Source of the DNA: Gemmatimonadaceae bacterium
Lineage (GTDB): Bacteria; Gemmatimonadota; Gemmatimonadetes; Gemmatimonadales; Gemmatimonadaceae
Direction of reading: 5' to 3'
Assembly (NCBI GenBank): GCA_020851035.1
Contig: JADZDM010000002.1
Location: 377,995 to 441,994 of the forward strand
DNA: 64,000 nucleotides
Position 1 is the first letter of the stretch; the number at the start of each line of letters is the position of its first letter. The notes under the pieces were generated by a model. It did not search any database. It saw only the letters and a list, made by a program, of their open reading frames with translations, and had not been told where the DNA came from. A program made the position numbers and the translations under genes. This document shows, one piece after another, positions 1-64,000 of this stretch.

Positions 1-617
1 TCGCCGGTGCCCCAGCGGTTGACCCGCGCCAGGTCGCGGATGAGCTGCAGCACGCGCTGCAGCCGCTGCGCCCACGACGGCAGCAGCACGTCGGCGGGTT
101 CACCACGACGCACGCGCGGCACGTCCAGCGTCTTGCCCCCGACCTTGCCGGTGAGGAGGTCCTCGGCCGTGCCGTCCACCATGTTCACGAGGTCGTCCTC
201 GTGTTCGCGCTCGGTGAACGCCACGCCGGCATGGCGCGCATCCACGAGGCGCATCACCAGCAGGTCGCGGCGCGGGGCGCGCCCCTCACCCGAGTCGTGG
301 ACGCGCCGGGCCGCAGCGGCGAGCGCCGCACGGTCCACGCCGAACACGCGCATCACGCTCACGTAGGCGCCGGCCCCGCTGGCCTGCGGGGCATCCTCCG
401 TGCTGAACGCCGACCGCACGATCAGCGTCGCCTCGGCCAGCTCGGGGGGCAGCGGACAGCGGGCGGCGATCCAGTCGTGGACCTGGTCGTCCGGGACGAT
501 GATGCCCTCGGGCACCTTCAGGCCGGCGACGGCCGCACGGTGGAGCATCGCGGCCTTGGGGGCGGCGTCCCGCGCGCGCGGGTCGTTGCCGCCGACGGCG
601 ACGTAGTGGTCGCTCAC
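1..617 (-). CDS. PEP/pyruvate-binding (PPDK N-terminal) domain protein, partial
   Basis: This reading frame is open from a GTG at 617 to the window edge, about 205 codons, so the C-terminal part is missing. The translation has features of the ATP-grasp domain at the N terminus of phosphoenolpyruvate synthase and pyruvate phosphate dikinase: a KAAMLHRAAVAGLKVPEG start, an IVRSAFSTEDAP segment matching the family's R-S-S-x-x-E-D region, and GVAFTERE followed by LLTGKVGG. In that family the domain transfers phosphate from ATP towards a catalytic histidine. The GTG start overlaps the stop of the upstream hydrolase gene by 4 bp (GTGA), so the two genes are probably translationally coupled. I cannot tell whether the full protein has the phosphohistidine and PEP-binding domains of a true dikinase. 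Family assignment is fairly firm; substrate is unknown. Confidence 0.75.
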   Translation of the reverse strand, partial: MSDHYVAVGGNDPRARDAAPKAAMLHRAAVAGLKVPEGIIVPDDQVHDWIAARCPLPPELAEATLIVRSAFSTEDAPQASGAGAYVSVMRVFGVDRAALAAAARRVHDSGEGRAPRRDLLVMRLVDARHAGVAFTEREHEDDLVNMVDGTAEDLLTGKVGGKTLDVPRVRRGEPADVLLPSWAQRLQRVLQLIRDLARVNRWGTG

Positions 618-1381
618 ACCAGCTCGTGCGCCAGCGACGTGATGCGTCCCGCGTACGACACGGGCGCATCGAGCATCGGGAAGTGATCCCACGCCGGCTC
701 GACGACGACCTGCGCGTCCGGCAGCACGGTCGCGTACGCCTCTGCCAGCGACGGCGCCACCACCCGCTCGCTGCCGCCCCAGAGCACGGCCGCGGGGATC
801 GTGACCGGTGCCAGCGAGTCGAACCAGCGCGGCGTGATGAGGTCGAACATCCGGCTGAATGCGGCACAACGCCCGTAGTTCTCGAAGAACGCCGTCACCA
901 CGCGATCGGGCACCGCGGCGCGGAAGAAGCGCCGGCGCCAGATGGGGCGCAATGTGGGTGACGCGAGCGCCTGCTGCGCCAGCCAGCGCATGGCGCGGGC
1001 ACGGAGCAGCGTCGGCAGGAACCGCGTGTCGAGCTGTGCACCGACGGGCGAATGCAGGATCACCGCATGTACGAGGTGCCGGTGGCGCTGCAGGAACTCG
1101 AGCACGATGGCCCCGCCGACGCCATGGCCGAGCAGCACCCGCGGCGTGGGTGTGGCCTCCACGATGTCGGCCAGCCATTCCGCATACGCGCGCATGGAGG
1201 GCAGCGGCTGCGTGCGGCCGGCCGAGCCGAACCCCGGCAGGTCCGGGGCCACGAAACGGATGTCCTGCGGCACGCGCTCGGCCACCAGCGAGAACCGGAA
1301 TGCACCGCCCCCGTTGCCATGCACGGCAATCACCGTCACCGGGGTGACGTGCGGGGGAGACAGTGCGACGGTCTGGGGCAT
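614..1381 (-). CDS. Alpha/beta-hydrolase fold protein with missing nucleophile serine
   Basis: This 255-residue protein has the length and motif order of single-domain alpha/beta hydrolases. HGNGGG at about 21-26 forms the oxyanion-hole loop, DLPGFG at about 47-52 is typical, and a late histidine sits in WDHFP. The nucleophile elbow, normally G-H-S-x-G-G, reads G-H-G-V-G-G at 85-90, so glycine replaces the catalytic serine at 87. The usual acid position after the WGG segment is glutamate (GGSERVV). The protein is therefore either a non-catalytic member or uses another mechanism; a sequencing error is possible but needs a specific base change. It has no signal peptide and probably acts in the cytoplasm. 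It overlaps the downstream PEP-binding-domain gene by 4 bp. Substrate unknown. Confidence 0.85.
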   Translation of the reverse strand: MPQTVALSPPHVTPVTVIAVHGNGGGAFRFSLVAERVPQDIRFVAPDLPGFGSAGRTQPLPSMRAYAEWLADIVEATPTPRVLLGHGVGGAIVLEFLQRHRHLVHAVILHSPVGAQLDTRFLPTLLRARAMRWLAQQALASPTLRPIWRRRFFRAAVPDRVVTAFFENYGRCAAFSRMFDLITPRWFDSLAPVTIPAAVLWGGSERVVAPSLAEAYATVLPDAQVVVEPAWDHFPMLDAPVSYAGRITSLAHELV

Positions 1382-1511
1382 GGGATCGTGAAGCTATCCG
1401 CGTCGGGCGGGCAATGCAGCCGCGCCCGCTGCGTGGCAGCGTGCGGCGTGTCCGGTGTTCGTGTGACCAGGCAACCCCGCGGTCCGCACATGCGGCAGCG
1501 GACGTGGGCGC

Positions 1512-2270
1512 TCAGCCGAACCGCGGCGGACGCTTCTCCATGAATGCCGACACCGCCTCGCGGAACTCCGGGCCGCGCAACTGGGCGGCGAAATCGCGGG
1601 CCTCGACGGCGATGCGATCGGCGATCACCCCGTCCTCGCGCTTCAGCAGCGCCTTCGAGAGGCGCAGCGCTGCCGGTGCCTTCGCCGCCAGCGCCTCGGC
1701 CCATCCCATCGCGTGCCACTCGGCCTCACCGGGCTCACAGACCGTGTTGACGATGCCGTAGCGCGCTGCGGTCTCGGCGTCGAACGCCTCACCCAGGAGC
1801 AGCAGCTCGGCGGCGCGCGGGTGTCCGAGCATCCGCGGCAGGATCAGGCTCGATGCCGCCTCTGGCACCAGTCCCAGGTTGATGAACGGCAACGCGAAGC
1901 GCGCGGCCGGGTCGGCAACGATCAGGTCACAGTGCAGCAGCATCGTGGTGCCGATGCCGACCGCCACTCCATTCACGGCCGCGACGACCGGCTTGGCGAA
2001 GGTGGAGATCGCGGCGAGGAACTGCAGCACCGGGCTGTCGGCATCCATCGGCGGCGCGGTCGCGAAGTCGCGCAGGTCGTTGCCGCTGGTGAAGGCATCA
2101 CCGGTCCCGGTGATCACCACCACCCGCGTCTCGTCCGACGTCGCGGCATCGTGCAGCGCCGCGGTCATGGCGCGGTACATGTCCACCGTGAGCGCGTTCT
2201 TCTTCTCCGGGCGCGCCATGCGGATGGTCAGCACCATGCCGCTGCGCTCGAGCTGGATGTGTTCGGTCAT
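1512..2270 (-). CDS. Enoyl-CoA hydratase/isomerase family protein
   Basis: A 252-residue crotonase-fold protein, the usual length. The two oxyanion-hole segments are visible: FTSGNDLRDF at about 60-69 and NGVAVGIGTT at about 100-109. A glutamate at 137 in LGLVPEAASS matches the catalytic acid of delta3-delta2-enoyl-CoA isomerases more closely than the two-glutamate arrangement of enoyl-CoA hydratases, so an isomerase acting in beta-oxidation of unsaturated acyl-CoAs is my preferred reading. It is cytosolic, with no signal sequence. The gene lies between a hydrolase gene and a secreted Asp-box gene, all on the minus strand, but gaps of 130 bp and 84 bp give no strong sign of a shared operon. 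The ATG is followed at once by the typical first beta strand. Confidence 0.9.
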   Translation of the reverse strand: MTEHIQLERSGMVLTIRMARPEKKNALTVDMYRAMTAALHDAATSDETRVVVITGTGDAFTSGNDLRDFATAPPMDADSPVLQFLAAISTFAKPVVAAVNGVAVGIGTTMLLHCDLIVADPAARFALPFINLGLVPEAASSLILPRMLGHPRAAELLLLGEAFDAETAARYGIVNTVCEPGEAEWHAMGWAEALAAKAPAALRLSKALLKREDGVIADRIAVEARDFAAQLRGPEFREAVSAFMEKRPPRFG

Positions 2271-2354
2271 GCCCGAAGGATCACGCCCGGCGCGAGGGCA
2301 CGCCAGTGGCCGGTCGCGGCCACTGACGCCCCTCGCTGCACCGCCGGCACCAGG

Positions 2355-5300
2355 TCAGAAGATGACGGCGGCCGGCGCACGGTTCCGCAGGAGCTGCCGG
2401 AACGCCGTGAGGTCGGTGCCCATCACCGTCTCGTACTGTGCCCGCACCTTCTGCAACTGCGCACGCAGCACCGACTGCACCTGCCGGTGCGCCTCGGTGG
2501 GCGCGTAGTCCGACGTCGCGATGCTCTGGCTGAGGTAGACGAGCTGCTCGCCGAGCTTGAAGGGATACCGGATCAGGTCCTGCCCGCGCCCTGTCGTGCG
2601 CACCTGCAGGAGCTGCTCCTCCACGGCCAGCAGCCGCTTCTCCATCGAGTCGGCCTGCTGGCGCAGGTCGGTGAGCGTGGAGTCCCCTCCGAGCGTGGCC
2701 TTCACCGTGGCAAGCTGTGCCCGCGCCACCTCGAGCGCGTTGACCATCTCCACCACGGCGTTCAGGTCCGCCGCCAGTTCACCCGCCATCGCGGCCTGGG
2801 CGACGATCTCCGCATCGGCGGCGCCCGAGGACGGGTCGCGACGCACCTCGAGCGGCTGCGACTGCCGCTGCCCTGCCGCTGCGACAGTCACGGTGTACGT
2901 GCCCGGCGTGACGAGGGCGTCGATGCGGCCCAGCCCCGGCGACGCCTTCCCTTCCGCCGGATAGCGCACCTCGGGGGAATATGGGTTCGCCGCGCGCAGG
3001 AGCGGCTCCTTCGTCGCGTCGGTGGCCAGGTTCCACCAGACGCGGTTCATGCCCGCCTTGCCCTTCACACGCTGCGTGCGCACCACGGTGCCGGCGGCGT
3101 TGGCCATGGTGAGCGTGACGCTGTCCTTCGCGTCTGCCTGGAGCCAGAAATGCAGCGAGGCGCCATACGGCGGGTTGGTGCCGTTGACGGGATCGTCGTA
3201 GTCGGCGAACGGCGCCTCGGCGGTGCGGAAGCGATACGCCGGGCGCGGGGCGTAGAGGTGCAGCGGCTTCGACGCGATGTCGGCCGGGATCGCGCGCAGG
3301 GGCGAGATGTCGTCGAGGATCCAGAAGCCGCGGCCGTAGGTGGCGATCACCAGGTCGCTGAACTGCTCCTGCACGGTGATCCAGTAGACCGGTGCGTGCG
3401 GGAGGTTGCCCTGCAGCGGCTGCCAGCGCTCACCGTCGTTGAACGAGACGTACACGCCGTTCTCGGTGCCGGCATACAGCAGCCCGCGCCGCACCGGATC
3501 CTCGCGCACGACGTGCACGTACGACACTGGCGACTTCGGGATGCCGTTGACGACCAGCTGCCAGGTGCGGCCGAAATCGGTGGTCCGGTAGATGAACGGG
3601 TCGCGGGAGTTCGCCTGGTGCGCATCCACCGACAGGTATGCCGTGGCATCGTCGTACCGGCTCGGCTCGATGTTCGAGATCGTGCCCCAGTACGGCAGGC
3701 CGGGGAGCGCGGCGGAGAGATCGGTCCAGGTCGTGCCACCGTCCCGCGTGAGGTGCAGCTTGCCGTCGTTGGTGCCGGCCCAGATCACGCCGGCCTGGCG
3801 CGGCGACTCGGCGATCGCGAAGACCACCCCCGAGTACTCCACGCCGATGTTGTCGGGGGTGAGGCCGCCAGAGCGGATCATGCGCGAGCGGTCGTTGCGC
3901 GAGAGGTCGGGGGAGATCACGCTCCAGGTGCGGCCGCCGTTGGTCGTCGCGTGCACGTGCTGCGACCCCACGTACACCTTCTTCGCATCGTGCGGCGAGA
4001 GCGTCACCGGGAATGTCCAGACGAAGCGGTACTTCACCTCGTCGGCGGCATGCCCGATGGCCCCCTGCGGCCAGACCTCCACCTGCGTGGAGAGCTTCGT
4101 GCGCACGTCGTATCGCGTCACGATGCCACCCACCGAGCCGTAGCCGGAGGCGCTCGACCAGACCAGGTTCGTGTCCACGCGGTCCGGTTGTGCCCACCCC
4201 GACTCGCCGCCACCCACCGACGTCCAGGCGCCGCGCGGGATGCCGAACTCGCCAAGCTTGTTGTTCGACGGGCCCATCGTGGAGGGGCCGTCCTGCCGGT
4301 TGCCGTAGAGGTTGTACGGCACGCGGTTGTCGGTGGCCACGTGGTACACCTGCGCGATCGGCAGCTGGATGCGCCGCCAGGTGAGGCCGCGGTTCTCGGT
4401 GATCGAGATGCCGCCGTCGTGGCTCACGATCATGCGCGCCGCGTTGGTGGGATCGATCCAGATGTCGTGGTGGTCGCCGCCTGGCGTGCTGCGCACGGGC
4501 GGGTCGATGATCGTCTTCCCGCCGTCGAGCGTCTGCGCCCAGCTGGCGGTGAGGAAGTAGGCCTCGTCCGGGTTGTCCGGCATCGCCGCCATGCGGTTGT
4601 AGTAGTGCGTGCGGCCGGCCACCTGCTGGTCGTAGCTCACCACCTGCCAGTTCGTGCCCCCATCGTCGGAGCGCCAGAGCCGACCGCGCGTGGTCTCGCG
4701 GATGTTGGTGGCGGGCACCCCGTCACCCGCCTCGATCAGCGCGTAGATGCGTCCGGAGTTCGCCTTCGACATCGCGAGGCCGATCTTGCCCACCTGCGTC
4801 TCGGGGAGCCCATGGCCGGTGAGGCGCTTCCAGGTGGTGCCGCCGTCGCGCGAGGTCCAGATGCCGCTGCCGGCGCCGCCCGACTGCCGGCCCCAGGTCT
4901 GGATCTGGAGCTGCCACATGCCTGCGAAGAGGATGCGCGGATTGTTCGGGTCCATCACGAGTTCCGACGCACCCGTGCTGTCGTTCACGAACAGGACCTT
5001 CTCCCAGCTGCGGCCGCCGTCCATCGTGCGATGGATGCCGCGGTCCGGCTGCGGACCGTAGGCGTGGCCCAGCGACGCGACGTAGACGATGTCCGGGTTG
5101 GTCGGGTGCACCACGATGCGCGAGATGCGCCCGGTGTTCTCGAGCCCCATCTTCGTCCACGACTTGCCGGCATCGGTGGAGCGGAACACGCCCCACCCCA
5201 CCGAGATGTTCGAGCGGATGAACGGCTCGCCGGTGCCGGCCCAGACGACGTTCGGGTCCGATGGAGCCACCGCCAGCGCCCCGACGGACGACACCGGCTG

Positions 5301-5606
5301 GTCGTCGAACACCGGCTTCCACGTCACGCCGCCGTCAGCTGTCTTCCAGAGGCCACCGGAGGCGGCGCCCGCGTAGTACGTCGTGCGGTCGCCGGCCACG
5401 CCGGCCACCGAGGTCACGCGGTTGCCTTCCGGCCCCACGTGGCGCCAGGCGAGGTTCTGCAGCGCCGTGGAATCGACGCCGGCGGGCATCGCGGGCGTCG
5501 CGGGTTTCCGTTGGGCGCTCGCTGGTGCCGCGGCCGCGCCGAGCAGCAGGGCCAGACCGGTGGCCGCGCGCCAGCGTGGCGACGGCTGAAGTCGGGGAGT
5601 GGACAT
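2355..5606 (-). CDS. Secreted sortilin/VPS10-type Asp-box (BNR) repeat protein
   Basis: A 1083-residue secreted protein. A signal peptide covers about residues 1-31 (hydrophobic ATGLALLLGAAAAP, cleavage near ASAQ). The body holds many Asp-box repeats of the S-x-D-x-G-x-T-W type, for example SADAGKSW, TMDGGRSW, SRDGGTTW, SDDGGTNW, TRDGGTTW and TTDFGRTW, which build beta-propellers as in sortilin VPS10 domains and bacterial glycosidases. A C-terminal segment of roughly 300 residues after the propellers carries an FnIII-like piece and a helical stretch rich in Q, L and R. Proteins of this layout are common in Gemmatimonadota, Acidobacteria and Bacteroidetes and are often labelled glycosyl hydrolase, but no catalytic residues can be assigned. 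It probably acts in the periplasm or at the cell surface. Confidence 0.9.
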   Translation of the reverse strand: MSTPRLQPSPRWRAATGLALLLGAAAAPASAQRKPATPAMPAGVDSTALQNLAWRHVGPEGNRVTSVAGVAGDRTTYYAGAASGGLWKTADGGVTWKPVFDDQPVSSVGALAVAPSDPNVVWAGTGEPFIRSNISVGWGVFRSTDAGKSWTKMGLENTGRISRIVVHPTNPDIVYVASLGHAYGPQPDRGIHRTMDGGRSWEKVLFVNDSTGASELVMDPNNPRILFAGMWQLQIQTWGRQSGGAGSGIWTSRDGGTTWKRLTGHGLPETQVGKIGLAMSKANSGRIYALIEAGDGVPATNIRETTRGRLWRSDDGGTNWQVVSYDQQVAGRTHYYNRMAAMPDNPDEAYFLTASWAQTLDGGKTIIDPPVRSTPGGDHHDIWIDPTNAARMIVSHDGGISITENRGLTWRRIQLPIAQVYHVATDNRVPYNLYGNRQDGPSTMGPSNNKLGEFGIPRGAWTSVGGGESGWAQPDRVDTNLVWSSASGYGSVGGIVTRYDVRTKLSTQVEVWPQGAIGHAADEVKYRFVWTFPVTLSPHDAKKVYVGSQHVHATTNGGRTWSVISPDLSRNDRSRMIRSGGLTPDNIGVEYSGVVFAIAESPRQAGVIWAGTNDGKLHLTRDGGTTWTDLSAALPGLPYWGTISNIEPSRYDDATAYLSVDAHQANSRDPFIYRTTDFGRTWQLVVNGIPKSPVSYVHVVREDPVRRGLLYAGTENGVYVSFNDGERWQPLQGNLPHAPVYWITVQEQFSDLVIATYGRGFWILDDISPLRAIPADIASKPLHLYAPRPAYRFRTAEAPFADYDDPVNGTNPPYGASLHFWLQADAKDSVTLTMANAAGTVVRTQRVKGKAGMNRVWWNLATDATKEPLLRAANPYSPEVRYPAEGKASPGLGRIDALVTPGTYTVTVAAAGQRQSQPLEVRRDPSSGAADAEIVAQAAMAGELAADLNAVVEMVNALEVARAQLATVKATLGGDSTLTDLRQQADSMEKRLLAVEEQLLQVRTTGRGQDLIRYPFKLGEQLVYLSQSIATSDYAPTEAHRQVQSVLRAQLQKVRAQYETVMGTDLTAFRQLLRNRAPAAVIF

Positions 5607-5727
5607 GGGTGGGCTCCGGGTGGGAGTTCTGGTCCCCGCGCAGTCGGTGCGGGTCTCCTACGCTCGCGTCCGGACCTCTGGCACGCCAGTGGGAGCGGCC
5701 CTGTCGGCGATGGCATCGACAACAGTG

Positions 5728-5835
5728 TCCACGCGGAAGGCGCGGAAGCACGGAAAGGCCGTTCCGCGACGCTGGGTCCAGTGTGGCTGGAATCGTCGCT
5801 GACGAGGTTCACGCAGAAGACGCGGACACGGTCGA
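5728..5835. repeat. Short degenerate GCGGAAG-type repeats in an intergenic gap
   Basis: The 270-bp gap between the divergent Asp-box and patatin genes carries runs such as ACGCGGAAGGCGCGGAAG and a second cluster ACGCAGAAGACGCGGAC about 75 bp later. They resemble in style the intergenic short-unit repeats seen at 46.1 and 49.0 kb in this window but are too degenerate for me to call them the same element. Confidence 0.35.
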
Positions 5836-5876
5836 CGTCTCCACGAGCGCCATCGAAGCCGATGTATGTTGAGCGC

Positions 5877-6941
5877 ATGCACGCCCTGACCCTACGCGCC
5901 GGCCCCGACGCGCTGCAGCTGATCCGGGAGCGCGGACTGCGCGCGGCTGACGTGGACATCATCCCCGCGGCTTCCGGCGGCCCGAAGTGGCTGGCCATCG
6001 CGGGGCTGGACCGCTTCCTCTTCGGCCGCTTCCTCACCGGGACACGGGAGCGACCGATGCACCTGATCGGGTCGTCGATCGGCAGCTGGCGCATGGCCTG
6101 CCTGGCGCAGCGTGAGCCGCTGGCAGCGCTGGAACGCGCCCAGCACGCCTACATCCATCACCAGCAGTACACCGCGAAGCCCGGCACCGCCGAGGTCACG
6201 CGCGTGCTGCTGGCCGTGCTCCGCACGCTGCTCGGCGACACCGGCGTGGACGAGATCCTCACCCATCCGTGGGCCCGGCTGCACGTGATCACGTCGCAGG
6301 GCCGCGGCCTGGCGAACACCACCTCGCGGACCGCGCTCGGCACGGCGCTCTCGCTCGCGGCGGCGCTGAACGCCGTGAGCCGTCGCACGCTGGCCCTGCA
6401 GTTCCGTCGCGTGATCTTCAGCACCCCCGGCGACGGATCGCCGCTCATCGCCCTGCACGACCTGCCGACGACGCACGTGCCGCTCACCCGGGCGAACCTG
6501 CCGCTCGCACTGCAGGCGTCGGGCTCGATCCCGATGGTGATCGACGGCGTGCGGATCGCGAGCGCGCCCGGCGGCCTGCACTGGGACGGTGGCGTCACCG
6601 ACTACCACCTCGACCTCGCGTTCGCACCGGGCACCGGCCTGGTGCTCTATCCGCACTTCTATCCGCACGTGGTGCCCGGCTGGTTCGACAAGTCGCTGCC
6701 CTGGCGTCACGCGGCGGCGGCGAACTTCCGGCGCACGCTGATCCTGGCGCCAAGTGCGGCGTTCGTGGCGACGCTCCCGGGCCGGCGCATCCCCGACCGC
6801 CGCGACTTCCAGCGGATGACGGAAGCCGGACGGATCCACGCGTGGGAGCAGGTGCGCTCCGCCAGCACGGCGCTCGGCGACGAACTGGGTGACCTGCTCG
6901 CCGGCGGCAGGATTGCCGAACGCATCGACGGGTGGGGCTGA
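5877..6941 (+). CDS. Patatin-like phospholipase family protein
   Basis: A 354-residue protein with the patatin signature set. AASGGPKW at 31-38 is the glycine-rich oxyanion region, GSSIG at 65-69 contains the serine nucleophile (S67), and WDGGVTDY contains the catalytic-dyad aspartate (about D237). Patatin-like enzymes hydrolyse acyl esters of phospholipids. No signal peptide is visible, so it is probably cytosolic or peripheral to the inner membrane. I start at the ATG giving MHALTLRAG; another in-frame ATG five codons upstream (5862) cannot be excluded. The frame stays open far upstream, but that upstream part is antisense to the Asp-box gene and is not coding. The lipid substrate cannot be read from the sequence. 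Confidence 0.88.
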   Translation: MHALTLRAGPDALQLIRERGLRAADVDIIPAASGGPKWLAIAGLDRFLFGRFLTGTRERPMHLIGSSIGSWRMACLAQREPLAALERAQHAYIHHQQYTAKPGTAEVTRVLLAVLRTLLGDTGVDEILTHPWARLHVITSQGRGLANTTSRTALGTALSLAAALNAVSRRTLALQFRRVIFSTPGDGSPLIALHDLPTTHVPLTRANLPLALQASGSIPMVIDGVRIASAPGGLHWDGGVTDYHLDLAFAPGTGLVLYPHFYPHVVPGWFDKSLPWRHAAAANFRRTLILAPSAAFVATLPGRRIPDRRDFQRMTEAGRIHAWEQVRSASTALGDELGDLLAGGRIAERIDGWG

Positions 6942-6999
6942 ACGCCGCGCCACCCGTCGATGTGTTCATGTGCCCTGCGCCACGGAGTCCGGTCGCCGG

Positions 7000-7809
7000 C
7001 TACCAGCGCAGGTCGAACTCGTAGCCGTCGGCGCCGCCGCGCGAGTCATCGATGCGGATGACGGCCGTCCAGTTGTTCCAGGCGCGCGGGTACTCGGTGA
7101 TGGTCACGTTCCCGCGGCCGGCGAAGCGGCGCAGGTCCAGCGGCAGCGGCGCCGCGGGCAGGCCGGCACCCGACACCGAGTAGCGGACGTTGTAGAGCGG
7201 GCGGCCGCTGCGGGTCACGAAGGAGACATCGCGGCCACTGATGCGGATCTCGGCCACGTCATCCACCGCACCGCTCCAGCGCAGCACGCCAGAGCCGAAC
7301 GCCCCGCCCCGGCGGTCACGGTCGTCACGGCGGTCATCACGGCGACCGTCGTACCGGTCGTCACGGCGGTCATCGCGACGACCATCGTAGCCGTCGCGGT
7401 CATCGCGGCCACCGAACCCGCGCACCGGCTCCCAGGTCACGATCAGGCGGTAGCGATCCGCGCCCGAGGCCCGGTCACGCACGCGCACCCGCGCCGTGTA
7501 GCCGTTGAAGGCGGAGGGCTGCTCGATCACGTCCACGCCGCCACGACCGTCCTCCCGCTGCACCGACACATTGCCCACCATGCGCGGCAGCGCCTCGAGC
7601 ACGCGGAATCGCGCATCGGCGTAGCCGTCGTAGCCGTCGCCGCGGGTCTCGACACTCGCGCCGCGCATGACGATGATCGCCTCGCGATCCACGGTGCCAC
7701 TCCACACGAACAGCGGCCGGCCGTTCGCGGCGAAGGCGGGGGTGGCCGTGGCGGCGAGCAACAGTGCGCCACCCATGGTGGCGGCCAGCTTCGAACGAAG
7801 GCTCAGCAT
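7000..7809 (-). CDS. Secreted protein with two homologous domains and an Arg-Asp repeat linker
   Basis: A 269-residue exported protein. The start is placed at MLSLRSK because a typical signal peptide follows (hydrophobic AATMGGALLLAATATPAFA); the frame continues 24 codons upstream without signal character. Two similar domains of about 90 residues follow. The first begins LFVWSGTVDREAIIVMRG and the second VLRWSGAVDDVAEIRISG. Both later have a tract with V-x-V/I-x-E-x-P, then N-G/W-x-T-A-V/R-I/V-R-V/I, a D-R/S-x-G-A-D-x-Y step and a terminal beta strand ending in W. Between them lies a low-complexity linker of about 30 residues rich in R-D-D repeats. I do not recognise a named family. It probably works in the periplasm, perhaps in surface or envelope binding; that is inference from export alone. 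Confidence 0.82.
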   Translation of the reverse strand: MLSLRSKLAATMGGALLLAATATPAFAANGRPLFVWSGTVDREAIIVMRGASVETRGDGYDGYADARFRVLEALPRMVGNVSVQREDGRGGVDVIEQPSAFNGYTARVRVRDRASGADRYRLIVTWEPVRGFGGRDDRDGYDGRRDDRRDDRYDGRRDDRRDDRDRRGGAFGSGVLRWSGAVDDVAEIRISGRDVSFVTRSGRPLYNVRYSVSGAGLPAAPLPLDLRRFAGRGNVTITEYPRAWNNWTAVIRIDDSRGGADGYEFDLRW

Positions 7810-8033
7810 GATCAGGTCCTCACGACGACGCGAAGGGAAGCGGCGTGACGGCCCTGCGTCAGGGCCATCGGCGCGACGCACGCGCTCAGTGGTGCGGCGT
7901 CACCCACCGTGCAGTGCATCGCCGGTGCCGCACTGGCGCGGGGGGCGCCGGCTGACGCAGACGGTGACGTAACTCATTGCCAGGCAGCGTGTTGCACACC
8001 ACCGGCTGGCAGCGGTGCGCCAGTCCCCGGCTT

Positions 8034-8063
8034 GCCGACTGTCCGAACGGGAGGACAGTCGGC
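8034..8063. promoter_or_regulatory. Perfect 11-bp inverted repeat upstream of the hybrid kinase gene
   Basis: GCCGACTGTCC (8034-8044) and GGACAGTCGGC (8053-8063) are exact reverse complements around an 8-nt centre. The dyad sits about 100 bp upstream of the kinase GTG and 225 bp upstream of the divergent secreted-protein gene. No T-tract follows on either strand, so an operator or a leader hairpin is more likely than a terminator. The rest of the 7810-8161 gap (352 bp) shows no convincing gene. Confidence 0.5.
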
Positions 8064-8161
8064 GAGCGACAGGGAGTCAGTCGATCACGCAATGAGATGT
8101 GCGTTTTTCAATCATCGCGCGGCCGTTTGCCGCACGATGCGGACACCCATAGGTTCGCACC

Positions 8162-10429
<2,268 letters not shown>

Positions 10430-10468
10430 GAGTGGGCGAACCGGCGCGCTCAGCCGGGCATCAGCCGT

Positions 10469-11146
10469 TCATCCGGCGCGTGGCGCTCGCGTGTAGCGAG
10501 ACTCGATCGGCGTGAAGTACCGCACCATCAGCGCCACCAGGGCCGACCGCAGCCCGCTGCGTAACGGCTCCTCCACGGCCAGCATGTGGTCCAGCGCGGC
10601 ATGCATCGTCACCACGCTCAGCGCCGCATGCACCGCCGCCTCGTCTGCGGGCATCCCCGGACACCGATGCATGATCAGCTCCTGCACGAGTTCCTGCTTG
10701 TGCCGGTCGGCCTGCAGCGACGCCTGGCTCTTTCCCCCGCCGACGGCGTCCGTCGCACGGCAGAACGCCATGTAGCCGGGATGTTCGCATCCCATCGCGG
10801 TGAAGGCATCGATCATCTGGGTGAACAGCACGTCCAGCGGCAGCGACGGATCCTCGATGCGGCGCTCGCGGCGCAGGATCGCCGTGGCCGTGGCCGAGTA
10901 CCGATCGGCCAGCCCCGCCAGGATCGCGGACTTGTTCGGAAAGAAGTGATACAGCGACCCCACGCTCGCGCCGGCCCGGTCGGCGATGGCGTTCGTCGTG
11001 GCGGCGTCCACCCCGATCTCGCTCAGCACGAGCTCTGCCGCGTCGAGGATGGCCTCCACGCGCTGCTGCCCCCGCTTCTGCACTGGGAGCCGCACCGGCC
11101 GTGACTCGGCCGTCTTAAGTGCTTCCTTCGCAATGACTTCCGTCAT
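10469..11146 (-). CDS. TetR/AcrR family transcriptional repressor
   Basis: A 225-residue TetR-type regulator. The N-terminal helix-turn-helix is clear: RVEAILDAAELVLSEIGVD, then TTNAIADRAGASVGSLYHFF, then PNKSAILAGLADRY at about residues 30-82. The rest is the helical ligand-binding part. The start is at an ATG preceded by GGGAGG at a suitable distance; the open frame upstream is antisense to the efflux genes and is not coding. The gene is divergent from the TolC-adaptor-RND operon, with a shared 150-bp promoter region holding an inverted repeat over a TTGACA/TAGTTT promoter. The likely role is repression of the efflux operon and of itself, relieved by a transported toxic compound. The inducer is unknown. 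Confidence 0.92.
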   Translation of the reverse strand: MTEVIAKEALKTAESRPVRLPVQKRGQQRVEAILDAAELVLSEIGVDAATTNAIADRAGASVGSLYHFFPNKSAILAGLADRYSATATAILRRERRIEDPSLPLDVLFTQMIDAFTAMGCEHPGYMAFCRATDAVGGGKSQASLQADRHKQELVQELIMHRCPGMPADEAAVHAALSVVTMHAALDHMLAVEEPLRSGLRSALVALMVRYFTPIESRYTRAPRAG

Positions 11147-11219
11147 GACCGCCTCCCTGTCCGAGACCGGCGCCCGGCCGCGCCGGACCGCACCCGGAAA
11201 ATGGAAGATTCGCTCGGTA

Positions 11220-11264
11220 TTGACAAGTAGAGCAGCGCTTCTAGTTTGGCAGGACGGAACTAGA
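11220..11264 (+). promoter_or_regulatory. Efflux-operon promoter with overlapping TetR-type operator
   Basis: TTGACA at 11220-11225 and TAGTTT at 11242-11247 are separated by 16 bp and point at the TolC gene 36 bp downstream. TCTAGTT (11240-11246) and AACTAGA (11258-11264) are exact reverse complements around 11 nt, and the similarity extends outward imperfectly (CGCT before, AGCG after). The dyad covers the -10 box, which is where a repressor would block initiation. The sigma type and the binding protein are inferred from position next to the tetR-like gene. Confidence 0.6.
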
Positions 11265-11299
11265 GCGTCTGCTCGTTTTTCCCCCGCCTCCGACCAGCC

Positions 11300-12664
11300 A
11301 TGCGACCAGCCGGCTCCCTCGCGCTCCTCGCCACCCTCGCCGCCAGTGCCCTGCCCGCGCAGCGCGCCGCGGGCCCCACCCCGCTCGATGCCCTCGTGCA
11401 GGAGGCACTCGCCGCCAACCCGCGCCTGCGGGCCGCCGCGCTCGCGGTCGATCACGACGCCGCCGCGCTGGGCGAGGCGCGCGGCCGGTTCCTGCCATCG
11501 GTGACCGCCAATGCGCGCGCCTCCACGCTCTTCGGCGCCACGCCGAACCTCGGCGCGCTGATCAACCCGGCCTACGCCGCACTGAACCAGCTCCTCGGCC
11601 AGAGTGCCTTCCCGACGAACATCACCCTCACCCTCCCGCAACGGCAGGAGGCGACGGTGCGCGTGGCGCAGCCGCTGTTCGAGCCGCGTGTGCTCGAGGG
11701 CGTCCGCATCGCGCGGGCCCAGCGCGACGCGAGCATCGCGGGCCGCGACGCGCAGCGGCGCCAACTGGCGGCGGACATCCAGCTTGGCTACCTGCAGTAC
11801 GCCCGTGCCAGCCGCGCGGCGGAACTGTACGCGGCCACCGTGCCGCTGCTCGACGAGGCGCTGCGCGTGAGTGAACGGCTGCTCTCGGCCGGCAAGGTCA
11901 CCCCGGACAACGTGCTCCGGGCGCGCGCCGAGCAGGCGGCCGTGGTGCAGCAGCGCGACGCGGCGCGCCAGCTCGCATCGGCGGCGCGACAGCAGCTCAA
12001 CTACCTCGCCGGCCGGCCCATCGACGCCGACCTGCCCCTGTTCGCCGACACGCTGCTCGACTTCGAGGCCCGCTTCACGCGCGCCATGGACCTGCCTGCG
12101 GCACGCGCGCGTGCCCTCGATGCCCGCGAGGAGCTCACCCAGCTCGATCGCAGCAGTGACGCCGTGCAGGGGCAGCGACGGATCGCACAGGCGGCCTTCC
12201 TGCCGAGCGTGAACCTGGCCGTGGACTACGGCTTCCAGGGCAATGCCATCCGCGTGGGCCGGAACACCGACTTCGCGGTCGCGAGCCTGGTGCTGAGCTG
12301 GAACCTCTTCAATGGCGGGCAGGACCGCGCACGCATGGAGCAGGCGTCGCTCGGCCGCGCCCAGTTGGCTGCACAGCGCGACGATGCCGCGCGCAGCATC
12401 ACGCTGCAGGTGACGGTGGCGCACGACGCCGCCGTGCTGGCACGCACCGCGATCGGCACCGCCGCCGATCGACTCGCGGCCGCCACCCGCACCTTCGAGC
12501 TCGTGCAGCGCCGCTTCGGCGAGGGACTCGCCTCGCAACTCGAGCTGCTCGACGCCCGCACCGCGCTCACCGGCGCGCAGGTCAACCAGCTCCTCACCAC
12601 GTACGACTTCCACCAGCGCGTGGTGGAATTCGAACGCGCCGCCGCCCTCACGCCGATCCGCTGA
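11300..12664 (+). CDS. TolC-family outer-membrane efflux channel
   Basis: A 454-residue protein with a signal peptide (MRPAGSLALLATLAASALPAQ). Two repeats of long amphipathic helices alternate with beta strands, as in the OEP/TolC family. A periodic pattern of A, R, Q and L is visible, and the second repeat contains the typical LSWNLFNGGQDRARMEQA segment at about 330-347, equivalent to the family's W-x-L-F-x-G-G motif. It should form the trimeric channel through the outer membrane for the RND pump encoded two genes downstream. It is the first gene of a three-gene operon: only 4 bp separate it from the adaptor gene. Expression is probably controlled by the divergent TetR-type regulator. Confidence 0.92.
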   Translation: MRPAGSLALLATLAASALPAQRAAGPTPLDALVQEALAANPRLRAAALAVDHDAAALGEARGRFLPSVTANARASTLFGATPNLGALINPAYAALNQLLGQSAFPTNITLTLPQRQEATVRVAQPLFEPRVLEGVRIARAQRDASIAGRDAQRRQLAADIQLGYLQYARASRAAELYAATVPLLDEALRVSERLLSAGKVTPDNVLRARAEQAAVVQQRDAARQLASAARQQLNYLAGRPIDADLPLFADTLLDFEARFTRAMDLPAARARALDAREELTQLDRSSDAVQGQRRIAQAAFLPSVNLAVDYGFQGNAIRVGRNTDFAVASLVLSWNLFNGGQDRARMEQASLGRAQLAAQRDDAARSITLQVTVAHDAAVLARTAIGTAADRLAAATRTFELVQRRFGEGLASQLELLDARTALTGAQVNQLLTTYDFHQRVVEFERAAALTPIR

Positions 12665-12668
12665 CGCC

Positions 12669-13826
12669 ATGACACGATCCCATTCCATCCCGGCGCGCGC
12701 GCGGCGCCGAGTCCCGACGGCGACGAGGTCCGCCGGCATGCCGGCCGCCGTGGTCCTGCTGCTGCTCGCCGGCTGCGGGCGCGACGATGCGCCGAAGGCG
12801 GCGGTGACACCGACGGACGCGGGCGTGCCGGTGCGCGTGACGACGCTCGGGCAGGGCGGTGGTGCGGCCGGTCAGCGGCTCACCGTGAGCGGGACGCTGG
12901 CCGGCAAGGAGGAGGTGGCGCTCGCCTTCAAGATCGGCGGCGTGATCGCTCGCATTGCGGTCGATCCGGGCGACGCGGTGCGCGCCGGTCAGGTGCTGGC
13001 GGAGCTGCGCCCCACCGAGATCGCCGCGCAGGTCGCCAGCGCCGCCGAGGGGCGGAACAAGGCCGAGCGTGACCTCGCGCGTGTGACGCGGCTGTATGCG
13101 GACAGCGTGGCGACGCTCGAGCAGCTCCAGGATGCGCGCACCGCGCTCGAGGTGGCCTCCAACACGCAACGGGTGGCGCAGTTCAACGCTGACTATGCCG
13201 TGATCCGTGCGCCCGGCGACGGCATCGTGCTTGGGCGGATGGCCGAGCCCGGGCAGGTGGTGGAGCCGGGGCGGAGCGTGCTGTCCGTGCGGCGGAACGG
13301 GCGCGGGATGGTCGTGCGGATCGGGCTGCCCGATCGCGACGCGGTGCGGGTGCGGGACGGCGACGTGGCGGACATCACCTTCGATGCGATGCCGGGGGCG
13401 CACTTTCCGGGTCGCGTGACGCAGCGTGCCGCCGCCGCCACCCCGGGTACGGGTGACTACCTCGTGGAGGTCACACTCGGCAGCGCCGCACAGGCCCTCC
13501 CCACCGGCATGGTAGCGCGTGTGCAGCTCCTGCCGTCCCGCCAGCCGTCGTCCACGGGCGCGGCGCGGGTGTTGGTGCCGCTCGATGCACTGATCGATGC
13601 CGACGCCGATTCGGCGGCGGTGTTCGTGCTCAGCGCCGACCGTCGCTCCGTGCGCCGACAGCCCGTGCACCTTGCCGACGTGGCGGAGGCGCTGGAGACG
13701 GCGCTGGTGCCGGTGACCGCCGGCCTGGCCGGCACCGAGACGATCGTCACCGCCGGCGTCTCGCGGCTGGTGGACGGGACGAAGGTCCGCATCGTGGCGG
13801 CTCCGGCGGTGACGGGCCAGCCGTGA
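12669..13826 (+). CDS. RND efflux periplasmic adaptor (membrane fusion) lipoprotein
   Basis: A 385-residue HlyD/AcrA-type adaptor. A rather long, arginine-rich N terminus leads into AVVLLLLAGC, a lipobox with the modified cysteine near residue 36, so it is probably anchored in a membrane by lipid. The lipoyl/barrel-sandwich halves are visible (FKIGGVIARIAVDPGDAVRAGQ and VIRAPGDGIVLGRMAEPGQVV) around a coiled-coil hairpin (about 105-165), followed by beta-barrel and membrane-proximal domains. It bridges the inner-membrane RND pump and the TolC channel. Its stop overlaps the GTG start of the pump gene by 4 bp, indicating translational coupling. Confidence 0.93.
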   Translation: MTRSHSIPARARRRVPTATRSAGMPAAVVLLLLAGCGRDDAPKAAVTPTDAGVPVRVTTLGQGGGAAGQRLTVSGTLAGKEEVALAFKIGGVIARIAVDPGDAVRAGQVLAELRPTEIAAQVASAAEGRNKAERDLARVTRLYADSVATLEQLQDARTALEVASNTQRVAQFNADYAVIRAPGDGIVLGRMAEPGQVVEPGRSVLSVRRNGRGMVVRIGLPDRDAVRVRDGDVADITFDAMPGAHFPGRVTQRAAAATPGTGDYLVEVTLGSAAQALPTGMVARVQLLPSRQPSSTGAARVLVPLDALIDADADSAAVFVLSADRRSVRRQPVHLADVAEALETALVPVTAGLAGTETIVTAGVSRLVDGTKVRIVAAPAVTGQP

Positions 13827-16800
13827 AGCTCATCGACTACTTCGTCCGCAACGCCCAGCTCACGCTGGTGCTGCTGTTCGCGCTGCTGGCCGCCGGCGTG
13901 CAGGCGCTGCTGACCATCCCGCGTGCGGAGGACCCGCTGATCGAGTTTCCCGGCTTCACCATCGTCGCCGTGAATCCCGGCGCGGCGCCGGGCGACGTCG
14001 AGCAGCTGGTGGTGAACCCGATCGAGAAGCGGCTCAAGGAGCTGTCGGACATCAAGAAGATCCGCACCACGATTGCCGACGGCATCGGCGTGATCTTCAT
14101 CGAGTTCAACACCGGCACCGTCGTGCGTGAGAAGAAGGACGACGTGATCCGCGAGGTGAACCAGCTTCGCCCCACCCTGCCGCCGGAGCTGGCGTTGCTG
14201 GACGTGCTGGAGAACAGCACCGGCACGGTGAACATCCTGCAGTACGCGCTGACGTCCGCGACGGCACCATACGCCACGCTCGACGCGCGGAGCCGCGCCC
14301 TGAAGGACCTGTTCGCCTCGGTCCCCGGGGTGCGGGCGGTGGAGCGCGTGGGCGCGCCGGTGCGCGAGGTGCAGGTCTCCCTCGACCTCGGACGCCTCGG
14401 CGCCCTGCACCTGCCGCTGCACGCCGTCCTCGGCGCGCTGGGCAGCGAAAGCGCGAACGTGCCCGGCGGCTCGGTGGATGTCGGGCGCAAGCAGTTCGTG
14501 GTGAAGACCAGCGGCTCCTTCACGTCGCTGGACCAGGTGCGGAACACCGTGGTCGGTGGGACGGCCAGCCAGGTGGTGCGCCTGCGTGACGTGGCCGCCG
14601 TGCAGTGGGGCTACGCCGACGCCACGCACATCACGCGGCACGATGGCGAGCGTGCGGTCTTCCTCGCGGTGAGCATGCGTGCCGGTGCCAACATCACCGA
14701 CGTCGCGCCCGCGGTGGCGGCCGTCGCGGACGAGTTCCGGCAGGCGCTGCCGGCCGGCATGTCCCTGCAGCAGGCGTTCGACCAGAGCGAGAACGTGAAG
14801 AGCCGGCTGGGGCGCCTGGTCGAGGACTTCGGCATCGCCATCGCGCTGGTCCTGCTCACGCTGCTCCCGCTCGGGCTGCGGGCGGCGGGTGTCGTGATGG
14901 TCTCGATCCCGCTGTCGCTGGCCGTCGGCACGGTGCTGCTGCAGCATTCCGGCTTCACGCTCAACCAGCTCACGATCGTCGGGTTCGTGATCGCGCTCGG
15001 CCTGCTGGTGGACGACTCGATCGTGGTGGTGGAGAACATCTCGCGCTTCCTGCGCCGTGGCATGCCGCGGCAGCAGGCGGCGATCGCCGCCACGCGGCAG
15101 ATCACCCCGGCGATCCTGGGGGCCACCGGCACGCTGATCTTCGCGTTCGTGCCACTGATGCTGCTCCCGGGTGGCCCCGGTGACTACATCCGGTCGTTGC
15201 CGGCGGCGGTGATCTCCACCATCCTGGCGTCGCTGGTGGTGTCGCTCGTCGTCATCCCGTTCCTGGCCAGCGTCGTGATGCCCCGCGCCACCGATGTCCA
15301 TGGCAACCGGGTGCTGCGATGGCTGGAGCACACGATCGATGCCACCTACACGCCGTTGCTGCACCGCGCACTGGCGCGCCCCGTGGCGACGCTCGGCGTC
15401 GCGCTGGCGCTCTTCGCCGGCTCGCTGGCCCTGATCCCCCTGATCGGCTTCTCGCTCTTTCCGAAGGCGGGCATCCCGCAGTTCCGTGTCACGGTGCAGA
15501 TGCCGGACGATGCCAGCATCGCGCACACCGACAGCGCGGCACGCTTCGTCGAGCGTACGCTGCGCGCGCGCCCCGAGGTGGCGCATGTGCTGACCAACGT
15601 CGGGCACGGGAATCCCTACGTGTACTACAACGTCATGCCGGTGAACAACCGCGCGAACTTCGCGGAAGTGGTGGCCCGCGTCACGGCCTTCGATCCGCGG
15701 GCGACACCGCGGATGCTCGACTCACTGCGCACGATCTTCGACGGGTACCCCGACGGGCGCATCGCCGTGCTGGAGTACGAGAACGGCCCGCCGCTGGAGG
15801 CGCCGATCGCCATCCGGTTCCTCGGGCCGGACCTGGACACCCTGCGCATGCTGGCGGGACGGTTCGAGCGGCTGCTGGCGGCGATTCCGGGCACACGGGA
15901 CATCGACAACCCGCTCGGCACGCGCCGCTCCAACATCCGCCTGACCGCGGACCGCGCCCGCGCCGGCCTGCTGGGCGTGCAGGTGGTGGACGTCGACCGG
16001 GTGGTGCGACTGGGGCTGGCCGGCCTGCCGGCGGGGCGGATCCAGGACACCGATGGGGAGGCATACGACGTGACCGCCCGGCTGGCGCGCAGCGGCCGCG
16101 CCACGCCCGGCGCGCTGCGACAGCTCTACGTGCCGGCCCAGACCGGGGCCCACGTGCCGCTCGCCCAGGTCGCGACGCTCTCGCTCGAGAGCGCCCTGCC
16201 CCGCATCGATCACTACGACACACAGCGGAGCGTCGCCGTCACGGCGGAGGTCCGCACCGGGTTCAACACCGACCGCCTCACCCGCATCGCGATGGACTCG
16301 CTGGCCTCGTGGGAGCTGCCCGCCGGCTACCGATGGCGTGCGGCGGGAGAGATCGAGAGCCGGGAGCAGAGCTTCGGCGGCTTCGGCGGCGCGATCCTGC
16401 TGGCGACCTTCGGTATCCTCGTCGTGCTGATCCTGGAGTTCAAGACCTTCAAGAGCATGCTGATCGTGGCGTCGGTGATCCCGCTTGGCGTGATCGGCGG
16501 CATGGTCGGCCTGTTCCTGAGCGGCTACACGCTGAGCTTCACCGCGATGATCGGCTTCGTGGCGCTGATCGGCATCGAGATCAAGAACTCGCTGCTGCTG
16601 GTGGACTACACCAACCAGCTGCGTGCCGCAGGCGCCGGCATCGACCATGCGATCGAGGAGGCCGGCCGGGTGCGGTTCCTGCCGATCGTCCTGACCACCG
16701 CCACCGCCATCGGCGGCCTGCTGCCGCTCGCGCTGCAGGGGTCGAGTCTCTACAGTCCGCTCGCGATCGTGATCATCGGCGGGCTGGTCTCCTCACTGCT

Positions 16801-16906
16801 GCTGTCGCGGCTCGTCACGCCGGTGCTGTACAAGCTCCTGCCGCCGGCGGTGGACGCAGCCGACGACGCGGACGCGGCGCAGGCGCTGGCCATGGCCCTG
16901 CCGTGA
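13823..16906 (+). CDS. RND-family efflux pump, inner-membrane transporter subunit
   Basis: A 1027-residue protein of the AcrB/HAE-type RND superfamily, normal length. The first transmembrane helix lies at about 13-32, followed by the first large periplasmic loop, a bundle of helices near 330-530, the second loop, and a last helix bundle near 850-1010. The essential transmembrane aspartate region is present as GLLVDDSIVVVENISRF (about 393-409). It is proton-driven and exports substrates with the adaptor and TolC channel encoded just upstream. The GTG start overlaps the adaptor stop by 4 bp. Similarity looks closer to the HAE1-like or unassigned clade than to metal-specific CusA pumps because no methionine relay is seen; the actual substrate is unknown. 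Confidence 0.93.
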   Translation: MKLIDYFVRNAQLTLVLLFALLAAGVQALLTIPRAEDPLIEFPGFTIVAVNPGAAPGDVEQLVVNPIEKRLKELSDIKKIRTTIADGIGVIFIEFNTGTVVREKKDDVIREVNQLRPTLPPELALLDVLENSTGTVNILQYALTSATAPYATLDARSRALKDLFASVPGVRAVERVGAPVREVQVSLDLGRLGALHLPLHAVLGALGSESANVPGGSVDVGRKQFVVKTSGSFTSLDQVRNTVVGGTASQVVRLRDVAAVQWGYADATHITRHDGERAVFLAVSMRAGANITDVAPAVAAVADEFRQALPAGMSLQQAFDQSENVKSRLGRLVEDFGIAIALVLLTLLPLGLRAAGVVMVSIPLSLAVGTVLLQHSGFTLNQLTIVGFVIALGLLVDDSIVVVENISRFLRRGMPRQQAAIAATRQITPAILGATGTLIFAFVPLMLLPGGPGDYIRSLPAAVISTILASLVVSLVVIPFLASVVMPRATDVHGNRVLRWLEHTIDATYTPLLHRALARPVATLGVALALFAGSLALIPLIGFSLFPKAGIPQFRVTVQMPDDASIAHTDSAARFVERTLRARPEVAHVLTNVGHGNPYVYYNVMPVNNRANFAEVVARVTAFDPRATPRMLDSLRTIFDGYPDGRIAVLEYENGPPLEAPIAIRFLGPDLDTLRMLAGRFERLLAAIPGTRDIDNPLGTRRSNIRLTADRARAGLLGVQVVDVDRVVRLGLAGLPAGRIQDTDGEAYDVTARLARSGRATPGALRQLYVPAQTGAHVPLAQVATLSLESALPRIDHYDTQRSVAVTAEVRTGFNTDRLTRIAMDSLASWELPAGYRWRAAGEIESREQSFGGFGGAILLATFGILVVLILEFKTFKSMLIVASVIPLGVIGGMVGLFLSGYTLSFTAMIGFVALIGIEIKNSLLLVDYTNQLRAAGAGIDHAIEEAGRVRFLPIVLTTATAIGGLLPLALQGSSLYSPLAIVIIGGLVSSLLLSRLVTPVLYKLLPPAVDAADDADAAQALAMALP

Positions 16907-16962
16907 GGTGCGCGACCTGGTGGCCTGTAATCGAAGTCCGGATAGCACACCGCCGGCCGGGG

Positions 16963-17007
16963 CGCCTGGTTGGCCAGGCGAACACCGCAGCAATACCAGC
17001 GGTATTG
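16963..17007. terminator. Paired hairpins between convergent RND and NadR-like genes
   Basis: CGCCTGG (16963-16969) and CCAGGCG (16974-16980) form a 7-bp stem with a TTGG loop. CAATACC (16991-16997) and GGTATTG (17001-17007) form a second 7-bp stem with a 3-nt loop. They lie in the 172-bp gap between two convergent genes and could end transcription from both sides, although neither has a long T-tract. Confidence 0.5.
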
Positions 17008-17078
17008 CGGGGATCTTCAACGCCGTCAGCCGGGATGCCCCGACCGGCGAGTGCGTCCGGAACGTCGATCACACGCCA

Positions 17079-18098
17079 CTAGAGCCCCACCCCGCTGCCC
17101 GGCTTCTCCCGGCGGTACTGGCGCAGGTCGTGCCACCACTGCGTGCAGGCGGCGGTGATGGCATCGGTGGCGGCGGTGAGCCGTGCCGGCCCGGCGCCGC
17201 CCACGCGCACCCACGGCTTGCCGAGCCGCTCGAGGTGGAACATCAGGCGATCGTGGAACCAGTCACGGTCGCTCGACATCACGCGCACGCCGTCGGCCAC
17301 CCAGGCGATGTCGGGGTCGCAGAGGAGGTACAGGTCGATCGGCTGGCGTGCGGCCACTTCCCAGACGTGGGCTGGCACCGGCTGCCGCAGCCACTCGGTC
17401 CAGATGGCGGTGACGATCGCCTCCGTGTCGCTCACGCAGAGCCCGCGGGCGCGGCGCTGCGCGTCGCGGATCAGCACCTGCTGGCCGTCGGTGACGAGGA
17501 TCGCGTCCAGTTCGGTCCACTGGTGGTGCGGCACACCGGTCGTGAAGGTGCGCCCGTACTCGTCCACCCAGGCCGTGTCGTAGACGTGCGCGATCTGCTC
17601 CGAGAGCGTGGACTTGCCCACCGATTCGCCGCCCACCAGCGCGACCGTCCGCACGAACCAGGGGCGGGCGGCCGGCGCCAGCAGGTCCCAGTGCCGCCAG
17701 GGGTCCTGCCGGATGTCCGCTCCGTGCACCTCGTGCCGGCGACGGTCCACATGCACGAACTCGGCACCGAGGCCGGCGGCGATGCCGTGGTGATCCGGGT
17801 CGCCGGCGAAGACGTGCGTGACCTCGGGGGCGAGGATGTCGAGCGCCGCGATCCACTCCGCCGTGTTGCCCCGGTCCTCGCCCGGCCGCGGCGGGAGCGC
17901 CGATTCCGGCACCACCACGCGCGCCCAGGGGCAGCTCTCCACCAGCCAGCGCCAGCGCACATCCCACGGGATCGGGTCGTCCCAGCGGCGTTCGAGCACG
18001 ATCGTGGTGCGTTCGCAGCGCGCGCGCGCGGCCTCGAACAGCGCCAGGTGGCCGCGGTGCACCGGCAGGAACCGGCCGACCATCAGGGCATGTGACAT
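17079..18098 (-). CDS. nadR: NadR-like NMN adenylyltransferase / ribosylnicotinamide kinase
   Basis: A 339-residue two-domain protein. The N-terminal nucleotidyltransferase domain has GRFLPVHRGH at 8-17, the G-x-F-x-P-x-H-x-G-H motif that binds ATP, and HGADIRQDP near 125-133 at the second nucleotide-binding motif. The C-terminal kinase domain begins with a Walker A loop GGESVGKST at 156-164. This order matches NadR, which phosphorylates nicotinamide riboside and adenylates NMN to give NAD. The DNA-binding domain of enterobacterial NadR is absent, so this is a salvage enzyme only. The start is the ATG giving MSHALMVGRF, one residue before the family's usual first strand; the frame continues upstream but has no family similarity. 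It is divergent from the HD-GYP gene. Confidence 0.88.
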   Translation of the reverse strand: MSHALMVGRFLPVHRGHLALFEAARARCERTTIVLERRWDDPIPWDVRWRWLVESCPWARVVVPESALPPRPGEDRGNTAEWIAALDILAPEVTHVFAGDPDHHGIAAGLGAEFVHVDRRRHEVHGADIRQDPWRHWDLLAPAARPWFVRTVALVGGESVGKSTLSEQIAHVYDTAWVDEYGRTFTTGVPHHQWTELDAILVTDGQQVLIRDAQRRARGLCVSDTEAIVTAIWTEWLRQPVPAHVWEVAARQPIDLYLLCDPDIAWVADGVRVMSSDRDWFHDRLMFHLERLGKPWVRVGGAGPARLTAATDAITAACTQWWHDLRQYRREKPGSGVGL

Positions 18099-18318
18099 CA
18101 GGGCGGGGCGAGGGGCGGGCGGCACCGGCGGGGCCGCCGACGGGACTGGCGCCAGGGCGAGGGCGCGTCCGGGGGAAGAATGCACGGCCGGCGCGGTGTG
18201 CGGAATCTCGGGGCTCGATCGTCCTCGGGCGGTACGGCGGGGTAGACGCGCCTCGCCGGGGCGCGGCGCGTGTCGCGTCGCACCACGCCGCACCACACGC
18301 CGGACCGCCCTGCCCCAG

Positions 18319-19752
18319 ATGCCCGCCAGACCACTCGTCCTCCCTGCCCGCCCGGCGACGCCGCTGTCGGTGCCCGCGATCACGCAGGCGCCCGACTCGG
18401 CCATCCCGATCGCGGAGCTGCTGGCGGCGCTGTCGCATGCGCTGGACCTCACCGAGGGCGCGCCCGCCGGCCACACCCTGCGCAGCTGCATGATCGCGAT
18501 GCGTGTCGCCGACGACATCGGGCTGCCGACCGCGGACCGGACGGCGCTGTACTACGCCATGCTGCTCAAGGACGCCGGCTGCTCCAGCAACGCGGCGCGC
18601 ATCACGGCGCTCTTCGGCAGCGACGACCACGCGGTCAAGCCGCGGATGAAGATCGTGGACGCCAACCATCCGCTTCGCCTGGCCGTCGAGACGTTCCGCA
18701 ACGCCGGTGGCGGGCGCGGCCTGCGCAGCCGCATCGCGCACTTCATGGGGATCGCGCGCGGGGGCGGCGTCACGCGGGAACTCATCGCCATCCGCTGCGA
18801 GCGCGGCGCCGCGATCGCGCGCCAGATGGGATTCCCCGAGGCCACCTGCCGGGCCATCCGGTCACTCGACGAGCACTGGAACGGGCACGGCCATCCCGAG
18901 GGGCTGCGCGAGCGCGCGATCCCGCTGCTTTCGCGCATCGCCAATCTCGCCCAGACGATCGACATCTTCGTCGGCGCACAAGGTGTGGATGCCGCCATGC
19001 GCATGGTGCGCGACCGCCGGAAGAGCTGGTTCGATCCCCAGCTCGCCGACCTCGTGCTCGGCTGGCGCGGCGACACCGCCTGGTGGACCTGGCTGCGCGA
19101 CACGGCACCAGAGCTCGAGGTCACGGCGATGGAGCCCTCCGACCCGCAGCGGATGGTGAACGACCGCGGCCTGGACCTCGTCGCGCAGTCCTTCGCCGAC
19201 ATCGTGGACGCCAAGTCGCCATTCACGTACCGGCACAGCACCAATGTCGCGCGCTGGGCCCGGGCGATCGGGACCCGCTTCTTCCGGAGCGAGACGGAGC
19301 TCGTGCGCCTCTCCCGCGCCGGCCTGCTGCACGACGTGGGCAAGCTCGGGGTCTCCAACACGATCCTCGACAAGGACGGACCGCTGGACGCCACCGAGCG
19401 CGAGCTGGTGCAGGCGCACCCCATCCACACGTGGGAGATCCTGCGCCGCGTGCGCGTCTTCTCGGGGTTCGCGAAGATCGCCTCACTTCATCACGAAAAG
19501 CTCGACGGCAGCGGCTACCCGTGGGGCGTGCCGGCGGAGGGGCTGGACCTCCAGGCGCGGATCCTGGTGGTGGCCGACATCTTCGAGGCGCTCACCGCCG
19601 ACCGGCCCTATCGCGCCGGCATGCCGATCCCCGCCGCACTGGCGCTGCTGGCCCGCGACCGTGGCACGAAGCTCGATCCGCAGGTGCTCGATGCCCTCGA
19701 GGATGCGTCAGGCGAAATCCCTCTCCAGCCGGCGTCGCCGTCGGGGATGTGA
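18319..19752 (+). CDS. HD-GYP domain protein with degenerate N-terminal HD-like domain
   Basis: A 477-residue protein. The C-terminal part (about 295-460) is an HD-GYP domain with the HD pair in LLHDVGKLG (near 337-345) and HHEKLDGSGYP (near 391-401), the signature of cyclic-di-GMP phosphodiesterases. The N-terminal part (about 40-200) looks like a second, decayed HD domain: an HTLRSCMIAMRVADDIGL helix, then ALYYAMLLKDAGCSSNA, where the expected HD is KD, and later LDEHWNGHGHPEGL in the position of the GYP motif. No transmembrane segment or receiver is seen, so it is cytosolic. A single-chain tandem of an inactive and an apparently active unit suggests regulation by the first. Whether it hydrolyses cyclic dinucleotides is inferred only. 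Confidence 0.85.
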   Translation: MPARPLVLPARPATPLSVPAITQAPDSAIPIAELLAALSHALDLTEGAPAGHTLRSCMIAMRVADDIGLPTADRTALYYAMLLKDAGCSSNAARITALFGSDDHAVKPRMKIVDANHPLRLAVETFRNAGGGRGLRSRIAHFMGIARGGGVTRELIAIRCERGAAIARQMGFPEATCRAIRSLDEHWNGHGHPEGLRERAIPLLSRIANLAQTIDIFVGAQGVDAAMRMVRDRRKSWFDPQLADLVLGWRGDTAWWTWLRDTAPELEVTAMEPSDPQRMVNDRGLDLVAQSFADIVDAKSPFTYRHSTNVARWARAIGTRFFRSETELVRLSRAGLLHDVGKLGVSNTILDKDGPLDATERELVQAHPIHTWEILRRVRVFSGFAKIASLHHEKLDGSGYPWGVPAEGLDLQARILVVADIFEALTADRPYRAGMPIPAALALLARDRGTKLDPQVLDALEDASGEIPLQPASPSGM

Positions 19753-19788
19753 CCGTGCGGTGACGGGACGGGTCGACGCTGGGCCCCG

Positions 19789-19821
19789 GACAGGGCATCT
19801 TGCCTGCTGCCCTGCCCTGTC
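19789..19821 (+). promoter_or_regulatory. Alternative hairpins just upstream of the threonine operon
   Basis: GACAGGGC (19789-19796) can pair with GCCCTGTC (19814-19821). Part of the same left arm, CAGGGC (19791-19796), can instead pair with GCCCTG (19809-19814). The two pairings exclude each other and end 17 nt before the thrA start codon. It could be the terminator of the HD-GYP gene or a leader switch; no U-tract and no threonine-rich leader peptide are visible. Confidence 0.4.
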
Positions 19822-19838
19822 TTCGACCTGATTCGCTC

Positions 19839-22370
19839 ATGACGCAGTCCCCGATCACGATCCACAAGTTCGGCGGTGCCGCACTGGCCGATCTGTCCGC
19901 CTTCCGCCACGCCGCGACGATCGTCGTGCTGCACGGCGGTGCCAGTCCCGTCGTGGTGGTCTCCGCCATGCGCGGTGTGACCGACGCGCTGGCCGCTGCC
20001 GCCACCGCCGCGCCGACCTCCGCGCGGCGCACGCTGGCCAGCCTCGCCGCGCGGCATCGCGCGGTGGCGAAGGGCATCATCCCGGACCGCGCTGCACGCG
20101 CGACGCTCGATGCGGCGATCACGGCGGTCTTCGACGGCCTCGTGGCCACCTGCACCGCGCGCCGGCGCGGTGCGCTCACGCCGCCGGACCTGGACTTCGT
20201 CATGTCGCGCGGCGAGGTGCTGGCGACGGCGCTCATGACGGCCGAGCTGCGCGAGCGCGGGCGCACCGCCGTCGCGATCGATGCGGCGAAGCTGGTGCAC
20301 ACCGATGGCGTGGCCGGCAACGCCTCCCCCGACGTCCCGAAGACGAAGGCGGCGGCGGCGAAGCTCGTGCTCCCGGTGCTCGCGCGTGGCGCGATCCCGG
20401 TGGTGCCCGGCTTCATCGGGCGCGGGCGCCGCGGTGGCGTGGTGACGCTCGGCCGCGGCGGCACCGATGTGACCGCGACACTGCTGGCGCGCGTGCTGCA
20501 CGCGCCCACCGTGATGCTCTGGAAGGACGTGCCCGGCCTGCTCACCGCCGATCCGCGGATCGTGCCGGATGCGCGACTGATCCCGTCGCTGCACGTGCGC
20601 GAGGCGGCCGAGCTGGCGTACCACGGGGCCAAGATCCTGCATCCGCGCGCACTGATCGGGCTCCCGGCCACCACCCGGCTCTACCTGCGGCCACTGGCCG
20701 ACCCGACCGCGCCGGGCACCGAGATCTCGTCGTACGCCACCGTCGGGAAGACGCAGCGCGGCAAGCCGGCACTGCCGGTGAAGGCGCTGGCGGTGATCAC
20801 CGACCAGGCGCTGGTGACGATCGTCGGCAACGGCATGGCCGGCCTTCCCGGTGTCGCGGCCCGCGCCCTCGGTGCGCTCGAGCAGCTCGACATCTCGGTC
20901 TCGCTGATCTCGATGGCATCGTCGGAACACAGCCTCTGCATCGCGGTGCCCGGCAGCGTGGCGAACGCCGTCACCCGCGCCTGGTCGGAGGTCTTCGCGG
21001 CGGAGCTCGCGCGTCGCGACATCGAGTCGATCGACGTGCGCCGCAAGGTGGCGACGCTCGCGATCGTCGGGCTGGGCATGGCCGGCACGCCGGGTGTGTC
21101 GGCCCGGCTCTTCGACGCGCTGGCGCAAAGCCGCGTGAACGTGGTGGCGATCGCGCAGGGCGCCAACGAGATGAACGTGTCGGTCGTGATCGACGACAGG
21201 GCGGCCGCCGTCGCGCAGCGTGCGGTGCACGCCGCCTTCCGCCTCGACAAGATCGGCGGCGGCGATGCCGGCGCGCGGCTCCACGCCGACGTGATCGTGC
21301 TTGGCTTCGGCCTCATCGGCCGCGAGCTCGCACTGCAGCTCGCGAAGCGCCGCACCCCGGAGGGAGGCCGTCTCACGGCGCCGGTGCGGGTGGTGGCGGT
21401 GATCGACCGCAGCGGCTACGTGTTCGACCCGCGCGGCCTCACGCCGCGCAAGCTCACGCAGCTCGCCGAGGCGAAGGCCGCCGGCAAGCCGCTGGCGGTG
21501 CAGGCGGATGGCGTGCGCTCCACCGACGAGGCCGCGCTGCGCGCCATCGCGACCCACGCGCTCGAACGCCCGATCCTGGTGGATGTCACGGCCTCGGAGA
21601 CGAGCGCCACGCTCGAGACGGCGATCGGCGCCGGCATGGACCTCGTGCTCGCCAACAAGCGTCCGCTGGTGACCTCCGGCCGCAACGGCAAGGGCCTCGC
21701 CCGCCTGGCGGCCGCCCGCGGCCGCAGGATGCTGCACGAGGCCACCGTCGGCGCCGGACTGCCGGTGATCGACACGATCAGCAAGCTCGCCGCCTCGGGG
21801 GACCGCATCCTGCAGATCGAGGGGTGTCCCTCCGGCACGCTCGGCTTCCTGTTCAGCGAGATGTCGCGGGGCACGAGGTTCTCGGTGGCGCTGCAGTCGG
21901 CGATGGCGAAGGGCTACACCGAGCCCGACCCGCGTGACGACCTGTCGGGCATGGACGTGGCACGGAAGGCGCTGATCCTGGGCCGGCTGCTCGGCTACGG
22001 CGGGGAGCTGGCCCAGATCAAGGTCGAGTCGCTGGTGCCGGTGCCGATGCGCAAGCTGCCGCTGGCGGAGTTCCTGGCCCGCGCGCCCGAACTCGATGCG
22101 GCATGGGCCACGCGGGTGCGCGACGCGCAGGTGCGCGGCGAGGTGCTGCGCTACCGCATCATCGTCACCAGCAAGGAGGTGCGGGTGGGCGTGGTGGCGG
22201 TGGATGCCAGCAGCCCGCTCGGTGCGCTCGGCGGCACCGACAACCTCTTCTCGTTCACCACCACGCGGTACCGCACCAACCCGCTCGTCATCACGGGGCC
22301 GGGCGCGGGCGCGGGTGTCACCGCCGCCGGCGTGTTCACCGACGTGCTCACGCTGGCCGAGCAGCGATGA
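19839..22370 (+). CDS. thrA: Bifunctional aspartokinase / homoserine dehydrogenase
   Basis: An 843-residue fusion. The N-terminal aspartate kinase has IHKFGGAALAD at about 7-17, variable helical parts and RGGTDVTATLLARVL near 205, followed by two ACT regulatory modules (about 310-480; VTIVGNGMAGLPGVAARAL and LAIVGLGMAGTPGVSARLF). The homoserine dehydrogenase part starts near 485 with the NAD(P)-binding VIVLGFGLIGREL and has VLANKRPLV and EATVGAGLPVIDTI with IEGCPSGTLGFLFSEM. It catalyses the first and third steps from aspartate to homoserine, usually with threonine feedback. I use the ATG giving MTQSPITIHKFGG; an in-frame ATG 13 codons upstream lies in the hairpin region. The stop overlaps the start of threonine synthase by ATGA. 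Confidence 0.94.
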   Translation: MTQSPITIHKFGGAALADLSAFRHAATIVVLHGGASPVVVVSAMRGVTDALAAAATAAPTSARRTLASLAARHRAVAKGIIPDRAARATLDAAITAVFDGLVATCTARRRGALTPPDLDFVMSRGEVLATALMTAELRERGRTAVAIDAAKLVHTDGVAGNASPDVPKTKAAAAKLVLPVLARGAIPVVPGFIGRGRRGGVVTLGRGGTDVTATLLARVLHAPTVMLWKDVPGLLTADPRIVPDARLIPSLHVREAAELAYHGAKILHPRALIGLPATTRLYLRPLADPTAPGTEISSYATVGKTQRGKPALPVKALAVITDQALVTIVGNGMAGLPGVAARALGALEQLDISVSLISMASSEHSLCIAVPGSVANAVTRAWSEVFAAELARRDIESIDVRRKVATLAIVGLGMAGTPGVSARLFDALAQSRVNVVAIAQGANEMNVSVVIDDRAAAVAQRAVHAAFRLDKIGGGDAGARLHADVIVLGFGLIGRELALQLAKRRTPEGGRLTAPVRVVAVIDRSGYVFDPRGLTPRKLTQLAEAKAAGKPLAVQADGVRSTDEAALRAIATHALERPILVDVTASETSATLETAIGAGMDLVLANKRPLVTSGRNGKGLARLAAARGRRMLHEATVGAGLPVIDTISKLAASGDRILQIEGCPSGTLGFLFSEMSRGTRFSVALQSAMAKGYTEPDPRDDLSGMDVARKALILGRLLGYGGELAQIKVESLVPVPMRKLPLAEFLARAPELDAAWATRVRDAQVRGEVLRYRIIVTSKEVRVGVVAVDASSPLGALGGTDNLFSFTTTRYRTNPLVITGPGAGAGVTAAGVFTDVLTLAEQR

Positions 22371-23677
22371 GCGCCAGCGTGCAGGTCTGCGACGCCTGCG
22401 GGGCCCGCGCGAGTGCACTGGATCCGCGGGTGGACTGCGGCCAGTGCGGCGGGCTGCTGCACCTGGAGCATCCGCAGCCCCCCACCTGCACCACCGCGCT
22501 GCGCGAGTTCTTCGACGTGCGCCTGCTGCCGGCGCGCGGACCTCGCGGAGCCGGTCCGGCGGACAGCGGCGTGTGGCGCTTCCGCGAGCTGGTGATGCCC
22601 GGCGTCCGGGATGCCGACATCGTGACGCAGGCCGAGGGCAACACGCCGCTGCTGGCGCGGGCACGCGTGGCGCAGTGGGCGGGGGTGGAGGAACTGCTGC
22701 TCAAGCACGAGGGACACAACCCCACCGGCTCGTTCAAGGATCGCGGCATGACGGTGGCGATCACGCAGGCGAAACGGATCGGCGCCACGGCGGTCGCCTG
22801 CGCCAGCACGGGGAACACGTCGTCGGCGCTCGCCTCGTACGCGGCGCTGGCGGGATTGCGCGCGCTGGTGCTGGTGCCGGCCGGCAAGGTGGCCCTCGGC
22901 AAGCTCTCGCAGACCATCGCCTACGGCGCGCAGACGCTGCTGGTGCGAGGCGACTTCGACGACTGCCTCCGGCTGGCGCGCGAGGCCTCCGAGCAGCTCG
23001 GCGTCTACCTCGCGAACTCGATCAATCCGTGGCGGCTCGAGGGCCAGAAGACGATCATCTTCGACCTGCTGCAGCAGCTGCGCTGGGTGTCACCCGACTG
23101 GCTGGTGCTGCCGGCGGGGAACCTCGGCAACACCGCGGCGTTCGGGGCCGCCCTGCGCGAGGCGCTGCGGCTGGGCCTCATCGATCGCGCGCCGCGCCTG
23201 GCCTGCGTGCAGGCGGCCGGCAGCGCGCCGTTCGCCGCCAGCTTCCGCGACGGCTTCGCCACCCGGCACACGGTGCGTGCCGAGACGATCGCCACCGCCA
23301 TCCGCATCGGTGATCCCGCCAGCTACGATCGCGCCGTGCGGGCGATCCGCGAGACCGACGGCGTAGTGCTCTCGGTGCGGGACGACGAGCTGCTGGAGGC
23401 GAAGGCGGTGATCGACGCCAGCGGCGTGGGTTGCGAGCCGGCCAGCGCCGCCAGCGTGGCCGGTGTGCGTGCACTCGTGCGTGATGGAACCATCCGGGCC
23501 GGGCAGCGCGTCGTGGCGCTGCTGACCGGGCACATGCTCAAGGATCCCGAGGTCATGCTGTCATACCACCGCGAGATGGAACCGCCGCCGCCGTTCGCCA
23601 ACCGCAGCATCGAGATCGATGCCAGCATCGAGGCCCTCGCGCGCGTGCTGCGCGCCCCCGCGGCGGAGGCGCCGTGA
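22367..23677 (+). CDS. thrC: Threonine synthase
   Basis: A 436-residue PLP enzyme converting O-phosphohomoserine to threonine. An N-terminal zinc-ribbon-like segment has two cysteine pairs (CDACG and CGQCG, about 8-30). The PLP lysine is in NPTGSFKDRGM (about 121-131), ASTGNTSSA contacts the cofactor, and LPAGNLGNTAAF forms the glycine-rich phosphate site. This is the length and domain order of the shorter plant-like class I threonine synthases rather than the longer E. coli-type. The ATG overlaps the thrA stop by 4 bp and its own stop overlaps the thrB GTG by 4 bp, so the operon order is thrA-thrC-thrB. Confidence 0.93.
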   Translation: MSASVQVCDACGARASALDPRVDCGQCGGLLHLEHPQPPTCTTALREFFDVRLLPARGPRGAGPADSGVWRFRELVMPGVRDADIVTQAEGNTPLLARARVAQWAGVEELLLKHEGHNPTGSFKDRGMTVAITQAKRIGATAVACASTGNTSSALASYAALAGLRALVLVPAGKVALGKLSQTIAYGAQTLLVRGDFDDCLRLAREASEQLGVYLANSINPWRLEGQKTIIFDLLQQLRWVSPDWLVLPAGNLGNTAAFGAALREALRLGLIDRAPRLACVQAAGSAPFAASFRDGFATRHTVRAETIATAIRIGDPASYDRAVRAIRETDGVVLSVRDDELLEAKAVIDASGVGCEPASAASVAGVRALVRDGTIRAGQRVVALLTGHMLKDPEVMLSYHREMEPPPPFANRSIEIDASIEALARVLRAPAAEAP

Positions 23678-24627
23678 GCGGCAACATCACCATGCGCGCC
23701 ACGGTCAGCGTGCCTGCCAGCACCTCCAACCTCGGCAGCGGCTTCGACTGCGTCGGCATGGCGGTGGACCGCTGGCTGACGGCGTCGGTGAAGGTCGGTG
23801 ACGGGGTGGTGGGCGTGCGCATGTCGCGGGCCGGCACGCTGGCTGGCCTGCGCCTCAACGCGAAGGACGATCTCGTCTACGAGGGGTTCGCGGCTGCCTG
23901 TGCCCGGAAGGGCCAGGAGGTGCCGTCCGGGCTGGCGTTCGACGTCACCTCGACGATCCCGGTGGCGCGTGGGCTCGGCTCGTCGGCGGCCGCGCTGGTG
24001 GCCGGCGCGGCGCTCGCCGACATCGCGCTCGGGCTCGGGCTCGGGCGTGACGGCGTCGCCCTGCTGGTGTCACAGATCGAGGGGCATCCCGACAACGCCG
24101 CACCGGCCTCGTTCGGCGGTGCGATGCTCGGTGTCGCACGCAACGACGCCACCGCCACCGCCCCCTGCACCTATGCGTTCTCGACCCTGCGTGTGCATCC
24201 CACGCTGGCCTTCATCTTCGCCGTGCCGCCACTGGAAGTGACCACGGCGGCGGCGCGTGCGGTGCTGCCGAAGACCGTGCCATTCGGTGACGCGGTGATG
24301 GCGGTGCAGCGGAGCGCGGCGCTGGTGCATGGCCTGGCCAATGCCGATGCCGACCTGCTGGCGCGGGCGCTGGACGACGTGCTCCACGTGCCATACCGCC
24401 GCGAGCTGGTGCCGGGCTACGACGACGTGGTTGCCGCGGCGCGGGCCGCCGGTGCGTTCGGCGCCACCCTCAGCGGCAGCGGGTCCGCCCTGCTGGCGGT
24501 GAGCCACCGGGTGCACGCCCCGGCGGTGGCCGGTGCGATGGCGGGTGCCTTCGCCGCCAGCGGGCTGGAGGCGGAGACGTTCGTGACCGAGGGGGTCGTG
24601 CGGGGGCTGGAGCGAACACCGGCCTGA
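23674..24627 (+). CDS. thrB: Homoserine kinase
   Basis: A 317-residue GHMP-family kinase that phosphorylates homoserine with ATP, completing the pathway in this operon. The family motifs are visible: PASTSNLGSGFDCVG near 16-30, the ATP loop PVARGLGSSAAALVAGA near 93-109, and GAFGATLSGSGSALLAV near 262-278. The GTG start overlaps the threonine synthase stop by 4 bp. The biochemical order (kinase before synthase) differs from the gene order. It is cytosolic and the last gene of the operon; the next gene starts 65 bp downstream. Confidence 0.94.
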   Translation: MSGNITMRATVSVPASTSNLGSGFDCVGMAVDRWLTASVKVGDGVVGVRMSRAGTLAGLRLNAKDDLVYEGFAAACARKGQEVPSGLAFDVTSTIPVARGLGSSAAALVAGAALADIALGLGLGRDGVALLVSQIEGHPDNAAPASFGGAMLGVARNDATATAPCTYAFSTLRVHPTLAFIFAVPPLEVTTAAARAVLPKTVPFGDAVMAVQRSAALVHGLANADADLLARALDDVLHVPYRRELVPGYDDVVAAARAAGAFGATLSGSGSALLAVSHRVHAPAVAGAMAGAFAASGLEAETFVTEGVVRGLERTPA

Positions 24628-24692
24628 ACGGCATCGAAACCCAGGCACGGCCGTCCCCGTAGGCTCCATCAACCCTCACCATCGGTGCTGCC

Positions 24693-24902
24693 ATGATCGC
24701 TGCCCTGCTCCGGCTCTTCGCGCTTCGCCCCATCCTCGCCGGCAGCCTGCTCGGCATCCCGGTGCTGATGCTCATCCTGCTCGGACTGGCCACGGCACTC
24801 TTCCTCAAGCTGCTGCTGGTGGCGGTGCCCGTGATCGCGGTGTTCTGGCTCGTGCGTCGCTTCCTGCGCACCACGCAGGCCGAGCCCGTGCAGACGCTCT
24901 GA
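24693..24902 (+). CDS. Small two-helix membrane protein, unknown function
   Basis: A 69-residue protein made mostly of hydrophobic sequence: RPILAGSLLGIPVLMLILLGLATALFL-type runs at about 12-35 and LLLVAVPVIAVFWLV at about 40-55, then a short charged tail (RRFLRTTQ). It is likely an inner-membrane hairpin. A strong hairpin terminator follows 20 bp after the stop, which supports it as a real transcription unit. I do not recognise a family. Confidence 0.65.
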   Translation: MIAALLRLFALRPILAGSLLGIPVLMLILLGLATALFLKLLLVAVPVIAVFWLVRRFLRTTQAEPVQTL

Positions 24903-24921
24903 CACCGCCGGTGGCGGATAC

Positions 24922-24965
24922 CGCGACGGCCGCGTCCCGACGGGGACGCGGCCGTCGCGTGTTTC
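24922..24965. terminator. Strong bidirectional intrinsic terminator
   Basis: CGCGACGGCCGCGTCCC (24922-24938) pairs perfectly with its reverse complement at 24943-24959 (17 bp, 4-nt loop) and is followed by TGTTT on the plus strand. It lies between two convergent small membrane-protein genes and can serve both. Confidence 0.85.
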
Positions 24966-24999
24966 AGGGCACTCCGAGCGGCATTGCCGTTCGGTGCGA

Positions 25000-25128
25000 T
25001 CAGCGGAAGATGTCGAAGCTGCCCAGCAGCCACCACAGGAAGAGGAATATCAGGACGGTGCTGAAGCAGCCGCCACCGAGCTTCTTCGCCCCGTAGCCGG
25101 CCGCGACGCCACGCAGCAGTTTGCTCAT
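25000..25128 (-). CDS. 42-residue small membrane protein
   Basis: This short frame starts at an ATG at 25128. The 42-residue product begins MSKLLRGVAAGYGAKK, followed by a glycine-cysteine turn and a single strong transmembrane helix (about residues 22-36: STVLIFLFLWWLLG) and ends SFDIFR. A basic amphipathic N terminus followed by a helix rich in F, L and W is typical of small inner-membrane proteins. It converges on the preceding small membrane-protein gene with a shared terminator, which supports reality. No named family recognised. Confidence 0.65.
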   Translation of the reverse strand: MSKLLRGVAAGYGAKKLGGGCFSTVLIFLFLWWLLGSFDIFR

Positions 25129-25287
25129 CGGTTCACTCCAGTCGTCGGGGAGGATGCGCAGTCACGCGCGGAGGACAGGGGCGCGCCGCCATCGTCGGCG
25201 ACGGCCCGGGCGTTGCATGCAGGCAGTGACACAGAAGCGAGCGACACTGGCAGGCATGCACGGATGGATCCAGCGGAGAGCGTCATC

Positions 25288-26055
25288 ATGCACTACGGAC
25301 GGCAGGCGCGCGAAGATTCGGTGGTGCCGGTGCTCGTGCTGCTCGGCGCCGTGGCAGCGCTCGCCGTGACGGCGATCGCGATGCGGCGCCGTGTCGCGCC
25401 GCGACGGGAGCGCCGGACCGCGCGCGCCCTGACGGAGGCTGCGCACGCCGTGGCACCGGTGGCGGCAGCGCGCGACGGCGATGCACAGGATGCCGGCAGC
25501 GGCAGCGGGGCGCTGGTGCACCGGCGATACGAAGTGCGGCTCGTGGGCACGGGCCACACCGTGGCGTCGATCTGCCGACTCATGCACGGCCACCTGGCGG
25601 AACTCGCGCCGTCGGGCTTCGCGGACTTCGAGAAGACGCGTGGCGATGACGACCGGCTGCGCGCCGGCGACGAGTACGACATCACCATGCTCGGGCCGTG
25701 GAACGGCCGTGTGCGCGTGGCCGAGGTGAGCGAGGAGCACTTCACGCTGGTCACGCTGGACGGCCACCCCGAAGCCGGCCACATCACCTTCAGCGCGCGC
25801 GACGCGGAGGCGGAGGCCGAGACGCCCGGTGCACCTGCGCTGCACGCCGTGATCGAGTCATGGGCCCGCGCGCGCGACGGCGTGGTGGATGCCGCGTACT
25901 CCACGCTGGGGATCGGCCGGCAGGTGCAGACGGAGGTCTGGGTGACGTTCCTGCAGCGGCTGGCCACGCTGGCCGGCGTGTCGGGCACTCCGGAGGTCCG
26001 CATCACGACCGAGGAACTCGCGACACCCGCAGCGCCGCCGGCCGTCGATGCCTGA
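25288..26055 (+). CDS. Membrane-anchored DUF1990-like protein
   Basis: A 255-residue protein. An N-terminal transmembrane helix (about 10-28: VVPVLVLLGAVAALAVTAIAM) with basic flanks is followed by a low-complexity linker and a soluble domain from about 75. The domain has LRAGDEYDITMLGPWNGRV, then HFTLVTLDGHPEAGHITF and a late ALHAVIESWARARDG. This arrangement, in particular the T-L-x-G-H-x-E-x-G-x-x-x-F core, resembles DUF1990, whose function is unknown. The start is the ATG preceded by GGAGAG; an in-frame ATG eight codons upstream is possible. The stop overlaps the next gene, also DUF1990-like, by 8 bp, so the pair is co-transcribed and may interact. Confidence 0.7.
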   Translation: MHYGRQAREDSVVPVLVLLGAVAALAVTAIAMRRRVAPRRERRTARALTEAAHAVAPVAAARDGDAQDAGSGSGALVHRRYEVRLVGTGHTVASICRLMHGHLAELAPSGFADFEKTRGDDDRLRAGDEYDITMLGPWNGRVRVAEVSEEHFTLVTLDGHPEAGHITFSARDAEAEAETPGAPALHAVIESWARARDGVVDAAYSTLGIGRQVQTEVWVTFLQRLATLAGVSGTPEVRITTEELATPAAPPAVDA

Positions 26056-26731
26056 GCAGGCGATACCGGCGGCGCCGGCGCTCGATCCCCGGCTGGCCGC
26101 GCGCCTGGCCGAGATCGCGCTGATGGAGCCCACGGTGGACCTCGCCAGGCGCGAGAGCTATGTCACGGCGCAGGGCTGGCACCTGGATGCGCGGGAAGCC
26201 GCGCTGCCTGCGGAGGCGCCAGGCCCTCCCGGGGCCGACGGCTCGTTCGCGGTGGCGTGCCACATCCTCGAGCAGTACGCGTTCCCGCCGCGACGACTCA
26301 TCCGCGGCAGCTTCGACCCGGCCGCACCGCTCGACAACCGCGCGATGCTGCTGACCGCGCGCTATCTCTGGATGACTTTCGAGCTGCCGGTGCGGGTGAG
26401 CCGCGTGATCGACATGACGCGCGCAGGGCAGCATGGCAGTGAACACGTGTGGGGCTACAGCTACCAGACCCTGGCCGGTCATCTGGAGCGCGGTGAAATC
26501 ACCTTCGAGATCGTGAAGGTCATCGACAGCGGTGCGGTCGTGTTCCGCATCCACTCCTTCTCGCAGACCGGGCACATCGCGAACCTCGTGCACCGGCTCG
26601 GCTTCCGGCTCGTGGGCCGGCGCCTGCAGCGGCGGTTCGCGGAGGAATCGCTGCGCAACATGCAACTGCTGGTGGCGCAGCATCTGTCGGCAACCGCGCC
26701 GGCAGGCACAGGCGGGACGCCCGCCGGATGA
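26048..26731 (+). CDS. DUF1990 family protein
   Basis: A 227-residue cytosolic protein. The region from about 70 to 190 carries the DUF1990 pattern: an RLIRGSFDP-type segment, hydrophobic strands, then GYSYQTLAGHLERGEITFEI and VVFRIHSFSQTGHIANL. The shared T-L-x-G-H-x-x-x-G-x-I-x-F core matches the protein encoded immediately upstream, so the two genes look like an old tandem duplication in which one copy gained a membrane anchor. Its ATG lies inside the end of the upstream gene. Function unknown; the neighbourhood is rich in stress genes. Confidence 0.75.
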   Translation: MPEQAIPAAPALDPRLAARLAEIALMEPTVDLARRESYVTAQGWHLDAREAALPAEAPGPPGADGSFAVACHILEQYAFPPRRLIRGSFDPAAPLDNRAMLLTARYLWMTFELPVRVSRVIDMTRAGQHGSEHVWGYSYQTLAGHLERGEITFEIVKVIDSGAVVFRIHSFSQTGHIANLVHRLGFRLVGRRLQRRFAEESLRNMQLLVAQHLSATAPAGTGGTPAG

Positions 26732-26773
26732 CTCCGGGGGCCGGACGCCAGCGTCGGGATCCGTTACCCGCCT

Positions 26774-26790
26774 GTGCCACCGTGTGGCAC
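26774..26790. terminator. Short hairpin between DUF1990 and DUF1328 genes
   Basis: GTGCCAC (26774-26780) and GTGGCAC (26784-26790) form a perfect 7-bp stem with a CGT loop in the gap between convergent genes. It is flanked by two exact copies of ACGCCAGCGTCGG (26745-26757 and 26825-26837), 80 bp apart. No T-tract follows. Confidence 0.4.
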
Positions 26791-26877
26791 GCACGCGGAT
26801 GACATCGGGAGACCCGACGTCCGCACGCCAGCGTCGGCGTGCGCTCCGCGTGCGCACCGGTCACGCGTCACATGCCG

Positions 26878-27054
26878 CTATGGCATGACCTTCTTGCCCG
26901 AGACGAGCCCGATGATCAGGGCGATGACGGCGAAGACGACGAACACCATGAACAGCGTCTTGGCGATGCCGGCAGATGCCGCGGCCAGACCGCCGAAGCC
27001 GAACAGGCCGGCGACGAGTGCCAGCACGAGGAAAGCGAATGCCCAGCGCAACAT
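26878..27054 (-). CDS. DUF1328 / UPF0391 small membrane protein
   Basis: A 58-residue protein of two transmembrane helices that follows the UPF0391 pattern closely: [20 protein letters not shown], then a [15 protein letters not shown] turn, a second helix and a short basic end (SGKKVMP). I start at the ATG giving MLRWAF; nine in-frame residues upstream lack family similarity. Members are small inner-membrane proteins often found near stress genes, without known biochemical function. It follows csbD by about 58 bp on the same strand, so both may be on one transcript controlled by the structured leader upstream of csbD. Confidence 0.85.
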
Positions 27055-27112
27055 GTGAGTCTCTGGCGTGAAATCGGTCACTCAGGCGGGCGCACTCCGC
27101 ACCCGCAGGGAG

Positions 27113-27331
27113 TCAGCGGGTGGAATCGTGGGTGTCGTGGCGTGACTCGTACTCGGCCACTTCCTTCTCGGCCGCGTCGCGCGTCTTGCCGTAACGTTCC
27201 TGGATCTTCCCGATGAGCTGGTCGCGCTTTCCGGCGACGACGTCGAGATCGTCGTCGGTGAGCTTGCCCCACTGCTCGCGCACCTTGCCCTTCGCGGTCT
27301 TCCAGCTGCCTTCGATGGTATCCCAGTTCAT
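27113..27331 (-). CDS. csbD: CsbD-like stress protein
   Basis: A 72-residue hydrophilic, helical protein with the CsbD signature: MNWDTIEGSWKTAKGKVREQWG, then KLTDDDLDVVAGKRDQLIGK and a lysine- and glutamate-rich end. CsbD proteins are abundant general-stress proteins of unknown mechanism, controlled by sigma-B in Bacillus. The start has CAGGAG just upstream. Only about 17 nt upstream of the codon lies a U-rich tract that ends a stable hairpin, so transcription reading into csbD must pass a terminator. That arrangement suggests attenuation by the structured RNA at 27348-27478. Confidence 0.9.
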   Translation of the reverse strand: MNWDTIEGSWKTAKGKVREQWGKLTDDDLDVVAGKRDQLIGKIQERYGKTRDAAEKEVAEYESRHDTHDSTR

Positions 27332-27347
27332 GGCATCTCCTGTGTCA

Positions 27348-27478
27348 GGAAAACAAAAAAGGCGTGGCACGGCGCATGAGAGCGCCATGGTCCACGCCTT
27401 CGACTGACGAGGTCGATCCCCCCGTCCGCCAAGGAAACTCCACCTGTGCTGCCGGTGGAGTCGATGTCACATACACCA
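27348..27478 (-). ncRNA. Three-hairpin leader/sRNA, copy A (upstream of csbD)
   Basis: Reading on the minus strand, hairpin P0 is ACTCCACC/GGTGGAGT (arms at 27461-27454 and 27444-27437). The linker CTTGGCGGAC follows, then P1 (GACGGGG pairing with CCTCGTC, one G.U), then AGTCGAAGG. P2 is GGCGTGG/CCACGCC (27398-27392 and 27367-27361) with an inner GGCGC/GCGCC stem, followed by TTTTTTGTTTTCC (27360-27348), a textbook intrinsic terminator. The 5' end is estimated from the sigma-54-like box at 27489-27503. The same order of stems and linkers occurs in copies B and C, with compensating changes in the stems. It may be a free small RNA of about 125 nt, an attenuator of csbD, or both. Confidence 0.62.
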
Positions 27479-27488
27479 CGGAGACTTC

Positions 27489-27503
27489 GCAAGTTCCGTG
27501 CTT
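27489..27503 (-). promoter_or_regulatory. Sigma-54-like -24/-12 promoter for RNA copy A
   Basis: On the minus strand the 15-mer AAGCACGGAACTTGC matches the TGGCACG-N4-TTGC layout with exact spacing. The first two bases deviate (AA for TG), so the -24 box is imperfect. The TTGC lies 57 nt before the conserved CTTGGCGG linker; in copy C the distance is 58 nt. That common distance is the main argument that the site is real. Confidence 0.45.
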
Positions 27504-27506
27504 GTC

Positions 27507-27536
27507 CCCTGGTCGCGGCACCGGCCGCGACCAGGG
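27507..27536 (-). terminator. Hairpin directly after the response-regulator gene
   Basis: CCCTGGTCGCGG (27507-27518) pairs perfectly with CCGCGACCAGGG (27525-27536), extendable by one more pair in the loop. It sits one base past the stop codon of the receiver gene. No U-tract follows on the minus strand. It separates the two-component operon from the sigma-54-like promoter immediately downstream. Confidence 0.6.
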
Positions 27537-27537
27537 A

Positions 27538-28257
27538 TCAGTTGTACTGCAGCAGCAGCTCCAGTCGCTGGCGGAGGTCCGCCAGCTGCTTCGACTTGAA
27601 TGCGTGCTTCGTCTCCTCCAGCACCTCCACCGTGTGCTGTATCGCCGCCGTGAGCTGTGAGCCGCGCGCGCAGTTCATGATCTGGCAGGCATGCGACTCC
27701 ACCGGCGCACCGGCCAGCGCGCGGCCAAGCTGCTCGAGGTCGGTCAGCGACCCCATCACGTTGCGCAGCGCCAGCGAGAGGAAGGTGTCCGCCGTCGGCG
27801 CCCCGGGGCCCCGCTGCGTCGCGAGCTGGTCGTAGCGCAGCCGCATGTCGTTCAGGCGCAGTTCCGCATCCTGCATGGCGCGGAACGAGCGGAATCGGGC
27901 CACCGCCGCGTTCACGCGCACCTCGAGCTCGGAGAACTGCACCGGCTTGGTGAGGTACGCGGCCACCGGCAGCTCGATGCACGCCACCGCCGAACGCACG
28001 CTGGGGAAGCCGGTGAGGATGATGACGGGCAGCCCGCCCCGTACCTGTGCCACCCGCCGCACCAGCGCGAGGTCGTTGTTGCCCGGCATCTCCAGGTCGG
28101 TGATGAGCAGGTCGAACTGCTCATCCACCACCAGCTCCAGTGCCCGCGGGCCGTCGGCGGCCGTCTGCACCTCGTAGCCCTCGCGCCGCAGCAGGTCTGC
28201 CGTCGACTGGAGGAACGTGTCTTCGTCGTCCGCGATCAGGATTCGCCCGCGCGTCAT
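27538..28257 (-). CDS. Response regulator receiver protein without DNA-binding domain
   Basis: A 239-residue protein. The receiver domain occupies about 1-120: ILIADDEDTF gives the acidic pocket, LLITDLEMPG places the phospho-acceptor aspartate at 54, and a T-G-F and a K-P (YLTKPVQF) complete the set. The C-terminal half is a predicted helical region starting FRAMQDAELRLNDMRLRYDQL and containing further amphipathic helices, with no helix-turn-helix or enzyme motif. It could act by protein contact. The ATG overlaps the histidine-kinase stop by 4 bp (ATGA), so the kinase is its likely partner. Confidence 0.9.
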   Translation of the reverse strand: MTRGRILIADDEDTFLQSTADLLRREGYEVQTAADGPRALELVVDEQFDLLITDLEMPGNNDLALVRRVAQVRGGLPVIILTGFPSVRSAVACIELPVAAYLTKPVQFSELEVRVNAAVARFRSFRAMQDAELRLNDMRLRYDQLATQRGPGAPTADTFLSLALRNVMGSLTDLEQLGRALAGAPVESHACQIMNCARGSQLTAAIQHTVEVLEETKHAFKSKQLADLRQRLELLLQYN

Positions 28258-30851
28258 GCCGTCACTCCGGGAACCGTGCTCCCAGCCAGGGGAATTCGTG
28301 CGATGAACTCGGCACCGCCACCCGCGGCATCCGTGAGCTCGATGCTGCCACCCGCCGCATCGAGGGCGCGGCGCACCAGCGCCAGCCCGAGGCCCATGCC
28401 GCCGGTCGAGAGCTGCGACAGCTTGGTCGAGATGAAGGGCTCAAAGATGCTCTCGCGAAGCTCCGGGGGCACGCCCGGCCCCCGATCCGACACGCGGAGC
28501 ACGAACTCGTCGCCCTCGATCGAGCCCCGCACCATCACCCGGGCACCGGGCGGCGAGGCTTCGATGGCGTTCTGCACGAGGTTGTACACACACTGCCTCA
28601 GGATGGAGTTCGGGAGCCGCACGACCGCCGCCACACCGCCCAGCTCGACATCCACGCTCACCCCGGTGTTGCGATTGACCTGCTCCAGGAACGCGACGGC
28701 GTCACCCACCACGGTCTGCACCGGGGCGTGCGAGCTCGATTCCGTCTCGGGCCTGTAGGTCTCGTAGAGCTGCCGCGTGACCTGGCTGATGCGCTGCACC
28801 TCACGCTCGATCGCCCCAACGTACTTGATGTGGGGGTGGGTCGGCGGGATGGCGTCCTTGATGAGCAGGAAGGCACTCTGGATGCCCGCGAGCGGATTGT
28901 TGATCTCGTGCGCGATCCGCGCCGCGAGCCTCCCCATCGTGCTCATCGTCTCGGCCTGCCGCAGCGCCTCCTCGGCGTGCCGGCGATCCGTGATGTCGGC
29001 GAACATCCCCAGCAGGCGCATCGCCAGGCCCTCCGGGGTGCGCAGCACCACCCGCCCGCGATCGATGAAGTCATGCCAGCGACCCGACGCACTCCGCACG
29101 CGGTACTCCGCGTCGAAGGCATCGGAGCGGCCCGCGACGTGGTCGCGCAGGCGGTCCTCCACCCGCGCGCGGTCCTGCGGATGCACCAGCAGGAGCCAGT
29201 CCTGCATGTGTGAGTGCCCGTTGCCGGACGCGTACCCCAGCCGGCGCCAGAGCTGCTCCGAGCGGGTGACGATGCCGGTGTGCAGGTCCCACTCCCAGAG
29301 CCCGTCGGTGGTGGACTGCAGCGCCCGGTCGAGCGTGGCCCGCTCGTCCAGGCGCGCCGAGTACGACACGTTCTGCGCCAGCCGCAGCGCCAGGGCCAGC
29401 AGCACCGACACGGCGATGCCGAGCAGGAGGAGCACGTCGCTGAGCGTGGAGGGCGTGACCAGTGCCGTGCTCAGCGACGGCCAGACGCCGATCCGCCAGT
29501 CCGGGCCGCCGCGGATGATCGGCTCCTCCATGATCGCGCGAGCCCCCCCCGCCGGCAGCGGCGACGAGGCACTGAGCCATCGATGACGCGTGCCGATCGC
29601 GACCTCGAATCCCTGCAGCGTGTCGCTCGCGATGGCCCCGAGCAGGCGCCGCGCGTCGATCAGGCCCACGAACAGGTCGGTGCAGGTGCCGGCCTGGCAG
29701 CGCGGCACCACCATCAGCGCCTGGCTGGAGTCCGCCGCGAACGGGATGAAGCGCGTGACACCGCCCAGCTGCCGGATGGCGGCGGCGTGCGTGGCCAGCG
29801 CGCGGGTGACGCTGTCGCCGCGCGCCGCGGGCGTGACGCGGTCCATGCCGCGGCGCGCACCGGTGCTGTCGAGCCAGAGCACGGACTGGAGCCCGGAGAC
29901 ATCCTGCACCATCTGCGTCACGAATGCCAACCACATCGTGTCCGGGCTGCTGCTGTACCGCGCCATGCGCTGCAACGTGCGCTGCGTGACGCGCAGCTCG
30001 CGGCCGATCGCCACCCGGTTGGCCTTCGCCGCCACGCGGCTCCGCTCCTGCAGCTGCAGCCCCTCGCTGTGCAGCAGCGCGCGCCAGACGAACAGCACCG
30101 TCACCAGCGACCCCGCCCCCACCGACAGCGGCAGCCAGGCCGGCGGCGGCGCGAAACCGGTCTTCTTGCTCCACGCCATCGCGTTGAAGTGTGTCGCGAA
30201 CACGATCGCGCAGACCGTGGACTGCAGCGACGAGCCGAGCAGCGGCCCGTACTTCACCCCTTCCAGGAACCCGAGCAGCTGGCCCGCGATCACCGTCGTG
30301 GCCAGCAGCATCACGGTGCCGCCGGCGCCGGCCAGCACGATCGACGGCCAGAGCCCGCGCTGCCGCGAGAGGATCGAGAGCAGCCCGATGCCGCCGAGCA
30401 CGAGGAAGGCGCCGCTCGAGAGCGCGACCTGGCCCGGCACGGTGCCGTGCCAGACCACACCCGATGGCGGCGTCACCCGCGCGAGGACGTTCCACAACCC
30501 GTCGAACCCTGTGGCGTGCTGCAGCGGCAGTGAGCCGAGCACGATCGTGCTCCACGCCGACACCTGCGAGACGAATCGCAGGCGTGCGGCGGAGACGGTG
30601 AGGATGCCGACGCCGAGCGTCGTCAGGCCGATGGCGGAGCCGAGCCTGAGCGGGGGGAGACTGCGGAACGGCTGCACCAGCCACCACAGGTCAGCCGCCC
30701 ACCCCACGAGAGCCAGCACGCCAAAGGCCAGGAGGAGCTGCGCCACCAGTCGCGAGGCATGCGCCGACACCGCGGCCCGCGACCACGCGATGAGGCGCGG
30801 GCGCTCCGACATGGCGAGGCGGAACTGCTGCAGGACCGAGGCGATGGACAA
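28254..30851 (-). CDS. Membrane PAS-domain sensor histidine kinase
   Basis: An 865-residue kinase. The N terminus (about 30-260) holds roughly seven hydrophobic helices, followed by an extracytoplasmic loop (about 260-440) and a last helix near 455-475 that reads TLSDVLLLLGIAVSVLLALAL. A PAS domain with a PAC tail covers about 495-620 (DGLWEWDLHTGIVTRSEQL through FADITDRRHAEEAL). The phospho-accepting histidine is in IAHEINNPLAGI, near 648. The ATPase domain shows NLVQNAIEASPPGA, DRGPGVPPE and GGMGLGLALVRRALD. It is co-transcribed with the receiver gene downstream (4-bp overlap). The signal is unknown; the setting among stress genes suggests an envelope or energy stress input. Confidence 0.92.
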   Translation of the reverse strand: MSIASVLQQFRLAMSERPRLIAWSRAAVSAHASRLVAQLLLAFGVLALVGWAADLWWLVQPFRSLPPLRLGSAIGLTTLGVGILTVSAARLRFVSQVSAWSTIVLGSLPLQHATGFDGLWNVLARVTPPSGVVWHGTVPGQVALSSGAFLVLGGIGLLSILSRQRGLWPSIVLAGAGGTVMLLATTVIAGQLLGFLEGVKYGPLLGSSLQSTVCAIVFATHFNAMAWSKKTGFAPPPAWLPLSVGAGSLVTVLFVWRALLHSEGLQLQERSRVAAKANRVAIGRELRVTQRTLQRMARYSSSPDTMWLAFVTQMVQDVSGLQSVLWLDSTGARRGMDRVTPAARGDSVTRALATHAAAIRQLGGVTRFIPFAADSSQALMVVPRCQAGTCTDLFVGLIDARRLLGAIASDTLQGFEVAIGTRHRWLSASSPLPAGGARAIMEEPIIRGGPDWRIGVWPSLSTALVTPSTLSDVLLLLGIAVSVLLALALRLAQNVSYSARLDERATLDRALQSTTDGLWEWDLHTGIVTRSEQLWRRLGYASGNGHSHMQDWLLLVHPQDRARVEDRLRDHVAGRSDAFDAEYRVRSASGRWHDFIDRGRVVLRTPEGLAMRLLGMFADITDRRHAEEALRQAETMSTMGRLAARIAHEINNPLAGIQSAFLLIKDAIPPTHPHIKYVGAIEREVQRISQVTRQLYETYRPETESSSHAPVQTVVGDAVAFLEQVNRNTGVSVDVELGGVAAVVRLPNSILRQCVYNLVQNAIEASPPGARVMVRGSIEGDEFVLRVSDRGPGVPPELRESIFEPFISTKLSQLSTGGMGLGLALVRRALDAAGGSIELTDAAGGGAEFIARIPLAGSTVPGVTA

Positions 30852-30899
30852 CGGCGCTCCGTGGGTGACCTCATGACGAGCGGCGGCGCGGCACTGCTC

Positions 30900-31397
30900 C
30901 TACGCGACGGCGCCCGAGAGCTCGCGAGATGATGTCGTCGCGAACGGCAGCGCGTCCCGCACCGCCAGCGACCGCAATCGGAGCAGCGACCGCTCGAGGA
31001 TGTACACGCACCGGTCCAATCCGGATTGCCGCGCGATGCGCAGCGCAAAGCTGCAGGAGCCCATCAGGAAGAGCTGCGCCTGCTGCACCACGCCGATGAT
31101 CTCCTCGTCGCGCACCGGCGATGCCGGCAGCCGGCGCACGCGCGTGAGGGACCGGAACAAAGACCCCGTGAGGTCGCCATCGCGCCGGTTGGTATCCGTG
31201 AGCACGGTGCCGACGATGCCGTCCAGGTGCGCCAGGTGTTCACCCAGCACCGCCTCGCACTCCGCCAGCACCGCCGCTCCCTGCGTGGACTGCAGCAACT
31301 GCCGGAACACCGGCAGTGTCACGAACAGGCTGATGCTGCCGTCGTGCAGCTCCGCGAGTTCATCCGCGAACTGCCCGCTCACCCTCGATATCGCCAT
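30900..31397 (-). CDS. Divergent YciE/DUF892-like protein lacking metal ligands
   Basis: A 165-residue helical protein. I start at the ATG preceded by AGGAGGT. The C-terminal half aligns without gaps over about 43 residues with the YciE/DUF892 protein encoded at 32548: RDEEIIGVVQQ against KDAGIIAAAQR, and ILERSLLRL against LLEQTLEEE. In the ferritin-like YciE family this stretch holds the E-H-Y-E ligands; here the same columns read Q-L-F-L, so a di-metal site is unlikely. The N-terminal half keeps a similar helical pattern (SISLFVTLPVFRQLLQ). It is preceded by RNA copy B. Membership in DUF892 is my inference from this alignment; function unknown. Confidence 0.7.
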   Translation of the reverse strand: MAISRVSGQFADELAELHDGSISLFVTLPVFRQLLQSTQGAAVLAECEAVLGEHLAHLDGIVGTVLTDTNRRDGDLTGSLFRSLTRVRRLPASPVRDEEIIGVVQQAQLFLMGSCSFALRIARQSGLDRCVYILERSLLRLRSLAVRDALPFATTSSRELSGAVA

Positions 31398-31440
31398 CGG
31401 ACCTCCTGGTCGCCAACCGCGTCGGTCGGCGCCTGGCATC

Positions 31441-31560
31441 AGAGAAACGAAAAGCGCGAACGAGTCCCGTGGGGACTGGTTCGCGCCTTCAACTGACGAG
31501 CCCGATGTCTCGTCCGCCAAGTTGGTGCGGCACAGAAGGACTCTGCCCGCGCTGCACCAA
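31441..31560 (-). ncRNA. Three-hairpin leader/sRNA, copy B (upstream of DUF892-like gene)
   Basis: On the minus strand P0 is TTGGTGC/GCACCAA (31560-31554 and 31528-31522) with further internal pairing. The linker CTTGGCGGAC follows, then P1 GACGAG/CTCGTC (31514-31509 and 31500-31495) and AGTTGAAGG. P2 is GCGCGAAC/GTTCGCGC (31486-31479 and 31461-31454) with an inner AGTCCC/GGGACT stem, followed by TTTTCGTTTCT. The start codon of the DUF892-like gene is 44 nt further. A possible sigma-54-like GG...TTGC pair (near 31584-31596) is one base too close, so I do not annotate a promoter for this copy. Confidence 0.62.
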
Positions 31561-31648
31561 ATAAGTCCCGGGAAAATCCCTACGCAAGCGCACGCCGCTG
31601 CTTCGGCGCGGATCGTGCACCGGTGGCGCTCCGCCCCACCCGCACTCC

Positions 31649-31668
31649 GGCAGCACTTCCCTGCTGCC
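31649..31668 (+). promoter_or_regulatory. Inverted repeat upstream of the PNPOx-fold gene
   Basis: GGCAGCA (31649-31655) and TGCTGCC (31662-31668) are exact reverse complements with a 6-nt centre, 25 bp before the start codon. It could be an operator or a 5'-UTR hairpin. The rest of the 31561-31693 stretch shows no clear promoter. Confidence 0.4.
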
Positions 31669-31693
31669 CCAATGTCGATCGAGGGAACCTGAC

Positions 31694-32245
31694 ATGTCAC
31701 AAACTGCAACGTCACACGACACACTCAGCGACGAGGACGCCGCCGCCAAGCTCCGTGACCTGGTGAAGGACATCCGCGTGGCCATGCTCACCACGCACGA
31801 CGCCGACGGCACGCTGCACAGCCGACCGATGTACGCCCAGGAGGCCGAGTTCGACGGCGACCTCTGGTTCGCCACCGCGCAGTCCTCCTCCCTCGTGCGG
31901 CAACTGCAGGCACGCGCCGATGTGCTCGCGACCTTCGCCGACACGCACGCCCAGCGCTACGTGGTCGTGCGCGGTCACGCGGAAGTGACGCAGGATCGTG
32001 ACAGGATCCGCGAGTTCTGGAATCCGGGAATGAAGGTGTGGTTCCCGGCCGGTCCCGAGGATCCGGAGATCGCGCTGGTCCGCGTGCACGCACAGCGTGC
32101 CGACTACTGGGACTCGCCGGCAGCCCCGCTGCGCTGGCTGCAGTTCGTCACGGCCCTCGCCACGGGCAAGCGGCCCGACGCCGGCGATCGCGTGGGCCTC
32201 GACCTCGACGGTACCACGCCATCCGTGAAGCAGCACGCATCCTGA
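31694..32245 (+). CDS. Pyridoxamine 5'-phosphate oxidase-fold general stress protein
   Basis: A 183-residue protein of the FMN-binding split-barrel superfamily, closest in layout to general stress protein 26. Visible features are a helix (AAAKLRDLVKDIRVAMLTT), GTLHSRPMYAQEAEFDGDLWFAT with the conserved R-P-M step that contacts flavin in the family, VLATFADTHAQRYVVVRGHAEV, and RVHAQRADYWDSPA near 137-150. It is probably cytosolic and may bind FMN or another flavin; the physiological reaction is unknown. It is divergent from RNA copy B and its DUF892-like gene and is followed by RNA copy C, so it sits inside the stress cluster. Confidence 0.88.
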   Translation: MSQTATSHDTLSDEDAAAKLRDLVKDIRVAMLTTHDADGTLHSRPMYAQEAEFDGDLWFATAQSSSLVRQLQARADVLATFADTHAQRYVVVRGHAEVTQDRDRIREFWNPGMKVWFPAGPEDPEIALVRVHAQRADYWDSPAAPLRWLQFVTALATGKRPDAGDRVGLDLDGTTPSVKQHAS

Positions 32246-32271
32246 TAAGGTCGTGAACGCAGCGGCGTGGC

Positions 32272-32287
32272 TGGCACATCGCTTGCA
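32272..32287 (+). promoter_or_regulatory. Sigma-54 -24/-12 promoter for RNA copy C and yciE
   Basis: TGGCACATCGCTTGCA matches the sigma-54 consensus TGGCAC-N5-TTGCW at every defined position with correct GG-GC spacing. Transcription would start near 32298, just before RNA copy C, and read to the yciE-type gene. No activator gene of the sigma-54 type was seen in the window. Confidence 0.65.
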
Positions 32288-32296
32288 CCACGCTCC

Positions 32297-32422
32297 GGCA
32301 CGAACGTGAGGTGACATGGAACCCGGCTCCGGCCGGTTCCCTCCTTGCCGGATGAGTTGCCGACTCATCAGGCGAAGGCGCGAGTGAGGCCCGCATGCCG
32401 GGCATTCGCTCGCGCCTTCGTC
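32297..32422 (+). ncRNA. Three-hairpin leader/sRNA, copy C (upstream of yciE)
   Basis: P0 is GGAACC-c-GGC pairing with GCC-GGTTCC (32318-32327 and 32332-32340). The linker CTTGCCG follows at 32344, then P1 GATGAGT/ACTCATC (32351-32357 and 32363-32369). P2 is a perfect 12-bp stem CGAAGGCGCGAG/CTCGCGCCTTCG (32373-32384 and 32409-32420) with an inner GCCCG/CGGGC stem. Unlike copies A and B the U-tract is degraded (TCGTTCG), so read-through into yciE should be easier. P1 differs from copies A and B by paired changes (GATGAG/CTCATC against GACGAG/CTCGTC), which is covariation evidence. Confidence 0.62.
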
Positions 32423-32479
32423 GTTCGTGGCCTCGGTGCTCGACCCGCACGGCGGCCGTCCATCCGCCTGCGGTCGCGG

Positions 32480-32538
32480 GCTGACACCTCCTGTCAGCTC
32501 GCCGCGTCACACGCACCCCGCAGGGTGCACCACGGAGG
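32480..32538 (+). promoter_or_regulatory. yciE 5'-UTR hairpins with a CCTCC loop facing the GGAGG ribosome site
   Basis: GCTGACA/TGTCAGC (32480-32486 and 32492-32498) form a stem whose 5-nt loop is CCTCC. GCACCC/GGGTGC (32513-32518 and 32523-32528) form a second stem. The ribosome binding site GGAGG is at 32534-32538, 10 nt before the ATG, and is exactly complementary to the CCTCC loop. A loop-site kissing interaction could hold back translation. Confidence 0.5.
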
Positions 32539-32547
32539 TAGTCGACG

Positions 32548-33141
32548 ATGGCACTGGCGACCATGCACGACCTGATGATCAACGAACTGCAGGATCTCTA
32601 CAGCGCGGAGACGCAGCTGGTGAAGGCGCTCCCGAAGATGGCGAAGGGCGCCACGACTCCCAGCCTGCGGAAGGCGTTCGAGGACCACCTCGAGCAGACG
32701 CAGGGCCATGTCGCCCGGCTCGAGCAGGTCTTCGAGATGCTCGGCGCCACCGCGCGCGGCAAGAAGTGCAAGGGCATGGAAGGGCTGCTCGTCGAGGGCA
32801 CGGAAATGCTGGTGGAGGAGGGTGACGAGCTGGTGAAGGATGCCGGCATCATCGCCGCAGCGCAGCGCGTGGAGCACTACGAGATGGCGGCCTACGGCAG
32901 CACCATCGCCTTCGCGAACGTGATGGGCCACACCGAGATCGCCGAGCTGCTCGAACAGACGCTCGAGGAGGAGAAGGCGGCCGATGCGCTGCTCAGCAGC
33001 ATCGCCGAGGACGACGTGAATTCCGCCGCACCCGGCATGGAGGAGGACGCGGACGCCGGGGAGGACGAGGAGGAGACCGTCGCGGCCAGGGCGCCGTCGC
33101 GTCCAGCCGCGAAGAAGGGCGCGACGAAGTCGAAGCGCTGA
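32548..33141 (+). CDS. yciE: YciE/YciF-type ferritin-like protein (DUF892)
   Basis: A 197-residue DUF892 protein. It begins MHDLMINELQDLYSAETQLVKALPKMA, continues with FEDHLEQTQGHVARLEQVFE, KDAGIIAAAQRVEHYEMAAYGS and LLEQTLEEEKAAD, all hallmark segments of this ferritin-like four-helix family; E, H and E in the VEHYE segment are the expected metal ligands. The last 35 residues form an acidic then lysine-rich low-complexity tail (EEDADAGEDEEE, then AAKKGATKSKR) that is unusual for the core family. YciE/YciF proteins are induced by osmotic and general stress; the reaction is unknown. The gene follows RNA copy C and a sigma-54 promoter. Confidence 0.92.
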   Translation: MALATMHDLMINELQDLYSAETQLVKALPKMAKGATTPSLRKAFEDHLEQTQGHVARLEQVFEMLGATARGKKCKGMEGLLVEGTEMLVEEGDELVKDAGIIAAAQRVEHYEMAAYGSTIAFANVMGHTEIAELLEQTLEEEKAADALLSSIAEDDVNSAAPGMEEDADAGEDEEETVAARAPSRPAAKKGATKSKR

Positions 33142-33195
33142 AACGGTGAGGTCGTGTCCCGCCGATGGTCCGGCGGGACACGCCGCGGCGCAGCA

Positions 33196-34020
33196 TCAGC
33201 AGCCGGTCGAAAAGCCCTCGCGGAACGACGGGTACGACGCGCGCCACCCGGTGCTCACCAGCGCGGCGTTCGACACCCGCTGGTCGTTCCGCGCCGGTGT
33301 GGCATCGTTCGTGAAGTGCAGTGCCGCGCCATCCAGCCCGTCAGCGCGGGCCAGCCAGCGGCAGATCTCGGCCGCCTGCGCGGGCGTGCCGTCGCTCACG
33401 TTCAGGATGCGCTGTGCTGCCGCACCACCGGACACGTGACGCACCGCCGCCACGATGTCATCCCGGTGGGCGAGATTCACCCAGTACTCACCGCGTTGGG
33501 CAAGCGCCTGCGCATCCCGGAACCGGCTGCGCGGATCACGGCCTGGTCCATAGATCCCCGCCACGCGCAGCACATGCATCGGGAAGCCGGATTCCAGCAG
33601 CACATCCTCCGCACGCCGCAACGCATCGTTGCCGGCGCCGGCGCCACGCCGCGGGCTGGCTTCCGCCACCCACACACCGTCGCGGCCACCATACACGCCC
33701 GTGCTCGACGTGTAGACCACTCGTGCCGCACCGGTCGCGCGCGCGAGAACCAGCGCTGCCGCTGCGGCGGGAGGGTATACCGTGTCGTAGTTCCCGCTGG
33801 CGCCGGGGGCGATCGTGAGCACCACCACATCGAGCGCGGCCGGCAATCCCTCGATGTGGCCTGTCGTGACGTCACCACGGCACCACTGCACCCCTCCCCC
33901 AGCCTCCGTCACCGCCGCGCGCCGGACGGCCCAGACCTCGTGCCCCGCCTGCGCCGCCGACGCTGCGACGGCGCGCCCCACGTATCCCGCACCAAGCACC
34001 ACGATCCGTTGCCGTTGCAT
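33196..34020 (-). CDS. NAD(P)-dependent epimerase/dehydratase family protein (YeeZ-like)
   Basis: A 274-residue Rossmann-fold protein. VVLGAGYVGRAVAASAA at about 7-23 is the G-x-G-x-x-G nucleotide loop, VVYTSSTGVYGG carries the serine-threonine step and the first tyrosine, and VLRVAGIYGPGRDP is the typical substrate-side loop of extended short-chain dehydrogenases. The length and the missing Y-x-x-x-K fit the atypical YeeZ-like group of sugar-nucleotide-epimerase relatives. Start is the ATG of MQRQRIVVLGAG. It is cytosolic. The gene stands between a stress gene and a divergent DUF2156 gene; its substrate cannot be inferred. Confidence 0.87.
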   Translation of the reverse strand: MQRQRIVVLGAGYVGRAVAASAAQAGHEVWAVRRAAVTEAGGGVQWCRGDVTTGHIEGLPAALDVVVLTIAPGASGNYDTVYPPAAAAALVLARATGAARVVYTSSTGVYGGRDGVWVAEASPRRGAGAGNDALRRAEDVLLESGFPMHVLRVAGIYGPGRDPRSRFRDAQALAQRGEYWVNLAHRDDIVAAVRHVSGGAAAQRILNVSDGTPAQAAEICRWLARADGLDGAALHFTNDATPARNDQRVSNAALVSTGWRASYPSFREGFSTGC

Positions 34021-34123
34021 GCCGGAAGATAGGGCGGTGCCGCGCCGGCGGCCGGCGGCAGGTGGATATCTTGAGGCGTCACCCCACGCACCCGCACCGG
34101 CTTCCCATCCTCCCACGCCTGTG

Positions 34124-35278
34124 ATGCCTCACCCATCGTCGCCGTCACCCGACCGGGACGTGCCGCGCGCCCGCGCGCTGGCGCTGCGCTTCGGGTGGAA
34201 CTCGATGGCATACCAGGTGGTGAACGACGGGATGTGCCACTGGTTCGCCGCAGCGGGCGACGCCGTGATCGGCTACGTCCGCACGCACGGGGTGTGCGTC
34301 GTGGCCGGTGCCCCCATCTGCGCTGGCGAGCGGCTCGACGCCGTGCTGGCCGAGTGGCAGGCCTGGGTGCGCTCCATCGGCTGCCGCACCTGCTACTTCG
34401 GCGCCATGGGTCGGCTGTTCCACGCGCTGCATCACCGCGCGGACCACGCCACCATCGTGCTCGGCGCGCAGCCGGTGTGGGATCCCGCGCGCTGGCCGTT
34501 GCCGCCGGCGCTCCCCGCCCCGGTGCGGCGACAGCTCAACCGCGCCCGCAACAAGGGTGTCGTGGTGCACGAGTGGTCTCCCGCGCGTGCCTCCGCCGAT
34601 GCGCGCCTGCACGCCTGCCTGCGTGAATGGCTCGGGACGCGCGGCTTGCCCACGCTACACTTCCTGGTGGAGCCACACACGCTGCATGACCTCACGGGCC
34701 GGCGGATCTTCGTTGCCGAGCGCGGCACGCAGGTCGTGGGCTTCATCAACGCCTCGCCGGTGCCGGCGCGGGCAGGGTGGCTGGTGGAGCAGTTCGTGCG
34801 CGCGTCAGGGGCACCCAACGGGACGATCGAGGTGCTGCTCGATGCCATGATGCGCGCCGTCGCCGCCGACGGCGCACGCTACGTCACCATGGGCCTCGTC
34901 CCGCTGCGTGATGGGCGCGCGGACACCGCGGCGCAGAATCCGGCCTGGCTGGCCACGCTGCTGTCGCTGGTGCGCGTGCATGGACGGCGCTTCTACAACT
35001 TTGCGGGGCTGGAGCGATTCAAGTCCAAGTTCCGGCCGCATGCGTGGGAGCCCATCTACGCCATCAGCGCCGAGCCACGGGTGTCGCTGCGCACACTCTA
35101 CGCCATCGCCGCGGCGTTCACGGTGCAATCGCCGCTCCGCGCGATCGGCGGCGGGCTGCTGCGATCCGCCGGGCGGGAGTTCCGGCGGCTGCGCGCGCCG
35201 GGCCGCACTCAGTCGGCGGCGAGGCTGCCGCTGGCGGACGTGGCCGCCGCGAGTCCGGCATTGCGCGATCGCGCCTGA
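34124..35278 (+). CDS. DUF2156 / MprF C-terminal-like aminoacyltransferase domain protein
   Basis: A 384-residue protein with the GNAT-like fold of phosphatidylglycerol lysyltransferase C-terminal domains. Visible are WNSMAYQVVNDGMCHWF, VVAGAPICAGERLDAVL, PVRRQLNRARNKGV, the FVAERGTQVVGFINASPV strand pair, and FYNFAGLERFKSKFRPHAWEPIYA near 290-313, a segment conserved in DUF2156. There are no transmembrane flippase helices, so it is a soluble stand-alone transferase-like protein. The family transfers amino acids from tRNA to lipids or other acceptors; the actual reaction is not known. Its last 70 bp overlap the 3' end of otsB on the opposite strand. Confidence 0.8.
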   Translation: MPHPSSPSPDRDVPRARALALRFGWNSMAYQVVNDGMCHWFAAAGDAVIGYVRTHGVCVVAGAPICAGERLDAVLAEWQAWVRSIGCRTCYFGAMGRLFHALHHRADHATIVLGAQPVWDPARWPLPPALPAPVRRQLNRARNKGVVVHEWSPARASADARLHACLREWLGTRGLPTLHFLVEPHTLHDLTGRRIFVAERGTQVVGFINASPVPARAGWLVEQFVRASGAPNGTIEVLLDAMMRAVAADGARYVTMGLVPLRDGRADTAAQNPAWLATLLSLVRVHGRRFYNFAGLERFKSKFRPHAWEPIYAISAEPRVSLRTLYAIAAAFTVQSPLRAIGGGLLRSAGREFRRLRAPGRTQSAARLPLADVAAASPALRDRA

Positions 35279-36027
35279 CGGCTGCACCCCACCAGCATCT
35301 CGGTGAGCAGCGCGTCCACGTCCAGTTGCGTATCCACATGGAAGGCGGCGGCGGACGACTTCAGGCGTCCCACCCGCACGCCCATGCCGGCCGGAGACGA
35401 CTGCGCACAGCGGAAGGCCGGCTCGTCGGTCAGCTCGTCGCCCGCGAACACGGCGCCCGGCAAGCCGTTGGCCGTGATCAACCGGGCCAGCGCATCGCCT
35501 TTGTCCGGGGCGCCGCGCGGCACCAGGTTCACGAGGCAGGTGCCGTGCACGACCGTCACGCGGTGCGGCAGCGCCGGCACCACCGCCTCGACGGCCTGCA
35601 GCACGGCTGGGGGCGACTCGGCGTGCCAGTAGTGCACCGACACCGACTGCCCCTTGTTCTCGATCACCGCCCCCGGACAGGTGGCCAGCGCGGCCTCCAG
35701 CAGCGGCAGCCAGCCCGCCACCTCACGCGCCGCCCGCGCGGCGAAGCGTGAGGGTTCCGCACCGTGGTTGCCGATCACGGCCAGCATCGGGATCCCCTCC
35801 AGCCTGCCGGTGGCGTCGGCCACGGAACGGCCCGTGATCACGGCCACCGGCGCCGCGTGCGCCAGGGCGCGCAGCAGTTCCGCCGTCTCGGTGCGCATCC
35901 GCGTCCCGTGGGCATCCGGGCCCAGCGGCGCGAGCGTGCCGTCGAAGTCGAAGGCGAGCAGCGATCCGGCCCCACAGCACTCGCGCAGCAGCTCGACGTT
36001 GCGGCCGGCCAGGACATTGCGTGACAC
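35209..36027 (-). CDS. otsB: Trehalose-6-phosphate phosphatase
   Basis: A 272-residue HAD-superfamily phosphatase. DFDGTLAP at about 27-34 holds the nucleophile aspartate, VITGRS is the second motif, a lysine lies in NKGQSVSVHYWH, and FAGDELTDE near 192-200 is the acidic last motif. The cap and motif order match OtsB, which removes phosphate from trehalose 6-phosphate. It starts one base past the stop of otsA on the same strand, a clear operon. The 3' end overlaps the convergent DUF2156 gene by 70 bp, beyond the last HAD motif, so the extra tail (about 23 residues) is not part of the catalytic core. Confidence 0.93.
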   Translation of the reverse strand: MSRNVLAGRNVELLRECCGAGSLLAFDFDGTLAPLGPDAHGTRMRTETAELLRALAHAAPVAVITGRSVADATGRLEGIPMLAVIGNHGAEPSRFAARAAREVAGWLPLLEAALATCPGAVIENKGQSVSVHYWHAESPPAVLQAVEAVVPALPHRVTVVHGTCLVNLVPRGAPDKGDALARLITANGLPGAVFAGDELTDEPAFRCAQSSPAGMGVRVGRLKSSAAAFHVDTQLDVDALLTEMLVGCSRQARSRNAGLAAATSASGSLAAD

Positions 36028-38319
36028 TCAGCGCCCCACGTGCATCGAAAACTCCGCCAGGGTGAAGGTGCGACGCGCCCGCATGCGCAACTGCGCGGCA
36101 TCCAGCAGCATGCGGCCCGCCCACCGGTACACGTTGTGCTCCGCCACCACCGCCCGCATCGCCCGCATCCGCTCCGCCTGCTCCGCCTTCGGCATGCACG
36201 CCGCCCGTTCCATCGCCGCGCTCGCCTCCTCCAGGTCGTAGGGGTTGACGATGAGTGCATCGGGCAGCTCGTGCGCCGCACCGGCGAACTTGCTCAGGAT
36301 CAGCACCCCCTGCTCGTCGTCCCGCGCCGCCACGAACTCCTTGCTCACCAGGTTCATCCCGTCGTGCAGGCTGCTCACGTAACACATATCGGCAGCGCGG
36401 TAGAATCGGAAGACGCGCTCCGGCTCGTGGTGCGCGCGCAGCAGGATCACCGGCAGGTAGCCGGTGCTGCCGAAGCGGCGGTTGATCCGTTCCACGCCGG
36501 CCTCCACCGCCTCGCGCAGCTGCTGATACTGCGGAATCTCGGTCCGGCTCGGTGCGGCGAGCTGCACGAAGACGAACCGCCCGAGCAGTGACGGCCGCCG
36601 CTCCAGCAGCCGCTCCACCGCCTCGATCCGTTCCTCGATCCCCTTGGTGTAGTCCAGCCGGTCCACGCCGACGGCGAGCACGGTGTCATCCGGCAGGCCG
36701 AGTTCCGAGAGCACCTCGCGCCGCGAGACGGCAGCCGGCGGCACCTGCTCGGTCCAGCGCAGCGGCCACTCCACCGAGATCGGATAGGGGCGCACCAGGG
36801 TCGTCGCACCCTGCCGGATCACGGCGTTGTCGGCCCGGTCGATGCGGGCCTCGAGTGCCGTGTCCACCGTCTCCAGGAACTGGTTGCAGTGCGCCGGCGT
36901 GTGGAAGCCGACGATGCTCGATCCCAGCAGCCCGTCGATCAGTTCCTCGCGCCAGGGACAGATGCTGAACCGCTCCGGGTTCGGCCACGGGATGTGCCAG
37001 AAGGTGATGATCGTCGCGCGCGGCAGCCGCTCGCGGATCATCCGCGGCGCCAGCGCGAAGTGGTAGTCCTGCACCAGCACGATGGGATCGTCCTCCGCCA
37101 CCTCCTGCACCACGGTGTCGGCGAACCGCGCGTTGATCGTGTTGTAGTGCTCCCAGTCGCGCTTGCGGAAGATCGGGCGCGCGTGCGTCTGGTGGCACAC
37201 GGGCCAGAGCCCTTCGTTGGCGAAGCCGTAGTAGTAGCCGCGCTCCTCTTCCTCCGTCATCCAGACGCGACGCAGCCGGTAGCTCTCCTCGCCCGGCGGC
37301 ACCATCAGCCGGCCGTTGGCATCCGACGACTGCCGGTCCGCCGTGCCGCTGCCGTGCGCGATCCAGACGCCGGAGCAGGCGCGCATCACTGGCTCCAGCG
37401 CCGTCACCAGCCCGCTGGCGGGGTGCCGGACGATCACGTCGCCGCCCGGCACACTGTCGTGGATGTACGGCTCGCGGTTGGCCACGATCACGAGGCTGTC
37501 CTCGCGCACGTGCTCGTTGAGCACCACGCGGAGGCGCGTGCGGTTCCAGCGCCCGTCGCGATCCTCCTCCACCGCCGCGGCCGTGGTGCGCTGGGCCAGC
37601 GCACGGACATCGTCGAGCAACGGCGACTCGCCGTGCTTCCACGGCGTGCCCGCCCCGCCGAGCGCGTGCGTGAGCCGGCGCATGAGGCCACCGCGCGTGA
37701 GGCGCGAGGAGAGCAGCGTGAGCAGCGACGACGCGATCGCCAGCATCCCGAACACCAGCGTGGCCCAGCGCTGCACCAGCGCCTCGCGCTGGAGCGCCGG
37801 CGTGAAGTCCTGCAGCAGCACCAGCCGCACCGGCGGCGTGAGGTCGGCCGTGAAGGTCGTGACACTCACGTGCGTGCGGCGTGCGGGGCCACCGCTGGTC
37901 ACCACGCCCCCCTGCGTGCCGCCCTCGTCGCCGCGCCAGCGCGTCACCTGCAGCGTGGCACGATCACACCACGCCGGCTCGGCCGGGAACAGCGCCGTCT
38001 TCACCACGATGGTGGCGTCGGTGCGGCAGAGCGCTGCCGCCACCACGGCATCGTTGCGCACGATGTCCTGCAGCAGCATGCGCAACCGGCGCTGGTCGCC
38101 GGCGGCGTAGGCGGTGAGCACCGGGATGCGCACGCTCCCCGAGGCGAGCTCGGCGCGTGACTGCAGCTCCGACTCGAACCAGGCCCGCGCGGTGCGCGTC
38201 GTGACCACGCCGACCGCGACCACCACGAGGGCGATCGCCGCCAGCAGCGGCAGCAGCAGGCGCAACGTTTCGCGCCAGGAGCCTCGTGACGGGTGCCGGA
38301 TCGGTATTGCCGTGGCCAT
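36028..38319 (-). CDS. otsA: Trehalose-6-phosphate synthase with N-terminal membrane sensor-like module
   Basis: A 763-residue protein. The C-terminal 490 residues are Ots[13 protein letters not shown] near 276-287, [49 protein letters not shown], and [12 protein letters not shown] with the family's catalytic-site residues. It joins UDP- or ADP-glucose with glucose 6-phosphate. Ahead of it lies a transmembrane helix (about 19-41), an extracytoplasmic domain (about 42-184), a second helix (about 185-205) and a HAMP-like linker (about 206-260), as in sensor kinases. Ordinary OtsA is about 460-480 residues and soluble. I start at the ATG preceded by GGAGAG; the frame is open 14 codons upstream. 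otsB follows directly. Confidence 0.9.
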
Positions 38320-38534
38320 GCGGCGCTCTCCACTTGCGGTGAACACGCAAGCAACGCGCACGGATCACGTGATGAACCGGAGCAGCGGCCCCGAACGCAG
38401 CGTTGATCAGCCGGTCGGTCAGGCCGCGAGAGACATCCTGCCCAGCAGCCAATGCCGGTGGCCCCGGGACCTCGTCATCGGACCCGCAACGCAGGCCGGG
38501 GTCGGCGGAATGCGCTCCTGCGTACGGCGAGCGC

Positions 38535-39467
38535 TCAGCGATCGGGGCGCGTGTCGATGCCGTCCTGCCCGCTCGTCACCCACGCGGTCCACCAGAGGTC
38601 ACGCAGCATCTGTGCGCCGGCGGCCAGTCGCGTCCGCGTGAATTCGTGATTCTCCATCGCGGTCGTCTCGGCGTTGAACGGGTGGTCCCGGTCGAGCTGG
38701 TAGAGCCGAATGACGTTGGCGTTGGTGGTGAGCAGGTAGTCCACCACACCCTGGCGCAGGTTGCCGTACACCTTCGGCTCGACGTCCACGAGCGGTCGCA
38801 CGTCGTCGAGTCGGATGCGCGCCTGCACGTACGCCGACTCGAAGCGGCCGTGGAAGCGCGTGTCGGTGGCGAAGCCGCCCGGGTTGTCACCCACCCACCC
38901 GTTGTAGTGGATGGTCGTGTGGGCCGGATTCGAGCCGTCGGCGACGTAATGCCCCAGGATGCCGGCGTCGTTCAGGATGCGCGCCTCGATCCACTCGCGG
39001 ACCTGCGCATTCGGCGCCACGCGCCAGGCACGGAATCCGAGCCGCAGGCGCTGGGTCAGTTCCACGATCGCGAACGGCAGCACCCCCACCGTCGCGGGAT
39101 TCACGCCGTGCGCGCGCAGGCTGTCGGCGTACGCGAACCGGTCCTTCGCCAGCAGGGCACCGGTCCGCGAACGCGCCGGGATCATCTCCAGGTCGATGAA
39201 GTGGTCCGGTGCCGTCGCCCCCTCGAGCGCACCATCGCGGGCTGCCTCCACCCGGTTGCGCCAGCGATCCGGTTCGGGGTTCAGGTACGTGAGCTGCGGC
39301 CCCGCGGCGCGGAAGAAGGCGGGCATGTCAGCTGGTACGGCGCCAATGGCCGCCTGCGCCGTGATCCGGTGCCCCGCCTCGCCCCAGCGCGTCGCGCCTG
39401 CCGGGTGCAGGCCGCCGGTGAGGGCAGCGACTGTGGTAACGACCGGGAACAGCCAGGCAGGGGTCAT
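38535..39467 (-). CDS. Secreted P1-nuclease / zinc phospholipase C-like protein
   Basis: A 310-residue exported protein. A signal peptide (TPAWLFPVVTTVAALTGGLHPAGA) is followed by RWGEAGHRITAQAAIG, the start of S1/P1-nuclease and phospholipase C enzymes whose mature N-terminal tryptophan and next histidine bind zinc. Further ligand candidates are the H and D in APDHFIDLE and GHYVADGSNPAHTTIHYNGW, the H-x3-D-x-(S)-N-P-x-H cluster of this superfamily. It is probably a tri-zinc phosphodiesterase in the periplasm cutting nucleic acids or phospholipids; the sequence does not decide. I start at the ATG of MTPAWLF; a GTG seven codons upstream is possible. Confidence 0.82.
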   Translation of the reverse strand: MTPAWLFPVVTTVAALTGGLHPAGATRWGEAGHRITAQAAIGAVPADMPAFFRAAGPQLTYLNPEPDRWRNRVEAARDGALEGATAPDHFIDLEMIPARSRTGALLAKDRFAYADSLRAHGVNPATVGVLPFAIVELTQRLRLGFRAWRVAPNAQVREWIEARILNDAGILGHYVADGSNPAHTTIHYNGWVGDNPGGFATDTRFHGRFESAYVQARIRLDDVRPLVDVEPKVYGNLRQGVVDYLLTTNANVIRLYQLDRDHPFNAETTAMENHEFTRTRLAAGAQMLRDLWWTAWVTSGQDGIDTRPDR

Positions 39468-39486
39468 GGGCGCGTTTCGACGTGGC

Positions 39487-39517
39487 ACACCGGGCGCTCA
39501 GGGAGGGACGCCGGTGT
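39487..39517. promoter_or_regulatory. Inverted repeat between the nuclease-like and dsbD genes
   Basis: ACACCGG (39487-39493) and CCGGTGT (39511-39517) are exact reverse complements 17 nt apart, extending with one bulge (GCG/CG). It lies in the 178-bp region between divergent genes and might be an operator. No clear promoter boxes are visible. Confidence 0.3.
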
Positions 39518-39645
39518 ATCCATGAGATACGCTCAGTCCGCCGGCATCGTTCTCAGTCACGTGCCCCGAAGCCGGCCGGATTGGACCGAGGCGTTATGGT
39601 TCAGTGCGGGGCGTGCCTCGCCCCGGCCACCATCACCAGTCCCGC

Positions 39646-41958
39646 ATGCCTGTCGTCACGCTTCCTGACCGCCCCACCCGCCATTGCACGGCGCGACGTG
39701 GCGACGGCTCGCTGCGACGGACCCTGCGTGCCGCCGCGTTCGCGGGCAGCGCGCTGGCTGTCGCCGCCGGCCGCACAGGAGCGCAGGGCACAGCAGTCCG
39801 CGATCCAAGCCCCCACAGCGATGTCGTGCTGGTGGCCGAGTCGGCCACGGTGGTCCCGGGGCAGCGCCTGACCGTCGCGGTACGCCTCACGCTCGACCCG
39901 GGGTGGCACACTTACTGGATCAACCCCGGCGACGCGGGCCTGCCGCTGACGGTGCAGTGGACGCTGCCGCCGGGGGTGACGGCGGGACCGCTGCAGTTCC
40001 CCACTCCGCGCCTGGCACCGCAGCCACCGCTCATGAGCTACGGCTACGAGCGGGAAGTGCTCGTGCTCAGCGAGCTGCAGGTGTCCGACGCGGTGGCGCC
40101 CGGCACCACGCTGCAGCTCGCCGGCACCGCACGCTGGCTGGCCTGTGCCGAGGTCTGCCTGCCGGCGTCGGGTCCGCTGGCGCTCGCCGTTGCCACCAGC
40201 TCCGCCGCGTCCACAGCGAGCACGCCGCACACGGCAGCCATCGCCGCCACCCGCGCGCAGGTGCCGCGCACCAGCGAGCGCTGGCAGTCCAGCGCCTGGC
40301 GCACGGCGACCGGCTACACCGTGATGTTCATTCCCGACAGCGCCGCGGCGGCAGCTCTGTCGGCGCCATTCCTGTTCGTCGATTCGGCAGGCGTGGTGGA
40401 GCACCCGGCGCCTGAACGCGTGGCGCGCGCCGGTGACACACTCGTGATCGCCCTCACGCGTGCCGCCGGTGCCACGGGCGCCGTGGCGGCGCTGCATGGC
40501 GTGGTGACCGCAGATCGTGACGCGCGCACGCCGACGTCGTGGGCCTTCCGCACCGCAGTGCAGGATCCGTCCGCGCAGCGCCGCGCGCGCGCCGCCGCGC
40601 TGCTCGACGCCGCGGGCCGCGACGTCGGAGGGCTCGGTGCTCCCGGTGCGATTGCCGTCGCCACCGGCACGGCGGAGGGTGGCGCGACCGACGCGGCCCC
40701 GGGCGCCGACATGTCGCTGGCGGCAGCCATCCTGTTCGCGTTCATCGGGGGCCTGCTGTTGAACCTCATGCCCTGTGTCTTCCCGGTGCTCACGGTGAAG
40801 GTGCTGGCGCTGCTGGAGCACGGCGGCACGGCGCAGGTGTCCCGCGCGCGCCGGCACGGATTGGTGTTCGGGGCGGGCGTGCTGCTGTCGTTCTGGATCC
40901 TGGCCGGCCTCCTGATGGCACTGCGAGCCGGCGGGGAACAACTGGGGTGGGGCTTCCAGCTCCAGAGTCCACCAGTGGTCGGGTTGCTGGCGCTCCTGAT
41001 GTTCGCACTCGCGCTCAACCTCAGCGGTGTCTTCGAGATCGGGCTGTCGCTCACCCGCCTTGGCGGCATGGGCGCAGGCCGCAGCTACGCGGACTCGCTG
41101 CTCACCGGCGGCCTCGCCGTGCTCGTGGCCGCCCCGTGCACCGCGCCGTTCATGGGCGCGGCACTTGGCTACGCGCTCGTGCAGCCGGCGCTGCTCGGGC
41201 TCCTCGTCTTCACGGCACTCGGCCTCGGTCTCGCGCTGCCGTTCGTGGTGCTTGCCTCGGTCCCGTCGCTGCTGCGGTTCCTGCCCCGCCCCGGCCCGTG
41301 GCTCGAGACGCTCAAGCAGCTCTTCGCATTCCCGCTCTACGCCACGGCGGTGTGGCTGCTCTGGGTGTTCGGGCAGCAGGCTGGCATCGACGCGCTCGCG
41401 CTCGTGCTGCTGGCCATGATCGTGCTGGCGCTCGGCGCATGGCTGTGGGCGCGCGGTGTGCGCGCCGACCGGGCGCCCGTCAGGATGGTGGCGGCCGCCG
41501 TGATGCTGGCGGCGATTGCACTCACCGCGATCGGTGGCACGCGGATGACGCGGCCGGCGGTGGCCGCCGGCAGCACACCGGTGGCTGGGTGGGAGCCGTG
41601 GTCGGCGGAGCGCGTGGCCGCGCTGCGCGCCGAGGGCCGGCCCGTGTTCATCGACTTCACGGCGGCGTGGTGCCTGTCGTGCCAGGTGAACGAACGCGTG
41701 GCACTGCGCACCGACGCCGTAGAGCGTGCCTTCCGCGACGCCAACGTCGCGCTGCTGCGCGCCGACTGGACGTCGCGCGACTCCGCGATCACCGAGGTGC
41801 TGGCCGGCTTCGGCCGCAGCGGCGTGCCGCTCTACGTGCTCTATCCCGCCGGTGGCGGCGCCGCGACGCTCCTGCCGGCGGTGCTGAGCCCGGGCATGGT
41901 CGTGACGGCGGTGCGGAAGGCCGCCCCCGGCGCCGCATTCGCTGCACGCCCGCGCTGA
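39646..41958 (+). CDS. dsbD: Thiol:disulfide interchange protein DsbD family
   Basis: A 770-residue protein in three parts. The N-terminal signal and periplasmic domain (about 1-330) has GWHTYWINPGDAGLPL and a CAEVC pair (WLACAEVCLPASG). The central domain (about 360-620) has about eight helices with NLMPCVFPVLTVKVL and LVAAPCTAPFMGAALG, each holding one redox cysteine. The C-terminal thioredoxin domain (about 660-770) has FIDFTAAWCLSCQVNERV, with a C-L-S-C active site. It carries electrons from cytosolic thioredoxin across the inner membrane to periplasmic partners such as cytochrome c maturation factors. Start is the ATG of MPVVTLP; a GTG 14 codons upstream is possible. Confidence 0.9.
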   Translation: MPVVTLPDRPTRHCTARRGDGSLRRTLRAAAFAGSALAVAAGRTGAQGTAVRDPSPHSDVVLVAESATVVPGQRLTVAVRLTLDPGWHTYWINPGDAGLPLTVQWTLPPGVTAGPLQFPTPRLAPQPPLMSYGYEREVLVLSELQVSDAVAPGTTLQLAGTARWLACAEVCLPASGPLALAVATSSAASTASTPHTAAIAATRAQVPRTSERWQSSAWRTATGYTVMFIPDSAAAAALSAPFLFVDSAGVVEHPAPERVARAGDTLVIALTRAAGATGAVAALHGVVTADRDARTPTSWAFRTAVQDPSAQRRARAAALLDAAGRDVGGLGAPGAIAVATGTAEGGATDAAPGADMSLAAAILFAFIGGLLLNLMPCVFPVLTVKVLALLEHGGTAQVSRARRHGLVFGAGVLLSFWILAGLLMALRAGGEQLGWGFQLQSPPVVGLLALLMFALALNLSGVFEIGLSLTRLGGMGAGRSYADSLLTGGLAVLVAAPCTAPFMGAALGYALVQPALLGLLVFTALGLGLALPFVVLASVPSLLRFLPRPGPWLETLKQLFAFPLYATAVWLLWVFGQQAGIDALALVLLAMIVLALGAWLWARGVRADRAPVRMVAAAVMLAAIALTAIGGTRMTRPAVAAGSTPVAGWEPWSAERVAALRAEGRPVFIDFTAAWCLSCQVNERVALRTDAVERAFRDANVALLRADWTSRDSAITEVLAGFGRSGVPLYVLYPAGGGAATLLPAVLSPGMVVTAVRKAAPGAAFAARPR

Positions 41959-41980
41959 CCACGCCGGCGCAGCGCGGTGC

Positions 41981-42499
41981 TCACATCGTCGTGTCGGCCG
42001 ACGGGCCGTACGACCCCGGGATCGCGACATCCAGCAGGCGCAGGTACACGCCAAGCTGCGCCCGATGGTGCACGATGTGGTTGATGCCCATGTGACGGAG
42101 CAGGTAGGCGCGCCGGTTGTCGAGGATCGTGTACTCCCCCATCATCATCTTCCACGACCCATCGAGCCGCGCCCAGTCCATCCCCGCCAGCGCCGTATGC
42201 AGTTTCGCCAGCGCGGCATCGAAGACGGCCAGCAGTTCGAGCGTGTTCGCGATCGGCGGCGGGGCGAAGTCCGCGGGATCGAACTGCACCACGTCAGTGG
42301 CGGCCATGGCGGTGAGGAAGTCCGGGAGCTGCGCCACGTGCGATGCGAGGGAGCCCAGCGTCATCGACTTCGGGTGCGGCTTCCAGTCGGCGCGTTCCCA
42401 CGGCACCAGGGCGAGCATGCTGCGCGTGAGGGTCATCTCGGCCCCCAGCTCGGGGTACAGCAGCGCGAGCGGGGCGGCGGTCGCGGGCTCGATCGTCAT
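41981..42499 (-). CDS. DinB family (four-helix, metal-binding) protein
   Basis: A 172-residue DinB/YfiT-type protein. The first helix has LLYPELGAEMTLTRSML, a histidine-bearing ASHVAQLPDFL near 53-63, and the last helix has HMGINHIVHHRAQLGVYLRLL near 136-156. Histidines in these two places give the family's three-histidine metal site. DinB-like enzymes include thiol transferases for bacillithiol and mycothiol and many uncharacterised proteins. It has no signal peptide and is cytosolic. It converges on dsbD and lies upstream of a methyltransferase gene on the same strand. Confidence 0.88.
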   Translation of the reverse strand: MTIEPATAAPLALLYPELGAEMTLTRSMLALVPWERADWKPHPKSMTLGSLASHVAQLPDFLTAMAATDVVQFDPADFAPPPIANTLELLAVFDAALAKLHTALAGMDWARLDGSWKMMMGEYTILDNRRAYLLRHMGINHIVHHRAQLGVYLRLLDVAIPGSYGPSADTTM

Positions 42500-42597
42500 G
42501 GGGCAGCTCCAGGCAGGTGGGGGGCAGCGGCGAACACGGCCACAAGACAAGCCGCGGAGTCACCCATCCGTCAAGCCATGCAGCTGCCGTCCGGAGG

Positions 42598-43386
42598 TCA
42601 GCGCTTCGTCCAGACGTGCAAGGTGGAACGGTGCAGGTCGTCCACCTGCACCGTGCGGTCGGCCGGCCGCGCGTCGACGGCGAAGGTGTTGGAGATGAAC
42701 GTGCTCCCCGGCCGCATCTCCGCCTCCACCTTGGCCCAGAGTGCGGCCATCGGCACCGGCGACAGGTAGGCGAACACGACGTCGTAGCGCGACAGGTCGC
42801 AGTCCCAGAAACTGCCCCAGTGCGCGTGACAGTTGCGATGCCGGCCGGCGGCGATGCGCAGCCAGCTCACCAGCCACGGTACGGGCGCCGACTCGATGCC
42901 GTGGTACTGCCCGTCTGGGCGCGCGGCGCCGAGGTCCAGCAGCACGCCGCCCACGCCGGAGCCCACATCCATGAACGTGAAGGTGCCCGTCGGCAGCAGT
43001 GGCACGAGTGCCGCGCGCACCCGGCTGCTCGAGAGGTACAACGGGACCTGCGTGCGGAAGGTGGACCAGTACACCGCCGCCATCAGCAGGAACGCCGCCA
43101 GCCAGACCCAGGCCGGCACCCGGACCGCGCTCGCCAGCAGCACCGCCGGCGCGAACAGGAGCTGGATCACCATCCACCACGGGTCCAGCCCCGCCACTCG
43201 TCCGACCAGCGCGGCGTAGACACCGGCGACGATGCCTGGCAGGATCGTCGCAACCCGCGGCGACACGGGACCAACCGCGGTGAAGGTGGCGGTCGAGAGC
43301 ACCATGCCGATGCCCTGGCACACCAGCACGATCAGGATCGGCGGAACGCGCCGTTGCCGGGCGGGGGTGGCGGGGGCGTCGCTCAT
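42598..43386 (-). CDS. Membrane-anchored class I SAM-dependent methyltransferase-like protein
   Basis: A 262-residue protein. About four hydrophobic helices in the first 105 residues (ILIVLVCQGIGMVLS, VATILPGIVAGVYAALV, WWMVIQLLFAPAVLLAS, WVWLAAFLLMAAVYW) anchor it. The soluble part contains FMDVGSGVGGVLLDLG near 138-153, the SAM-binding motif I, then a GIES acidic step and DVVFAYLSPVPM near 205-216 with PGSTFISNTF. The arrangement fits class I methyltransferases acting at the membrane, with unknown acceptor. The start is the ATG of MSDAPATPARQ; the frame runs upstream without domain similarity. Confidence 0.8.
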   Translation of the reverse strand: MSDAPATPARQRRVPPILIVLVCQGIGMVLSTATFTAVGPVSPRVATILPGIVAGVYAALVGRVAGLDPWWMVIQLLFAPAVLLASAVRVPAWVWLAAFLLMAAVYWSTFRTQVPLYLSSSRVRAALVPLLPTGTFTFMDVGSGVGGVLLDLGAARPDGQYHGIESAPVPWLVSWLRIAAGRHRNCHAHWGSFWDCDLSRYDVVFAYLSPVPMAALWAKVEAEMRPGSTFISNTFAVDARPADRTVQVDDLHRSTLHVWTKR

Positions 43387-43487
43387 CCCGCAAATCAGCC
43401 GCGTCACGGCACCCGGCGCCACTGCCGACCGGGCGGGGGCGTCACCCGGTGACGTGCGCAACGCCTCCACCGTCCGGCGCGTAGTCG

Positions 43488-46043
43488 GTGAATCGTGCTC
43501 GTGCCCTTCCCTCCGCGCCCGTCCCCGCCGTGTTCCTTCGTTGCCGTTTCCTCCTCGCACTGCTCGTGGCGTGCGTGTGGGTGCCCGTCACCACCGCGCA
43601 GGCCGGCGATCCGCGCCCGGCTCCAGCGTCCGCGCAGGCGATCCGGGTCGATCGGGCCCCCGTCCTCGACGGCCGTGACGACGATGCGGCCTGGCGCGAT
43701 GCCCCGTTGATCGATGGCTTCCGCCAGTTCGCCCCCGCCGAGGACGCCCCGACGGCCTTCCGCACCACCACGCGCGTGATCTACGACGAGAAGAACATCT
43801 ACGTCTTCGTGCGCGCGTACGACCCGCATCCCGACTCGATCGTGAGCCTGCTCTCACGGCGGGACGTGCGCACCAACTCCGACCAGATCAAGATCCTGAT
43901 CGACAGCTACCACGACCGGCGGACCGGCGTGGAGCTGATGGTGAACCCGGCCGGCGTGCAGCGCGACGCCGCAATGCACTCCGACGTGGTCGAGGACATG
44001 TCGTGGGATGGCATCTGGGACGTGAAGGCGGTGATCGACTCCCTCGGCTGGACGGCGGAGTTCCGGGTGCCGTTCAGCCAGCTCCGCTTCAACAGCGCCG
44101 GCACGCACACCTTCGGGTTCGGGATCTGGCGTGACATCGCGCGCCTGAACCAGCGTGACTCGTGGCCGGTCTATCGTGGCTCGCGGGCCACGCTGGTGTC
44201 GCAGCTCGGGGAACTCTCGGGCTTCGCCGGCATCGGTGGCGGTCACCGCGTGGAGCTGCTGCCGTACACGGTGACGAAGAACGTCACCGAGCGATCGGGC
44301 ACCGGTTGGAACCACCCGCAGCGCATCACCGCCGGTGCGGACCTGAAGGTCGGCCTCGGCTCGGCGCTCACCGCCAGCGCGACGATGAACCCCGACTTCG
44401 GGCAGGTGGAGGCCGACCCCGCGCTGCTCAACCTGAGCGCCTTCGAGGTGCGGTTCGACGAGCGGCGCCCCTTCTTCCTCGAGGGCAATGCGCTGTTCCG
44501 CTGCAACGGGCCGTGCGAGGGACTGTTCTACACGCGGCGGATCGGGCGCTCACCGCAGTTGCGGGCCTCCACTGCCGACCCGGCCTTCACCACCATCCTC
44601 GGCGCCGCCAAGGTGACCGGCCGCGTGGGGCGGGGAGTGTCGATCGGCATCTCGGAAGCCATCACGCGGCGCGAGGTCGGCGCCAGCGGCACCACCATCG
44701 AGCCACAGGCGAACTACTTCGCCGCCCGCGTCGTGCAGGAGATGCGCGGCGGCCGGTCGCAGCTGGGGGTGATGGTCACCGACACCCGCCGGGCGCTCGA
44801 CTCCGTCACCCGCCCCCTGCTGCGCAGCGACGCCAGCGTCTTCCTGCTGCAGGGGTTCCATCGCTTCGGCGCCGACCGGTACGAGCTGTCCGGGTACACC
44901 GGCAGCGTCGGGGTGCATGGCAGCCCGGAGGCGATCGCGCTCACGCAGCGCAGCAGCGTGCACTTCTGGCAGCGCCCCGACCACGAGCGCACCTACGACT
45001 CCACCCGCACCGCCATGACCGGCGGGGTGTTCTCGGCACAGGTGCAGAAACTGGCCGGCATGCTGCGCTGGTCGAGCAACTGGCGCTACGCGAGCGCCGG
45101 GATGGAGGCCAACGACATCGGCTTCGTCATACTGGTGAACGACATGAGCCTGCGGAACCAGGTCACGCTCCAGCAGCTCCGCCCCACGACCTACTTCCGC
45201 CGCCTCTCGGGCACCCTCTCGAACGAGACGCACTGGACCACCGGGGGCACCCAGAGCGGTGCCAGCGTGACGACCTCGGTGACCGGTGAGCTGCGCAATT
45301 TCTGGACGACGCACCTGATGCTCACCACCTACGACATCGGCGGCACGCGCTGCGTGGCCTGCGCCCGGGGCGGACCGGCGTTGCGCCAGTCGGCGGAGCG
45401 GATGGTGGTCGCCTCCATCGGCGGTGACCCGCGCCGGCTGTTCACGCCGGGCCTCTCCTGGGTCGGCTCGCGCGGTGACGATGGCAAGTCGGCGTCGAAC
45501 AACCTGTCGGTGAGCGGCGAGCTGCGCCTGGCCAGCCGCTATTCCATGTCGCTGGGCGCGAGCGTGGAGCGGCGCACCGACGACCAGCAGTGGATCGGCA
45601 ACTACGGCGCGTTCCGAAGCGACACCACCCACTTCACCTTCGCACGCCTCGCGCAGCGCACCATCGGCATCACGGCGCGCGCCAACTGGACCGCCACCCC
45701 GACGCTGTCGCTGCAGGTGTATGCGCAGCCGTTCATCACCAGCGGGGCCTTCAGTGACTGGCGCGAGCTGATCGCACCACGCGCGAAGGAGTACGCGGCT
45801 CGCTACGGTGCCTATGGCGACGGCGCCGCGCCGGAGGGCTTCAACTTCCGCCAGTTCAACTCGAATGCCGTGCTGCGCTGGGAGTACCGCCCAGGCTCCA
45901 CGCTGTTCTTCGTCTGGCAGCAGGGGCGCACCAGCGACGACACGAACGGCGAGTTCCGCGTGGCGCGTGACTACCGCGACCTGTTCCGGTCGCATCCGGA
46001 CAACACGCTGCTGATCAAAGCGTCGTACTGGTTCAACCTCTGA
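43488..46043 (+). CDS. DUF5916 outer-membrane protein with CBM9-like domain
   Basis: An 851-residue protein beginning at GTG. A signal peptide (RFLLALLVACVWVPVTTAQA) precedes a carbohydrate-binding module 9-like domain (about 50-235) with VDRAPVLDGRDDDAAWRDAPL and FGFGIWRDIARLNQRDSW. The rest is a large beta-rich domain (DUF5916) with many aromatic strand ends and terminates in LIKASYWFNL, the C-terminal aromatic residue typical of outer-membrane barrels. Proteins of this layout are common in Bacteroidetes and Gemmatimonadota and of unknown transport or binding role. It diverges from the methyltransferase gene. The GTG is preceded by a weak ribosome site, so the start is uncertain by several codons. 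Confidence 0.85.
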   Translation: MNRARALPSAPVPAVFLRCRFLLALLVACVWVPVTTAQAGDPRPAPASAQAIRVDRAPVLDGRDDDAAWRDAPLIDGFRQFAPAEDAPTAFRTTTRVIYDEKNIYVFVRAYDPHPDSIVSLLSRRDVRTNSDQIKILIDSYHDRRTGVELMVNPAGVQRDAAMHSDVVEDMSWDGIWDVKAVIDSLGWTAEFRVPFSQLRFNSAGTHTFGFGIWRDIARLNQRDSWPVYRGSRATLVSQLGELSGFAGIGGGHRVELLPYTVTKNVTERSGTGWNHPQRITAGADLKVGLGSALTASATMNPDFGQVEADPALLNLSAFEVRFDERRPFFLEGNALFRCNGPCEGLFYTRRIGRSPQLRASTADPAFTTILGAAKVTGRVGRGVSIGISEAITRREVGASGTTIEPQANYFAARVVQEMRGGRSQLGVMVTDTRRALDSVTRPLLRSDASVFLLQGFHRFGADRYELSGYTGSVGVHGSPEAIALTQRSSVHFWQRPDHERTYDSTRTAMTGGVFSAQVQKLAGMLRWSSNWRYASAGMEANDIGFVILVNDMSLRNQVTLQQLRPTTYFRRLSGTLSNETHWTTGGTQSGASVTTSVTGELRNFWTTHLMLTTYDIGGTRCVACARGGPALRQSAERMVVASIGGDPRRLFTPGLSWVGSRGDDGKSASNNLSVSGELRLASRYSMSLGASVERRTDDQQWIGNYGAFRSDTTHFTFARLAQRTIGITARANWTATPTLSLQVYAQPFITSGAFSDWRELIAPRAKEYAARYGAYGDGAAPEGFNFRQFNSNAVLRWEYRPGSTLFFVWQQGRTSDDTNGEFRVARDYRDLFRSHPDNTLLIKASYWFNL

Positions 46044-46067
46044 GTTCTGTGTCGCACGCGACGTCTT

Positions 46068-46345
46068 GAACGGCTTTGACGCAAGGGCGCAAAGGGCGCG
46101 AAGGACGCAAAGAGTTCGGTCGCGAACGCCAGCGTCGGTGCGCAGTGGAAGCGCGCTGTTTTGGGGGAACTGCAGCAGCAACGGCGACGTGACTCGACGC
46201 GACGGGCGTCGAATCCGCCCACCGGACCTCCACGGCCACCGCCGTTCCCCTGATCCACTTCGCTACTCGTGCGCGCGACGCTGGCCGCGCGCACCGACCC
46301 CTTTGCGGACTTTCCGCCCTTTGCGCCTTTGCGTCAAAGCAGTTC
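46068..46345. repeat. Inverted-repeat intergenic element, copy 1
   Basis: A 39-bp arm at 46074-46112 (starting CTTTGACGCAA) and its inverted partner at 46301-46339 match at 34 of 39 positions; the next 6 bp outward also match with one change (GAACGG and CAGTTC). The arms are made of GCAAAGGGCGCAAAG-type short units. The core shares the order CGTCGGTGCG ... GGAACTGCA-CAGC-ACG with copy 2 at 48952-49375. No transposase is inside, so it is a non-autonomous or structural repeat of about 280 bp. It fills most of the 384-bp gap before the ArsR-methyltransferase gene. Confidence 0.7.
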
Positions 46346-46410
46346 GCAGTTCGAAGTTCAAAGGTCGCTATGCACGAACTTGACGAAGGCGCGCGAAGCG
46401 GCTATCTATG

Positions 46411-46428
46411 TATCCGGATAACCGGATA
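46411..46428 (+). promoter_or_regulatory. Palindromic operator overlapping the sahR-like start codon
   Basis: TATCCGGATAACCGGATA is an exact dyad with 7-bp arms and a 4-nt centre, ending at the first base of the ATG. Its position suggests autoregulation by the ArsR-type protein encoded here, with ahcY under the same control. Confidence 0.6.
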
Positions 46429-47363
46429 TGACTGCCCCGAAACTCTCCATCCATGGTCGCCTGACCGAGCTAGCCGACGCCACCCGGTGTCGGCTGCTGC
46501 TGGCGTTGGAGGCCCACGAACTGACGGTCGGGGAGCTGTGCACGGCGCTCCAGCTCCCCCAGAGCACCGTCAGCCGGCACCTGCGCATCCTGTCGGATGA
46601 GGCCTGGGTGGAGTCGCGGGCGGACGGGGCCACGCGGTGGTACCGGCTGTCGCCCGCCCTCGATCACGAGGCACGGGCGCTCTGGGTGCTGGTCCGGGAG
46701 CCGGTGCAGGAGACGCCCGGGGCCCGGCAGGACGCGGCCCGGGTGGAGACGGTGGTGGCGGCTCGGCGCTCGCGGAGCGAGGCCTTCATCGCGTCCGCTG
46801 CGGCGGAGTGGGACGCCCGGGTCACCGCCCTCTTCGGGGCGCGGGCCGACCTCGGCGCAGCCCTGGCGCTGCTCGAGCCGACCATGGTGGTGGGCGACCT
46901 GGGCTGCGGGACCGGCTCGCTGACCCGGTCCCTCGCCCCACACGTCGGGCATGTCCATGCCGTGGACGGGTCACCGGCGATGCTGGACGCCGCACGGGCC
47001 CGGCTGGCCGGGTTGCCGAACGTGACCGTCGCCGCCGGCAGCCTCGAGGCGCTGCCGCTCGGTGACGCATCGCTGGACGTCGCAGTCCTGATGTTGGTGT
47101 TGCACCACGTGGCGGAACCGTCCCGGGTGCTGCAGGAGGCGCGGCGGGTGCTCCGCGCAGGTGGTCGGCTGGTGATCGCGGACATGGCGGCCCACGAGCG
47201 TGAGGAGTACCGCACGCAGATGGGCCATGTCTGGCTGGGCTTCGACGAGCGTTCGCTGCGCGAATGGCTCACGAAGGCGGGGTTTCACACCGCCCGTCAC
47301 GTGGCGCTGCCGGCGGATCCGGCGGCCGTGGGGCCGGCGCTGTTCACGATGGTAGCATCCTGA
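46428..47363 (+). CDS. ArsR-type regulator fused to a SAM-binding methyltransferase domain (SahR-like)
   Basis: A 311-residue two-domain protein. Residues about 8-85 are a winged helix of the ArsR family ([23 protein letters not shown], then [24 protein letters not shown]). Residues about 120-310 are a class I methyltransferase fold ([50 protein letters not shown] and [16 protein letters not shown]). ArsR-methyltransferase proteins next to ahcY are known as SahR, a repressor of the S-adenosylhomocysteine cycle that senses SAH. ahcY starts 22 bp downstream, supporting that reading. It could alternatively be an active methyltransferase with a fused regulator. Confidence 0.85.
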
Positions 47364-47385
47364 TTTCATTCCGAGGAAATTCCCG

Positions 47386-48870
47386 ATGGCGACTGCAGTA
47401 CAGACCGAGCTCGAGAGCATGATGTCGATGGCGCGCCCGCCGTACGCGGTCCGCGACCTGTCGCTGGCCGAGTGGGGCCGCAAGGAACTCCGCCTCGCCG
47501 AGGTGGAGATGCCGGGCCTGATGGCCCTGCGCGAGGAATACCGCGGCAAGTTCCCGCTCAAGGGCGCGCGCATCATGGGCTCCCTGCACATGACCGTGCA
47601 GACGGCCGTGCTGATCGAGACGCTGGTGGAACTCGGCGCCGACGTGCGCTGGGTGTCGTGCAACATCTTCTCGACCCAGGACCATGCCGCGGCGGCCGTG
47701 GCCGTGGGCCCGACGGGCACCGTCGCCGAGCCGAAGGGCGTGCCGGTGTACGCGTGGAAGGGTGAGTCGCTCGAGGAATACTGGTGGTGCACGGAGCAGG
47801 CGCTGATGTGGCCCGACGGCGGTGGCCCGAACCTGCTGCTGGATGACGGCGGCGACGCCACGCTGCTGGTGCACCGTGGTGCCGAGTACGAGAAGGCGGG
47901 CGCCGTGCCGGGCTTCGATGCCGACAACGAGCCGGAAGAGTGGGGCGTGATCCTGGACCTGCTGCGCGCCGAGCAGCAGAAGAACCCGGGCCGCTGGACG
48001 AAGGTGCTGGCCGCGATCCGCGGCGTCTCCGAGGAGACGACGACGGGTGTGCACCGCCTGTACGAGATGGAGAAGGCCGGCACGCTCGCCTTCCCGGCCA
48101 TCAACGTGAACGACGCCGTGACGAAGTCGAAGTTCGACAACCTCTACGGCTGCCGTCACTCGATCATCGACGGCCTGAACCGCGCCACCGACGTCATGCT
48201 CGCCGGCAAGATCGCCGTCGTCATGGGCTACGGCGACGTGGGCAAGGGCTGCGCGCAGGCGCTGAAGGGCCAGGGCGCCCGCGTCGTGGTCACCGAGATC
48301 GACCCGATCTGCGCGCTGCAGGCGGCGCTGGAAGGCTACCAGGTCACGACGCTCGAGGACGTGGTCGAGAACGCCGACATCTTCATCTCGGCGACCGGCA
48401 ACAAGAACGTGATCACCGTCGAGCACATGGGCCGCATGAAGGACAAGGCGATCATCGCCAACATCGGCCACTTCGACAACGAGATCGACATGGCCGGCCT
48501 GAAGAAGGTCGAGGGCATGCGTCGCATCAACATCAAGCCGCAGTACGACGAGTTCGTGCTGCCGAACGGCCGCTCGATCCTGATCCTCGCCGAAGGCCGC
48601 CTGATGAACCTCGGCTGCGCCACCGGCCACCCGTCGTTCGTGATGTCCGCCAGCTTCACCAACCAGGTGCTGGCCCAGATCGACCTCCACACGAACGCCT
48701 CGAAGTACCCGAACAAGGTGTTCACGCTGCCGAAGCACCTCGACGAGAAGGTGGCCCGCCTGCACCTGCCGAAGCTCGGCGTGAAGCTCACGCAGCTGAC
48801 CCCGGAACAGGCCTCGTACCTCGGCGTCACCAACGCCGGACCGTTCAAGCCGGATCACTACCGCTACTAG
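47386..48870 (+). CDS. ahcY: Adenosylhomocysteinase (S-adenosylhomocysteine hydrolase)
   Basis: A 494-residue enzyme that splits S-adenosylhomocysteine into adenosine and homocysteine, using bound [26 protein letters not shown] is the N-terminal signature, [23 protein letters not shown] and [16 protein letters not shown] form the substrate-site core, and [20 protein letters not shown] near 283-302 is the NAD loop. The C terminus ends FKPDHYRY, as expected for the family. An insertion relative to the shortest bacterial enzymes explains the length, as in many Gram-negative orthologues. It is probably co-transcribed with the SahR-like gene 22 bp upstream, and a strong terminator follows. Confidence 0.96.
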
Positions 48871-48893
48871 TCCTCCCGGCGGTGGCACGGCAC

Positions 48894-48925
48894 ACGGGCC
48901 GGTCCCTCTCGAGGGGCCGGCCCGT
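48894..48925 (+). terminator. Strong hairpin terminator after ahcY
   Basis: ACGGGCCGGTCCCTC (48894-48908) pairs with GAGGGGCCGGCCCGT (48911-48925) over 15 positions with one G.U; the innermost pairs must open to leave a loop. It begins 24 bp after the ahcY stop and is followed by TGTCATT. Confidence 0.75.
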
Positions 48926-48951
48926 TGTCATTCGGAGACGCGCTTCACTGC

Positions 48952-49375
48952 AGAACGGCAGAACGGCAGAACGGCAGAACGGCTGAACGGCTGAACGGCT
49001 GAACGGCTGAACGGCTGAACGGCTGAACGGCTGAACGGCTGAACGGCTGAACGCAAAGACGCAAAGACGCAAAGACGCAAAGACGCCAAGACGCCAAGAC
49101 GCCAAGACGCAAAGTACGCAAAACGGCCTCGTGCGACTCCGTCGTCGGTGCGGCTCGGGCATCGCACTCTTGCAGGAACTGCAACAGCCAACGCAGTTCC
49201 TCTCACGTATGATACCTATCGCACGCGTGGAAGCGGCCGGCCTGGACAGGCTTCGTGCGCGGCGTCGTACACCTTTGCGCCTTCGCGTTCCGCTGTTTTG
49301 CGTTTTGCTGTTCTTCGTTCCGCTGTTCCGCTGTCTGGCAGTGCTGCGCGCTGCTGTTCGTCGTCGAGCATCCTG
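48952..49375. repeat. Tandem-octamer inverted-repeat element, copy 2
   Basis: The left flank is a run of 8-nt units: four AGAACGGC (48952-48983), eight TGAACGGC (48984-49047), four GCAAAGAC (49053-49084), then three GCCAAGAC and a GCAAAGTA. The right flank (about 49270-49372) carries the reverse-complement style (CTTTGCGCCTTCGCG, then CCGCTGTT-type units). The core at about 49130-49250 shares CGTCGGTGCG ... GGAACTGCA-CAGC-ACGCAG with copy 1. The array is a slippage-prone minisatellite inside a non-coding element; the 516-bp gap between ahcY and the next gene contains no gene. Confidence 0.7.
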
Positions 49376-49386
49376 CCAGGCGGGGA

Positions 49387-50733
49387 TCAGAGCCCCGGCT
49401 TGACCGGCGCGGCGGCCGGCGCGGCGGGCGGGGTCAGGCGCGCGACGCGCTGCTGGATCACCTTGCTCAGGAGCCCCGGCGGCGGCGTCCACGTGGGCGC
49501 CTTCCACCCACTGCGCTCCACCGGCGAGAGGCCCCCCGCCGCGGGACGGAACGCCCCCTCGAACTCCTCGAACTTCGACCCCGGGTTCCACAGCGCCCAG
49601 CTCTTGAGTCCCGCATCGTAGGTGCCCTGGATCTGCGCGCGCACCGCCGCCGCGCCGTACGTGTTGCCGCGGATGCTCATCGCCTCCAGCCAGGGCCGGA
49701 TCTCGCCCACGGCGACCTTCGCCGAGTCGCGCAGGAAGGCCGTGCGCTGCACGGCGTCCGTCAGCGACACGCGGACGAGCTGGTACGGCACCGCACCCGG
49801 CTTCACGAAGCCGTAGTGGCCGGTGGAATAGTGCGACGGATAGACCATCGGCAGCACGGCATCGGCCGCCGCGATCACCGACTCCCAGTTCTGCCCGATC
49901 TCGACGTCCCCCTCGGCGTGCGTCACGAGCCCGAACACGTCGGCCGTCACCGGCACGCCGTACGACGCCAGCGCCTGCTTCGAGTACAGGATGAAGTCCC
50001 GGATGTTGTCCGGGCGCGTCTTGCCGTTCGCGCCGGGGTACGTCATGGTCGTGCGCATCGTGGACGTCACGTCGGGAAAGCGCACGTAGTCCCACTGCAG
50101 CTCGGAGAAGCCCATGTCGAGCGACTCCTTCGCGATCGCGATGTTGTAGTCCCACACCCGCCGGTCGTACGGGTTCACCCAGGCCCCGCCCTTGCGGTCG
50201 CGCCAGAGCCCGCCGTTCACGTGCCGGATCGCCATCTCGGGCTTCTTCTCGGCCAGCATGCGGTCCTTGAACACCACGATCCGCGCCACGCTGTAGATGC
50301 GGTGGGCATTGAGCGTGTCCACCAGCGCCTTGAGCCACTTGGTGGCGGGGCGCTGGTCAGCACCGATCTCGCGCGCCAGCGCGATCTTCGTCGAGTCGTA
50401 CGTCAGGAACGTGTCCGACTCCTTGATGTCCACGATGAAGGTGTTGATCTCGGTGGCGTCGGCAATCCGGATCAGCTCCGCCATCCGCGTGCGGGAACCC
50501 GCCGCCCAGGCGTTCACGTAGAGCGCCCGCACCGAGTCCGGCCGCGGGACCCGCGTCGGCGTCGCCGCCGGCGCCGCCACCGCCGCAGGCTTGCCGGTCG
50601 CGTCAGCGGCAGGAGCGCCCTGACCCTCCGTCCCACCGCAGCCGGCGAACAACAGGGTGGTGGCACCGGTGACGAGCAACAGGCGGCCAGGCGACCAGCG
50701 GGCGTGTGACAGGGTACGGAACGAACGCAGCAC
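49387..50733 (-). CDS. DUF4015 putative glycoside-hydrolase-like lipoprotein
   Basis: A 448-residue protein. The GTG at 50733 is preceded by GGAGA at good spacing and gives a lipoprotein signal (RLLLVTGATTLLFAGCGG). After a proline-alanine-rich linker the domain begins VRALYVNAWAAGSRTRMAELIRIAD, with FIVDIKESDTFLTYDS, WVNPYDRRVWDYNIAIAKESLDMGFSELQWDYVRFPD and MVYPSHYSTGHYGF. These are the features of DUF4015/COG1306, a TIM-barrel family thought to be glycoside hydrolases; the aspartate in LQWDYVRFPD is the most likely catalytic-site residue. Substrate unknown. It is divergent from an amidohydrolase gene with a 168-bp gap. Confidence 0.85.
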   Translation of the reverse strand: MLRSFRTLSHARWSPGRLLLVTGATTLLFAGCGGTEGQGAPAADATGKPAAVAAPAATPTRVPRPDSVRALYVNAWAAGSRTRMAELIRIADATEINTFIVDIKESDTFLTYDSTKIALAREIGADQRPATKWLKALVDTLNAHRIYSVARIVVFKDRMLAEKKPEMAIRHVNGGLWRDRKGGAWVNPYDRRVWDYNIAIAKESLDMGFSELQWDYVRFPDVTSTMRTTMTYPGANGKTRPDNIRDFILYSKQALASYGVPVTADVFGLVTHAEGDVEIGQNWESVIAAADAVLPMVYPSHYSTGHYGFVKPGAVPYQLVRVSLTDAVQRTAFLRDSAKVAVGEIRPWLEAMSIRGNTYGAAAVRAQIQGTYDAGLKSWALWNPGSKFEEFEGAFRPAAGGLSPVERSGWKAPTWTPPPGLLSKVIQQRVARLTPPAAPAAAPVKPGL

Positions 50734-50901
50734 GGAATCTCCATCGGGGAAAGGGGCCGGACGGCAGCAGCGCGCCCGGTCTGAGTCTCGGCGCAGAAGA
50801 TAGCCGGGCTGAATCCATCGCGCATGCCGCGTGGTGCACACATGCTCCGCCGTGCACATTGCAGCGACGCATCGCCAGCACACAAACCCGGGGCCCGTCG
50901 C

Positions 50902-52167
50902 ATGCTCTCATCCACCCGTCGCCATGCAACCTGCGCGCTCCTGCTCCCGCTGCTGGCGCTCACGCCGCTGCCGGCGCAGACGGCGGCGGCACCGGTGGTG
51001 CTGCGCGCCGGCCGCGTGATCGATGGCACCGGCCAGGTCCTGAATACCGTGGACATTATCGTGCGGGATGGTCGCATCGCCGCCATCAACCCGGCCCGCG
51101 GTCCGCTCCCAGCCAATGGGATCGACCTGCGCCAGCGCACCGTCCTGCCCGGCCTGATCGACACCCACGTGCACCTGGGCTGGTACATCAATGCCGCGAA
51201 CCGCCTGCACACCGACGACGACGGCGATTCCCCGGGCATGCAGGCGCTGCAGCAGGCCGGCAACGCCTGGGCCACGCTGCGCGCGGGGTTCACCACCGTG
51301 CAGAGCATCGGCGAGGCCGACAACGCCGCGCTCCGTGACGCGATCGCCCGCGGCAGCATCCCGGGACCGCGGGTGCTCACGAGCCTCGGCTCGATGAGTG
51401 AACGCACCGGCGGCGGCACGCCGGACTCGCTGCGCGCCGCCGTGCGCCGGTTCAAGGCGGCCGGCGCCGACGTCATCAAGATCTTCGCCTCGAAATCCAT
51501 CCGGGATGGCGGCGCCGCCACCATGAGCGACGAACAGCTCGCGGCCGCCTGCGGCGAATCGACGGCGCAGGGGCTGCGCTCGGTGGTGCATGCCCATTCC
51601 GCCAAGGCGGTGCGCCGCGCCGCCCGCAACGGCTGCACGCAGGTGGAGCATGGCGTCTTCACCGACGACTCGACACGCGCCACCCTGGTGCAGCACGGCA
51701 CCTTCTTCGATCCGCAGTGCGGCCTGGTCTTCCGCAACTACCTCGACAACAAGCCGCGCTTCGAGGGCATCGGCAACTACAACGCCACCGGCTTCGCCTC
51801 GATGGAGCAGGCCATCCCGCTCGCCGAGGCGGGTGTCGGTGCTGCCAGCCGCCTCCCGGCGCTGCGGCTCGTCTTCGGCACCGACGCCGTGGCCGGTGCC
51901 CACGGACGCAATGCCGAGGAACTGGTGTGCCGCGTGCAGCGCGGAGGGCAGCCGGCCATGGACGCGCTGGTGTCGGCCACCAGCCGGGCCGCCGAGTCGC
52001 TGCGCCTGGAGCGGGAGATCGGGCGTATCGCCGTGGGGTACGCCGCCGACATCATCGCCACCGATGGTGACCCGGTCGCCGACATCGGGGCCACGCGGCG
52101 CGTGACGTTCGTGATGCGCAACGGCATCGTCTATCGCAACGACGGCGGGAGCGTCACGCGACGCTGA
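50902..52167 (+). CDS. Secreted amidohydrolase family protein
   Basis: A 421-residue protein with a signal peptide (ATCALLLPLLALTPLPAQ). The metal-dependent amidohydrolase fold is clear: LRAGRVIDGTGQVLNTVDIIVRDGRIAAI, PGLIDTHVHLGWY (H-x-H), IKIFASKS with the bridging lysine, VVHAHSAKAV, VEHGVFTDD and LRLVFGTDAVAG. This layout resembles imidazolonepropionase-like and Xaa-Pro dipeptidase-type enzymes found in periplasms. The start is the ATG giving MLSSTRR, since the signal peptide follows directly; upstream in-frame codons lack signal features. The scissile bond cannot be inferred. Confidence 0.88.
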   Translation: MLSSTRRHATCALLLPLLALTPLPAQTAAAPVVLRAGRVIDGTGQVLNTVDIIVRDGRIAAINPARGPLPANGIDLRQRTVLPGLIDTHVHLGWYINAANRLHTDDDGDSPGMQALQQAGNAWATLRAGFTTVQSIGEADNAALRDAIARGSIPGPRVLTSLGSMSERTGGGTPDSLRAAVRRFKAAGADVIKIFASKSIRDGGAATMSDEQLAAACGESTAQGLRSVVHAHSAKAVRRAARNGCTQVEHGVFTDDSTRATLVQHGTFFDPQCGLVFRNYLDNKPRFEGIGNYNATGFASMEQAIPLAEAGVGAASRLPALRLVFGTDAVAGAHGRNAEELVCRVQRGGQPAMDALVSATSRAAESLRLEREIGRIAVGYAADIIATDGDPVADIGATRRVTFVMRNGIVYRNDGGSVTRR

Positions 52168-52284
52168 CGTGGGCGGGGCGACGCGGCCACGGCTGCGCCG
52201 CTTGCCACGCTCCCCGCACGGCGGCAGACTGAGCGGATGCACGGCCCCATCCGGGCCGTGGCCAGCCCTGCACCGGAGCCACCC

Positions 52285-55200
52285 GTGTCGCTGCGTTCCC
52301 ACGCGTTCGCCCTCGCCGCCGCCGTTGCGCTCGTCACGGGGCTTCCGGCCCAACCAGTGGCGCCGCCACGTGGCGGCCGTCCTGCCGAGCGCCCACTGCC
52401 GCTCGACGCCACGCGCCAGTTCGCGCTCGACACCCGCGAGGGCACCTGGCTGTCGCTCGACGTCAGTCCCGACGGGCGGACGATCGTCTTCGACATGCTC
52501 GGAGACCTCTACACGATCCCGTTCGCGGGTGGCGACGCCACGCGGCTGACCAGCGGCCTGTCGTACGACGCGCAGCCCCGCTTCAGCCCCGACGGGAAGC
52601 GGGTGGTGTTCATCTCGGACCGCGACGGCGCCGACAACGTGCACGTGCTCGACATGGCGACGATGGCCGTGAGTGCGGTCACGCGCGGTAAGGCGTCGGT
52701 GTACCTCTCCCCCGACTTCTCGCCCGACGGCCGGTACATCGTGGCCAGCAAGGGCGGCTTCCGCGGCGGGTTGCCGAAGCTCTGGCAATACCACGTGGAT
52801 GGCGGCGCCGGCGTCGCACTCTACGCCGACCCGGTGCCGACGGTGCCCGGCACGGCGGTGCAGCAGGCCGGCGCGGCCTTCAGCGCCGATGGCCGCACGA
52901 TCTGGTACACGCAGCGCACCGGCGCGTGGAACTACAACGCGCAATTCCCGCAGTACCAGGTGTGGGCCTACAACCGCGAGACCGGGGAACGCGAGCCGAT
53001 GTCGTCGCGCTACGGCTCCGCGGTGCGCCCCACCCTCAGCGGCGACGGACGCTGGCTCGTCTACGGCTCGCGGCACGAGGAGAAGACGGGGCTGCGCATC
53101 CGTGACCTCGCCACCGGTGACGAGCGGTGGCTGGCGTGGCCCACGCAGCGTGACGAGATGGAGTCGCGTGCACCGATGGATGCGCTGCCGGGCATGAGCT
53201 TCACGCCCGACTCGAGGGAACTGGTCGCGAGCTACGGCAACCGCATCTGGCGCGTGCCGGTGGACGGAAGCGGGCAGACCGAGATCCCGTTCCGCGTGCA
53301 GGCCACGGTGGACGCCGGTCCCGAGCTGGCGTTCCGCTACCCGATCTCCGACAGCGCACAGTTCACCGTGCGACAGATCCGCGATGCCGTGCCCTCACCC
53401 GACGGCCGCATGCTCGCGCTCATCAGCATGGATCGGCTGTACGTGATGGAATGGCCGGGCGGCACCCCGCGCCGGGTCTCGACGCTCTCCGCGATCGAGG
53501 CGGATCCGGCGTGGTCTCCCGACGGCCGGTCGCTGGCGTGGGTGACCTGGACGAACGACGGGGGACGGTTGTACAAGGCCGGCATCACGGCGGCACGCGC
53601 AACGGGCGTGGTCGCGCTCAGCCGCGGCACCGGCACCTTGCGCCAGCCGGCGTGGGCACCGAACGGCACCCGCATCGTGGTCACGCAGACCGGGGCGCAG
53701 GGACGCCGCGACCAGACCGGCGTGACAGGCACCACGAACCTGGCCTGGTATCCGGCCGTCCCCACCGGCGCCGATGGCAGTGCCGCCACCGTGATCGCGC
53801 GCGCCGCCGGTCGCAGCCGGCCGCACTTCGTCACCCGCGACTCGTCGCGCATCTACCTCTCGTCCACGCAGAACGGGCTGGTCTCCATCCGCTGGGATGG
53901 CAGCGACGAGCAGCGACACCTGCGCGTGACGGGTCCGGCGTCGGGCCAGGGCGGCGATGACCACGATCTCTCCGAACTCGAGGCACCGCGGGTGACGGAG
54001 GAGCCGGGCTCGCCCGGTCCGCCAGCCACGCTCACGCTGATGTCGCCCACCGGCGACGTGGCGCTGGCGCAGATCAACAGCGACTTCTACACGGTCGTGG
54101 TACCGCCGCGTGGCGTGCAGGCGAACGTCAGCATCGCTGACCCGGCCACGGCCATCGTGCCCGTGCGCAAGCTCACTGACATCGGCGGGCAGTTTCCGGC
54201 GTGGTCCGCCGACGGTCGTCGCGTGCACTGGTCGATCGGCAACGCCCACGTGGTCTACGAGCTCGATTCCGCGGCCGCACGGGACGCGCTGCTGCGTGCC
54301 CGCCGCGACACGACGGTCGCCGACAGCCTCCGTCCGAAGCCATACCTGCCCGCCGAGCGCCGCATCCTGCTGCAGGCCCCGCGCGACCTGCCGCGCGGCA
54401 CGCTCGTGCTGCGCAACGCGCGCCTGATCACGATGCAGGGCGACGAGGTGATCGCGCGCGGCGACATCGTCATCCGGGACAACCGCATCGCCGCCGTCGG
54501 TGCGGCGGGATCGGTGGCGATCCCCACCGGCGCCACGTCGATGGACATGGCCGGCGCGACCATCATGCCGGGCTTCGTGGACACGCATGCACACCTGCGC
54601 GCGGAACGCGGCACCATCCACGAGGCGCAGCCCTGGGCCTACCTCGCGAACCTGGCCTACGGGGTCACCACCACCCGCGACCCCCAGACCGCCACCACCG
54701 ACGTGCTCACCTATCAGGACATGGTGGAGTCGGGACAGATCCTCGGCCCGCGCATCTACTCCACCGGCCCCGGCATCTTCGACCAGGACCAGATCCGCGA
54801 CCAGGAACATGCGCGCAACATGCTGCGACGCTACAGCAGCTACTACGACACCAAGACGATCAAGATGTACGTCGCCGGGGTGCGCCAGGTGCGCCAGTGG
54901 ATCATCAAGGCGGCGCGCGAGCAGTCGCTGATGCCCACCACCGAAGGCTCGCTGGACGTGAAGCTGAACCTCACCGAGACCCTCGACGGCTATCCCGGCC
55001 TGGAGCACTCGATGGGCATCACGCCACTGGGGCAGGACGTGCGGCAGTTCATGGCCTGGTCCAACCGCACCTACACCCCCACCCTGCTCGTGAACTACGG
55101 CGGCCCGTGGGGCGAGAACTGGTTCTACACCAAGGAGAACCCGTACGCCGACACCAAGCTGCAGACCTTCACCGCGTACGAGGAGCTCGCCACCAAGACG

Positions 55201-55680
55201 CGCCGCCGCATGGCCAGCATGCCGGGCGGCGGCACCATGGGCGGCTGGTTCCGCGACGAGGAGTACATCTTCCCGAAGCTCGCGGCCGACGCCACCGGCA
55301 TCCTCCGCGCCGGCGGCCGGCTCGGCATCGGCAGCCACGGCCAGCTGCAGGGCCTTGGCTATCACTGGGAACTCTGGGCAATGGCCACGGGCGGCATGAC
55401 GCCGCACGAGGCGCTGCGGGTGGCGACGGCCATGGGCGCGCAGGCCATCGGGCTGCAGGGCGACGTTGGCTCGCTCGAGGTGGGCAAGCTGGCCGACCTG
55501 CTGGTGCTGGCGAAGGATCCGCTCACCGACCTGCGCAACACGAACACGCTGCGCTACGTGATGAAGAATGGCCGGTTGTACGATGCGAACACGCTCGCCG
55601 AAGTGTACCCCACCCGCCGCGACGGGCCGGAGGTGCCGAACCGTCCGCGCGCCCCGGTCACGAAGGCCGGCGTGCGCTGA
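52285..55680 (+). CDS. Secreted TolB-like propeller / amidohydrolase fusion
   Basis: A protein of about 1131 residues. A signal peptide (RSHAFALAAAVALVTGLPAQ) is followed by a beta-propeller of TolB/WD40-PD40 units, for example VSPDGRTIVFDMLGDLY, FSPDGKRVVFISDRDGADN, FSPDGRYIVASKGG and SPDGRSLAWVTW. The last 430 residues form an amidohydrolase with LRNARLITMQGDEVIARGDIVI, PGFVDTHAHLRAERG (H-x-H), IKMYVAGVRQVRQW and GLEHSMGITP, ending in a LADLLVLAKDPL strand. Such fusions are frequent in Gemmatimonadota and may be peptidase-like. I start at a GTG with GGAG upstream (52285); an ATG 16 codons earlier (52237) is an alternative. Confidence 0.88.
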   Translation: MSLRSHAFALAAAVALVTGLPAQPVAPPRGGRPAERPLPLDATRQFALDTREGTWLSLDVSPDGRTIVFDMLGDLYTIPFAGGDATRLTSGLSYDAQPRFSPDGKRVVFISDRDGADNVHVLDMATMAVSAVTRGKASVYLSPDFSPDGRYIVASKGGFRGGLPKLWQYHVDGGAGVALYADPVPTVPGTAVQQAGAAFSADGRTIWYTQRTGAWNYNAQFPQYQVWAYNRETGEREPMSSRYGSAVRPTLSGDGRWLVYGSRHEEKTGLRIRDLATGDERWLAWPTQRDEMESRAPMDALPGMSFTPDSRELVASYGNRIWRVPVDGSGQTEIPFRVQATVDAGPELAFRYPISDSAQFTVRQIRDAVPSPDGRMLALISMDRLYVMEWPGGTPRRVSTLSAIEADPAWSPDGRSLAWVTWTNDGGRLYKAGITAARATGVVALSRGTGTLRQPAWAPNGTRIVVTQTGAQGRRDQTGVTGTTNLAWYPAVPTGADGSAATVIARAAGRSRPHFVTRDSSRIYLSSTQNGLVSIRWDGSDEQRHLRVTGPASGQGGDDHDLSELEAPRVTEEPGSPGPPATLTLMSPTGDVALAQINSDFYTVVVPPRGVQANVSIADPATAIVPVRKLTDIGGQFPAWSADGRRVHWSIGNAHVVYELDSAAARDALLRARRDTTVADSLRPKPYLPAERRILLQAPRDLPRGTLVLRNARLITMQGDEVIARGDIVIRDNRIAAVGAAGSVAIPTGATSMDMAGATIMPGFVDTHAHLRAERGTIHEAQPWAYLANLAYGVTTTRDPQTATTDVLTYQDMVESGQILGPRIYSTGPGIFDQDQIRDQEHARNMLRRYSSYYDTKTIKMYVAGVRQVRQWIIKAAREQSLMPTTEGSLDVKLNLTETLDGYPGLEHSMGITPLGQDVRQFMAWSNRTYTPTLLVNYGGPWGENWFYTKENPYADTKLQTFTAYEELATKTRRRMASMPGGGTMGGWFRDEEYIFPKLAADATGILRAGGRLGIGSHGQLQGLGYHWELWAMATGGMTPHEALRVATAMGAQAIGLQGDVGSLEVGKLADLLVLAKDPLTDLRNTNTLRYVMKNGRLYDANTLAEVYPTRRDGPEVPNRPRAPVTKAGVR

Positions 55681-55736
55681 TGCCGGCGTCGCTCCGCGAA
55701 GTTCCCTTCCCGTCCCTGGCACCGTGAGCGGCACAC

Positions 55737-56366
55737 ATGACTGACGAGCGGAACCGCACCCGTCGCACCTTCCTGAAGACAGCCGGCGTGCTCGCCGCCG
55801 GCGCGGCAGCAGGATGCGAACTGCAGACGCGCCTGCCTGCGAACGCCCCCGCCAGCGGCACAGCGGACCGCGACACGGGCTTCGACCGCCCACTGCTGGA
55901 TGCCGTCGCCGAGATCGTGCTCCCCGCCGAGCTGGGAACGAAGGGGCGCACGGCGGCGGTGTCGGCGTTCATCGAGTGGGTGGACGGGTACGAGCCGGTG
56001 GCGGAGGAGATGCACGGCTACGGCTATGCCGACATCCGGTACCTGCCGCCCGATCCCGCGCCGGCCTGGCGGGCACAGCTCGCCGGCCTCGACCTGCTCG
56101 CCCGCAAGTCATTGCAACGTCCCTTCGCACGCCTCGAGCCGGGGCCCCGCCTCGCGCTGCTGCAGGCCGCGATAGCCGGCGAGCGCGGCGACCGGCTCCC
56201 GGCACCGCTCGCCGCGCAGCACGTCGCGACCGCGCTGCTCGCACACTGGGCGGCCAGCCCCGACGCCCGGGATCTCGCGCTCGGTGCCCGCGTGCAGGCC
56301 GGCACCTGCCGCGTCCTCGGCGATGCGAACGCGCGCCCGCTGCCGCTCACCGGGCTCCGCGCATGA
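55737..56366 (+). CDS. Gluconate 2-dehydrogenase subunit 3 family protein (Tat-exported)
   Basis: A 209-residue protein with a twin-arginine signal: RRTFLKTAGVLAAGAAAGCE near 9-28. The mature part begins with DTGFDRPLLDAVAEIVLPAELGTKG, the pattern of the small gamma subunit (DUF1427/pfam13618) of membrane-bound GMC dehydrogenases such as gluconate and glucose dehydrogenase. The small subunit helps export of the catalytic subunit through the Tat system in a piggy-back manner. A cysteine in GCEL could also be lipid-modified. Its stop overlaps the GMC oxidoreductase ATG by 4 bp, so both are made together. Confidence 0.85.
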   Translation: MTDERNRTRRTFLKTAGVLAAGAAAGCELQTRLPANAPASGTADRDTGFDRPLLDAVAEIVLPAELGTKGRTAAVSAFIEWVDGYEPVAEEMHGYGYADIRYLPPDPAPAWRAQLAGLDLLARKSLQRPFARLEPGPRLALLQAAIAGERGDRLPAPLAAQHVATALLAHWAASPDARDLALGARVQAGTCRVLGDANARPLPLTGLRA

Positions 56367-57958
56367 CGACCATCGACGCCGACATCCTCATCATCGGCAG
56401 CGGCATCACGGCGGCGCTGATGGCCGCGCGGCTCGCCGAGACGACCACGCGGGGGATCACCGTCGTGGAGGCGGGACGCGCCACGACGCCGTTCGCCGAG
56501 CGCGCCCGTGCCCGTGCACGGTTCATGGCGTACGGCGAGAGCCCGTGGAAGCAGGATCACCTCGACGACCAGAACGCCTTCGGCACCGCCTGGGGGTTCT
56601 CGCCGAGCATGACCGTCGGCGGGCTGGCGATGCACTGGGGCGGCGTGGCACCGCGCTATTCGCCCGAGGACTTCACGCTGCGCTCGCTCTACGGCGTGGG
56701 TGACGACTGGCCGTTCACCTACGACGAGCTGGACCCGTTCTACCAGGAGGCCGAGGAGCGGATGGGGGTCAGCGGTGAACAGGGACCGGTTGCGCTCGAC
56801 CCGCGCGGCAAGCCCTATCCCCTGCCCCCGCTGCCGGTGAACCACAACCTGAAGCAACTGCAGGGCTGGGCCACGGCGGCGGGTATCGCGGCGTGGAGCA
56901 CGCCGTCGGCGAAGAACTCGGTGCCGCGTGACGGGCGTGCGCAATGCCAGCGCTGTGACACCTGCTATCCCGTCTGCCCATCCGGCGCGAAGTACTCGCC
57001 CGACTTCACCTGGGACGCGCTCGTCGCGGCGAACAAGGTCACGCTGCTCACCGAGACGCTGATCCGGCGGCTGGTGGCCGACCCGAAGACCGGGGCGATC
57101 GTGCGGGCCACCGGCAACCGCACCGACGCCGGCGGCGAGAAAGTGTCGATCACCGCGACGACGGTGGTGCTGGCCGCAGGCTTCACCTGGTCACCGCACC
57201 TGCTGCTGCTCTCGCGCGATGCCGCGCATCCCGACGGACTCGCGAACCGCAGCGGCATGGTGGGGCGCTACCTCGCCGGCCATCGCAACGTGAACGCCTA
57301 CGTCACGCTGCCGCTGGAGCTGTTCCCGGGGATCAATGCGCAGCATTCGCTGGTGTCCAAGCAGTTCATGCGGGTGCCGAAGTCGGGGCGATACCTGCGG
57401 CACGACCTGCGCCTCTGGGAGTCCGACGTGGGGCGCGAGCCGCGCCTGCGGAACGACGCGGGCGCGGTGCAGTTCGGCGACGCCCTCCTGGACGACTGGC
57501 GTGCGCGCGCGAAGGGAGCCACCGCCCGCGTGCGCGCGTACTACGACGTGCTCCCCGACCGCGACAGCCGCATCACCCTCGACAGTGCGCACACCAACCG
57601 GTTCGGCGACCCGATGCCGTCGCTCGCGTTCCGCGATGCACCGGAGAGTGCCGCGCTCCGTCCGTGGCAGGAGGAACAGGTCGCCGCGCTGTTCCGCCGC
57701 ATGGCGAAGGCCGGCAACGGCACCGTGCTCAAGATGGAGAACAGCGTCAACGACCTCGGGCAGGAGCACCCCGCCGGTGGGTGCCGCATGGGCAATGATC
57801 CCGCCACCAGCGTGGTGGACAAGTGGGGCCGCGCGCACGACCACGAGAACCTCTGGGTGGCCGGCGCGCCGACGCAGGTGAGCGCCTCGTGTTGCAACGG
57901 CACGCTCACGTTCGTCGCCAACGGACTGCGCACGGCATCGGCCATTGCGCGGGCCTGA
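56363..57958 (+). CDS. GMC-family oxidoreductase, catalytic subunit
   Basis: A 531-residue FAD enzyme. ADILIIGSGITAALMAARLAE at about 6-26 is the FAD-binding loop, MTVGGLAMHWGGVAPRYSPEDF is the typical second region, and the C-terminal part has HPAGGCRMGNDPATSVVD and NLWVAGAPTQVSASCCNGTLT with N-G-T. It lacks a signal peptide and probably travels with its Tat-exported partner. A cysteine cluster C-x2-C-x2-C-x3-C-P in QCQRCDTCYPVCPSGAK (near 193-209) suggests an iron-sulfur centre as in FAD-glucose/fructose dehydrogenases. No cytochrome c subunit follows, so its electron acceptor is unclear. Substrate: a sugar or alcohol, unknown. Confidence 0.88.
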   Translation: MTTIDADILIIGSGITAALMAARLAETTTRGITVVEAGRATTPFAERARARARFMAYGESPWKQDHLDDQNAFGTAWGFSPSMTVGGLAMHWGGVAPRYSPEDFTLRSLYGVGDDWPFTYDELDPFYQEAEERMGVSGEQGPVALDPRGKPYPLPPLPVNHNLKQLQGWATAAGIAAWSTPSAKNSVPRDGRAQCQRCDTCYPVCPSGAKYSPDFTWDALVAANKVTLLTETLIRRLVADPKTGAIVRATGNRTDAGGEKVSITATTVVLAAGFTWSPHLLLLSRDAAHPDGLANRSGMVGRYLAGHRNVNAYVTLPLELFPGINAQHSLVSKQFMRVPKSGRYLRHDLRLWESDVGREPRLRNDAGAVQFGDALLDDWRARAKGATARVRAYYDVLPDRDSRITLDSAHTNRFGDPMPSLAFRDAPESAALRPWQEEQVAALFRRMAKAGNGTVLKMENSVNDLGQEHPAGGCRMGNDPATSVVDKWGRAHDHENLWVAGAPTQVSASCCNGTLTFVANGLRTASAIARA

Positions 57959-57973
57959 GCCCAGCCCTCCGCC

Positions 57974-59056
57974 ATGCGCCACATCCTGCTCGCCCTGGCG
58001 ATGCTCGCCTGCACCAGCACCACCGTCGAGCCGCCGGTTTCGGACCCGTCGGCCACGCGCAGCTACCGGATGGGCTTCTCCGCGTTCCCGCCCGCGCCGG
58101 TGATCGCGCGCGCGGTGGCGAACCTGAGCATGTGGACGGCACGCGCCGACGCCGCGATCATCCACGTCGAGCCGCCGTGGGCAGCGATGCTCTCCGGCGA
58201 ACCACTGGCCGACATCGCGCGCCGCGAATTCGAGTGGCAGGTGGCACAGTTCCGCGCGCGCGGGATGGACGTGGTGGTCATCATCGATGCCACCAACGGC
58301 GTGGACCGGACCAGCGAGTCCGACGCACTGGTGACCGCGGGTCGCAGCATCACCGAGCCGGCGGTGCAGGCACTGTACCGCGAATGGGCGCGCACGCTGG
58401 TGGCGCAGATCAAGCCGGTGGCACTCGGGCTGGCGGCCGAGACGAACCTCATCCGCCTCGCCGCACCCGCGCGGGTGTACAGCGCCCTCGTGCAGATGAC
58501 GAACGCCACCGCTGCCGCCGTGCGCGCCGACGCCCCCGCCCTGCCGCTGTTCATCACGATCCAGGTCGAGACGGCCTGGGGCCGGCTGCAGGGTGGCACC
58601 ACGTTCATCGGCGTGGAGCAGGACTTCCGTGACTTCCCGTTCACGCAGATGATCGGGCTCTCGTCCTATCCCTACCTCGGCGGATTCCAGGAGCCCGCCG
58701 AGATGCCCGACGACTGGTACACGCGCCCGCTGGCCGGCCGCACCCTGCCGAGCCTCATCACCGAGGGTGGCTGGACCTCGGCGAACGTGGCGGCGACCGC
58801 GACACTGCGTGCGATCACCTCCTCGCCGGAGAAGCAGGCGCGCTGGTTCGCCCGCCAGATGCAGCTGGCCGACCGGCTCGCGCCGCGCTACTTGTTCCAG
58901 CTCCAGTTCTCGGACATCGACCTCGCGGCGTTCAACCTGGTGGACGATCCGCGCCTGCTGCCGTTCGCGCGCCTGGGGCTGGTGGACATGGCGCTCACGC
59001 CACGGCCCGCGCTGGCCGTGTGGGACGCCGCATTCGCCCGGCGTTACGCGCCCTGA
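57974..59056 (+). CDS. Lipoprotein with TIM-barrel glycosidase-like fold, unknown
   Basis: A 360-residue exported protein; HILLALAMLACTSTT at 3-17 is a lipobox with Cys near 13. The rest reads as a beta-alpha barrel: FEWQVAQFRARGMDVVVIIDATNG, KPVALGLAAETNLIRLAA, PLFITIQVETAWGRLQGG and LPSLITEGGWTSANVAAT. The glutamates in LAAETN and ITEGGW occupy the positions of acid-base and nucleophile in clan A glycoside hydrolases, which is my only argument for a hydrolase. It follows the GMC gene by 15 bp and may share its transcript. The 3' end overlaps the convergent gene by 13 bp. No named family recognised. Confidence 0.65.
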   Translation: MRHILLALAMLACTSTTVEPPVSDPSATRSYRMGFSAFPPAPVIARAVANLSMWTARADAAIIHVEPPWAAMLSGEPLADIARREFEWQVAQFRARGMDVVVIIDATNGVDRTSESDALVTAGRSITEPAVQALYREWARTLVAQIKPVALGLAAETNLIRLAAPARVYSALVQMTNATAAAVRADAPALPLFITIQVETAWGRLQGGTTFIGVEQDFRDFPFTQMIGLSSYPYLGGFQEPAEMPDDWYTRPLAGRTLPSLITEGGWTSANVAATATLRAITSSPEKQARWFARQMQLADRLAPRYLFQLQFSDIDLAAFNLVDDPRLLPFARLGLVDMALTPRPALAVWDAAFARRYAP

Positions 59057-60120
59057 TCCGTCTGTGCAGGCCAGTGCAGCGCCGCGGCAAGGTGCAACAG
59101 TGCGCGCTCCATCTCCGGCAATGCCGACCCCTCGCGGAAGGCGTCATCCCACGCACGCTGCACGGCGCCATCGCCGCTGATGCGCACTGACCGCGCCAGC
59201 CCGCGCACCGCCTCGGTGATGGCGTACGCCGTGAGCTTCCGCCGGGCCAACCCGTCGGCCAGCGTCACGCACTGCGCCACGAAGGCATACCCCTGCAGGC
59301 GGTAGGGCCACGGCTCGACCCGCTCGTGCAGCGAGAACAACGCAGCCCAGGCTGGAACGTCGCAGCGGTAGCGGCACGCTCCATCGTCGGCGGACGACAC
59401 GATACGCGCCGCCGCCATGCGGTCGAGTGCGCGCCGGATGGCGGACGTGGTGTAGCCCGTGGCCTGGGCGATGTCGGCGATTGCCGACCACGCACTGTCG
59501 CGCGCCAGCAGGTAGGCCAGCGCATCGGGGCGTGCACCGACGCCGAAGGCCATCCGCAGCCGCAGCATGAGCAGTGCCGTGTGGTGCACCGGCAACCGCG
59601 TGGCGCACGGGACACCGCCGGTCGCCGCTGCCGCCGTGTCCGTGTCGTCGGCTGCCGTGTCCGTGGCCGGCGCCGCGGGCGCGCCCTTCACCAGCGGCGC
59701 CCACCGGAAGTCCTTGCCACGCTCGTACGCCGTGACGGCGATGTTGCGCAGCTCGGCCTCCACCGACGGCGGGAAGGCGCGGGCGAGGTTGCGCGTGCGT
59801 TGCACGCTGAGCAGGTCCGACCAGCGGCTCACCCACGCATGCGTGGTGGCGGCCAGGGTGCGGTCGTGCGGGGCCAGCCAGGCGGAGGCGAGCAGCAGCG
59901 CCTCAGGATCGATCACCGGCGCCGGCGCGCCCACCGGCGGATCGCCAGCCGCGTCCAGCATCGCCCATTCGCGCCGGCAGGCCGTGGCCACCGCCGCCGT
60001 CAGGCGCGCCGCCACCAGCGCCAGCGACCGCTGGGCGTCGAGGTAGGCTGCGGGGCGGTCGATGGGCGCGGCGTCGAGATCCATCAGCACGGTGGTGAGT
60101 GGCTCCGTCTCCGGCTCCAA
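59044..60120 (-). CDS. Hypothetical protein with winged-helix-like segment
   Basis: A 358-residue cytosolic protein. The middle (about 175-250) contains helices LPVHHTALLMLRLRMAF and ALAYLLARDSAWSAIADIAQATGYTTSAIRRALDRMAAARIV, which match the pattern of a winged helix-turn-helix, with IADIAQATGYTTSAIRRAL as the recognition unit. A low-complexity alanine, threonine and aspartate linker (about 150-172) separates it from an N-terminal helical domain with REWAML and WAPLVK. I do not recognise the whole. It is probably a transcription regulator, but its targets are unknown. It is convergent with the preceding gene (13-bp overlap) and sits 53 bp upstream of the OmpA-domain gene's stop. Confidence 0.65.
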   Translation of the reverse strand: MEPETEPLTTVLMDLDAAPIDRPAAYLDAQRSLALVAARLTAAVATACRREWAMLDAAGDPPVGAPAPVIDPEALLLASAWLAPHDRTLAATTHAWVSRWSDLLSVQRTRNLARAFPPSVEAELRNIAVTAYERGKDFRWAPLVKGAPAAPATDTAADDTDTAAAATGGVPCATRLPVHHTALLMLRLRMAFGVGARPDALAYLLARDSAWSAIADIAQATGYTTSAIRRALDRMAAARIVSSADDGACRYRCDVPAWAALFSLHERVEPWPYRLQGYAFVAQCVTLADGLARRKLTAYAITEAVRGLARSVRISGDGAVQRAWDDAFREGSALPEMERALLHLAAALHWPAQTDQGA

Positions 60121-60173
60121 TCAGCCACCACCGTGTCCTGAAAGCAATTCTGCCGGCGCGGTCGCCGGTCAGG

Positions 60174-61361
60174 TCACCGCGACCTGGGTCGTGCGCGGCG
60201 CGCCGGCCGCGCGTTGCGCGGAGACTCGAGCTGCAGGTCGTCGAGCTGCTGCAGCGACGGGATCTCGGTGCCATCCGGGGCGATGAACTGCATCTCCACG
60301 CGGCGGTTGCGCGCATGCTCCGTGACCCCGGTGCCTCCCTGCTCGAGCTGGCTCTTGCCCTTCGCCACGTACTCCATGCGGCTGGCAGCGACGCCACGCG
60401 CGATCAGGTACTGCTGCACCGACACCGCGCGCCGCCGTGAGAGGGCGGCGTTGTAGGCGGCACTGGCACGCATGTCGGTGTGGCCGTACAACACGATCCG
60501 CACCTCCGGGAAGGCGCGCAGCGAATCGACCAGCGCGTCCAGTGCACGGCGCGATGCCGGTGACAGGTCCGAGCGGTCGAGCCCGAAGTGCACCCTGCTC
60601 GGCACACCGCGCAGCTCGCGCGGTGCATCCACTTTCACCGACGGACCGGCCGCCTCAGGCACCGGCGCGGCCGCCGGCATTACGGCCGCGGGGGCCGGTG
60701 TCGCCGGCGTTGCCGCCAGCACCGGCATCGGTGCCGGCGCCTCGGGCACCAACGTTCGCAATTCGGTCGCCAGGCGCTGCGCCGTCGCCTGCCACGCGCT
60801 GCAATCGGGGGCGCCCAGCAACGGGTGTTCGGCGCGCAGCAGCGCCATCTCCAGCGCCACCGCCCTGCCGATCACTGCGGTGTCGCGCGCACCGGCGCGC
60901 TGCGGATCCGACGCCACCAGCCACAGCTCGCGATTGCGCTCCGGGACGGCGGGCGTCGCACCGGTCAGCACACCCGCCCGCGCCAGCAGCTCGGCAGTGA
61001 GCCGGCCATCGTCGTTGCGCAGGTACGCCTCACGCGCCAGGGCCACATAGGCCGCCAGGCGCGCCTGCGGCATCGCCGCATTCCGCTGCGAGGCTGCACG
61101 GCCACGCGCCGCCGCCTCGAGCGAATCGAACCAGGCCAGGTCGCGCGCGATCACACCGTCACTGGTGCGATCGCCGCGTGCCGCGAAGCCCGCCGGCGCC
61201 GCCCTGCCCGGCCCGTCCGGGCGTGCCTGCGCGACCGCGGGACTCGCCGGTGCCGGCACCGGCTGGCGCACCGTCGGCACCGTCCGCACCTGCGCGGCCA
61301 CCGGTGCCGCCAAGCCAAGCGCCACCACTGCGGCGCAGAAGGTCTTCATCGTGGTGCTCAC
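60174..61361 (-). CDS. OmpA-family C-terminal domain protein
   Basis: A 395-residue exported protein with a signal peptide (MKTFCAAVVALGLAAPVAAQ; start GTG at 61361). An N-terminal region of about 270 residues is rich in alanine and arginine, with helices such as WQATAQRLATELRTLVPEA and a proline-alanine spacer. The OmpA-like peptidoglycan-binding domain follows (about 275-390): RVHFGLDRSDLSPASRRALDALVDSL, then IVLYGHTDMRASAAYNAALSRRRAVSV and AKGKSQLEQGGTGVTEHARNRRVEM. The aspartate and arginine in GHTD and NRRVEM are the usual diaminopimelate contacts. It overlaps the stop of the upstream outer-membrane protein gene by 4 bp (GTGA), so the two proteins are made together and probably function together. 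Confidence 0.88.
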   Translation of the reverse strand: MSTTMKTFCAAVVALGLAAPVAAQVRTVPTVRQPVPAPASPAVAQARPDGPGRAAPAGFAARGDRTSDGVIARDLAWFDSLEAAARGRAASQRNAAMPQARLAAYVALAREAYLRNDDGRLTAELLARAGVLTGATPAVPERNRELWLVASDPQRAGARDTAVIGRAVALEMALLRAEHPLLGAPDCSAWQATAQRLATELRTLVPEAPAPMPVLAATPATPAPAAVMPAAAPVPEAAGPSVKVDAPRELRGVPSRVHFGLDRSDLSPASRRALDALVDSLRAFPEVRIVLYGHTDMRASAAYNAALSRRRAVSVQQYLIARGVAASRMEYVAKGKSQLEQGGTGVTEHARNRRVEMQFIAPDGTEIPSLQQLDDLQLESPRNARPARRARPRSR

Positions 61362-64000
61362 TTCCGTGACTCCTGCCCGCGGCGCGGCGAACCGAAGAGG
61401 GTTTCGTCGAACTTGAAGCCGAACTCGAGGTACGGTCCGCGCTGCGTGTAGCCCAGCGACTGGAAGTCCCGGTCGCTGAAGCCGAAGAGGTTGTAGCCAC
61501 CGGCGAGGCGCAGGTTGCGCATCACCACCAGGCCGAGCTCACCGCCCAGTCCGTAGCGGCGCTCCGAGAACGATCCGTTGCCCAGCACGCTGCCGATCAC
61601 CCCGACGTCCACCCGGCGCGACAGGTCGTGCACGCTGCGCGCCATCATCAGGTGTGCGGTGTTCTGCACCGTCACGTCGTCCACCCGGTCACGCGCCACC
61701 TTCGCCGCGTAGCGGGTCGAGATGGTCCACCACGGGTTGGGCTGGATGTTCACCAGCGCCGCCAGCACGTCGGCCACGTTGCGTGTCTCCGGGCTGCCCG
61801 CGGTGGTGTTCTGGTCGAGGCGGTTCTCGTAGCGGAACAGGGCGTTGACCGTGTTGCGATCCGTCTGGCGCCACGCCATGCCCAGCTGCGACCGGCCACG
61901 CATCGTGCTGCCCTGCAAAGCGTCCCAGCCGGTGCGGGTCAGCAGCGTCCAGTCACGCGAGATCTTGCGTGCGTACCCGAGCGTGCCGAACACGTTGTCC
62001 CCCGTCGGGCTGTTGCGGTACTCCATCCGGGCGGTGCCCTTCCAGAGTTCCGAGGCCGTCCACTCCAGCCCACCGGTTGCGGCGTATGCCCCCGTGGTGT
62101 TGCCGGCCAGCGGCGTGACCCGCTCGAAGGAGCTGCTCAGCGCCACCCCGCGCTTCACCATCCAGCGGTTCCGCAAGCCGATCGAGGCCTCCGCATCACG
62201 ACCGTTGAAGGCGTCGCGGGCACGGTACTCACTGAAGGTCTGGCTGTTGCGCAGCCAGTCGGCGTCGATGCCGAAGACGGTGTTCTGCTGCGAACGATCC
62301 TCCGCCAGCCCGTAGGCGCCCTGCTGCGAGCTGGTCCACTCGTGCTGCGCGTACATCCGCGTGCGGTTGGCCAGGAGGTACTCGCCACCCACCGCCCCGC
62401 GCGTTGCACTCGAGGCATCCAGGCCGTGCTCGTACTCACCGAAGACCGTCCCCTTCACGCTGTTCGGGATCCGCGCCGAGAGGCGCACGCGGGCCGCATT
62501 GAAATGTGCCGCCGTGGTGGCCGAGAGACCGCCACCGGCCAGGCCGGCATTCTGGCCCGTCACGAACTGGCCGATGATCGGGGTCACCGCGGCCCCGTTG
62601 GCATCCGCCCAGCGATAGCCGACCTCCGCCACCAGCGAGCTGTTGAGGCGGCGCTCGAGGCCCACCGATGCCCCGGTGCGGCGACCACCCGTGCGCTCGT
62701 CCTCCGTGATCAACCCGTCCAGCATCACCCGGGTGCGATCATTCACCGTCGCGCTCCACCGCGTGCCGAACTCCGTCCGGCCACCCGACATCGTCGAGGA
62801 ACGGTTGGCGAACGCCGTGTCGGTGCGGAGGGCGAAGATCCGGCCCTCCATCCGCGACGAGCGGTGCCGCATCTCGACGCGCCAGGCGTAGGCGGGATCC
62901 ACCCCCGCCACCGACTCGGTGCGCCCGACCTCACCCGTCATCGTGCTCGTCTTGCCCAGCGCCATGGTGGCATTCATGCCGAGCATCGTCTGGCGGTCCA
63001 CCGGGTTCTCGTCGCGCACCGCGAAGGCACCGACCTCGAGCCCCGTCGTCAGGCGCAGCGTGGCATCACCACCGTACGTGTAGAACTGCGACCCGCCCTG
63101 GTCCACTTCATAGCTCACGCGGATCGAGACGGGGTTCAGGGCGCCGTCCATGCTCGGCACCGGCGCGCGGAAGATCACGCGTCCCGTGCCCGGCTCCACC
63201 GAGTACTCCTCGAAGCGGGTCATCGGCTTGCGGGCGAGGATCACCGACGGCTGGTTGCGGTCGCGGGTGATGATCTCGATCCGCTCGCTGTTCACCACAC
63301 CCGTGGTCCGCGAGAGGTAGTACGGTCCCGACAGGCCGCGGCTGGGCAGCTCGTCCACCACCTGGCGGATGCTGTTGCGGGCCCCGAAGCTGTTCACCAC
63401 ACCGCGCACACCTTCCGCGTGGTACGCCAGGCCGGTCATGCTGCGGTCGTACGAGAGCAGCATGCGCCGGTCATCCGACCGCGGGGTCGCGAAGTCACCG
63501 TACATCAGGCTCGAGGCGCCGCGATCGAGGCGGGCGTAGAGCCGCTGCTGCGACTGCGCGTCGAACTCGCGCAGCGAGCCATCGCCGAACACCTGGAAGC
63601 CGTTGTCCGGCGTGATGTCGCGGAACTGCGACCTCGCCGGGTCACGCTCGGTGTCGAAGGCCAGCGTCAGCAGGCCCGCCCCCTTCACCGCACCCTTCAG
63701 CAGCACCGCCCCGCGCGCACCGGCGCGGAACTGGCCGCTGTCGCGCGTGATCGCGCCATCGCGCAGGGCATCCTCGAACACGTCGTCCTCGGCGCTCAGC
63801 ACCAGGCCACCGCGGCTCAGCGAGCGCACGTCGATGCGACCCTGCAGCAGGCCCGCCGCCATGAACGGTCGCAGCGGCGGCACGAAGCTCACCGACTGCG
63901 CCCCGCTGCCCTGTGCCGTGGAGGCGCGCACTTCCGCCACCACCGGCAGCGCCGGCGACACCAGCGGCACGACACCCGCCCCGTCGGTGATCTCCACCTG
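61358..64000 (-). CDS. Large outer-membrane beta-barrel protein, partial
   Basis: The frame is open from the right edge to 61358, at least 880 codons, so the N terminus is missing. From about 60 residues in it shows repeated beta-strand pairs ending in aromatics, with FQVFGDGSLREFDAQSQQRLYARLDR, LMYGDFATPRSDDRRMLLSYDRSMTGLAYH, LSGPYYLSRTTGVVNSERIEIITRDRN and SVEPGTGRVIFRAPVPSMDGALNPVSI. These match a family of large outer-membrane proteins with periplasmic beta-domains known from delta-proteobacteria and Gemmatimonadota. The end, GPYLEFGFKFDETLFGS, has the aromatic signature of barrel strands. It is coupled to the OmpA-domain gene downstream. Function unknown. Confidence 0.82.
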   Translation of the reverse strand, partial: QVEITDGAGVVPLVSPALPVVAEVRASTAQGSGAQSVSFVPPLRPFMAAGLLQGRIDVRSLSRGGLVLSAEDDVFEDALRDGAITRDSGQFRAGARGAVLLKGAVKGAGLLTLAFDTERDPARSQFRDITPDNGFQVFGDGSLREFDAQSQQRLYARLDRGASSLMYGDFATPRSDDRRMLLSYDRSMTGLAYHAEGVRGVVNSFGARNSIRQVVDELPSRGLSGPYYLSRTTGVVNSERIEIITRDRNQPSVILARKPMTRFEEYSVEPGTGRVIFRAPVPSMDGALNPVSIRVSYEVDQGGSQFYTYGGDATLRLTTGLEVGAFAVRDENPVDRQTMLGMNATMALGKTSTMTGEVGRTESVAGVDPAYAWRVEMRHRSSRMEGRIFALRTDTAFANRSSTMSGGRTEFGTRWSATVNDRTRVMLDGLITEDERTGGRRTGASVGLERRLNSSLVAEVGYRWADANGAAVTPIIGQFVTGQNAGLAGGGLSATTAAHFNAARVRLSARIPNSVKGTVFGEYEHGLDASSATRGAVGGEYLLANRTRMYAQHEWTSSQQGAYGLAEDRSQQNTVFGIDADWLRNSQTFSEYRARDAFNGRDAEASIGLRNRWMVKRGVALSSSFERVTPLAGNTTGAYAATGGLEWTASELWKGTARMEYRNSPTGDNVFGTLGYARKISRDWTLLTRTGWDALQGSTMRGRSQLGMAWRQTDRNTVNALFRYENRLDQNTTAGSPETRNVADVLAALVNIQPNPWWTISTRYAAKVARDRVDDVTVQNTAHLMMARSVHDLSRRVDVGVIGSVLGNGSFSERRYGLGGELGLVVMRNLRLAGGYNLFGFSDRDFQSLGYTQRGPYLEFGFKFDETLFGSPRRGQESRK

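Follow-up and report, generated by a model that had tools for sequence, protein, structure and literature searches.

In ANTAR-type antitermination, the regulator, once phosphorylated, stabilises hairpins whose formation is incompatible with that of a terminator (PMC3369931), and the regulator EutV follows a plan of receiver, coiled coil and helical output domain (PMC8934654). The RAT elements of the BglG, SacY and LicT systems rely on a single hairpin that is held by a protein and overlaps the terminator (PMC3369931). Hairpins combined with an intrinsic terminator are also found in the yjbJ motif, upstream of a gene that is related to csbD by the authors of that work (WRC-39-1, NAR 2024), all 40 representatives of which stem from Streptococcus (PMC11109978).

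The window analysed here, a stretch of 64,000 nucleotides of DNA from a Gemmatimonadaceae bacterium, holds three copies of an RNA with three hairpins, P0, P1 and P2, of which the last two form its core. An earlier note had located these copies and described their stems and conserved strings, and each of these elements was recovered from the sequence. When the 5.0-Mb genome was searched for CTTGSCGGA-N12-40-AGNYGAAGGCG, only these three sites matched, and the reversed pattern, used as a control, gave 0 matches. The three copies fold far more stably than their dinucleotide shuffles (z of -4.9, -4.9 and -6.4; 0/200 shuffles equally stable). Rfam 15 returned no match in the window at gathering scores and, with E-values relaxed, none that overlaps a copy, and no description of the RNA was found in Rfam or in the literature searched. 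Two covariance models were used, R1, derived from the three window cores, and R2, built from 27 copies and run on 395 Gemmatimonadota genomes; their scores are included in the following list of features.

27113..27331, minus strand: csbD, target of copy 1 (Pfam CsbD, 4.2e-21)
27354..27433, minus strand: copy 1 core, with P1 (CTTGGCGGACGGGG...CCTCGTCAGTCGAAGG) and predicted P2 terminator with U tract; putative csbD leader; 76.8 bits with R1 (a model built from copy 1 too), 63.4 bits with R2 (cmsearch)
27434..27462, minus strand: copy 1 P0 hairpin, 9-bp stem GACTCCACC/GGTGGAGTT, directly 5' of the core
27541..28257, minus strand: response regulator (RR) with receiver, long helix and helical output domain; proposed RNA-binding antiterminator
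28254..30851, minus strand: sensor histidine kinase (PAS_3, HisKA and HATPase_c by Pfam), adjoining the response regulator gene
30900..31397, minus strand: uncharacterised 165-aa protein (GQFADELAELHDGS...), first gene after copy 2
31446..31521, minus strand: copy 2 core, with P1 and predicted P2 terminator; 85.6 bits with R1, 73.7 bits with R2
31522..31560, minus strand: copy 2 P0 region, TTGGTGC...GCACCAA imperfect hairpin
32318..32340, plus strand: copy 3 P0 hairpin, GGAACC/GGTTCC
32344..32423, plus strand: copy 3 core, with P1 and predicted P2 terminator; putative leader of the DUF892 gene; 87.6 bits with R1, 71.9 bits with R2
32548..33141, plus strand: DUF892/YciE-family gene, target of copy 3 (Pfam DUF892, 7.6e-58)

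That the three copies belong to a new conserved RNA family is, in our view, virtually certain. The check proposed in the earlier note came out in its favour: a covariance model made from these copies retrieved many more from related genomes, placed before csbD, DUF892, DUF1328, catalase and other stress genes and endowed with covarying stems. With R1, about 24 additional copies were found among 149 relatives; R2 detected the RNA at E<1e-3 in 27 of the 395 genomes, all of the same order and from two families. The family thus comprises at least 55 copies, the window's three and 52 in other Gemmatimonadales (Gemmatimonadota) genomes, and 55 distinct copies make up our working alignment, A5. At E 0.01, three copies are present in the window genome, 11 in G002 and four in G001, and most genomes of g22, the main RNA-bearing genus, possess one. 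Matches in three genomes of other families of the class and in G371 (E 0.004-0.01) were dismissed as chance, the sequences being devoid of most of the core. In forty genomes from outside the phylum's set, a single weak match (E 5e-4) was obtained, these genomes belonging to other groups. A DNA pattern scan of 84,980 genomes produced matches that were nearly all chance-like; among 80 records taken from it, only the two from Gemmatimonadota scored clearly with the model.

The stems covary strongly. Over the 55 copies of A5, 90.8% of cells are paired, two-sided changes occur in 22 of the 27 pairs, and the covariation score amounts to 0.531, versus 0.187 for shuffled alignments and at most 0.085 for slid partners; the argument from covariation to selection on structure, already made on the three copies, is borne out. 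Because A5 was aligned by fitting to the model, it is biased towards the structure; yet the first 24 homologues came from the three-sequence model, and the same measures applied to 27 copies are equally clear. P0 varies between copies, but 43 of the 55 have a stem with a score of 5 or more no further than 5 nt from CTTG, versus 13% of shuffles. P0 can consequently be accepted as a real class of hairpin; the one of copy 2 is imperfect. The strings CTTG[GC]CGGA and AGNYGAAGGCG, previously described as linkers, are indeed conserved but are not simply single-stranded; they are partly helical, with a linker helix of 3 bp (G4-Y38, N5-N37, C6-G36) lying beneath apical P1. The pair N5-N37 varies between A-U, G-U, U-A, C-G, G-C and U-G, and in copy 3 the GCC of this helix pairs with GGC, followed by GATGAGT/ACTCATC. 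Adjoining the linker helix is a G7.A35 mismatch kept in 54/55 copies, and G40 is present in 55/55. The loops of P1 vary, with lengths of 3-12, and contain no long conserved unpaired seed. In P2, 92% of the cells of the outer helix are paired over the 55 copies, and T is the commonest base at columns 122-127. P2 thereby shows the sequence features of an intrinsic terminator, a G+C-rich stem and a U run; termination itself is an inference from them.

These data also bear on a mobile palindromic repeat of the REP/BIME type without regulatory role, a reading that we consider barely tenable. The element is multicopy and clustered in G002, where 11 copies reach E<0.01 and five lie within about 7 kb (L048:2587-9735). 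Its stem sequences, however, vary and yet pair, its orientation and distance to genes are constrained, and both a regulator and related genes are linked to its copies.

The terminator hairpin P2 begins with AAGG, and upstream of G4 stands a CCUU (C0 in 47/55 copies, C1 in 54/55, U2 in 47/55 and U3 in 45/55; in copy 1, C0 is the C at 27434) that can pair with this AAGG to extend P1 into a longer form, P1-long. Pairing is possible for C1-G43 in 55/55 copies, for U2-A42 in 51/55 and for C0-G44 in 49/55, and only weakly for 3-41 (45/55, with G.A in 8). Conservation of the 2-42 pair in 51/55 copies compares with a shuffle mean of 43.9, and 0/2000 shuffles reach the observed value; this pair carries two-sided changes in four copies (A-U twice, G-U and C-G), and in three of these, which have U42, the P2 pair is broken while the P1-long pair is retained. 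Since P1-long and the base of P2 both use AAGG, the two folds are partly exclusive. Partition-function folding of the RNA before the 3' arm of P2 gives the P1-long pair 1-43 a mean probability of 0.86 (>0.5 in 52/55 copies); for the complete RNA, the corresponding value falls to 0.003, and that for P2 is 0.99. In these calculations P1-long would thus form first and P2 would win once complete, which is the behaviour expected of an attenuator. It is not proof of one, because P1-long takes only about 4 bp from P2; the remainder of P2 is stable, so that a held P1-long might not abolish termination.

mRNAs can be stabilised by 5'-terminal hairpins. Given this precedent, and as no effector has been shown, the RNA might be a fixed and unregulated 5' element, in which the mRNA is shielded by P0 and P1 while P2 merely sets a low and constant read-through. 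We regard this as very improbable, as it leaves unexplained the invariant G.A mismatch, G40, the alternative pairing of CCUU and AAGG, and the linked regulator.

Position relative to genes speaks to the function of the element. A start codon with a Shine-Dalgarno sequence mostly follows the U-tract at 20-130 nt in the same orientation; the core of copy 1 ends 22 nt before the start codon of csbD. Promoter-like boxes (TTG..., 16-18 nt, xA...T) are found upstream of 24/54 copies, versus 14.5% of shuffles, and many of the predicted starts map to the foot of P0, 26-39 nt upstream of CTTG. The boxes lend moderate support, at the level of sequence, to a transcript that would start near P0. As judged by eye, the outer 5' arm of the copy 2 P0, TTGGTGC, may overlap a promoter -10 element, TTATTT. 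Upstream of copy 3, at about 32270-32290 on the plus strand, resides a near-consensus sigma-54 promoter, TGGCAC-ATCGC-TTGCA, and similar sigma-54-like sequences were seen by eye before some copies in G001 and G002. Sigma-54 promoters were rejected as a general feature, as sigma-70-like boxes are commoner overall (the 24/54 versus 14.5% of shuffles given above).

The genes downstream of the RNA are varied, with many related to stress. CsbD is encoded there in the window, in G002, in G107 and, as a remnant, in G272; DUF892 in the window and G001; DUF1328 in G115 and G001; DUF4397 in G002 and G133, and as the second gene in G107; a long catalase in G133; and Ku and an ECF sigma factor in G002. 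Regulatory proteins form a further part of the list, with LuxR-type regulators in G012, G387 and G115, a receiver protein in G002, and a multi-HAMP kinase in G105, to which similar open frames correspond in G109 and G177. In genus g22, the usually single copy precedes mainly a sigma-54-type activator (L051, L200, L202, L210 and others), so a second tier of regulation may be fed by the leader there. For a few copies no target gene is evident; G002 contains two of these in convergent orientation (L048:9191 and L048:9658).

Copy 2 is the putative leader of a cluster made up of the gene at 30900-31397 and those for the histidine kinase and the response regulator. The description of this first gene as DUF892-like is possible but not established: its 165-aa product has no match in Pfam or NCBIfam, and profile comparison with DUF892/YciE gave a weak full-length similarity (probability 54%, E 1.3e-4). 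In each of the three genomes that represent the genus (the window genome, G001 and G002), an RNA copy precedes this gene.

The RNA is, with high confidence, a cis-acting terminator leader. The earlier note had left the choice between an attenuator and a family of stress small RNAs of about 125 nt; the attenuator is favoured because the distance from the terminator to a start codon preceded by a Shine-Dalgarno sequence is usually 20-130 nt, little room remains for another promoter, and the base of the terminator has an alternative pairing; a released short RNA acting in trans is not excluded. Neither P1-long nor the linked response regulator figured in the earlier note. That the terminated transcript of about 125 nt is itself the main product, a trans-acting stress sRNA, with the downstream genes coincidental or served by low read-through, appears quite improbable to us. 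Stable hairpins and a terminator belong to every copy, a promoter-like region belongs to many, and the few copies without an obvious target, such as the convergent pair in G002, would fit such a role; against this, most copies stand in the same orientation 20-130 nt before a Shine-Dalgarno start of related stress genes across genera, the loops vary, and no long conserved unpaired seed exists.

The kinase and response regulator genes sit between copies 1 and 2 of the window. The stop codon of the regulator gene occupies 27538-27540, and copy 1 starts 108 nt past the coding end. Its receiver is well recognised (Response_reg, 2.9e-23), with D54 invariant in 23 orthologues. Kinase homologues stand beside the RNA in most RNA-bearing loci, and orthologues of the regulator adjoin RNA copies in most loci fetched. 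In 22 of 23 loci, the RNA starts 81-265 nt past the coding end of the regulator on the same strand; as these 23 loci were fetched for holding the RNA, the spacing documents an arrangement and not an independent co-occurrence. In G107 the nearest RNA copy lies 1.9 kb from the regulator on the other strand, and in G133 no copy was found within 5 kb around it.

Co-occurrence was assessed with the 118-aa output domain of the regulator. Among 34 chosen genomes, it was matched in 18/20 with the RNA and in 0/14 without it; among the 395 Gemmatimonadota genomes, strong matches (E<1e-20) were confined to 25, and the RNA is present in 25/25 of these (Fisher P 1.4e-37, a value that overstates the association because shared ancestry and physical linkage inflate it). 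G130 and G387 have the RNA but no detected regulator; both genomes are incomplete, and their RNA copies lie near contig starts. Within genus g22, the one-contig, 99%-complete genome of G023 is without the RNA and without the regulator. In G272, which had been scored as RNA-negative, a weak output-domain match pointed to a decayed fragment of the regulator, next to which an RNA copy lies (E 6.6e-6), and this amounts to a small successful prediction. The locus (L245:1269-1951, minus strand) is a decayed cassette in which the RNA copy, a csbD remnant and a degenerate output domain run together. Collectively, we deem it likely that the linked regulator controls the regulon at some level.

It might, instead of acting on RNA, act on promoter DNA. 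A terminator-type attenuator whose effector is a ligand, as in a riboswitch, another RNA-binding protein or a trans RNA, with the response regulator active at the promoters of the regulon, is an unlikely explanation. The conserved unpaired or mismatched nucleotides G7.A35 (54/55) and G40 (55/55) could form a ligand site, no regulator was detected in G130 and G387 although both have the RNA, and promoter-like sequences lie upstream of copies. Simple tandem hairpins without a junction or a detected pseudoknot would, however, be unusual for an aptamer, the targets have no common metabolite pathway, and the regulator is encoded in nearly all RNA-bearing genomes, where it adjoins a copy.

The output domain is conserved over two families, with the signatures LRNVMGSLTDL, C-x4-C-PRG and ETKGAFKSKxLgdLRxxLELL (also AFKSK..LxxLRxxLE). 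It has no Pfam match, the whole regulator matching Response_reg alone; the NCBIfam matches listed for the regulator all belong to receiver-domain regulators and stop near residue 150. A sequence search of solved structures with the output domain gave nothing significant, and 30 genomes from other groups yielded no match to the domain. In the AlphaFold prediction, the receiver is followed by one long helix (108-148) and more helices, but past the long helix the confidence is low (pLDDT of the output domain 54 alone and about 44-72 within the full protein), too low for a comparison of folds. G120 and G296 encode remote relatives of the output domain with no RNA found nearby; the domain may therefore be more widespread than the RNA. 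A relative at L246:3185-3508, plus strand, is a stand-alone protein of 107 aa that lacks a receiver and is encoded directly before a response-regulator gene, again with no RNA nearby. The invariant C-x4-C cysteines of the window's output domain (27541-27906, minus strand) might sense redox or bind a metal, and might thereby provide a second input to the stress response.

The data lend themselves to a regulatory model in which the new cis-acting leader family places a stress regulon under antitermination that depends on the response regulator, a model that we favour by a modest degree. From a promoter just upstream, a transcript would start near P0. P1 would fold first in its long form, CCUUGNC pairing with GNYG-AAGG over the conserved bulge and G.A mismatch. 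In the absence of a signal, the 3' arm of P2 would take the emerging AAGGCG, P2 would close at the U-tract, and transcription would stop before the gene. Under stress, the neighbouring histidine kinase would phosphorylate the regulator, whose output domain would bind and hold P1-long, perhaps recruited by P0; with the base of P2 blocked, the polymerase would read through. Structure, covariation, competing folds, the position of the terminator, the targets, and the co-occurrence and adjacency of the regulator are computed; what is inferred is that termination occurs and is conditional, that the RNA is bound by the regulator, in which direction control runs and what stress signal is sensed. Against the antitermination model stands the lack of direct evidence for RNA binding, for transcript ends and for conditional termination. 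We regard it as an even question whether the linked regulator carries an unrecognised RNA-binding output domain of a non-ANTAR kind, and whether a stress regulon of Gemmatimonadales is run by antitermination at the new leader.

A candidate partner protein and a readable set of targets accompany the new RNA, and concrete sequences are now at hand for a direct test. If the model is true, a second kind of RNA-binding response regulator would exist besides ANTAR, a bacterial stress regulon (csbD, DUF892, DUF1328, catalase, Ku, a sigma factor and kinases) would be run by antitermination, and a stress response would be switched after transcription initiation and not by an alternative sigma factor alone.

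Among the known systems, the yjbJ motif is a find separate from the new RNA: it has two hairpins versus three, one target gene, and no linked regulator described (PMC11109978). The RAT elements resemble the new RNA in the overlap of hairpin and terminator, here through the AAGG common to P1-long and P2, but are unrelated to it in sequence. A further likeness is that RAT carries two internal loops separated by about 3 bp. CAT_RBD (PF03123) was rejected as a partner, with matches in 0/24 genomes in a search that was positive in four control genomes (E. coli, B. subtilis and others). ANTAR proteins were likewise rejected as partners, with loops, domain and gene presence all failing. Hexaloops with A1 and G4 are found in 0/55 P1 loops, the ANTAR domain PF03861 is absent from the linked regulator, hhalign of its output domain with ANTAR proteins of the same group gave a probability of 0.2%, and no ANTAR gene was detected in the RNA-bearing genomes G105, G107, G109, G115, G130, G133, G012, G068, G180 and G387. 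The targets differ as well, those of the new RNA being stress genes. The likeness lies in the design, in which a sensor kinase is combined with a response regulator of receiver, coiled coil and helical output (PMC3369931, PMC8934654), the leaders consist of tandem hairpins with the last overlapping an intrinsic terminator, and several targets belong to one regulator. As to exclusion of the terminator by a second hairpin, a feature of ANTAR systems, our folding calculation has P1-long and the P2 base competing for AAGG, and an effect of this on termination would be an inference. If the inferred RNA binding holds, ANTAR antitermination, as exercised by EutV/EutW, AmiR and NasR, would be the closest working parallel to the leader and regulator described here.
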